33,426 nt of DNA, taken from NCBI GenBank assembly GCA_026386845.1, contig JAPLMW010000064.1:1-33426 (forward strand), written 5' to 3'. Shown one piece after another: positions 1 to 33,426 of this stretch. The DNA is from Phycisphaerae bacterium. Lineage in GTDB: Bacteria; Planctomycetota; Phycisphaerae; Sedimentisphaerales; UBA12454. The notes under the pieces were generated by a model. It was not told where the DNA came from and made no database searches. It saw nothing but the letters and a program-made list of their open reading frames with translations. The translations under genes and the position numbers were made by a program. Every line of letters starts with the position of its first letter. Position 1 is the first letter of the stretch.

Positions 1-5
1 TTACA

Positions 6-881
6 GTGGGATGGAGTTGGCCCATTACTTCCAGCGGCGGCACGATCAACAATGCGGGCCTCTTCCGCAAGTCGGCAGGAACGGGGACGGCGACCATAGA
101 CTCTACCTACTTCAACAACACCGGCACCGTGGAAGTGGACAGTGGGACGCTGTCGCTGTACCAGCTTAACAATAGCGGGTCGGTCAACGTGTATGGCACT
201 GCGTTGAACGTAACCAACGGCGGCTCTAGCGTGGATCGTCACTACGAGTTTACCAACGGCGGTCGGCTGAATGGATCGTTGACTTGGCAAGGGGAGAACA
301 CGGCCAACGGAAATGGCGTCTTGGCTGTCGGGGGCAACGTGGCAGCGGGCACAACGGCGAAATTTGCCAGTTCTCAATTTACAAACGGAGCTCAGCTGGA
401 AGTAGGAAGCGGCTACAGCAATAAATTGAATGTGGAGACGGGCTCAACGCTGATGTTAGATATGACAGGTTCTCAGCAGGCGACGATGGTTAGTGGAATG
501 ATAGATGGTGATGGGACAACGATCAACACGGGTAATTTTGCGTTCTCAGGAGGTCAGATTGGCCGGTATGGTACGGGCTCGTTCATCAATCAGGGCAACT
601 TTACATGGACAGGTGGAAGCACAGGAGGCAATGGAGGTATAGCTAACCAAAATAATATCACAATCAGTGGCAATGGAAATCAGACAATCGGGTATTGCAT
701 TGACGCTGGCTGGGGATATTTCGCTCCAGGGGCCTTAACGAACTCGGGGACAATCACCCATGCGGCGGACGGCGTACTGCACATGGTCAAGGATTCAACG
801 CTGAACAATCTCGCCGGTGCGGTGTATGACCTACCTACTTCAACAACACCGGCACCGTGGAAGTGGACAACGGGACGCTGA
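6..881 (+). CDS. PEP-CTERM repeat surface protein, 5'-truncated, upstream part of a frame-broken gene
   Basis: The frame is open to the window edge, so the GTG at 6 is not a trustworthy start and the N-terminus lies outside. The product is rich in Gly, Asn, Thr and Ser and made of short repeated beta-type units such as FNNTGTVEVDSGTL and LTNSGTIT, typical of the beta-helical passenger region of autotransporter-like or PEP-CTERM surface proteins. No catalytic motif is visible. The frame ends in a foreign-looking tail (DLPTSTTPAPWKWTTGR), which is the out-of-frame translation of a second copy of the segment at 103-152. The natural continuation (TYFNNTGTVEVDNGTL) lies in the other frame and leads into the next ORF. 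The two ORFs are therefore best read as one gene with a frameshift, real or from assembly. Confidence 0.6.
   Translation: MGWSWPITSSGGTINNAGLFRKSAGTGTATIDSTYFNNTGTVEVDSGTLSLYQLNNSGSVNVYGTALNVTNGGSSVDRHYEFTNGGRLNGSLTWQGENTANGNGVLAVGGNVAAGTTAKFASSQFTNGAQLEVGSGYSNKLNVETGSTLMLDMTGSQQATMVSGMIDGDGTTINTGNFAFSGGQIGRYGTGSFINQGNFTWTGGSTGGNGGIANQNNITISGNGNQTIGYCIDAGWGYFAPGALTNSGTITHAADGVLHMVKDSTLNNLAGAVYDLPTSTTPAPWKWTTGR
103..152 (+). repeat. 50-bp direct repeat, copy 1
   Basis: Positions 103-152 and 831-880 agree at 48 of 50 bases; the first 39 bases are identical and the two mismatches fall at 142-143 versus 870-871. Here it is read in frame as TYFNNTGTVEVDSGTL. The offset of 728 bp is not a multiple of three. 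Confidence 0.9.
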
Positions 882-1426
882 CGTTCGGGAACTTCAGTCA
901 GACCGCAGGTTCAACCGATCTTAATGGTGGGAATCTGGCATTTTCAAGTCCGGCACAGATTTTAGGTGGGGATGTTGTTGGCTCTGGCATAATCAATGGC
1001 TCCATCGTAAACAGCGGCGGGCTGCTCAGCCCCGGCCACTCTGCCGGCATGATCACCATCAATGGCAACTACACGCAAGACCCAGATGGGATGCTACTGA
1101 TGGAAATCGCAGGTTTGGGGTCCGGTCAGTTTGACGTGCTCAATGTAACAGGCATAGCATATCTTGACGGGCTGCTTGAAATAAGTCTCTTGAACGGTTT
1201 TTCACCAACACTGGGCGATACCTTTGACATTCTCAACTTTGGCTCCTATAGCGGGCAGTTCGCTATGGTCCAAGGGCTGGATCTTGGCTGTGGCAAGTAT
1301 TTCGAGCTTGACTACTCAGCGAATGGCCTACGACTCACTTCTGTCCCAGAGCCCTCGTCGCTGTATTTGGCTGTGATTGGAAGCCTATGGTTAATCCGGC
1401 GAAAGTGGAGAACAGTAGGACAGTAG
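830..1426 (+). CDS. PEP-CTERM repeat protein, C-terminal part with sorting signal
   Basis: This is the second half of the gene above, in another frame. The frame opens at 830, directly after a TGA at 827-829; the first start-like codon is the GTG at 857, but no ribosome site supports a separate gene. The protein carries further beta-helix-type repeats (VVGSGIINGSIVNSGG, LSPGHSAGMITINGNYTQ), the form common in PEP-CTERM/autotransporter-associated repeats. It ends with a classic PEP-CTERM signal: VPEPSS, a hydrophobic segment (LYLAVIGSLWLI) and a basic tail (RRKW). That tail implies export and processing by an exosortase at the envelope, with no exosortase gene in this window. It is followed by about 100 bp of repeat-like spacer and then the 3' end of dnaX. 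Confidence 0.7.
   Translation, partial: PTYFNNTGTVEVDNGTLTFGNFSQTAGSTDLNGGNLAFSSPAQILGGDVVGSGIINGSIVNSGGLLSPGHSAGMITINGNYTQDPDGMLLMEIAGLGSGQFDVLNVTGIAYLDGLLEISLLNGFSPTLGDTFDILNFGSYSGQFAMVQGLDLGCGKYFELDYSANGLRLTSVPEPSSLYLAVIGSLWLIRRKWRTVGQ
831..880 (+). repeat. 50-bp direct repeat, copy 2 (at the frame break)
   Basis: Second copy of the 103-152 segment. The upstream frame enters it out of phase, while the correct phase (TYFNNTGTVEVDNGTL) opens just here and continues to the PEP-CTERM tail. The frame break and the repeat boundary therefore coincide. Confidence 0.9.
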
Positions 1427-1529
1427 AACAAAAAAACTCTGTGCCGCTCGGTGAACTCTGTGGCTAAAAAAATTCGTGTCAATTTGTGTTTATTCGTGGT
1501 TAATTCTTCGTGTCTTGGTGCCTTGGTGG

Positions 1530-3248
1530 CTATTGTCCTTCTTCTTTCACATCTAAAATATTCGCGTCTAACTCTGAAAGAATCGTTCTGATTGCCGGCG
1601 TATTTGCCGCTTCATCTATCGTTTTCTTGCTCGTCTTTGCGCCCGGCGGTTTCGGCTTTTGCTCCACTTTGCCGCCGTTATTTACGGTCTCAAATGCGAC
1701 TTTTATCTTCATGCCGACAGAACCGCTCAAAACCGATTCGATTACATCTTGCCTGCCGTTGCTCTGGCAGAGTTTCATCGAAAATTCATCGCTCACATCA
1801 AAACCAAGCGACAAAGTATCGTTAGCAAGACGCAAAGGCACAGCTTTTTTCAATAACTCCGCGACTCTCGCATTTGCACCGGCCCTCGCGAATTCAACGA
1901 TTTTGTCCCACTGCTGTTTTATCTGTTCTAAACCAGCCCCGCCGCTGATAACCGGCGTCTGAGATTTTAGATCTGATATTTGAGGCTTGTCCGCCTGGGC
2001 GGATTTGAGTTCTGCGTTCTGCGTTCTGTGTTCTATGTTCTGTGTTTTATGGGTTACTACCGTGTTTTTTTTTGATTCAGTCTTAATATTACTGTTCTGT
2101 GCCGTAAGGCATCCCTTAGCGGATGACAAAAGCTCCTGTATGCTCATAAAATGTTCGCTAAGGGCAAGTCTCAATATCGCCGCCTCGAGCAAAGCGCGCG
2201 GGTTATCGCTGTTCTTGACAGGCCAGCGGAGTTTCTCGAACAGCGTAACATTATAAACAATCGCAGGAATATCAAACCCACCGGCTATTTTCAAAAGCGA
2301 TTCTTTCTCGCCCTGCGTCAGTATTATAAGAGATTTGCTGTCCGAGGCGGAAACTTTTAAGACCATCATATCGCGAAACGATTCAACCAGGCTGTCAAGA
2401 ACGCCGATGCAGTTCAAACCGCAGTTAAGCAATGCATCGAGACAAACAAGTGCCGCGCCGGCATCGGATGAGCCGATTTTCTCAAGAAGCTGGTAAATCT
2501 TTTCTTTGTTCGGCTGGCCGAGAAATTTCTCGAGCATATCCACAGTTAATTTCTCAACGCCTGTGCTGATAAGCTGGTCAACAAGGCTCAGCGCATCGCG
2601 CATCGAGCCCCTGGCTAAACGGGCAAGGGCAATGATACAATCATCCTCGAAATTTATTTTTTCCTCTGTAAGAATCTTCTTTAATTGAGCCATAATATCG
2701 GCAGGACTGATATTGGCGAAATCAAACCTTTGGCAGCGGGATTGTATTGTCGCCGGGACTTTATTAGGTTCTGTCGTCGCGAAGATAAACTTAACATGAG
2801 AAGGCGGTTCTTCGAGAATTTTGAGTAAAGCGTTAAACGCATTGACGCTAATCATATGGACTTCATCGATAATATAAATTTTATATCTTGCTCGTGCCGG
2901 CCGGTATATGGCGTTTTGCCTGAGGTTGCGAATATCATCTACGCCTGTATTGGAAGCGCCATCGATTTCGATAACGTCAATATCTTCGCCTGTATTTACG
3001 GCTGTGCAGCTGTCGCATTTAAGGCAGGGTTCAATGGTTGGTTCTTTGGCTGAAAGGCAGTTTAGGCTTTTGGCAAGTATTCTTGCCATTGTGGTTTTTC
3101 CGACTCCTCTTGTGCCGGTAAAAAGATAGGCGTGAGCGACTCGGCCGGTCTTTATCGCGTTTTTCAATGTCTGCGAAATGGCATCTTGACCGACAACATC
3201 GTCGAATCTTTGTGAGCGATACCTTCTTGCGAGGACAGTATAGGCCAT
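1530..3248 (-). CDS. dnaX: DNA polymerase III subunit gamma/tau
   Basis: Clamp-loader ATPase of the replicative polymerase. In order: N-terminal YRSQRFDDVVGQD, Walker A GTRGVGKT (about 45-52), zinc module C64 with CLKCDSC (75-81), Walker B IIDEVHM (126-132), LLKILEEPP, sensor 1 TTEPNKVP and QSRCQRFDF. The collar domain ends near 370, then comes a low-complexity linker (about 376-435) and a tau-type C-terminal domain. Length (572 aa) is normal for tau. The ATG at 3248 follows a GGAG site. Odd features: the linker is made of dispersed-repeat sequence (a 19-bp repeat at 2105-2123, six 7-bp units at 2010-2051), and a run of nine A (2065-2073, coding strand) has stops at once in both other frames, so slippage would give a gamma-like protein of about 395-398 aa. 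The SRP RNA gene lies upstream in opposite orientation. Confidence 0.96.
   Translation of the reverse strand: MAYTVLARRYRSQRFDDVVGQDAISQTLKNAIKTGRVAHAYLFTGTRGVGKTTMARILAKSLNCLSAKEPTIEPCLKCDSCTAVNTGEDIDVIEIDGASNTGVDDIRNLRQNAIYRPARARYKIYIIDEVHMISVNAFNALLKILEEPPSHVKFIFATTEPNKVPATIQSRCQRFDFANISPADIMAQLKKILTEEKINFEDDCIIALARLARGSMRDALSLVDQLISTGVEKLTVDMLEKFLGQPNKEKIYQLLEKIGSSDAGAALVCLDALLNCGLNCIGVLDSLVESFRDMMVLKVSASDSKSLIILTQGEKESLLKIAGGFDIPAIVYNVTLFEKLRWPVKNSDNPRALLEAAILRLALSEHFMSIQELLSSAKGCLTAQNSNIKTESKKNTVVTHKTQNIEHRTQNAELKSAQADKPQISDLKSQTPVISGGAGLEQIKQQWDKIVEFARAGANARVAELLKKAVPLRLANDTLSLGFDVSDEFSMKLCQSNGRQDVIESVLSGSVGMKIKVAFETVNNGGKVEQKPKPPGAKTSKKTIDEAANTPAIRTILSELDANILDVKEEGQ
2010..2051. repeat. 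Six tandem 7-bp units inside dnaX
   Basis: Plus strand reads TTCTGCG, TTCTGCG, TTCTGTG, TTCTATG, TTCTGTG, TTTTATG. On the coding strand this is the KTQNIEHRTQNAEL stretch of the DnaX linker. Seven-base units do not keep frame singly, but three units give seven codons, so copy-number change would alter the frame unless it occurs in threes. Confidence 0.85.
2065..2073 (-). promoter_or_regulatory. A9 candidate slippery site in dnaX
   Basis: The coding strand reads TC, nine A, then CACGG. With eight A the next frame is ACA CGG TAG; with ten A it is CAC GGT AGT AAC CCA TAA. Both stop within a few codons, just after the end of clamp-loader domain III. Thermus dnaX uses an A9 run for transcriptional slippage to make gamma and E. 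coli uses A AAA AAG ribosomal frameshifting; use here is inferred. Confidence 0.55.
2105..2123 (-). repeat. 19-bp dispersed repeat, copy in dnaX linker
   Basis: Coding-strand TCCGCTAAGGGATGCCTTA, read here as SAKGCLT. The identical 19-mer occurs at 28384-28402 (plus strand) in the trp leader ORF; a shortened relative is at 4868-4885. Confidence 0.85.
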
Positions 3249-3349
3249 TCCAGCTCCGGTTTTTTACAACTTTAAGACCATATTAAGCCCGCTGGCTCAA
3301 ATAGTCAAATTCAATCCCGCCTTTAGCGAGCCGCAGGCCTCGCGGCCTT

Positions 3350-3376
3350 CGAGCCGAGGGGTCCAACCTCGGCTCG
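3350..3376. repeat. Hairpin in a G+C-rich repeat cluster
   Basis: CGAGCCGAGG (3350-3359) and CCTCGGCTCG (3367-3376) form a 10-bp stem with a 7-nt loop. It sits in a G+C-rich stretch (about 3315-3445) that also holds GCTCGCCTCGG twice (3372-3382, 3396-3406) and CTTTAGCG twice. No gene is seen in 3249-3525. The composition differs strongly from the flanking spacer. Confidence 0.6.
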
Positions 3377-3525
3377 CCTCGGTGAGACGGGTCTTGCTCG
3401 CCTCGGCTCTCGTCTTTGGCGAGGCCGGGCCTTTAGCGGATGTCCCGGCGAATATAAAGTCCGCAGCAGCCAATATTAAGCTTGCCTTTTGCCCGCCAAT
3501 GACTAAAATTAGATTATCTAATTAC

Positions 3526-3620
3526 GGCCGGGTCCCAGGCAAATTGCGTGCGTGAACTTGGTCAGACGCGGAAGCGAGCAGCCATAAGCGATAATGCGGT
3601 TGTGCTTAGCAAACCCGGCC
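3526..3620 (+). ncRNA. ffs: Small bacterial signal recognition particle RNA (4.5S type)
   Basis: The conserved SRP domain IV core is present: GGTCAG, four bases, a GGAA tetraloop, four bases, then GCAGCC (about 3560-3584), which matches the family order in detail (stem ACGC/GCGA around GGAA). The ends GGCCGGGT (3526-3533) and ACCCGGCC (3613-3620) pair to close a rod of 95 nt, the size of small bacterial SRP RNAs. The RNA binds Ffh and directs membrane and secreted proteins to the translocon. It is next to dnaX, a common neighbour in bacteria, but divergent from it. Boundaries are from the terminal helix and could differ by a few bases. Confidence 0.88.
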
Positions 3621-3692
3621 GCCTTTTGACGAGCCTCGCCGGCAAAGAGAGTTTTTGGCGGGTTGCCTATTAAAAATGTTCAGGGGAAAGTT

Positions 3693-3875
3693 ATGAAGGT
3701 AAGAATAGACGATAGTTGCACGGCCTGCGGGCTTTGCGTCGAAACCTGCCCGGAAGTCTTCCGAATGGGTGATAGCATCGCCGAAGTTATCACCGCAGAA
3801 GTCCCGCCCCAATTCGAGGACTCCGTTCAGCAGGCCACCGATGAGTGCCCGGTCGAATCAATCGTGGTTGAATAG
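3693..3875 (+). CDS. Ferredoxin, single [4Fe-4S] Desulfovibrio type
   Basis: A 60-residue electron carrier. C9, C12, C15 (CTACGLC) and the distal C52 (DECP) are the expected ligands of one cubane cluster, with C19 followed by Pro in the first motif (CxxCxxCxxxCP) and PEVF after it, as in Desulfovibrio ferredoxins. The position that forms a disulphide partner for C19 in D. gigas ferredoxin (its C42) appears to be Ser or Val here, so that disulphide is probably absent. The protein is acidic, as usual. Start chosen at the ATG at 3693, behind AGGGGAAAG; an in-frame TTG at 3663 would add ten unconserved residues. It lies 72 bp after the SRP RNA on the same strand. The redox partner cannot be told from context. 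Confidence 0.9.
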   Translation: MKVRIDDSCTACGLCVETCPEVFRMGDSIAEVITAEVPPQFEDSVQQATDECPVESIVVE

Positions 3876-3884
3876 CCTGCCTGT

Positions 3885-4697
3885 TTAGCCGCCGGATAAC
3901 TCTCTACTTCGCTTGGCAGCGGCATTAAGGGCCTCTTTTATCATCTTTTCAAAATTACGCTTTGAAAAAACCTTCAGAGCAGCTTGGGTAGTTCCACCGG
4001 GAGAAGTAACGAGCTTTCTTAGAATATCGGGTGTTTGACCATTTATAAAAGCTTTAACAGCAAGAAGACCTGCTCCCTTAGCAGTCTGCAAAACAAGTAT
4101 TTCAGCAAGCTCCTTTTTAAGGCCCAGCTTTTGAGCCGTCTTTATCATCTCCTCCATCAGCAAAAAGAAATACGCAGGGCCCGAACCGCTGACAGCCGTT
4201 ACAGCATCGATAAGTTTTTCATTATTAACCTCTATGGCAAGACCGACAGCAGAAAAAATTCTCTTAACGTCTTTGACCCTATTCTGCGCCTTTTTCGTGG
4301 CGTATAGCGCCGCTGCCCCCTGGCCAATCAAAGCAGGTGTATTGGGCATAACACGGACGACTGGAACGCTGCTGAGCGCTTTTTGAATCCGTTTTGTCGT
4401 TATCCCCGCGGCAATAGAAACTACCAAAAGGTTTTTACCAACGGAGCCTTTTATCTCGTCTAAAACCTGCGACATATTTTGAGGTTTTACGCTCAAGACA
4501 AGTGTGCCAACCATTCTTACCAACTTGCAATTATCGCCGGCAGATGTAACTTTATATTTTTTGCAGATAGTCTTGACGCGCTGCGGCCGAATATCGCTGA
4601 CAATTATATCCTTTGCCTTATAGACCTTTGCATCGATAATACCCTTGATTATCGCCTCAGCCATATTGCCGGCACCGATAAAGCCAATCTTCGCCAT
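3885..4697 (-). CDS. proC: Pyrroline-5-carboxylate reductase
   Basis: Last step of proline synthesis: NAD(P)H-dependent reduction of 1-pyrroline-5-carboxylate. The N-terminal Rossmann motif is IGFIGAGNMAEAIIKG (about 4-19). Family landmarks follow: VLSVKPQ, VVSIAAGI, RVMPNTPALIGQG, then the C-terminal catalytic part VSGSGPAYFFLLMEEM and TSPGGTTQAALKVF. At 270 aa it is full length. The ATG at 4697 has a good AAGGAG site. It is convergent with the ferredoxin gene (9 bp gap) and appears to be a single-gene unit. Confidence 0.96.
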   Translation of the reverse strand: MAKIGFIGAGNMAEAIIKGIIDAKVYKAKDIIVSDIRPQRVKTICKKYKVTSAGDNCKLVRMVGTLVLSVKPQNMSQVLDEIKGSVGKNLLVVSIAAGITTKRIQKALSSVPVVRVMPNTPALIGQGAAALYATKKAQNRVKDVKRIFSAVGLAIEVNNEKLIDAVTAVSGSGPAYFFLLMEEMIKTAQKLGLKKELAEILVLQTAKGAGLLAVKAFINGQTPDILRKLVTSPGGTTQAALKVFSKRNFEKMIKEALNAAAKRSRELSGG

Positions 4698-5054
4698 TTA
4701 AAATCTCCTTGTTAAGGATTTCAGTATTAATATAATCTTAAGCGAAGAAACGAAAATTTGCAAACTGTTAAATTTTAGTCACAGATACCGCTTCTTACCA
4801 CGAAGAACACGAAGGGCACGAAGAAGATTAGACACGGAACTACACGGATTTGCACTGTTAATTGCTTTAAGGCATCCCTTCGGGATTGTAAAAATTTAAA
4901 CAAAATCCTCTTTCAAGCAAACTTGAGACGGATTTAGTGTTTGAACTTTTTTATCGCTGCGCGATTGCGCCTTAAAGCTAACCATAAAAATATTACAGTT
5001 GAGGTTGAAAAGAAAAAGAGATAGAATTTTATACACTCTTAAGGGAGGTCGAAA
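4698..5054. other. Spacer with dispersed and tandem short repeats
   Basis: No convincing gene in 357 bp. It holds three 9-bp units CACGAAGAA/CACGAAGGG/CACGAAGAA (4799-4825), followed by ACACGGAACTACACGGATTT-like sequence, and a shortened copy of the dispersed repeat (TAAGGCATCCCTTCGGGA, 4868-4885). Similar CACGAA-type sequence in reverse orientation lies at about 1470-1530. A possible promoter for the next gene is TTGAAA (5005-5010), 18 bp, TTATAC (5029-5034), at low confidence. Confidence 0.6.
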
Positions 5055-5564
5055 ATGCAGAAAAAAACCGATTATGATACAGCCATAAAAACAAAATACC
5101 CCGAACAAATAGTAATAGCAGTTGTAAAAGACAAAAACGGCAAGGCGAATCCTGTAACTATCGGCTGGAGTATGGTTACAAGCGGCCAGCCACCGATGTT
5201 TGCGATTGCGCTTACGCCCAAAAGATACTCAACGGCAGCCATAAGGACAAGCAGGTGCTTTACGGTAGCGTATCCGAGCGAAGAAATGGGCGAACTGGCT
5301 CTGTTTTTCGGCACACACAGCGGAAGAGATACCGATAAATTCGCCGAAACCGGCTGCAAAATAAGCCCAGCTGAGAAAATCGATTCGGTTATTCTCGATG
5401 ACGCCGTGGCGAATTTCGAATGTATTCTTGAAAGCGAACTTACTACAGGCGACCATATAATCTTTGCCGGAAGGGTCGTTGCCTGTCACATCAACAGCGA
5501 AGCGAAAAAAAGGCTTTATACCGTAGGGCCGAACAGGGAACTTGGTGGAGTGCTAAAAAAATAG
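5055..5564 (+). CDS. Flavin reductase-like FMN-binding protein (flavoredoxin family)
   Basis: A 169-residue protein of the flavin reductase-like split-barrel family. The sequence PVTIGWSMVTSGQPPMFAIALTPKRYSTAAIRTSRCFTVAYPSEEM... has the typical order: N-terminal strand with ATVV-like start, the SxxPPxxxIAL segment, a K/R-rich step and a FTV(N/A) strand, later GRDTDKF and the C-terminal GDHIIFAGRVVA. Members bind FMN and reduce flavin or act as flavoredoxins; the partner here is unknown. The ATG has a strong GGGAGG site (5043-5048). The 34-bp gap to the next gene has no terminator, so read-through into the nuclease cassette is possible, but base composition changes sharply after 5564. Confidence 0.88.
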   Translation: MQKKTDYDTAIKTKYPEQIVIAVVKDKNGKANPVTIGWSMVTSGQPPMFAIALTPKRYSTAAIRTSRCFTVAYPSEEMGELALFFGTHSGRDTDKFAETGCKISPAEKIDSVILDDAVANFECILESELTTGDHIIFAGRVVACHINSEAKKRLYTVGPNRELGGVLKK

Positions 5565-5598
5565 GAGACTGTTTCTAATTATTCTTGGAAAATTTTGA

Positions 5599-6486
5599 AT
5601 GAAATATCCATCGGAGATAAATTTCAAAAAAGAAAAAGACGGCATCTGTGTATCCTATAAGGATAATTCGGAAGTAAAATATAGCTTGGATATATGGGCT
5701 ATAAGCTATTTGCTGAATAAAGGACTTTATGGCGTCCACAAAGAAAATGTCATACATTTGGATGTTATTGATATCAATAAACCGATGTGGTTAACAATGG
5801 GATTGAGGATATATTTTTTATCAAAATTCCAAATTTTCAAAAATATATCCTTTGATATCAAAAATGTTGATGAAATTAATGCAAAAGTTGAAGATATAGT
5901 TAAAAATGTTGGAAAAACTGATAAATATATTACCTATTCCGACCCAGAAGATTTTTTATCACGTGGGACCAAATCCCATCCAGAATCCCGCTTAGAAAAA
6001 TACATATCTGAGAACTTGTCTGGTGTTTTTGCAACTGAATTTAGTGGTTCTAATAAAGCCATAAGACAATTTCCTGCTAATATTTTCGAGAATGAAATAA
6101 ATAAAGGGGCAAGGATTACCAGGAAATTCTGGATTGATATATTGGCCGTTAACAATTTCAACCAATTATCTGTAATCGAATTGAAGGCTGGTGCAAACTG
6201 CCCCCTCGACATTCTGATCCAGGCACTCGATTATGGTATCTATTGCCATCTTTTTAAAAAACATATCGCAGACTATTTTTTTGACAAGGTTCTACTTCTG
6301 GATAAAAATAAAATTGCGATTTATTGCGTTGCCGAGAAATTTCATCCGGGGCTGATGGGGCGTAATGGAGTATTGTCGTTAATTCTGAAAAACAAGTTAT
6401 TTGATTTAGTTCTTCTTGAGATAAAAACTAAAGGTGATAAGGTAGAAGGCAAGCCAGTCATTGTATATGACTCGAGATTAGAATGA
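5599..6486 (+). CDS. Predicted PD-(D/E)XK-superfamily nuclease, first gene of a two-gene cassette
   Basis: A 295-residue protein I cannot assign to a named family. The C-terminal half shows the signature of the PD-(D/E)XK fold: an upstream acidic helix (PESRLEKYISENL, about 128-140), D180 in FWIDILAV, E194-L-K196 in SVIELKAG, and a helix with Q208 (DILIQALDYG), the usual order D...ExK...QxxxY. The N-terminal 110 residues look like a separate unknown domain with no membrane segment. The gene is clearly A+T-richer than neighbours and lacks a strong ribosome site (start by frame and codon position). Its stop overlaps the next start as ATGA (6483-6486), implying translational coupling. DNA or RNA cleavage is likely; a defence or RNA-repair role is inference. 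Confidence 0.7.
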   Translation: MKYPSEINFKKEKDGICVSYKDNSEVKYSLDIWAISYLLNKGLYGVHKENVIHLDVIDINKPMWLTMGLRIYFLSKFQIFKNISFDIKNVDEINAKVEDIVKNVGKTDKYITYSDPEDFLSRGTKSHPESRLEKYISENLSGVFATEFSGSNKAIRQFPANIFENEINKGARITRKFWIDILAVNNFNQLSVIELKAGANCPLDILIQALDYGIYCHLFKKHIADYFFDKVLLLDKNKIAIYCVAEKFHPGLMGRNGVLSLILKNKLFDLVLLEIKTKGDKVEGKPVIVYDSRLE

Positions 6487-7775
6487 AGGTAATAATTCAT
6501 AGAGGCACAAAAGAAATCGGCGGAAGTTGTGTTGAACTGATTGCCGATAACTCACGAATCCTGATAGACTTGGGTATGCCACTTGTTGATTCAAAAAAAC
6601 AACCCTTTGATTCGAAAAGCATAGCAGGCAAATCAATCGATGAACTGAAGACAGAAAAGACTCTGCCCGATGTCAAGGGCTTGTATAAAGATGAAGAACC
6701 GCAAATCGATGCTATTTTAATATCGCATTCTCACCTCGATCATTATGGTTTACTGGATTTTGCGAATGACAAGATACCTGTTTATATCAGCCGGGGTGCA
6801 AAAGAGCTTGTTGACGCGACGAATATATTTCTTAATAAGAATGTTCAACTGTCAAACACTCATATAATAAAACACCTGTCGCCGTTTCATATAAAAGATT
6901 TCAAAATAACACCTTATCTCGTTGACCATTCTGCCTTTGATGCATTTGCGTTCTTCATCGAAGCAGATAACAAAAAGGTGTTTTACTCCGGCGACTTCAG
7001 AGGGCACGGCAGAAAGGGTGTTTTGCTCAAAAAAATGATAAAAAACCCGCCAGTGAACATCGATTGTCTTTTGATGGAAGGTTCGATGCTGGGCAGGAAT
7101 GAAATGGTATATAAGGATGAGACCGAAGTCGAAGCCAGAATTGTGGAGATTCTGAAAGAACAAAACAACATAACATTTTTATTTTCATCATCTCAGAATA
7201 TTGACCGACTTGTTTCAGCATATCGAGCCTGTTTGCAGACAGATACAACTTTCGTAATAGACATTTATACCGCTTTCATACTGCAGAAACTTGGGGAAGT
7301 ATCCAAAAAGATTCCACAGTTCGACTGGAAAAATATAAGGGTCAAATTTTTTAACTACCATGCGGAAAAACTCGCTGGGGTTGGTCATAAAGAGCTGCTT
7401 TATATTTATAACAGGCGGAAAATTGATATGGATGAATTAAATGAGAAAAAGAATAAAGTGCTTATGCTGGCAAGAGATAATTCGATATTTCCACAGATTA
7501 TCAGAAACATTAATTCTCCCGAAGAAGCGAAAATAATTTATTCGATGTGGGAAGGGTATCTGACTGATAAATTTAAAAATTTTTGTCGCGATAAAAAGAT
7601 TGAGATTGAACAGGTTCACACCAGTGGACACGCCGTATTAAACGACCTTCAGCGTTTCGCAAAAGCATTAAGTCCAAAGTGCCTGGTTCCAATTCATACT
7701 TTTGAAGCAGCAAGGTATTCTGATTTTTTTGAAAACGTTAAACAAATGAATGATGCTGAGCCGTTTACAATTTAG
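6483..7775 (+). CDS. RNase J-like metallo-beta-lactamase/beta-CASP nuclease, second gene of the cassette
   Basis: A 430-residue metallohydrolase. The zinc-site motifs are visible: HSHLDH at 82-87, H149 (LVDHSAFDA), D171 (YSGDFRGHG), and beta-CASP/RNase J motifs HTSGHA (379-384) and PIHTF with H405. The N-terminus GTKEIGGSCVEL is also RNase J-like (family GGxxEIGxN). RNase J enzymes run to about 550 aa with a C-terminal domain, which is missing here, so this is a shorter, separate branch. The start overlaps the nuclease stop (ATGA), so the two are translated together and may work as a complex. It ends 20 bp from the truncated 3' end of a convergent sigma factor gene. Exo- or endonuclease action on RNA is expected from the family; the biological role is unknown. 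Confidence 0.82.
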   Translation: MKVIIHRGTKEIGGSCVELIADNSRILIDLGMPLVDSKKQPFDSKSIAGKSIDELKTEKTLPDVKGLYKDEEPQIDAILISHSHLDHYGLLDFANDKIPVYISRGAKELVDATNIFLNKNVQLSNTHIIKHLSPFHIKDFKITPYLVDHSAFDAFAFFIEADNKKVFYSGDFRGHGRKGVLLKKMIKNPPVNIDCLLMEGSMLGRNEMVYKDETEVEARIVEILKEQNNITFLFSSSQNIDRLVSAYRACLQTDTTFVIDIYTAFILQKLGEVSKKIPQFDWKNIRVKFFNYHAEKLAGVGHKELLYIYNRRKIDMDELNEKKNKVLMLARDNSIFPQIIRNINSPEEAKIIYSMWEGYLTDKFKNFCRDKKIEIEQVHTSGHAVLNDLQRFAKALSPKCLVPIHTFEAARYSDFFENVKQMNDAEPFTI

Positions 7776-7795
7776 GTTGGTCTTAACGGATGAAA

Positions 7796-9352
7796 TCAGA
7801 TAAAAAAACATAAAGAAATAATGGTAAGGCCGAAATGATAAAGGATAATATGCTGCTCTCTTTCCGTAAGATTCTCCGCTATTACCTGCTCGAGACTGCT
7901 GCGAGCCTTCTCAATCGCCTCAACGCCGGCAGAGCGGGTTTTCAAATGCTGCGAAACTGATATTTCATCGAAATCGCTTATTTCCGTGCCGCCCGGCCCT
8001 GTCGGCTGAAAATGCGCAAATTCCCTCTCAATCGCCCACGAAGCATAAGTGCTGAACCGAAACCCTCTTGTGTAATCGAATTTTTCCACCGCCCTGAATA
8101 ACGCCATATTGCCTTCGCTGATAAGGTCCGCCAGATTGCCGGCGGATGCGTGCCTGCCCGCGACACGGACGACAAGTTTCAGATTCGCTTCTATTATCAG
8201 ATTTTTCATTCGTTCCGCCTGACTCAAAAACTGCTCGGCCCGCTGAGATGCCTTGGCACAGGGTTTTGTCAGGCTTAACTGCTTAACCAATTCCGCCGCA
8301 AGGAACTTTAAAAAATTATACCGCCGGAAAAGCTCAACCTCCTGCTGGCGACTTAACGCGGGAATCTTTTTTATCGCTTCTACGAACTCCTGCCAATTCT
8401 TATCCGGCCTTACATCTGTTTTCCGCAAAAGTCCTTTCGGCATCCTGTGAACCGATACGGGAGAAGCCAGAATTTTTTCCTGGGCATCCGGCTGGGCAAA
8501 TTCACTGCTGGCAATATAATCAATTTTCGCCGCCAGCAGCGTTCTTATTCTCTTCCTGTCTATTATCCTGTATATTGTGCTGACGCTTTTGCTGAATTTG
8601 GCCGCAATCCGTTCTATCGCTGCGCCGGATTCATACATACTATATATTAACGCAGTTTCTTTCGAACCCAGCAGGGTATGAGTATTTTTGAATATCTGCC
8701 TTTTGTGCCTCTTTTCATAATCAGCGATAATCAGCCTGACGGTCTCAGCGGCTCTTCTGAAATGAGCGGCCGTTTTTTTTATTATCGCCGTTCTGCTCAA
8801 ACCGCCGTCCGAGCCTAACTGCTGCGCCATATCTATAATGGCCTGTTTGGCCGCGGGAGAAGTCGTGCTGAACTGCGAGGCCTTTTTTACAAGCTCGGCG
8901 TTTTTGCCGGCAAATTGCTCCACAGCGGAAGATGCAAAACCGATTCCCGAAATACCTCCGCCAAAAATATATTTTCTGGCGAGCAGCCCCCTCCTGCGCC
9001 AGCGTTCAATCGTCCTTTTTGAGATATTGAATTTTTCAGAAAGCTCATCGATCGAATAAATTTTTTCGCTCTGCTGGTCGGCTCTTAATTTTAATCTTGC
9101 GCTTTGGCGCAGAACATAAACCGGCAAATCTCTCAGAAGTTCCGAGCCGCTGATTGCCTGCTGGGCCGACTGACTTTTGGGCCTATAGCCGGTAATTTTA
9201 AAGCAGATAAACTCATAAGGATACTGCCTGTCCGGCTCGACTATTTTGTAAAGCTCCTCGGCGGCGGCAAGCTGTTTAAGCTGCTGCCCTTTAGGCACAA
9301 AGCTTGTCTCCATAAAGAGTTGCGAAAGCAATGGGTTCTTTATCTTCTGCAT
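7796..9352 (-). CDS. Sigma-70 family protein with N-terminal HTH segments, lacking region 4.2
   Basis: The product has an N-terminal region with three helix-turn-helix-like stretches: [24 protein letters not shown] (about 98-121 from M at 9352), a second near [18 protein letters not shown], and [22 protein letters not shown] sigma core follows: region 1.2-like [14 protein letters not shown], then region 2 [31 protein letters not shown] and [14 protein letters not shown]. Region 4 starts with [15 protein letters not shown] and then stops after [10 protein letters not shown]-like unrelated residues; the usual HTH for the -35 element is absent and cannot be found in other frames, because the neighbouring gene ends 20 bp away. 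The start is uncertain: ATG at 9352 gives 518 aa, an upstream ATG at 9439 gives 547 aa, neither with a clear ribosome site. It may be a pseudogene or a shortened regulator. Confidence 0.75.
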
Positions 9353-9528
9353 ATATTTACTTTTATAAGAAAACCGTAAAAAGTCAAGGTGATTTATCAT
9401 TAGACCAAGTGTCAATAATAACGTGATTAGCCCCGTCATCTTAAATTCGCTATAAGGCGGATTTGATAACGGAGTTTGACTCTACCTCCCTAATATGCTC
9501 CAAAAACAATAATTGGCTATACTTTTCC

Positions 9529-9557
9529 TTGATTTGCAGCAGGAAATGCCCTATAAT
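9529..9557 (+). promoter_or_regulatory. Predicted sigma-70 type promoter for the M6 protease gene
   Basis: TTGATT (9529-9534), 17-bp spacer, TATAAT (9552-9557). The predicted start is about 9564, leaving a 5' UTR near 130 nt. That leader contains GGGAAATCCC but I recognise no riboswitch. Nothing else is seen in 9440-9697. Confidence 0.65.
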
Positions 9558-9697
9558 GATATGATTATCAACGAAGAAGAATGATTATTTAAAGGGAATA
9601 AATAAAATACCTGGTTGTGTGGCCAAGCGTTTAATATGGGAAATCCCGGGTAAAAGTTAATTTTCCCTATTAGATGAGTCAAATGGAGGACAAGGAA

Positions 9698-12600
9698 ATG
9701 AGTACTATTATCAGGTCAAGGTCGTTGTTCTCATCGAACAAGAAGACTGTTTGCCGGCAGTATCATACGAGGGATTTTATAGACAATCGAATAGGCATTG
9801 CGATTTTATTGTTATTTTTTTTGTTTTTGAAAATAGAGATGGCTGCGGCAGTTCCAGCGTGTCCCGAGGGAGTTAAGGCGGCACAGCCGGATGGGACAGA
9901 AATAACTATATATCTGCGAGGAGACGAATATTCTCACTGGAATGAAAATGAAAATGGCTATCTAATCACCAAAAGCGAAATTAGCGGAGAATGGGTTTAT
10001 ATGATAGAGGAGGCCGGCACTACAGTTGCAGGCAAATATGCAGTAGGCAAGGCCGATCCCAAGGCAATTGGAGCCTTGAAACCCAATAAGGAAAAATTGT
10101 CTGCCATCGTGGAACGCAGCCTCGCTGTAAAATCCATGCTGGTAGAACAACCTGCTTTTGCGCCGCATACGGGAACAATGTATAATCTTGTAATTCTTGT
10201 CAATTTTTCCGATTTATCAGTGGCTTATTCACGGCAGGCTTACGATGATTTGTTCAATCAAATCGGGTATACGACCGACGGTGCGGTCGGTTCGGTCAAA
10301 GATTATTATCATCAGATTTCATACAATGCCTTGACGATGCAATCTACGGTAGTGGAGTCCGTGACTCTTGACAACGGCTATGCCTATTATGGCGCCAATG
10401 ACAGCTACGGGTATGATATTCGTCCCCGAGAAATGGTGCAGGAGGCTCTGGCAAAATTAGAGGCACGCGGCTTTGATTTTCGAACAGTGGACGGCGACAG
10501 TGACGGGTGGATTGACGGTCTGACGATTATCCACGCCGGCGGCGGCGAAGAGTACAGCGGGAACGACATCAATTATATCTGGTCGCATCAGTGGCAGTTG
10601 ATTAGCCCGGTAACGTATGATGGTGTTTCAATGCAGATGTATCACACGGAGCCGGCACGGCGAGGATGGGACAGTTCTCCCTCCACCCAGGGGATAACGC
10701 GGATTGGAGTCATCTGCCACGAAAACGGACATTTTCTGGGTTTGCCGGACCTGTATGATTACGGATACGACAGTGAGGGAGCGGGAAATTTCTGCCTGAT
10801 GGCCGGCGGAAGCTGGAACGGGAATTATGGAACCTCACCTGCGCATATGAGCGCTTGGTGCAAATGTTATCTGGGGTGGGTTTCGCCAACTCTTATATCG
10901 TCGAGCGGGTTGTATTCTCTCGGACAGGTGGAAACAAATAGTCAAATATTTAAGTTGCAGGGAGGATTTCCTTCCGATGAATATTTTCTGGTCGAAAATC
11001 GACAGGGTTCTGGTTTTGATTCGGGACTGCCGGGTTCGCTGCGGGGCATTTTGATATGGCATATTGATGAATCGCAGGCAAATAATGACGACCAAACTCA
11101 CTATAAGGTTGACCTTGAGGAAGCCAGCGGCACCCAACATCTGGCACTTAACGAAAACGCCGGTGATGATGCGGATTATTTCCGAGCGGGGAATGCGACG
11201 GTGTTTACGGAAAGCAGCATCCCGAACAATTTAAGTTACGCCGGGCAGATGTTGAATGCGAATATAACGAATGTGGGAACCACAGGCGCCAGTATGTCGG
11301 TTACCCTTGCGTTTCCGCTGTGGAGCGACGGCTTTGAGAGCGGTGATTTTACCGCTGGCGGCTGGACGGTAGCGGGCACTGCCAGCGTTACAACTGGTGC
11401 AAAATACACAGGCACCTATGGTGCACAAATTCCAGGGAGTGCTTCAGTAAGCTCGATAACAAAAAGCAAAAGCACTGTAGGCTATAATACAATCCATGTC
11501 AAATATGACCGAAAGCTTACCAAGACGTCTGTAACCCTCGTTGTGGATTGGTCAACAGATGGCAATACATGGAATGTTCTTGAAACGTTGACCGGTTCAA
11601 CCTTATGGGCATTCCGGGATTTTACTTGTGCCTCTGGCGCCGGCAACAATGCCGGTTTTAGAGTAAGGTTCCGCACCACCGGCGGCACCTCAAGCAGGTA
11701 CGCTTATATTGACAACGTCCAAATTACGGGCACCGCAATTCCATCAACGACTACTGTACCGGATGTTGTCGGACAGACTCAGGCCGCTGCTGCAACAGCA
11801 ATTACCGGTGCCGGTCTGGTCGTTGGCACGGTAACACAGGCATACAGCGACACCGTGGCTGCAGGTCTTGTTATCAGTCAGTATCCGGCTGGCGAAACAA
11901 TAGTTCTAATTGGTTCCGCAGTAGATATTATAATATCTTTAGGTCCACAGGCTCGCTCTATTTCCGGCTATGTCATGGAACCCGATGTAAATACGCCGGT
12001 TGAAGGTGTACAGATAGACGCAAATAATAATGGTGGAAGCACTGATATTACCGATGTTAATGGTTACTATGAATTAACGGTAGCTTACGGCTGGTCGGGT
12101 ACGGTTATCCCAAGCAAGACAGGTTATACGTTCGAGCCGAATGGTATAGATTACAATAATGTTACCACAGATCAGAACGATAACTACACCGCGATACTGG
12201 ATACTTTCATTATCTGGGGCTACGCTGTTGATTCCGGACTCATACCGCTCGATAGTGTATTAGTATCGCCGGATAATAACGGTGGCCCGTGGACAAGTAA
12301 ATATTACGGCGGCGGCTCAGATACAACCGATGCTAACGGATATTACGAGGTGGTAGTCGATTATAACTGGTCTGGTGAAGTTGTGCCTGCAAAGTATGCT
12401 TACATATTTGAACCAAACAACATAGGATATGTTAATGTTACAAGTGATTATAATAACCAAGATTATACAGGAGCGCTTTTGCGATTTATAATTTCAGGTC
12501 ACATTAAAAATTCCTGCAACGTACCAATAGCTGATGTATTGATGGATGCAAATAATGGCGGAGGCCAGGATACGACTGACGCCAACGGTTTTTACGAGGT

Positions 12601-12898
12601 ATGGGTAGATTATAACTGGTCCGGTACTGTTATACCAACCAGGAAAAATTATACTTTCAACCCATATACGAGAGAATATGCCGGTGTTCTTAATGACCAG
12701 ACAGACCAGGATTATTCAGCCAACAATATTTACGATCTTGACTGCGATGGTTCTATAGGTTTTGGCGATGTCGGTGTCATCAGCGACAACTGGCTTGTTA
12801 CAGGCGAAAATATTCCGGGCGATATTTATAAAGACGAGAATAACATAGTGAATTTCCTTGATCTTTCTATGTTTGCGGAGGTTTGGCTTGATAATTAG
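9698..12898 (+). CDS. Secreted M6-family metalloprotease with PASTA, repeat and dockerin-like modules
   Basis: A 1066-residue exported protease. A long basic N-terminus leads into a signal segment (IGIAILLLFFLFL, near 33-45) and AAA. The catalytic domain has HENGH (H341, E342, H345) followed by FLGLPDLYDYGY and GNFCLMAGGSWNG, as in immune-inhibitor-A-like M6 proteases. A FESGDF...AYIDNVQITG beta-sandwich lies at about 541-680, one PASTA-like unit (VPDVVGQTQ...SLGPQ) at about 683-750, and three carboxypeptidase-regulatory-like repeats (ISGYVMEP..., IWGYAVDS..., ISGHIKNS..., each with DVNGYYEL- or DANGYYEV-like cores) at about 753-1007. The C-terminal DLDCDGSIGFGDVG...NFLDLSMFAEVWLDN is dockerin-like. 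The ATG at 9698 has GGAGGA seven bases upstream; an earlier ATG at 9674 has none. Likely degrades external protein. Confidence 0.92.
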   Translation: MSTIIRSRSLFSSNKKTVCRQYHTRDFIDNRIGIAILLLFFLFLKIEMAAAVPACPEGVKAAQPDGTEITIYLRGDEYSHWNENENGYLITKSEISGEWVYMIEEAGTTVAGKYAVGKADPKAIGALKPNKEKLSAIVERSLAVKSMLVEQPAFAPHTGTMYNLVILVNFSDLSVAYSRQAYDDLFNQIGYTTDGAVGSVKDYYHQISYNALTMQSTVVESVTLDNGYAYYGANDSYGYDIRPREMVQEALAKLEARGFDFRTVDGDSDGWIDGLTIIHAGGGEEYSGNDINYIWSHQWQLISPVTYDGVSMQMYHTEPARRGWDSSPSTQGITRIGVICHENGHFLGLPDLYDYGYDSEGAGNFCLMAGGSWNGNYGTSPAHMSAWCKCYLGWVSPTLISSSGLYSLGQVETNSQIFKLQGGFPSDEYFLVENRQGSGFDSGLPGSLRGILIWHIDESQANNDDQTHYKVDLEEASGTQHLALNENAGDDADYFRAGNATVFTESSIPNNLSYAGQMLNANITNVGTTGASMSVTLAFPLWSDGFESGDFTAGGWTVAGTASVTTGAKYTGTYGAQIPGSASVSSITKSKSTVGYNTIHVKYDRKLTKTSVTLVVDWSTDGNTWNVLETLTGSTLWAFRDFTCASGAGNNAGFRVRFRTTGGTSSRYAYIDNVQITGTAIPSTTTVPDVVGQTQAAAATAITGAGLVVGTVTQAYSDTVAAGLVISQYPAGETIVLIGSAVDIIISLGPQARSISGYVMEPDVNTPVEGVQIDANNNGGSTDITDVNGYYELTVAYGWSGTVIPSKTGYTFEPNGIDYNNVTTDQNDNYTAILDTFIIWGYAVDSGLIPLDSVLVSPDNNGGPWTSKYYGGGSDTTDANGYYEVVVDYNWSGEVVPAKYAYIFEPNNIGYVNVTSDYNNQDYTGALLRFIISGHIKNSCNVPIADVLMDANNGGGQDTTDANGFYEVWVDYNWSGTVIPTRKNYTFNPYTREYAGVLNDQTDQDYSANNIYDLDCDGSIGFGDVGVISDNWLVTGENIPGDIYKDENNIVNFLDLSMFAEVWLDN

Positions 12899-12960
12899 TG
12901 TTTATCTGTGGCTATTAAAAAATTAGGGCCATTGATTCCGTTTCAAAACCCGAAAAAGAA

Positions 12961-12983
12961 AACCCGCCGTTTCACGGCGGGTT
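12961..12983. terminator. Bidirectional terminator between convergent genes
   Basis: AACCCGCCG (12961-12969) pairs with CGGCGGGTT (12975-12983) around a 5-nt loop. The plus side is followed by AAATTTT, the minus side by TTCTTTTTC. It fits the ends of the protease and corrinoid genes. Confidence 0.8.
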
Positions 12984-13022
12984 AAATTTTGATATCTTTC
13001 ACTATCGACCAGCGACTAATAA

Positions 13023-13652
13023 CTACTTTCCAATAAGGGACTTTGCCAAATCAACGGCGGAAGCGGCATCGGGGGCATAGCCATCGGCGCCAATCTTATC
13101 GGCGTAATTCTGGGTAACAGGAGCGCCGCCTATCATTGTCTTTACGGAAAGGCCGGCGTCTTTTACCGCCTTGACTGTTTTTTCCATCGAAGACATCGTC
13201 GTAGTCAAAAGTGCGCTCATACCGATAATTTTCGCTTTCGTCTCTTTTGCCTTTTCCAAAAATTTCTGAGCGCTGACGTCAACGCCAAGGTCAATGACAT
13301 CGAAGCCCGCGCCTTTGAGCATCATAGCCACGAGATTTTTGCCGATATCATGCAGGTCGCCCTGAACGGTGCCGATTACCGCTTTGCCTACAGGCTCAAC
13401 GCCTGCTTCGATAAGTTTCGGCTCCAGAACTTCCATAGCCGTCTTCATCGCGCGGGCGGCAATAAGAACCTCAGGAATATAAACCTCATTGTTTTTGAAC
13501 CGCTCGCCGATTGTGTTCATACCGGCGATGAGACCCTCATTGAGAATTATTTCCGCTGGAACATTGCCGCTGATAGCCGATTTTGTCAGCACCAGAGCCG
13601 CAGCCTGGTCGCCATTGATTATAGCCTCGCTTAATGCCTTCATATCTGCCAT
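13023..13652 (-). CDS. Corrinoid (cobalamin-binding) protein of a methyltransferase system
   Basis: A 209-residue protein with a helical cap (about 1-88, including VPAEIILNEGLIAGMNTIGERF and YIPEVLIAARAMK) and a B12-binding Rossmann domain with GDLHDIGKN, giving the D99-x-H101-x-x-G104 motif in which His is the lower cobalt ligand. GMSALLTTTM and MIGGAPVT are standard later landmarks. The family (MtbC/MttC/MtaC-like) shuttles methyl groups between a substrate-specific methyltransferase and an acceptor. No methyltransferase gene is adjacent, so the substrate cannot be named. Start at the ATG at 13652, behind AAGGGA; a longer frame to 13763 adds 37 unconserved residues. Divergent from the ETF gene across a 374-bp spacer with a long inverted repeat. 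Confidence 0.93.
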   Translation of the reverse strand: MADMKALSEAIINGDQAAALVLTKSAISGNVPAEIILNEGLIAGMNTIGERFKNNEVYIPEVLIAARAMKTAMEVLEPKLIEAGVEPVGKAVIGTVQGDLHDIGKNLVAMMLKGAGFDVIDLGVDVSAQKFLEKAKETKAKIIGMSALLTTTMSSMEKTVKAVKDAGLSVKTMIGGAPVTQNYADKIGADGYAPDAASAVDLAKSLIGK

Positions 13653-13892
13653 TGCTTTATCCCTTATGAAAGAAGACCGTAAACCACAATTTCCAACTCC
13701 ACAAATAACCCGCCACAGGCGAGGTAAAGCAGGTATTAAACCGTTTTTCATCCAAATTGGCAAGGGAGAAGTTTAATAATGGTAAAAACAGCAAATCAGA
13801 ACTGCAATACAGCAAAATAGTTACAAAAAAAAGCCCCTGTTTTATAGCTAATTTGATGAAATTAGCGGAAAATCCGGTATCATATCGGCTTA

Positions 13893-14001
13893 TACCCCCA
13901 CACCTATTTACATCGCGGCCGGGTAAATAGAAGCTGAGCAAAGGCAATTTTTGCCGACAAAACTGAAATTCGCTTCTCTAACGCAAATAGGTGTGGGGGT
14001 A
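13893..14001. repeat. 109-bp element bounded by 17-bp inverted repeats
   Basis: TACCCCCACACCTATTT (13893-13909) is the exact reverse complement of 13985-14001. Inside, CTATTTAC (13904-13911) also pairs perfectly with GTAAATAG (13923-13930), competing with the outer stem, and GGCAATTTTTGCC is a small hairpin. The right arm ends 25 bp before the EtfBA start. It could be a MITE-like insertion or a switchable leader. The rest of 13653-14026 holds nothing I recognise. Confidence 0.75.
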
Positions 14002-14026
14002 AATTGAAAAAATAATTGGATTTGAA

Positions 14027-16165
14027 ATGAGCGATTTTATAGTTCTTGTCAAGCAGGTTCCGGACGTTACACAGATAACGGATAACGCTTTTAATCCGGA
14101 AACTGGAACGCTTATACGCGCAAGGCTTGCGAGCGTAATCAACGAATTGGATACACACGCTCTTGCGGTGGCGAACAGGATGAATCAGCTTGGCGAAAGA
14201 AGAGGCAAAATTGTCGCTTTGACTATGGGTCCGCCGATGGCTGCGGAAGTTTTGCGATACAGCCTGGCAAGAAGCTCGGATACGGCAGTGCTGCTGACCG
14301 ACCATTCGTTAGGCGGAGCCGATACGTGCGCGACCGCCAACCCTCTTGCCGGGGCCATCAGGAAAATCGCAAAAGACATACTCGGCGGCTCGAATGACTA
14401 TTATATCGTAACCGGTATGCAGTCGGTTGACGGCGACACCGCGCAGGTGCCTGCCCAAATCGCAGAAGAACTTGGCCTGTCCTGCATCGCTTATGTAACG
14501 AATGTCGAGTATAAAGACGGAAAATTCGAATTTACAAGAATAATCAGCGGCGGAAACCAGATAGTTACAAGCCGAAAGACTCCGGCGATTATCACCGTCG
14601 CAAAATACGAATATCCCCTGTTCGCGACATTCGCGGGGACACGAAAAGCAAATAGATTAGAGCTTATTCAATGGGGAGCGAAAGATATTGACGCGACCCA
14701 TATCGGAATAGACGGCTCGAGGACACGCGTTATCAGGGTCTTTCCGCCGGGCAAGACAACGAGAAAATGCCAGCATATAACCGAACCTGCGGAACTTGCA
14801 AAAGTAATCGCCGATAGTCTAAGTAAACAGCAGGAGCAGAAAAAGCAGGATTCGAGCAACGGCGAGGGCTATATACTGCCGGCAAAAAGAAAAGGAGCAT
14901 TCGACAGAAGCTTTGAAGGAACAAAAAAAGAGAGCGAAGATTATGAAATTCTTTCCGATATTCTTGAAAAAGCCGGCATAAAACAATTATCAGAAATCAC
15001 AGAAGAAACGAAAGAAAAAATTCTTGCGCTGGCGGGCAAGCATTTTCATAAAAACGCGCTGGAAGACATGCTCGAAGGATTCAAGGTTGGCGCACCCTGC
15101 TACCGGGGCGATGTCTGGGTCGTCGCGGAGGAAACGAAAGAAAAAATTCATCCTGCAACTTTTGAACTTATCGGAAAGGCTCGAAATCTTGCGGAGTCGC
15201 TTGAAACAAAAGTCGGCGTGGTAATCGCAGGAGACAGCGTCAAGAATTTCTGTCAGGAACTTATCACCGCCGGCGCTGATATTATTTATACGATTGAACA
15301 TCCTTTGCTGAAGGTCTTTGACCCTGCAACCTACAGAAAGGCAATCTCGGACACAATCGGACAATATTGGCCGCAGATTGTGCTTTTTGCCGCCACACCG
15401 ACAGGCAGAATTCTTGCGCCGATGATTGCATACAGGCTCAAATGCGGCCTGACGGCAGACTGCACGGGGCTTGACATAAAAGACAATTCCAGAAAAGGAC
15501 ACGCTGCGATACTGATGCAGACGCGGCCGGCGCTGGGCGGCAACGTTATGGCGACAATCTGCACAAAGGATTCAAAATGCCAAATGGCGACCGCAAGGCC
15601 GGGCGTTATGAAAAGACTACCACCTGACATAACAAGAAAAGGCAAAATTATCAAACAGATGCCGCAATTAAGCGAAGCGGATTTGAGTCTTGATATTGTT
15701 AAAACGGAAATCGGCGCGGGCAAAGTCAATTTCGACGCTGAAATAGTAGTCAGCGGCGGAAAAGGCATGCAGAGCAGGGACAATTATGAGGAGCTGGTGA
15801 ATAAACTTACAGGCGCTCTTGCACAAAAATTCAGGACGACCATCGAGCGCGGCGCATCGAGAGCCGCCGTCGAGCAGGGATTCGCGGAACGCATTCATCA
15901 GGTCGGGCAGACCGGAACGTCCATCGGGCCGAAATTATATATCGCTCTGGGAATATCCGGCGCTATTCAGCATATGATAGGCGTGGCGAACAGCGAAACA
16001 ATAATCGCAATCAACAGCGACCCCGGCGCGCCGATTTTTAAACACTGCGATTATTATATGACAGGAACAGTTGAAGATATCGTGCCAAAACTGGCCGATA
16101 TTCTGGCAAAGGATTTGACCCCGCACCTTGTGTACCAGGCTAAAAATCAGGAAAAAAACGATTAA
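14027..16165 (+). CDS. Fused electron transfer flavoprotein, beta-alpha (EtfB-EtfA) fusion
   Basis: A single 712-residue chain with both ETF subunits. Residues 1 to about 260 are EtfB/FixA-like (FIVLVKQVPDV, RARLASVINELDTHAL, VTGMQSVDGDTAQVPAQIAEELG), then a charged linker (KQQEQKKQDSS region), then EtfA from about 360 (DVWVVAEE..., LFAATPTGRILAPMIAYRLKCGLTADC, TRPALGGNVMATI) ending in the FAD domain (RGASRAAVEQGF, VGQTGTSIGPKLYIALGISGA, INSDPGAPIF). ETF carries electrons from dehydrogenases to ETF-quinone oxidoreductase, encoded next. Separate subunits are the rule, so the beta-alpha fusion is notable. ATG at 14027 has only a weak GGA. Whether it bifurcates electrons cannot be settled by eye. 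Confidence 0.93.
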   Translation: MSDFIVLVKQVPDVTQITDNAFNPETGTLIRARLASVINELDTHALAVANRMNQLGERRGKIVALTMGPPMAAEVLRYSLARSSDTAVLLTDHSLGGADTCATANPLAGAIRKIAKDILGGSNDYYIVTGMQSVDGDTAQVPAQIAEELGLSCIAYVTNVEYKDGKFEFTRIISGGNQIVTSRKTPAIITVAKYEYPLFATFAGTRKANRLELIQWGAKDIDATHIGIDGSRTRVIRVFPPGKTTRKCQHITEPAELAKVIADSLSKQQEQKKQDSSNGEGYILPAKRKGAFDRSFEGTKKESEDYEILSDILEKAGIKQLSEITEETKEKILALAGKHFHKNALEDMLEGFKVGAPCYRGDVWVVAEETKEKIHPATFELIGKARNLAESLETKVGVVIAGDSVKNFCQELITAGADIIYTIEHPLLKVFDPATYRKAISDTIGQYWPQIVLFAATPTGRILAPMIAYRLKCGLTADCTGLDIKDNSRKGHAAILMQTRPALGGNVMATICTKDSKCQMATARPGVMKRLPPDITRKGKIIKQMPQLSEADLSLDIVKTEIGAGKVNFDAEIVVSGGKGMQSRDNYEELVNKLTGALAQKFRTTIERGASRAAVEQGFAERIHQVGQTGTSIGPKLYIALGISGAIQHMIGVANSETIIAINSDPGAPIFKHCDYYMTGTVEDIVPKLADILAKDLTPHLVYQAKNQEKND

Positions 16166-16181
16166 AAGGAGCAAAGTTTAA

Positions 16182-16226
16182 ATGATTTTACTTTCAGATA
16201 AAACGGAACAAAAGGTGCGGGGCTAA
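16182..16226 (+). CDS. 14-codon mini-ORF directly before the ETF-QO gene
   Basis: ATG behind AAAGGAG (9-nt spacing), product MILLSDKTEQKVRG, stop TAA one base before the GTG start of the ETF-QO gene. Its last codons are formed by the AAGGTGCGGGG arm of an inverted repeat. Probably a coupling or leader peptide rather than a functional protein; existence is inferred from the ribosome site and spacing only. Confidence 0.4.
   Translation: MILLSDKTEQKVRG
16212..16222. repeat. Right arm of inverted repeat before ETF-QO start
   Basis: AAGGTGCGGGG pairs with CCCCGCACCTT at 16119-16129 inside the end of the EtfBA gene. The arm lies 5 bases before the GTG start, where a ribosome site would be. The same core (AAGGTGCGGG) occurs before trpB. 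Confidence 0.6.
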
Positions 16227-16227
16227 C

Positions 16228-17898
16228 GTGAGCGAAACTAATTCAAATAAAACTTCAGTACTTATCATCGGCGCAGGGCCGGCGGGGCTATCTGCCGCCA
16301 TCACTCTTAAAAACCAGCAGCCGCAGACGGAAATCTGCGTTATCGACAAGGCTTTAGATGCGGGCAATCATAATCTTTCCGGCGCGGCACTTGAAGCGGA
16401 CTGCCTCGATATACTGCTGAATCCCGTCGATAAAGACTGGAAAAACTCAGAACAGGCAAAAAATGTGCTGGCTTATAAGATTGATAAAGACAATCTCTTG
16501 TTTGTGCTCGGCAGAACTTTTGCCTTTAACTTTTCATTTACAATGAAAATCTTCGAAGCTCTTAAAATGAATATGGCCCAAATGAGCCATTTAGGCGATT
16601 ATATAGTATCCACAAGCAAACTGACAAAATGGCTATGCCTAACGGCAAACAATCTCGGCGTAGAGGTAATACACGGCTTTGCCGCTGAGGATATTATTTA
16701 CGACGAGAAAAAAAATACGGCCACCGGCGTAAAACTCGTTGACCAGGGACTGAACAAAGAAGGACGAAAACTGCCCAACTACGTCGCGGGTGAAATCATA
16801 AACGCCGATTGTATTATTCTCGCGGAAGGCTGCGACGGCCTTGTAACGGAAAAATTCATACAAAAGGCAGGTCTGACACGACAGGCAAATCAGCTTTATT
16901 CGGTCGGAGTAAAAGAAATCATCCGTGTAAGTGATGAGCAGTTCAAAGAATTTACACCGGGCCGGGCAGTTCATGCATTGGGCTATCCGCTCTGGACGCC
17001 GGTGCTTGGGCCGGCAATGTTCGGCGGAGGCGTGATGTATCCGGTAAGCCAAAATCATATCGCCATAGGAATGATTGTCGGATTAGACTGGAAATACTGC
17101 GATTTTAATCCGCAGGATGCGCTGACCAATTTCAAAAATCACAGGTTCGTAAAAAAATTCATCGAAGGCGGAACAATCGTCGAGGCAGGCGCAAAAATGA
17201 TTCCCGAAGGCGGGTATTTTTCCCTGCCCAGATACCCGCAGACAAGCGCAATCGGAAAAGCCAACGTCCTTATCCTCGGCGACAGCGCGGGGTTCGTAAA
17301 TATGCTCAAGATTAAAGGTTTGCATAACGCGATAAAATCGGGCATAGCAGCAGGACGGGCTATCGCAGAGTGTCAAAACAACCTTAACGCGGCGGCATCA
17401 AAATACACGGAAATGCTGAATATGCTCGGCGTAATGGAAGAACTTAAACAAGCAGCGAAATTCAGACCGGCAGTTGCAAAATTAGGGCCTTTGTTCGGAA
17501 TACCTTTATTTACAATGCTCGGCAATAAGCTGCCGAGGTTTAAGGTAGAAGAAGATTACAAGGTTATGACGGGCAAAAAATATAAATATAAGCCGTCAAA
17601 AGATTACGACAAGGATACATTCACGGCGATGGCTGCAACAGAACACCGTGAAGAGCAGCCGAGTCATCTGACGATAATCAACAGGAATATCTGCGCACAG
17701 AAATGCAAACCGAATTACAATTCGCCCTGCATTACATTCTGCCCGGCAGGAGTCTATGAGACGGTAAACGAACAGGTAAAACCGGCAAATCCGTCAAACT
17801 GCCTGCACTGCAAGACCTGCCAGAGAAAATGTCCCTTCGACAACATAAGATGGACTGCACCTGAAGGCGGCGGAGGGCCGAGATACAAAAATATGTAA
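16228..17898 (+). CDS. Electron transfer flavoprotein-quinone oxidoreductase (FixC-like) with FixX-type ferredoxin tail
   Basis: A 556-residue flavoprotein that takes electrons from reduced ETF to the quinone pool. The N-terminal FAD motif is VLIIGAGPAGLSAAI (about 10-24). The middle holds ILGDSAGFVNMLKIKGLHNAIKSGIAAG, the family signature for the FAD and membrane-contact region. The C-terminus is a ferredoxin-like domain with CPAGVYE (as in FixX), CLHCKTCQRKCP and the typical ending PEGGGGPRYKNM. It is somewhat shorter than mitochondrial ETF-QO. Start is GTG at 16228, one base after a mini-ORF and 62 bp after EtfBA, so the two genes form an operon. Together they make a two-gene equivalent of etfB, etfA, fixC and fixX. 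Confidence 0.94.
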   Translation: MSETNSNKTSVLIIGAGPAGLSAAITLKNQQPQTEICVIDKALDAGNHNLSGAALEADCLDILLNPVDKDWKNSEQAKNVLAYKIDKDNLLFVLGRTFAFNFSFTMKIFEALKMNMAQMSHLGDYIVSTSKLTKWLCLTANNLGVEVIHGFAAEDIIYDEKKNTATGVKLVDQGLNKEGRKLPNYVAGEIINADCIILAEGCDGLVTEKFIQKAGLTRQANQLYSVGVKEIIRVSDEQFKEFTPGRAVHALGYPLWTPVLGPAMFGGGVMYPVSQNHIAIGMIVGLDWKYCDFNPQDALTNFKNHRFVKKFIEGGTIVEAGAKMIPEGGYFSLPRYPQTSAIGKANVLILGDSAGFVNMLKIKGLHNAIKSGIAAGRAIAECQNNLNAAASKYTEMLNMLGVMEELKQAAKFRPAVAKLGPLFGIPLFTMLGNKLPRFKVEEDYKVMTGKKYKYKPSKDYDKDTFTAMAATEHREEQPSHLTIINRNICAQKCKPNYNSPCITFCPAGVYETVNEQVKPANPSNCLHCKTCQRKCPFDNIRWTAPEGGGGPRYKNM

Positions 17899-17903
17899 AA
17901 AAA

Positions 17904-17937
17904 ATAGCTGAACGGCAAATTTTTGCCGCTCAGCTAT
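17904..17937. terminator. Terminator for the YHS lipoprotein gene (and possibly the ETF operon)
   Basis: ATAGCTGA (17904-17911) pairs with TCAGCTAT (17930-17937), with an inner CGGCAA/TTGCCG stem. On the minus strand the hairpin is followed by eight T, a strong intrinsic terminator; the plus side has no T tract. Confidence 0.8.
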
Positions 17938-17958
17938 CCGAAATCATATCCTTAATAA

Positions 17959-18441
17959 TTATTTGCACTTATTAATACACTTCTCGGGGTCTTTTTCAAA
18001 TTGTTTCTTGCAGCCTTGGCAGCAGAAACAATATTTTTTGCCTTTGTATTCAGCGCAAATATTTTCATTTACCGCTTTGCCATCTCCAACGGCACAGGTC
18101 CTTTTTTCGCACGACTTTGCTGCTGCGTTAGCATCGGAAACACATTTTACCATCTTCTTTGCACAACAGGGCTTCTTGCAATTCAGCGGACAGGCTTTTT
18201 TTGCCGCCTTTTTCGGGCAAACTTTCTTCTCTGTTTTGCATTCCTTTTTCACAGCAGTTTTGCAGACAGGTGCATTTACCTCAGCGGGGGCAGTTGTTTT
18301 TGCCGGCGCCGCTAACGAACTTTTCGTCTCGGTCTTTGCCTGCGATGAAGGCTGTGCTTTCTCATAGCAGCCGACCAACATTATTGCCAATACCGCCAAC
18401 AAAGCAGATAAAGCCAATAAAGTTTTAGATGATTTAAACAT
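17959..18441 (-). CDS. Cys- and Lys-rich lipoprotein with C-terminal YHS-type metal-binding domain
   Basis: A 160-residue protein. The signal peptide ends in a lipobox (LLALSALLAVLAIMLVGC), so it is probably anchored in an envelope membrane. A low-complexity Ala/Lys/Pro stretch follows, then many Cys pairs (CPKKAAKKACPLNCKKPCC). The C-terminus is a YHS/TRASH-like domain: ICAEYKGKKYCFCCQGCKKQF and EKDPEKCI. Such domains bind metals such as copper, but the metal here is unknown. Start at ATG 18441, preceded by AAAGGA; an upstream in-frame ATG (18495) would put 18 residues before the signal peptide. It lies about 100 bp downstream of the phosphofructokinase gene on the same strand. Confidence 0.8.
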   Translation of the reverse strand: MFKSSKTLLALSALLAVLAIMLVGCYEKAQPSSQAKTETKSSLAAPAKTTAPAEVNAPVCKTAVKKECKTEKKVCPKKAAKKACPLNCKKPCCAKKMVKCVSDANAAAKSCEKRTCAVGDGKAVNENICAEYKGKKYCFCCQGCKKQFEKDPEKCINKCK

Positions 18442-18540
18442 AGTTATCCTTTCAAATGGTATTTTTACGTTACATAAGCTTTTAATACTGCACAAATAGC
18501 AGGTTGGTTCATAAAAATCCGGTTAATCCGCCAAAGAGGG

Positions 18541-19752
18541 CTAAATCTTCGGTTTATTGCCGAGATATTCGGTTTTTGGCAGTCCGCCGGTAAGGGGCAG
18601 AGCATAATCAACAAACGCTGGCGTTATACCGTTGCCGTCTTTGTTAATAAATTCGGCCGGCATTGATTTCGTTTTCTCAGCGACATTAGCAAGCTCAGTT
18701 CTGAAAAGTTCAACGGCATAATTTTTGCCGGTGCCGGTTCGTTTAATCGCAACAGAGCCGCTGGCGTCTTTTGAAGCAAACTGAACGGCGTGTCGGCCGC
18801 ACCAGCGGGCTTCTCTGGCATCGACTTCGGATTGGAGGCCTGCAAAACTTCTTTGAAGATAGCCGAAGGTATCAGCTCGGACACGTTTGACTTTTAATTT
18901 CGCCTTTATACGCATCGCCAGATAGTCTGCCAATGCACCTGTGCCGGAAAGCTGGACATTGCCGTGGCCGTCGCGCTCATCTGTCTTGGTAACTTTCTCC
19001 GCCCAGGTAATACCGTCAGTATCGCCGATGCCCTCGCTTACCGCGATAACACATCTGCCGAGTTTTTTGTAAACCGCTTCCACATCGGCAAGAAACTTTT
19101 CCATTGTAATCGGTCTTTCCGGCAGATAAATCAGGTGCGGGCCGTCATCGTCCCTCTGTTTGCCGAGAGCTGCGGCTCCGGTTAAAAAACCTGCGTGCCT
19201 GCCCATAATACAATCAATTTTTATTCCCGGCAAAGCCCTGTTATCGAGGTCATCGCCCATTATGGCACAAGCAACAAACTTCGCCGCTGTGCCGAAGCCG
19301 GGGCAATGGTCGGTAACGAGCAAGTCGTTATCGATTGTCTTTGGAACGTGAAATGCCCGCAGCTCGAAGCCGGCCTGCTGAGCCATATTGTTTATAATAA
19401 AACAGGTATTAGCCGAATCATTGCCGCCGATATAAAAGAAATAACGGATATCCTGCTTTTTAAATACGTCGAGGATTTTTTTGCAGTATTCGTCATCGGG
19501 CTTATCTCTGCTTGAGCCGAGCGCAGATGAGGGACTTGCCGCGACGGTTTCAAGCACGTCGTCGGAGATTTTCTTTAAGTCTATGAAATTTTCCTTTACG
19601 ATGCCGCTTACCGCGTGGATTGCGCCGTAGAGATTTTTAATCTCAGGATGCTTTTTCGCTTCTTCGATTACGCCGACCAAAGAAGCGTTAATAACACCCG
19701 TCGGGCCGCCCGACTGACTTACAACAGCATTTGCTTTCGGGGCATTTGCCAT
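18541..19752 (-). CDS. PPi-dependent 6-phosphofructokinase
   Basis: A 403-residue enzyme that interconverts fructose 6-phosphate and fructose 1,6-bisphosphate. SQSGGPTGVINASL (12-25) is the N-terminal phosphate loop. IGGNDS at 108-113 has Asp in the position where ATP enzymes have Gly, and PKTIDND (137-143) has Lys where ATP enzymes have Gly; both point to pyrophosphate as phosphoryl donor. GFGTAAKF and MGRHAGFLTG are conserved. The reaction with PPi is reversible, so it can serve glycolysis and gluconeogenesis. ATG at 19752 with AAAGG upstream, and a good promoter just before it. Donor specificity is inferred from these residues, not measured. Confidence 0.92.
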   Translation of the reverse strand: MANAPKANAVVSQSGGPTGVINASLVGVIEEAKKHPEIKNLYGAIHAVSGIVKENFIDLKKISDDVLETVAASPSSALGSSRDKPDDEYCKKILDVFKKQDIRYFFYIGGNDSANTCFIINNMAQQAGFELRAFHVPKTIDNDLLVTDHCPGFGTAAKFVACAIMGDDLDNRALPGIKIDCIMGRHAGFLTGAAALGKQRDDDGPHLIYLPERPITMEKFLADVEAVYKKLGRCVIAVSEGIGDTDGITWAEKVTKTDERDGHGNVQLSGTGALADYLAMRIKAKLKVKRVRADTFGYLQRSFAGLQSEVDAREARWCGRHAVQFASKDASGSVAIKRTGTGKNYAVELFRTELANVAEKTKSMPAEFINKDGNGITPAFVDYALPLTGGLPKTEYLGNKPKI

Positions 19753-19791
19753 TTTTAAAACCTTTCAAAATTAAATATATATAAAGCGGCT

Positions 19792-19819
19792 ATTATACAT
19801 ATCTGACTGCCAGCGGCAA
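19792..19819 (-). promoter_or_regulatory. Predicted promoter of the phosphofructokinase gene
   Basis: On the minus strand TTGCCG (19814-19819), 16-bp spacer, TATAAT (19792-19797), about 40 bp before the start codon. Confidence 0.6.
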
Positions 19820-19865
19820 GGGGAAACCTGCAGCCTGGAAACAAAAGAAATGGAACTTTAAAAGC

Positions 19866-20549
19866 TCAGCGGCCAATTCCAAATGTGCCGATATGGTCGC
19901 TATGATTCAACATTTTTATCCGCGCGAGAATTCCTTTGCCTGCTTTGGAATCGAACCAAAACTCCCTACACACCGGAAAACCTTTGCTGATTGGAAAAGC
20001 AGCATTTTTCAATTCTTCCTGCGGGTATTTTGGGCCTACGCTAAAAAGCACCCAGCTAACCGGCGAAGGCGGAGAGTTTGCCTTGTTGTTGTATGATGGC
20101 AAAGGTTTTCCTGACATAATCGCCGGATAACCTGTCGGCACATATAAAGTCTGAAAGAAAGGTGAGCCTGTATAATCATAACTCAACCCCGGAGAGATAT
20201 ATTTATAAGTGCAGCCGGGATTAAATTTATCTTCAATCTTTGCAAATCGGATTCTGCCGGCATTGCCGCCCGGCAGATAATTGCCTTTTACCAGCTCCTG
20301 CGGCAGTGAGTATGAATAAATTATCGCTGACGGATTGCAGTCTGCTCGCGTCGGTGGGAATTTGTTGTTATTGCATATCGAATAAGCCTCAAGGGCAGTG
20401 CCTATATCACAAAGCTCGGCGTTAACTACTAAAATTTTAGCCTGCAGTCTTGCCCTGGACAGCGCCGGCATAAGCATAGAGAGTAATGACGCAATTATGG
20501 CCATTACCACCAAAAGCTCAACAAGACTAAATCCTTTTTTTGAATCCAT
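19866..20549 (-). CDS. Type IV pilin/pseudopilin-like protein with prepilin signal
   Basis: A 227-residue protein with a prepilin peptidase site: KKG|FSLVELLVVMAIIASLLSMLMPAL, cleaved after Gly with Glu at mature position 5, then a hydrophobic helix. The rest (LSRARLQAKILVVNAELCDIGTALEAY and a Pro/Tyr-rich globular part) resembles the many pseudopilin-like proteins of planctomycetes whose role is not known. Envelope location is likely. ATG at 20549 with only a weak AAGAA site. It follows the dockerin-tailed gene by 29 bp on the same strand, so they are probably co-transcribed. Confidence 0.82.
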   Translation of the reverse strand: MDSKKGFSLVELLVVMAIIASLLSMLMPALSRARLQAKILVVNAELCDIGTALEAYSICNNNKFPPTRADCNPSAIIYSYSLPQELVKGNYLPGGNAGRIRFAKIEDKFNPGCTYKYISPGLSYDYTGSPFFQTLYVPTGYPAIMSGKPLPSYNNKANSPPSPVSWVLFSVGPKYPQEELKNAAFPISKGFPVCREFWFDSKAGKGILARIKMLNHSDHIGTFGIGR

Positions 20550-20578
20550 TCTATTCTTATTTTACCCGAAACTGCAAA

Positions 20579-21577
20579 TCAGTTACAGCCCCCGCTGCCG
20601 GGAGCACACATGAGCCAGTCGGCAGCCATATCGGCAAGGTCCTTGAAATTTATTATACCATCATTATTGACATCGCCGACAAGATTTCTCGGTTTCGGAC
20701 GGCGGTCCGTCAAAACCCTGCCGTTTCCGTCATAGTTCGGCACCCATATTCTATACCCTGCCATATCAGAGCCTTCCTGGTCAAATATGCCGATTACATC
20801 AAACACATTATTCAGATTATTCGAGCCGGGATAAATGCCGTATCCGATTCCAAGTTTCACATCGAATGTTTTTACCCCGTTTGTTATTCTAAGAGTCGCG
20901 TCTTTATCCCATCCGTTGGCATCTACAAAAGAAACATTGCTTATGCGAACAAGCCTGCCCTGATAATATTCGCATCCGCTGATTCTGCTCTGCACAAAAA
21001 TAAAGTTATCGTTTCCATCCTTGACATCATTCAGCGTAATCAACTCAGGATTAGGCAGTCCTACAGCAGCGTTAAGGAGTTCTACTTTAAAGTCATTGGC
21101 CGGGTCCGTATCATGTCTTTCGTTGATATTCGTTTTTCCGCCATAATATTTTAACAGGCCTGTAACCCGCACCTTGTCGCCCGGCGCAAAATCGTAACCG
21201 GTGCAGGGGTCGTGGTCAATCCGAAACACTTCTGCCAGCCACTGCCCATTCGTATATGTGCCGCTGCCGCCCCAGAGATTGTCGTAGCACTGTCCCATCC
21301 ATACCGCAGTGCCGGCATGGTCATTTCCTTCGCCCTGAACATATATCTGCCACATTCCTCCCGGCCCGGGGCTATTTTGATCAGGCATCGCATCCAGTAT
21401 ATATAAAGGGTCATTGAGTATGATTCCTTCGACAGCAACTTTGTTCCATGTCTGCAAATCAGGATGAATCCCGACTCCATATTCGTCAACCGCCTGAACA
21501 TTCATATGTGTCTCGGCTAAACAAATTGTCGTAAATAAAAATATCACTATACAAAGTAATCTTCCCTCTTCCTTCAT
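20579..21577 (-). CDS. Secreted protein with C-terminal dockerin-like module
   Basis: A 332-residue exported protein of unknown function. A short signal peptide (GRLLCIVIFLFTTICLAET) is followed by a globular domain with several OB-fold-like hints (KVAVEGIILNDPLY, GDKVRVTGLLKYYGG, GRLVRISNVSFVD, NNVFDVIGIFDQEG), spaced like nucleic-acid or carbohydrate-binding beta barrels; no catalytic motif is evident. It ends in LVGDVNNDGIINFKDLADMAADWL, one calcium-loop-like dockerin unit followed by a short Cys tail (MCAPGSGGCN). The same kind of tail closes the M6 protease at 12898. Start at ATG 21577 behind AGGAAGG; a longer frame to 21661 is not supported. Confidence 0.75.
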   Translation of the reverse strand: MKEEGRLLCIVIFLFTTICLAETHMNVQAVDEYGVGIHPDLQTWNKVAVEGIILNDPLYILDAMPDQNSPGPGGMWQIYVQGEGNDHAGTAVWMGQCYDNLWGGSGTYTNGQWLAEVFRIDHDPCTGYDFAPGDKVRVTGLLKYYGGKTNINERHDTDPANDFKVELLNAAVGLPNPELITLNDVKDGNDNFIFVQSRISGCEYYQGRLVRISNVSFVDANGWDKDATLRITNGVKTFDVKLGIGYGIYPGSNNLNNVFDVIGIFDQEGSDMAGYRIWVPNYDGNGRVLTDRRPKPRNLVGDVNNDGIINFKDLADMAADWLMCAPGSGGCN

Positions 21578-21709
21578 CTCGAAACCTTCCTGCGAAACAG
21601 TTGCGCATAAAAAAATGAAAATCGTGCTACTAAGCATAATACAACTGCTGATAGTGGGCAAGAAAATTTATGGAAAAACCGAAAAAATCCCGTAAAATGA
21701 CCTAAAAAT

Positions 21710-22102
21710 ATGAATACTATCTCGAAAGTTACCGAAATGTCAAAAAATGAACCTTTTGTTGCCATTTTAAGTGAAAAATCGGAGCATCAGCCCCTTTTAA
21801 CGGGTTTGCCGCAAACCGGCGGTATGCGTTCCGGAATGGTCAACCTGCTGCCGGGGCGGGATTGCGGAGAACACTCAACAGAGGATAACGAAGAAATGCT
21901 GATTTTCCTTTCCGGACAGGGACAGGCTGTTATTGGCGATAGAAAAACACTCCAAATCGGCAAAGGAAAAATAATTTACATACCGCCGCGGACCATTCAT
22001 AATATAATGAATAACTCGAATGAGCCGCTGTGCTACGTTTACTGCGTATCGCCGACAGACAGCAATTCCTTCGACAGGCTCAGGACTATGGGAGAAAAAT
22101 AA
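21710..22102 (+). CDS. Small cupin-domain protein
   Basis: A 130-residue single-cupin protein. Motif 1 is GRDCGEHSTEDNEEMLIFLSGQG (with only the first of the two usual His) and motif 2 is IPPRTIHNIMNNS. Together they give His and Glu ligands for a metal or small molecule; the activity is not predictable. The last residues (SFDRLRTMGEK) look like translated dispersed repeat rather than cupin fold. The stop overlaps nothing but is one base from the NikR start (TAAaATG), so the genes are co-translated; a link to nickel is possible. Start is uncertain: ATG at 21710 or 21734, neither with a strong ribosome site. Confidence 0.78.
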   Translation: MNTISKVTEMSKNEPFVAILSEKSEHQPLLTGLPQTGGMRSGMVNLLPGRDCGEHSTEDNEEMLIFLSGQGQAVIGDRKTLQIGKGKIIYIPPRTIHNIMNNSNEPLCYVYCVSPTDSNSFDRLRTMGEK

Positions 22103-22103
22103 A

Positions 22104-22526
22104 ATGTCCGATATCGAACGCATAGGTGTATCGCTGGAAAAAGACCTGCTTGCGGTATTCGACAAGTTTATCAGCGAAAAGAGCTACAAAAATCGTTCCG
22201 AGGCAATCCGTGATTTAATTCGTGAGCATTTATCAAAACAGAAACTTGAACATAAAAAAACGCCTGCAATCGGCGCGATTTTTCTTATCTATGACCATCA
22301 TACGGCGCATATTTCCAGCGTCTTTAAAAGACTGCAGCATCACAAACCGATAAAAACAATATCTTCAATCCATGTCTATATAGACCACCGTAACTGTCTT
22401 GAGATTCTGATTGTAAGAGGTTTGGCTTTAGACATAAACGCAATGGGTGAGAAGATGATAAGCCTTCGCGGCGTAAAGCACGGCTATATAAATCTTGTGG
22501 CTACAAACGAAGAAACAAAAACTTAA
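22104..22526 (+). CDS. nikR: NikR-type nickel-responsive transcriptional regulator
   Basis: A 140-residue regulator. The N-terminal ribbon-helix-helix is RIGVSLEKDLLAVFDKFI...YKNRSEAIRDLIREHL (about 5-42). The C-terminal ACT-like domain holds the nickel ligands expected for NikR: H in YDHHTAH, then IHVYIDHRNCLEILIVRG, which gives H-x-H-type residues and the Cys before LE. When nickel is bound, NikR represses nickel uptake genes. No nickel transporter is next to it, so the target lies elsewhere. ATG at 22104, one base after the cupin stop. It ends 4 bp from a convergent membrane-protein gene. Confidence 0.93.
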   Translation: MSDIERIGVSLEKDLLAVFDKFISEKSYKNRSEAIRDLIREHLSKQKLEHKKTPAIGAIFLIYDHHTAHISSVFKRLQHHKPIKTISSIHVYIDHRNCLEILIVRGLALDINAMGEKMISLRGVKHGYINLVATNEETKT

Positions 22527-22530
22527 CTTT

Positions 22531-22923
22531 CTAATTATCCGCCAGCAGAACTTCGTAAACCGCATATATCATAACCGCTGCGATAACAGCGTAGCTTGTC
22601 CACAATTGCCATTGCTGAACCATATTCGCGGCAGTTTCTTTAGCCAGAAGATACAATACTCCCGGCAATTGCGACGACACCAGCAAAAGATTCGGGAACA
22701 TCAGCACTAATATCATCACTGCTGCAGGCAGCAATATAAACGCCGCCAGCAGCATTCTTTCCTGCCGGACAACTTTTCTAATCGCTTCCTGTTGCTCAAT
22801 TGTCAGGATTTTAGCCAGAAGCCTCCGAGCAAACTCCCGCCGAACCGGCTCACGGTGTTCCTTCAATGCTTTTTTCAGCATCCCATCAAATTTTCGTTCA
22901 TTTTGTTTATTTTCAGCAAACAT
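22531..22923 (-). CDS. Small two-helix membrane protein, partner of the ECF sigma factor
   Basis: A 130-residue protein. A basic, helical N-terminal cytosolic part (MLKKALKEHREPVRREFARRLL and a second helix EQQEAIRKVV) is followed by two hydrophobic segments (AAFILLPAAVMILVLMF near 59-75, and YAVIAAVMIYAVYEVLL near 110-126). It begins with ATG overlapping the sigma stop as TAATG, so the two are coupled. This position and topology fit an anti-sigma factor, but I see no zinc-binding HxxxCxxC motif and the assignment is inference. Confidence 0.65.
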   Translation of the reverse strand: MFAENKQNERKFDGMLKKALKEHREPVRREFARRLLAKILTIEQQEAIRKVVRQERMLLAAFILLPAAVMILVLMFPNLLLVSSQLPGVLYLLAKETAANMVQQWQLWTSYAVIAAVMIYAVYEVLLADN

Positions 22924-23489
22924 TAGTAAAGCCTTTCAATCTTATCACCCAGCAATTCTTTAAGCCTTTGGCGTCCTCTGAACAGATAAACTTTAACGGT
23001 ATTTTGTCGTTTTTTCATAATATCCGCAACCTCTTTTATGCTTTTTTCCTGCCGATAATATAAGACGACTGCCATAGCCTGGTCCTGCGGCAGTTTTTTC
23101 ACGGCATCCCATACAATTTCGGGATTACCGTCAGATTTTCCCCAATGGGCGATTTCATGTTCTTGTGTATATTGGTTCTGAAGCTTTTCCTGCAATTTTT
23201 GCCGGTGGATTTTCTGCCGAATATGGCTTATCGCCTTATTATACGCTATTTTCCACAGCCAGGTGCTCAACTTTGCCCTGCCGATGTATTTATTCAGCCC
23301 CTGATAAGCCGCCAAAAATGTCTCGCTTGCGATATCTTCTGTCTCGTTTTCGCCAAGCCCCAGCAGCCGGCAGCACATAAAAACCTGCTGCTGGTATTTT
23401 TCAACAAACTCGGCAAATGCCCTTCTGTCGCCGCTGCGCAGCCGGCGTATTAAATCTGCCTGTCTATTTTGCCCGGTATTGTCTGCCAA
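22923..23489 (-). CDS. ECF-type RNA polymerase sigma factor
   Basis: A 188-residue sigma factor of the extracytoplasmic-function group. Region 2: DRRAFAEFVEKYQQQVFMCCRLL, DIASETFLAAYQGLNKYIG and LSTWLWKIAYNKAISHIRQ (about 21-92). Region 4: AVKKLPQDQAMAVVLYYRQEKSIKEVADIMKKRQNTVKVYLFRGRQRLKELL (about 128-178) with a helix-turn-helix. Start is TTG at 23489, with AGGAG nine bases upstream. Upstream and divergent is an envelope lipoprotein gene, so an envelope-stress circuit is plausible. The spacer carries a perfect inverted repeat. Confidence 0.9.
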   Translation of the reverse strand: MADNTGQNRQADLIRRLRSGDRRAFAEFVEKYQQQVFMCCRLLGLGENETEDIASETFLAAYQGLNKYIGRAKLSTWLWKIAYNKAISHIRQKIHRQKLQEKLQNQYTQEHEIAHWGKSDGNPEIVWDAVKKLPQDQAMAVVLYYRQEKSIKEVADIMKKRQNTVKVYLFRGRQRLKELLGDKIERLY

Positions 23490-23508
23490 AAAAGGGACTC
23501 CTTTTATG

Positions 23509-23579
23509 TATTAGTCGCACAAAATAGCAAAAAGTTTCATATTTTTATGAAACCTTTACAATAAATCTTGCGACTAATA
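23509..23579. repeat. Nested inverted repeat between divergent genes
   Basis: TATTAGTCGCA (23509-23519) pairs with TGCGACTAATA (23569-23579). Between them GTTTCAT and ATGAAAC form a second hairpin. Possible regulator site or autoregulation element for the ECF sigma and the lipoprotein. Confidence 0.7.
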
Positions 23580-23640
23580 AGTAAAATCGTAACAATAATA
23601 ACTGAAAAATTAAACAAGTCTATATATAAAGGGAAAAACA

Positions 23641-24405
23641 ATGAACAGGAAAATTCTTATCATTTTGCTTATGCCGGTTCTTATCCTTATATCCGGCTGC
23701 ATAGCTATAGCCAAGGTCAAGTATACAAGACAGGTAAACGTGACAGTTCCGGCCGGTCAGGCGGAAACTTTCGTCGCCGAGACCCACAACGGCAATATAA
23801 CCATAAAAGGCTCCGAAACAACCGATTGCAATCTTGCAGCCGTAATAGCCGTCAAGGCTGGCACTGAAGAAGCCGCCAAAACAATCGCTGAAGAAATAAA
23901 AATATCCCTGCTGCCGGAAGGCAACAGTATAATCGTCAAAATTGAAAAACCGGATATTCCAAGAGGTGTTCAAATTAATATAGATTTGGACACAAATCTG
24001 CCGGCCAAGATGAATTTATCGCTTGCGTCTCACAACGGCAATATCACCACCACCGATACATCGGGCAGCGTAAAAGCATCAACGCACAACGGCAATATCG
24101 GTCATAAGGGTACGTTGGCGGATTTAAAATTTGAATCCCATAACGGCAATATAGCTATACACTGCATTGGACAATCCGCAAAACCCTGTGAAATAAACGC
24201 TGAAACTCATAACGGCAATATTGATTTTACCGCACCTGAGAATTTTTCTGCGGCAATAGACGCCTCAACACACAACGGCTCTATCCAGACAAGCCTGCCT
24301 GTCGCGGTTTCCGGCAAAATCGGCAAAAATCTAAAAGGCACCCTCGGCGACGGCAGGGACAAACTGTATTTAAAAACACACAATGGTTCAATAAAAATAA
24401 AATAA
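23641..24405 (+). CDS. DUF4097-like lipoprotein with seven HNG(N/S)I repeats
   Basis: A 254-residue lipoprotein. The signal peptide (ILIILLMPVLILISGC) ends in a lipobox. The mature protein is a regular array of short beta units carrying HNGNI or HNGSI seven times (ETHNGNITIKG, SHNGNITT, THNGNIGH, SHNGNIAI, THNGNIDF, THNGSIQT, THNGSIKI), like the beta-helical adhesin/DUF4097 family. Function of the family is not known; it is often near stress sigma factors. The ATG has AAAGGGA upstream (spacing about 6). Divergent from the ECF sigma factor and followed after 23 bp by a membrane protein gene. Confidence 0.85.
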   Translation: MNRKILIILLMPVLILISGCIAIAKVKYTRQVNVTVPAGQAETFVAETHNGNITIKGSETTDCNLAAVIAVKAGTEEAAKTIAEEIKISLLPEGNSIIVKIEKPDIPRGVQINIDLDTNLPAKMNLSLASHNGNITTTDTSGSVKASTHNGNIGHKGTLADLKFESHNGNIAIHCIGQSAKPCEINAETHNGNIDFTAPENFSAAIDASTHNGSIQTSLPVAVSGKIGKNLKGTLGDGRDKLYLKTHNGSIKIK

Positions 24406-24428
24406 TCTCAAAAATGAAAGGAATTAAT

Positions 24429-24848
24429 ATGGTTCCGCAAATTCTGGCTTCCGGTGCATGGGTCGGCATTGCACCATTTGTAATGATTATTGCAATAGTT
24501 GCGATAGTGGGCTGGTATCTTCTGAACAAAAAACGCCTTGAGCACCAGCAGATTCTTGCGGCAATTGAAAAAGGTATTCCACTATCTGAACTAAGACCTG
24601 TCGTGAAAAAAGGAGCCGACTGGATAATAAGCCTGACTGCAGGAGTTGCTTTCCTGCTAATGGGCATAGGAATGGCAATCGTTTCATTAATTTACTTTTG
24701 TGGAGGGGCCAGCTTCGGATTATTAATGCCCTCCATCGTGTTTTTTGCGATTGGTACAGCCGGAATTATTCGCGGAATCCTGCTGCGAAAAGCTGAAAAG
24801 GCATTATCCGCAGACGAATCAGCCCTTGACGCAAATCAGGGGCAGTAG
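24429..24848 (+). CDS. Two-pass membrane protein, DUF6249-like
   Basis: A 139-residue protein from ATG 24429 (GGA six to nine bases before; an in-frame ATG at 24414 gives five more residues). Three hydrophobic stretches are seen: FVMIIAIVAIVGWYLL, IISLTAGVAFLLMGIGMAIVSLIYF and LLMPSIVFFAIGTAGIIRGILL. A KKRLEHQQILAAIEKGIPLSEL segment between the first two resembles the DUF6249 core (family assignment by eye). Same operon as the lipoprotein. Its 3' end overlaps the convergent rtcB gene by 30 bp. Confidence 0.65.
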   Translation: MVPQILASGAWVGIAPFVMIIAIVAIVGWYLLNKKRLEHQQILAAIEKGIPLSELRPVVKKGADWIISLTAGVAFLLMGIGMAIVSLIYFCGGASFGLLMPSIVFFAIGTAGIIRGILLRKAEKALSADESALDANQGQ

Positions 24849-26249
24849 CTTTGCGACCTTTTTCGCAAGGCCGGCGTTTGCCGTCGCCTCGACAACGGCG
24901 CTGACATTCTTATACGCATCCGGGGCCTCCTCTGCGAGGCCCCGCATTGACTTTGATTTTATTATTATCTTCCGCTGGGCAAGCTCTCTGACAATCTGAC
25001 TGCCCTGCCATTTTTTCGTCGCTGCCGTCCTGCTCATACTTCTGCCAGCCCCGTGGCAGGCAGAGCTGAAAGCAAGAGATTCGCTTACAACCGTGCCGGC
25101 AAGGATATACGAAGATGTTCCCATTGTGCCGCCGATTAAAACAGGCTGACCAAAAGCCTGGTAGCAGGCAGGTAAATCGCTGCTGGCCGGCCCAAAAGAC
25201 CTTGTAGCCCCCTTGCGATGTATAAGCAAATTTTTACTTTTGCCGTTTACCTTATGCTCCTCCATTTTCGCGGTGTTATGGCTCACGTCATAGAGCATTT
25301 TCAATTGTGCCTTTGGGAAAATGCCTGAAAAAACACGCCTGACAAGCTCGGTTAAAATCTGCCTGTTGGCAAGTGCGCAATTAATGCCCGACCTCATCGC
25401 GCCAAGATAATCCTGACCCGACGGACTATTCACAGGCACCGATGCAAGTTCCCTGTCGGGAAGGTCAATGCCAAAACTTGCTGCCTGTGAGGCCATTTCC
25501 CTTAGATAATCAGTTCCTATCTGATGGCCGAGGCCGCGGGAGCCGCAATGGACGCTTACTAAACAATCGCCTTTCTTCAACCCGAAGCCTTCGGCAATCT
25601 GCTGGTCATAGATATCAACAACCTTCTGGACTTCGAGGTAATGATTGCCTGAGCCGAGCGTGCCCATTTGTTCCCGCTGTCTTTTTTTTGCCTGCGGCGA
25701 AACCTTCGATGGGTTAGCGCCTTTCGCGCAGCCGCCTTCTTCGATAAAATCCAAATCCTCTTTTGTGCCGAAACCTTTTTCAACCGCCCAGACCGCGCCG
25801 CCCGACAGCATACTATCAAGCTGGGCAGTGCTTAATGTTATATCGCCCGTGCTGCCGACGCCTGCAGGGATATCGCGAAAAAGAGACTCGGCAAGTTTTT
25901 CTTTAACGGCGGTTATATCATCTTCGGACAAACCTGTATGAAATGTCCTCACACCGCAGGCGATATCGTACCCAACGCCCCCGCCGGATATTACACCGCC
26001 GGCCTCGGGGTCAAACGCTGCAACGCCGCCGATTGGAAAACCATAACCCATATGAGCATCCGGCATTGCGAACGACGCTTTGACTATCCCCGGCAGGCAG
26101 GCAACATTGCAGACCTGCGATAAAGTCTTTTCATCAATATCGTTTATGAGATTACCATCGGCAAAAATTACGCCCGGCACCTTCATTTTGCCGAAAGGCT
26201 CAACTTGCCAGATATTCTCAGAAACTCGTTTTAACGCAGGCTTTGCCAT
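24819..26249 (-). CDS. rtcB: RNA-splicing ligase RtcB
   Basis: A 476-residue Mn/GTP-dependent ligase that joins 2',3'-cyclic-phosphate ends to 5'-OH ends of RNA. Landmarks: MPDAHMGYGFPIGGVAAFDP, GGVGYDIACGVR (metal-binding Asp and Cys), LGSGNHYLEV, VSVHCGSRGLGHQIG, YDVSHNTAK, IHRKGATRSFGP and CHGAGRSMSRTAA, all as in the family. It is the third gene of the ahcY-archease-rtcB unit; the gap to the archease is about 100 bp, A+T-rich with short repeat-like sequence. ATG at 26249 with a weak site. Its last 30 bp overlap the convergent membrane-protein gene. Confidence 0.95.
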   Translation of the reverse strand: MAKPALKRVSENIWQVEPFGKMKVPGVIFADGNLINDIDEKTLSQVCNVACLPGIVKASFAMPDAHMGYGFPIGGVAAFDPEAGGVISGGGVGYDIACGVRTFHTGLSEDDITAVKEKLAESLFRDIPAGVGSTGDITLSTAQLDSMLSGGAVWAVEKGFGTKEDLDFIEEGGCAKGANPSKVSPQAKKRQREQMGTLGSGNHYLEVQKVVDIYDQQIAEGFGLKKGDCLVSVHCGSRGLGHQIGTDYLREMASQAASFGIDLPDRELASVPVNSPSGQDYLGAMRSGINCALANRQILTELVRRVFSGIFPKAQLKMLYDVSHNTAKMEEHKVNGKSKNLLIHRKGATRSFGPASSDLPACYQAFGQPVLIGGTMGTSSYILAGTVVSESLAFSSACHGAGRSMSRTAATKKWQGSQIVRELAQRKIIIKSKSMRGLAEEAPDAYKNVSAVVEATANAGLAKKVAKLLPLICVKG

Positions 26250-26354
26250 AACTTTTCACCACAGAGAACATAGAGAAAAACTAAATAAAAATAATTTCGG
26301 CCAGAGGCCGATTCCACAATTTTGATTTTTAATTTTTGATTTTTAATTTTCTTA

Positions 26355-26762
26355 TTACACATCAATCACACATTGAACTGTCCATTTGCCACTTTCATTT
26401 TTTACGCTCAATTGATTATACGTTACCGCCTTTGGTTCTACCGCGGGAGAATGTTTGGCCTGATTTATTTTTTCACCCCATATTGTCGCAGAAAGTTTCA
26501 GCTTTTCAAGTGAGACTTCAAATCTGCTGAAAAGCATTTTCCTTACGTCCATCTCATATATAATAGCATTGAGCCAATTGACAAGCAGAAGCTCCTCATT
26601 TTTAGCGGAACATTTTATTTGGACCGATTCAATCGCCTCTATGCTTTTCGGCTCTGCGATAATTGCCGTCAGCCCAACAGCGGCATCCTCAAACGCTTTG
26701 CCTAAACTATCGGCAGCTGCTTTTACGCCGATATCAGCCTGATGAGCAAAATGCTCCCACAT
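26355..26762 (-). CDS. Archease, RtcB activator
   Basis: A 135-residue protein of the archease family, which helps RtcB to be guanylylated and to turn over. The N-terminal HQADIGVKAAADSLGKAFEDAAVGL (variant of HTADIGI) and the C-terminal EPKAVTYNQLSV are typical. The middle EELLLVNWLNAIIYEMDVRKMLFSRFEV is also conserved. ATG at 26762 comes two bases after the ahcY stop (TAAtATG), so translation is coupled. It pairs by neighbourhood and known function with rtcB downstream. Confidence 0.92.
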   Translation of the reverse strand: MWEHFAHQADIGVKAAADSLGKAFEDAAVGLTAIIAEPKSIEAIESVQIKCSAKNEELLLVNWLNAIIYEMDVRKMLFSRFEVSLEKLKLSATIWGEKINQAKHSPAVEPKAVTYNQLSVKNESGKWTVQCVIDV

Positions 26763-26763
26763 A

Positions 26764-28218
<1,455 letters not shown>

Positions 28219-28306
28219 TTACCTATTTTAAACTCCTATAATTTGACATAAATATAAACAAAAATCGCTTTTTATGCAAGCATTCAAAAATCGCAGGACT
28301 ATTTGC

Positions 28307-28335
28307 TTGACATAAAAGGGATATTTTGATATACT
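28307..28335 (+). promoter_or_regulatory. Strong sigma-70 type promoter of the trp operon
   Basis: TTGACA (28307-28312), 17-bp spacer, TATACT (28330-28335). The transcript should start near 28342, giving a leader of about 200 nt before trpE. Confidence 0.85.
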
Positions 28336-28348
28336 TTACACTGATAAT

Positions 28349-28426
28349 ATGGCTCAGAATCATTTTAACTATCGTTTTGGTTGTCCGCTAAGGGATGCCT
28401 TAGGGCAGTGGTGGCCTGTTAGATAA
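28349..28426 (+). CDS. trpL: Candidate trp leader peptide with tandem Trp codons
   Basis: A 25-codon ORF beginning MAQNHFNYRF and ending GQWWPVR, stop TAA at 28424-28426. Codons 21-22 are TGG TGG (28409-28414). The ATG is only about 7 nt from the predicted transcript start and has no ribosome site, so initiation may be leaderless. A stalled ribosome at the Trp codons would cover the first of four pairing segments that follow and end in a terminator. This is the classic layout of ribosome-mediated trp attenuation. Part of the ORF is a 19-bp dispersed repeat (28384-28402). Translation is not proven. Confidence 0.8.
   Translation: MAQNHFNYRFGCPLRDALGQWWPVR
28384..28402 (+). repeat. 19-bp dispersed repeat, copy in trp leader ORF
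   Basis: TCCGCTAAGGGATGCCTTA, read here as PLRDAL. Identical to the dnaX coding strand at 2105-2123 but in a different frame. Confidence 0.85.
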
Positions 28427-28504
28427 CTGACAGGTTGTGAGCCTTAGTACACCTAAAAACTTAAATAATATATAAATTCACGGCCTGTCGGTAGCGACAG
28501 GCCG
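28412..28504 (+). promoter_or_regulatory. Attenuator segments 1 to 4
   Basis: Segment 1 GGCCTGT (28413-28419), segment 2 GACAGG (28429-28434), segment 3 CGGCCTGTCG (28481-28490), segment 4 CGACAGGCCG (28495-28504). Segments 1 and 3 are alike, as are 2 and 4, so 1:2 with 3:4 (termination) and 2:3 (read-through) are mutually exclusive. Confidence 0.75.
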
Positions 28505-28511
28505 TTTTTTT
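28481..28511 (+). terminator. Attenuation terminator before trpE
   Basis: 10-bp perfect stem CGGCCTGTCG/CGACAGGCCG with a GTAG loop, followed by seven T (28505-28511). It lies 30 bp before trpE, so it must be bypassed to express the operon. Confidence 0.92.
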
Positions 28512-28540
28512 ATGTATATTATGTAGTTTACGAGAAAATT

Positions 28541-30145
28541 ATGACGGAATTAAACCAGAAAATTTACGAGGCAAAAACAGGGCAGATTATTCCGCTTGTC
28601 AGGCAGATTGATATTGCCGAGCCGGTCGATTTCTTCGCGAAATTAAGCGATTACGGCAGAAAACAGCACTGCTGCCTGCTCGAATCAAAAGACCATCTGG
28701 CACAGGCCGGCCAGGGTGAATTGACATTCGGCACGGCAAACCCGGCTCTGTATCTGTCCGGCAAAGATGCCGATTTTCAAATCGTTGCGCTAAGCCCGAC
28801 CGGAAAAAGAATGATAAAATATTTTTCAACAACCGCTCGCGAAAGGTTTAACTTCTGTAAAAAAATAAATTTTGAAGAAGAAAAAATTATAGGAAAACTT
28901 AATCTCGACCACGATATCATTGATGAACAATCCCGACTAAAAGCCGTAAACCAGATGAATGTTATCAGGGCTGTCAATTTCGCCTTTGAGCTTTCGGGTA
29001 AACCTTTCCGCGTAACCTGCGGTCTTCTGGGCGCGATAAGCTACGACTTTATCGACCAGTTTGAAAAACTCCCGCCAAATAAATCCGCCCTGCTTGATGT
29101 GCCGGACTACGAAATGTATTTCGCGGACAATATCTTTCTGATGGACCACAAAACCGGCGACGCCTTCGTAATTGTAAACGCCATAATAACCGATGGCGAC
29201 AGAGAGAAAATTGCGGCGGATGTGGAAAATTGTTTCGATTACTATTTCAGAACCGCCAAAGCCCCGCTGCCAAACAAGCAAAAATACACCGGCCCCCTGC
29301 CTAAGGGCAGCACAGATACCGAGCAGCCTGAATATGAAAATATGGTTCGGACCGCACAAAAGCACATCGTTGACGGCGATATCTTTCAGGTTGTTCCCAG
29401 CAGGACAATCATAGAGCCTTGTCCTGATGAGCCGCTCGATGTCTATAAAAGACTCAGGCAGCTTAATCCTTCACCTTATATGTTTTATCTTAATACGCCC
29501 AGCACAATCCTGACCGGTGCAAGTCCTGAATTAAATCTGCGGGTAAGCGGAACAAAAAATCGTCAGGTTGAAATCAGGCCAATCGCTGGAACAAAGCCTC
29601 GCGGCAGAGTCAACGGAAAAATCGACCCCGATACCGATTTCAGATATGAAGCGGAATTGAAGCTCGACCATAAGGAGCTTGCGGAGCATATGATGCTTGT
29701 CGATTTGGCCAGGAATGATATTGCCCGTGTTGCTAAAAAAGGCTCGCGCGTGGTTACCGAACTGCTGGTCGCTGAAAAATACGAATCTGTAATGCATCTG
29801 GTAAGCAACGTCAAAGGAACTCTCAGCGACGAGCTTGACGCGTTAAGCGCATATCTTGCGACAATGAATATGGGTACGCTTACAGGCGCGCCGAAAATCG
29901 AGGCGATGAAAATTATCCGCCTGCTCGAAAAAAATAAACGCGGCTACTATGGCGGAGCGGTAATGTATCTGACCGTTGACGGACAATTCGACAGCTGCAT
30001 AACAATTCGCGCATTGCAGGTAAAAGACCACGTCGCCTACATCAGGGCCGGAGGCGGAGTCGTTTATGACAGCGTGCCAAAAATGGAATTTGAGGAAACC
30101 CAGCACAAGGCAAATTCCTGCTTAAAAGCGGTAAGAGGAATATGA
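28541..30145 (+). CDS. trpE: Anthranilate synthase component I
   Basis: A 534-residue enzyme forming anthranilate from chorismate with ammonia from TrpG. LLES (46-49) near the N-terminus is the tryptophan feedback site of the family. The chorismate-binding core has DIFQVVPSRTI, YMFYLNTPSTILTGASPE, RPIAGTKPRGR, ELAEHMMLVDLARNDIARV, MGTLTGAPKIEAMKII and IRAGGGVVYDSVPKMEFEE. First structural gene behind the attenuator. ATG at 28541 follows an A+T-rich stretch without a strong site. It ends in an ATGA overlap with trpG. Confidence 0.97.
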   Translation: MTELNQKIYEAKTGQIIPLVRQIDIAEPVDFFAKLSDYGRKQHCCLLESKDHLAQAGQGELTFGTANPALYLSGKDADFQIVALSPTGKRMIKYFSTTARERFNFCKKINFEEEKIIGKLNLDHDIIDEQSRLKAVNQMNVIRAVNFAFELSGKPFRVTCGLLGAISYDFIDQFEKLPPNKSALLDVPDYEMYFADNIFLMDHKTGDAFVIVNAIITDGDREKIAADVENCFDYYFRTAKAPLPNKQKYTGPLPKGSTDTEQPEYENMVRTAQKHIVDGDIFQVVPSRTIIEPCPDEPLDVYKRLRQLNPSPYMFYLNTPSTILTGASPELNLRVSGTKNRQVEIRPIAGTKPRGRVNGKIDPDTDFRYEAELKLDHKELAEHMMLVDLARNDIARVAKKGSRVVTELLVAEKYESVMHLVSNVKGTLSDELDALSAYLATMNMGTLTGAPKIEAMKIIRLLEKNKRGYYGGAVMYLTVDGQFDSCITIRALQVKDHVAYIRAGGGVVYDSVPKMEFEETQHKANSCLKAVRGI

Positions 30146-30780
30146 CAATGGAAAATAAAAACCCACTCGTGGTGAGCAAAGTCGAACCAAAAGTTTTGTT
30201 TATAGACAATTTCGACTCGTTTACTTACAACCTCGTAGATGATTTTTGCAAAAGAGATTGTGTTGCAAAAGTCTATCGTGCCGATACGCCTTTGGAAAAT
30301 CTTAAAAAAATTGCGGAACAATTCAATCCCGACCTGCTGGTGATTTCGCCCGGCCCCGGCACACCCGCAAATGCAGGTGTTACTATTGAAGCGATTGGTT
30401 ATTTCAAAGACAGACTCCCGATATTCGGCGTATGTCTCGGTCATCAGGCAATCGTCGAGTATTTCGGCGGGGTTGTCAGCCACGCCCCGATGGTTTCACA
30501 CGGAAAGGCCTCGAAAGTAACGCACAACGGCAGGGGAATCTTCGAAGGCGTTGAAAATCCTCTGCAGGCCGGCAGGTATCACAGCCTTTGTGCCGTTAAA
30601 GTGCCGGATTGTCTCGAAGTAACCGCGCAATACGAAAATATCGTGATGGGGATAGAGCACAAACAAAAACCGATTTTCGGCGTGCAGTTTCATCCGGAAA
30701 GTATCCTTACGCCGACAGGCGGAAAAATAATACAGAACCTTTTAAAAATTTCACTGACTAAAAGGAGAGAATCACAATGA
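30142..30780 (+). CDS. trpG: Anthranilate synthase glutamine amidotransferase subunit
   Basis: A 212-residue class I amidotransferase that supplies ammonia to TrpE. VLFIDNFDSFTYNLVD near the start, oxyanion-type ISPGPGTP, nucleophile C98 in GVCLGHQ, and H184 with E186 in VQFHPESI complete the catalytic triad. ATG at 30142 overlaps the trpE stop (ATGA) and sits behind AGAGGA. It ends in another ATGA overlap with trpD. No aminodeoxychorismate partner is near, though such subunits can serve both pathways. Confidence 0.96.
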   Translation: MTMENKNPLVVSKVEPKVLFIDNFDSFTYNLVDDFCKRDCVAKVYRADTPLENLKKIAEQFNPDLLVISPGPGTPANAGVTIEAIGYFKDRLPIFGVCLGHQAIVEYFGGVVSHAPMVSHGKASKVTHNGRGIFEGVENPLQAGRYHSLCAVKVPDCLEVTAQYENIVMGIEHKQKPIFGVQFHPESILTPTGGKIIQNLLKISLTKRRESQ

Positions 30781-31799
30781 CAAAAATAACTGAATATCTT
30801 GAAATCCTTCTCGAAGGCGGCGACCTCAAATACGAGCAGGCAAAAGAGCTGCTGGACACGGTCTTCAAAGGCGAAGTCGCGGAAGTTCAGATTGCAGCGT
30901 TTCTGGCCGCAATGAGAATGAAAAAAGCCACGCCCAGCGAATTCGCGGGACTGGCTCAATCGCTCAGAAACCACGCCGTAAAGGTCAACACTAAAATTAC
31001 CAACCTCATCGACACCTGCGGCACCGGCGGCGCTCCGTTGAAAACTTTTAACGTTTCCACGGCAGCGGCGATTGTGGCCGCAGGCGCAGGCGCTTACGTC
31101 GCAAAGCACGGCAATCGCGGCATCACGAGCAAATGCGGCTCAGCCGATGTGCTCGAAGCCCTCGGCGTTAAAGTCGACTGCCCTGCCGATGTCGTTGCGG
31201 AATGTATTGAAAACGCGCACATAGGCTTTATGTTTGCTCCGCTGTATCACCCGGCAATGAAATTTGTTCAGCCTATAAGAAAAAGTCTCGATTTCCGCAC
31301 TGCCTTTAACATCCTGGGGCCGCTTGCCAACCCGGCCGGTGCGCAGGCTCAGGTAATGGGTGTGCCGGAAGAATCGCTGCTGGACAGAATCGCGGAAACC
31401 TTCAGAATTCTCGGCACAAAACGGGCTATGATTGTGCACGGTGCAGGCCTTGACGAAATAAGCATCACGGCCGTTACAAAGGTAGTTGAGCTTACGGACA
31501 AAAAGAGAATTTCGTATGAAATTCACCCGAAAGATTTTGTAAGTTCTTCGCCGAAAATGGCTGAGCTTGTCGGCAGCAACGCTGAATTCAATGCCAAAAT
31601 GATTAAGGATGTTTTGTATGGCAAAAATAAAGGCGCCGCCAGGGATATGATATTGCTCAACTCCGCCGCCGCGATAATGGTCGCAGGCATCGCTGACGAC
31701 CTGCATTCAGGCGTGAAAAAGGCTGCCGGGGCAATTGACGATGGAGCAGCCGTCCAGTGTCTGGAAAAGCTGATTGAAATTTCTAACAGGAAAAAATAA
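30777..31799 (+). CDS. trpD: Anthranilate phosphoribosyltransferase
   Basis: A 340-residue enzyme joining anthranilate to PRPP. The PRPP loop DTCGTGGAPLKTFNVST and KHGNRGITSKCGSADVLEALG are the family signatures, and NILGPLANPAGAQAQVMGV follows. The ATG at 30777 overlaps the trpG stop as ATGA and has an AAAGGAGAG site inside the end of trpG. Next on the strand, after 12 bp, is trpF; trpC, often between them, is missing. Confidence 0.97.
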   Translation: MTKITEYLEILLEGGDLKYEQAKELLDTVFKGEVAEVQIAAFLAAMRMKKATPSEFAGLAQSLRNHAVKVNTKITNLIDTCGTGGAPLKTFNVSTAAAIVAAGAGAYVAKHGNRGITSKCGSADVLEALGVKVDCPADVVAECIENAHIGFMFAPLYHPAMKFVQPIRKSLDFRTAFNILGPLANPAGAQAQVMGVPEESLLDRIAETFRILGTKRAMIVHGAGLDEISITAVTKVVELTDKKRISYEIHPKDFVSSSPKMAELVGSNAEFNAKMIKDVLYGKNKGAARDMILLNSAAAIMVAGIADDLHSGVKKAAGAIDDGAAVQCLEKLIEISNRKK

Positions 31800-31811
31800 T
31801 TACCTGAATTT

Positions 31812-32447
31812 ATGCTTGGACCAAAAGTTAAAATATGCGGAATAACAAACCTCGATGACGCCGTCAAGGCGACAGAGCTCGGCGCAGACCTGCTCGGCTT
31901 CAATTTCTATCCGCAAAGCCCGCGATATATCGAACCGCAGGAAGTGGAAAAAATTATCGCAAAACTGCCGGCATCCCTTGATATGGTCGGATTATTCGTA
32001 AATGCCGATGCTGATACCATCCGCAAAATCGCGGGCGATTTAATGCTCGACTGGGTGCAGCTTCACGGCGATGAAAGTCCGCAGTTCTGTGCTTTGCTGG
32101 ATAATATGTCCGCTCAAATTATTAAAGCTATAAGAGTAAAAGACGGCAAAGACATCGACTACTTAAAAAACTTCTCCACTGATGCTCTTTTGCTCGATGC
32201 CTATAACCCGTCTCTGTATGGCGGAACAGGTCAGCGTTTCGACTGGAGCACGCTGCCGGAGATTACGGGGTATCTGCTTGGAAAAACATTCCTCGCAGGC
32301 GGAATAAATCCCGAAAATGTTGTCGAAGCTCTCGGCCAGGGATTCTACGGCATTGATATATGCAGCGGCATTGAGGATTCGCCCCGCAAAAAAAATCATA
32401 AAAAAATGGAAGAGCTTTTCAAAAATATAAGAAGTGTTACTGCATAA
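31812..32447 (+). CDS. trpF: Phosphoribosylanthranilate isomerase
   Basis: A 211-residue (beta-alpha)8 enzyme. KVKICGIT with the catalytic Cys, GADLLGFNFYPQSPRYI, VGLFVN, DWVQLHGDES, LLDAY...YGGTGQRFDW with the catalytic Asp, FLAGGINPENV and GIDICSGIEDSP are all in place. ATG at 31812 has a poor ribosome site, so coupling to trpD is likely. It is followed by a 126-bp spacer with a mini-ORF and an inverted repeat before trpB. Confidence 0.96.
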   Translation: MLGPKVKICGITNLDDAVKATELGADLLGFNFYPQSPRYIEPQEVEKIIAKLPASLDMVGLFVNADADTIRKIAGDLMLDWVQLHGDESPQFCALLDNMSAQIIKAIRVKDGKDIDYLKNFSTDALLLDAYNPSLYGGTGQRFDWSTLPEITGYLLGKTFLAGGINPENVVEALGQGFYGIDICSGIEDSPRKKNHKKMEELFKNIRSVTA

Positions 32448-32459
32448 AAAAGGTGCAAA

Positions 32460-32498
32460 ATGAATCCCGCACCTTCTAAATATTCTTCAGTATTTTAA
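32460..32498 (+). CDS. 12-codon mini-ORF between trpF and trpB
   Basis: ATG behind AAGGTG, product MNPAPSKYSSVF, stop TAA at 32496-32498. Its first codons are formed by the ATCCCGCACCTTCT arm that can pair with the trpB ribosome site and start codon, so its translation could free or block trpB. No Trp codon. Inferred only. Confidence 0.4.
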   Translation: MNPAPSKYSSVF

Positions 32499-32575
32499 GG
32501 TGTAGGGTTTGAAATAGCATAAGAATAATTGTTAAACAGATTCAAACAAATTTGAATAAAAAGAAGGTGCGGGAT
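32464..32575 (+). promoter_or_regulatory. 14-bp inverted repeat enclosing the trpB translation start
   Basis: ATCCCGCACCTTCT (32464-32477) is the exact reverse complement of AGAAGGTGCGGGAT (32562-32575), which contains the trpB ribosome site and the first two bases of its ATG. Between them, AAGGTGTAGGG (32497-32507) is an imperfect competitor for the left arm, and ATTCAAA...TTTGAAT is a small hairpin. It may sequester trpB translation. Confidence 0.65.
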
Positions 32576-33426
32576 GAAATATAGCGGAAGATTCGGACAG
32601 TTCGGAGGCTTTTATGTGCCCGAAGTGCTTATACCGGCTCTTGAGGAAATGGAAAAAGCCTTTTATCAATATTACAGGGATAAAAAATTCACCGCAGAGC
32701 TTGATACACTTTACCGCGATTACGCAGGCAGACCGACGCCGTTATATTTAGCGACGCGATTCAGCGAACTTGTGGGCTTTAAGGTTTACATCAAACGCGA
32801 AGACCTCCTTCACGGCGGAGCGCACAAGGTGAATAACTGCCTCGGCCAGGGATTACTCGCAAAATATATGGGCAAGACAAAACTGATTGCCGAGACAGGC
32901 GCAGGCCAGCACGGTCTTGCAACCTCGATGATTGGCGCCCTGTTTGGAATGCAGACAAAAATTTTTATGGGTTCAATCGACATTGAACGCCAAAGCGTAA
33001 ATGTTCACAAAATGAAGCTTTGCGGAGCGGAAATCGTTAGCGTAACCGGCGGCACCTGCACACTCAAAGACGCAATCAACGAAGCCCTTCGATACTGGAC
33101 ATCAAATGTTGCTGATACGTTTTATCTTTTCGGCACCGCCTGCGGCCCGCATCCATATCCGACCATTGTAAAACATTTTCAGTCCTGCATCGGAATAGAG
33201 GCACGTGCGCAATGCCTTGAAAAAATCGGCCGTCTGCCCGACATCGTTACCGCCTGCGTCGGCGGCGGAAGCAACGCAATCGGAATTTTCAGTGCGTTTC
33301 TCGATGATAAAAATGTCAAACTCATCGGCATTGAACCGGCCGGCAAAGGCCTTAAAACAGGCAGACACGCCGCCCCGCTGGCGGCAGGCACAGTCGGCAT
33401 TCTTCACGGCACTAAAATGTATCTTA
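32574..33426 (+). CDS. trpB: Tryptophan synthase beta chain, truncated by window end
   Basis: The frame runs from ATG 32574 to the window end, giving 284 codons of a protein normally near 400 aa. Start MKYSGRFGQFGGFYVPE, then KREDLLHGGAHKVNN with the PLP lysine, LIAETGAGQHGLATSM, FGTACGPHPYPTIV, the PLP phosphate loop CVGGGSNAIG and LIGIEPAGKG are all as in TrpB. It condenses indole with serine to form tryptophan. The ribosome site AAGGTG and start codon lie in the right arm of a 14-bp inverted repeat. trpA would be expected next, outside the window. Confidence 0.96.
   Translation, partial: MKYSGRFGQFGGFYVPEVLIPALEEMEKAFYQYYRDKKFTAELDTLYRDYAGRPTPLYLATRFSELVGFKVYIKREDLLHGGAHKVNNCLGQGLLAKYMGKTKLIAETGAGQHGLATSMIGALFGMQTKIFMGSIDIERQSVNVHKMKLCGAEIVSVTGGTCTLKDAINEALRYWTSNVADTFYLFGTACGPHPYPTIVKHFQSCIGIEARAQCLEKIGRLPDIVTACVGGGSNAIGIFSAFLDDKNVKLIGIEPAGKGLKTGRHAAPLAAGTVGILHGTKMYL

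Follow-up and report, generated by a model that had tools for sequence, protein, structure and literature searches.

The locus comprises a short leader ORF with two adjacent Trp codons, a promoter ahead of it, an intrinsic terminator between the ORF and trpE, and the genes trpE, trpG, trpD and trpF, which follow in this order (Table 1). It lies in a window (the whole stretch of DNA that was analysed, 33,426 nucleotides) that lies on contig 78 of a 2.4 Mb assembly in 96 contigs. A gene for adenosylhomocysteinase is divergent, on the strand opposite to the trp operon. The genome had been taken for planctomycetal from its sequence, and judged by TrpE its closest named relatives are indeed Planctomycetota MAGs, several of them labelled Sedimentisphaerales or Phycisphaerae. 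A plasmid search gave no match. Elsewhere in the window there is a bacterial small SRP RNA (3526-3623, Rfam RF00169, 62 bits) and, on the minus strand, a gene for an RtcB-family RNA ligase (24819-26249), whose best match is the intein-containing RtcB model, though far under the cut-off of that model.

Table 1. Features of the trp leader and operon (window positions)
Feature	Position	Strand	Basis or remark
Promoter TTGACA / 17 nt / TATACT, extended TG	28307-28335	+	Direct sequence reading; -35 at 28307-28312, -10 at 28330-28335 with TG in front
trpL leader ORF, MAQNHFNYRFGCPLRDALGQWWPVR*	28349-28426	+	Read directly; kept in relatives
P0 5' arm GGCTCA	28351-28356	+	Just past AUG; MFE, strong in relatives
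24-nt dispersed palindromic repeat	28384-28407	+	In frame inside leader ORF; genome-wide pattern search, relatives' leaders
Regulatory tandem Trp codons TGG TGG	28409-28414	+	Codons 21-22 of the 25-codon leader ORF
Segment 1	28414-28422	+	Pairs with 28427-28435; folding, covariation
Segment 2	28427-28441	+	Partner of segment 1, or of segment 3 as antiterminator
P0 3' arm TGAGCC	28438-28443	+	Overlaps segment 2; MFE
Segment 3	28477-28491	+	Antiterminator partner; overlaps terminator 5' arm (28480-28490)
Segment 4 (28495-28505) and T7 tail (28505-28511)	28495-28511	+	Terminator 3' part; folding, covariation
trpE, anthranilate synthase component I	28541-30145	+	
trpG, glutamine amidotransferase	30142-30780	+	
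trpD, anthranilate phosphoribosyltransferase	30777-31799	+	
trpF, phosphoribosylanthranilate isomerase	31812-32447	+	

Competing helices in the leader

Promoter and leader ORF, with its tandem TGG near the end, had been described in the first-pass annotation and were found as described when the sequence was read directly; the promoter scores 11/12 against the consensus. The stop codon of the ORF sits between segments 1 and 2. Folding gave three helices: 1:2 with 9 bp and -11.6 kcal/mol, 2:3, formed by the whole of segments 2 and 3, with 15 bp and -20.1 kcal/mol, and 3:4, in which the terminator 5' arm pairs with segment 4, with 11 bp and -22.5 kcal/mol, seven T residues standing behind it. Because bases are shared, 1:2 excludes 2:3, and 2:3 excludes 3:4. 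The earlier proposals that the RNA pairs either as 1:2 plus 3:4 or as 2:3, and that a 3:4 stem with a T7 tail precedes trpE, agree with these folds; folding refined the segments, and the antiterminator 2:3, with its 15 bp, is longer than had been thought. The folding energy of the whole leader is 4.6 SD under that of dinucleotide shuffles, none of 200 of which was equally stable.

Conservation of the leader in relatives

To count conserved features, upstream regions of trpE in named loci were parsed with the requirement for an ATG, a Trp codon, a terminator and, no more than 16 nt away, a promoter-like site, and 76 loci passed. The choice of the leader thus rested partly on terminator and promoter, and an unrestricted promoter check over 100 nt agrees with it. 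One further locus (L070), where the leader start is masked by N and WWWPAG* is visible, stayed outside the parse and was counted as the 77th; three others (L080, L117, L131) were left out of the count, as they end too near trpE. Families are referred to by the labels of this analysis, f1 to f22, f1 being the family of the window genome.

In all 76 promoter-readable loci the best promoter within 100 nt upstream has its end 6-11 nt before the leader ATG, so that this ATG would lie a few nt from +1, and the promoter spacer is 17 nt in 75 of the 76 parsed loci. One of 76 loci has a Shine-Dalgarno (SD)-like motif between promoter and leader ATG, and 55 have one before trpE. In the window TATACT ends 13 nt ahead of the ATG, the longest distance in the set, and the 5' UTR would measure about 5-7 nt if transcription starts 6-8 nt after TATACT. 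Comparison thus gives good support to a predicted leaderless or near-leaderless initiation of the trp leader. The earlier suggestion of leaderless initiation with no ribosome site gained from the promoter spacing and the missing SD motifs in relatives, and was corrected in wording: with 13 nt between TATACT and ATG, near-leaderless is the safer term for the window. An alternative is that an enteric-like leader sits on an ordinary leadered transcript, which starts further upstream and is served by a standby or SD-less ribosome site. The long distance in the window speaks for it, as does a weaker promoter-like site at 28214-28242, and the absence of an SD motif is by itself no proof of a leaderless transcript; set against the position of near-consensus promoters in the relatives and their uniform spacer, we regard it as unlikely.

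A leader ORF with Trp codons precedes trpE in 77 of the 77 readable named loci. At least two Trp codons are present in 74 of the 76 parsed leaders, the longest run being WWW in 46, WW in 25 and WWWW in one, while four have no adjacent pair. When only same-order relatives with a close TrpE are considered, every upstream region examined contained a Trp-containing leader ORF, two of them with a single Trp codon. Single Trp codons are found in the relatives L122 and L135. W-rich leaders also occur in f3 and f4, families in which some genomes have a divergent TrpE; an SD-like sequence accompanies some of these leaders. Outside the W residues the peptide varies between relatives. In no relative examined was a terminator found without a Trp-containing ORF, the combination that would have spoken against the first reading of the locus.

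The helices were counted in an alignment of 77 leaders, with slid helices and 500 shuffles as controls. Helix 1:2 was paired in 79.2% of cells (26-41% when slid) and had two-sided changes in 5 of 7 pairs, although its outer pairs are poorly kept (30 and 50 unpaired of 76). The corresponding values were 92.7% (22-47%) and 6 of 7 pairs for 2:3, and 94.7% (28-49%) and 7 of 9 pairs for 3:4, which was recovered unaided by RNAalifold. For each of the three helices the covariation score was reached by none of the 500 shuffles; as the sequences are related, such shuffle counts run high, and more weight belongs to the slid controls. By these controls all three helices covary.

The geometry is also kept. 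The last Trp codon lies 15-24 nt from the segment-2 core in all 77 loci, and with a ribosome covering about 12 nt past the start of the A-site codon, stalling at Trp would leave segment 2 free. For the stop codon the distance from the same core is -13 to +9 nt in 75 of the 77, so that a ribosome at the stop would cover segment 2.

These parts, their conservation, the covariation and the stall geometry come from the sequence and its comparison, and we take the element for a ribosome-mediated transcription attenuator of the trpEGDF operon with a probability of roughly 0.93. The enteric-type logic that had been claimed for it is supported by the conserved Trp ORF together with the three covarying helices. 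A real terminator could instead answer another signal (the TRAP protein, a tRNA in a T-box, or a small molecule in a riboswitch), the ORF being incidental. All systems of this kind have a terminator ahead of a biosynthetic operon, which fits this reading too, whereas an Rfam scan found no T-box, riboswitch or other Rfam element at the leader site, and a W-rich ORF that persists in all readable relatives while other residues change, with its stall geometry preserved, makes it very improbable. That a plain intergenic terminator was joined by a chance ORF, short ORFs being common, is refuted for practical purposes by conservation and covariation across the order.

Elements at the leader start and inside the ORF

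In relatives, the first leader codons pair with a stretch just 3' of segment 2, forming a further helix, P0. In the group of leaders beginning with M[RKT]Q-like sequences, at least 12 of 13 P0 pairs were found in 24 of 40 loci and at least nine in 34 of 40 (mean with shuffled partners, 11.6), and P0 had p <= 0.05 against mononucleotide shuffles in 49 of 77 loci. It is short in family f1; in the window p was 0.1, with a partner stretch missing two bases of the helix. Since P0 overlaps segment 2, it would compete with 2:3 in the window. Helix P0 thus often appears to mask the leader start, and we infer that it may close the start codon. P0, like the dispersed repeat in the ORF and the absence of TrpR, had gone unnoticed in the first-pass annotation.

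TrpR (PF01371) was missing from the window genome, as from every genome searched in f1, f2, f5 and f7, and no operator-like palindrome was found near the window leader. The domain was detected in 17 of the 59 genomes searched, all belonging to f3, f4 or f6. The palindrome GTTTCTATNNATAGAAAC, with at most two mismatches, is found on or close to the leader start in all 16 TrpR genomes whose leader was in hand, and it occurs without TrpR in one of 34 genomes (G055, 91% complete). Tabulated at four mismatches, TrpR and palindrome gave 16/2/0/32 (Fisher 3e-11, a value overstated by the non-independence of the genomes). In family f6 the leader ATG sits at the centre of the palindrome. In the related families the palindrome at the leader start is a predicted TrpR operator. 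On or close to leader starts of f3, f4 and f6 (e.g. L022, L027, L032) the palindrome GTTTCTATGNATAGAAAC co-occurs with a TrpR-family gene and, G055 excepted, is lacking where TrpR is.

The 24-nt repeat inside the leader ORF, TCCGCTNNGGGATGCCTTACGGCA, is expanded in the window genome and has further window copies at 2100-2123 and 4868-4884. The pattern TCCGCT(NN)GGGATGCCTTACGGCA occurs in 23 copies in the window genome with at most two mismatches, and a shorter pattern in 22, whereas the reversed pattern has no copies there. Some copies lie between genes and others within long ORFs, where more than one frame is used. The leader of G004 carries the repeat at the same spot; those of G008, G009, G006 and others are without it. 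Set beside the leader of G008 (...FGWWWPVK), the insert interrupts the first of three TGG codons without disturbing the frame, and two TGG remain, so that an insertion of the repeat apparently turned a WWW leader into WW. A single insertion shared by the window genome and G004 was considered and is unsupported, as the TrpE tree does not join the two. Palindromic elements of Rickettsia spread in a comparable manner but are longer (PMC10969869). Other insertions were noticed in the set: the leader of L026 (G034) has a different in-frame insertion, GSFDKLTMN, relative to the close relative G037, and in L013 and L016 an inverted-repeat insertion, ATCCCGTTAGACCTG ... CAGGTCTAACGGGAT, lies between attenuator and trpE.

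Taken jointly, these elements suggest a tentative and rather doubtful extension, namely a self-limiting leaderless attenuator with P0 as a fourth helix, a TrpR operator at the AUG and retuning by the repeat. P0 would close the start codon once the leader has been made, stopping initiation as well as read-through; TrpR of related families would act at the same start site, through an operator whose centre is the AUG or lies close to it; and a mobile 24-bp palindrome would have entered the leader in frame, reducing three Trp codons to two.

A covariance model of the element matched the window with E = 1.4e-14. Among 248 genomes sampled from the class, 40 that belong to the order had a match at E <= 0.01, which in at least three of them (G019, G020, G025) lies away from trpE, and the model misses some leaders that were found by reading. 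Outside the order but in the same class, G067 is the one case confirmed by eye, having a WWW leader before trpE, MQDTANSTTTRFWWWRTW, with a promoter TTGACA / TAATAC 7 nt before the ATG; it was found from the region upstream of trpE, the model match of this genome being elsewhere. Of the other model matches inspected outside the order, those in G129, G144 and G176 were rejected as trp attenuators, the ORFs around those in G129 and G144 being unlike trpE, and the one in G147 is a possible Leu leader (see below). Among 30 regions upstream of trpE from elsewhere in the class, none had a W-rich leader together with a convincing terminator. A phylum-wide search for a leaderless WW pattern, a narrow one that misses the window genome itself, gave chance-like matches except in G017 and G036, and so no sign of this leader elsewhere in the phylum. 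In family f16 (L145, L154, L155) W.W ORFs without a clear T tail were seen upstream of trpE; perhaps these represent another form of attenuation.

Leucine leaders were met as well. In the window genome a Leu-rich leader ORF, MAKQNQNIKSISTAIILLALLLRP, lies ahead of leuA (L249, G000:C30, 201 nt upstream), and leuA of several relatives has such an ORF too; in f1 these leaders have their promoter 8-10 nt ahead of the ATG and, around the stop codon, a GC-rich hairpin. No T-tailed terminator was seen before leuA in the window genome or its relatives, and in this the locus resembles leuA of Streptomyces lividans, leaderless and without a terminator. In another family of the class a possible Leu-rich leader, MLLSALLLAGTLR, followed by a terminator (L209 of G147, from about 455 onward) precedes an isopropylmalate- or citramalate-synthase-like gene. 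No histidine leader was found before hisG.

Proposed mechanism and known systems

Start of the transcript, translation, stalling and the response to tryptophan are what we infer from these parts. RNA polymerase would start a few nt ahead of the leader AUG, and a ribosome would load at or near the 5' end without an SD sequence. If charged tRNA-Trp is scarce, the ribosome would stall at codons 21-22 and cover segment 1, leaving segment 2 free for its 15-bp pairing with segment 3; no terminator would form and trpE would be transcribed. With ample tryptophan, the ribosome would reach the stop codon and cover segment 2, allowing 3:4 to form and transcription to stop at the T7 tail. If no ribosome is present, 1:2, with P0 over the leader start, would form together with 3:4 and the operon would be off. 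In sum, the attenuator is real, its mechanism is ordinary and it is kept through the order; what is unusual is P0, the TrpR-linked palindrome and the in-frame repeat.

A covarying trp attenuator throughout an order suggests that Planctomycetota use coupled transcription and translation for amino-acid sensing. The order also offers a set for comparison, with a constant attenuator throughout and TrpR in some members but not in others, and the in-frame repeat a natural experiment on the number of Trp codons needed by a leader. In a survey of 2010, Proteobacteria and Actinobacteria were the only groups with known leader-peptide systems, to which it added a histidine case in Firmicutes (PMC2965389). 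The first-pass annotation knew of no described case in planctomycetes; searches of open-access text agree, finding no earlier report of a planctomycete trp attenuator, which is no proof of absence, and as far as found the element is new to Planctomycetota.

In the trpL leader of E. coli and other enteric bacteria, a tandem-Trp leader peptide has its stop codon between segments 1 and 2, and exclusive 1:2, 2:3 and 3:4 helices precede trpE with a U-tailed terminator. Tandem Trp codons, stop position, helix logic and terminator are common to E. coli trpL and the window attenuator. The latter differs in having no match to the Rfam Trp_leader model, neither at the gathering score nor up to E = 10, no SD sequence before the leader ORF, and no TrpR in the genome. 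In Sinorhizobium meliloti, trpL/rnTrpL is a leaderless trp leader mRNA with attenuation but without transcription repression; its peptide is an alphaproteobacterial one of 14 aa, and the terminated RNA and the peptide act in trans there (PMC7298713). The window would share with it the leaderless trp leader mRNA, here a predicted one, and attenuation in the absence of transcription repression. Streptomyces lividans trpL1, MFAHSTRNWWWTAHPAAH, is leaderless and has WWW, two hairpins and a U-rich stretch before trpE; it differs from the window in its peptide, its monocistronic trpE and its host, one of the Actinobacteria (PMC8079986). As both these species have it, a leaderless trp leader in the window would be a trait in common with them and no novelty. 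In the leaderless ilvBNC leader of Corynebacterium glutamicum an upstream hairpin masks the start and acts as an anti-antiterminator (PMC11857589); this hairpin resembles P0 plus 1:2 of the present leader, from which the system differs by its branched-chain amino acid codons and its other arrangement of helices.
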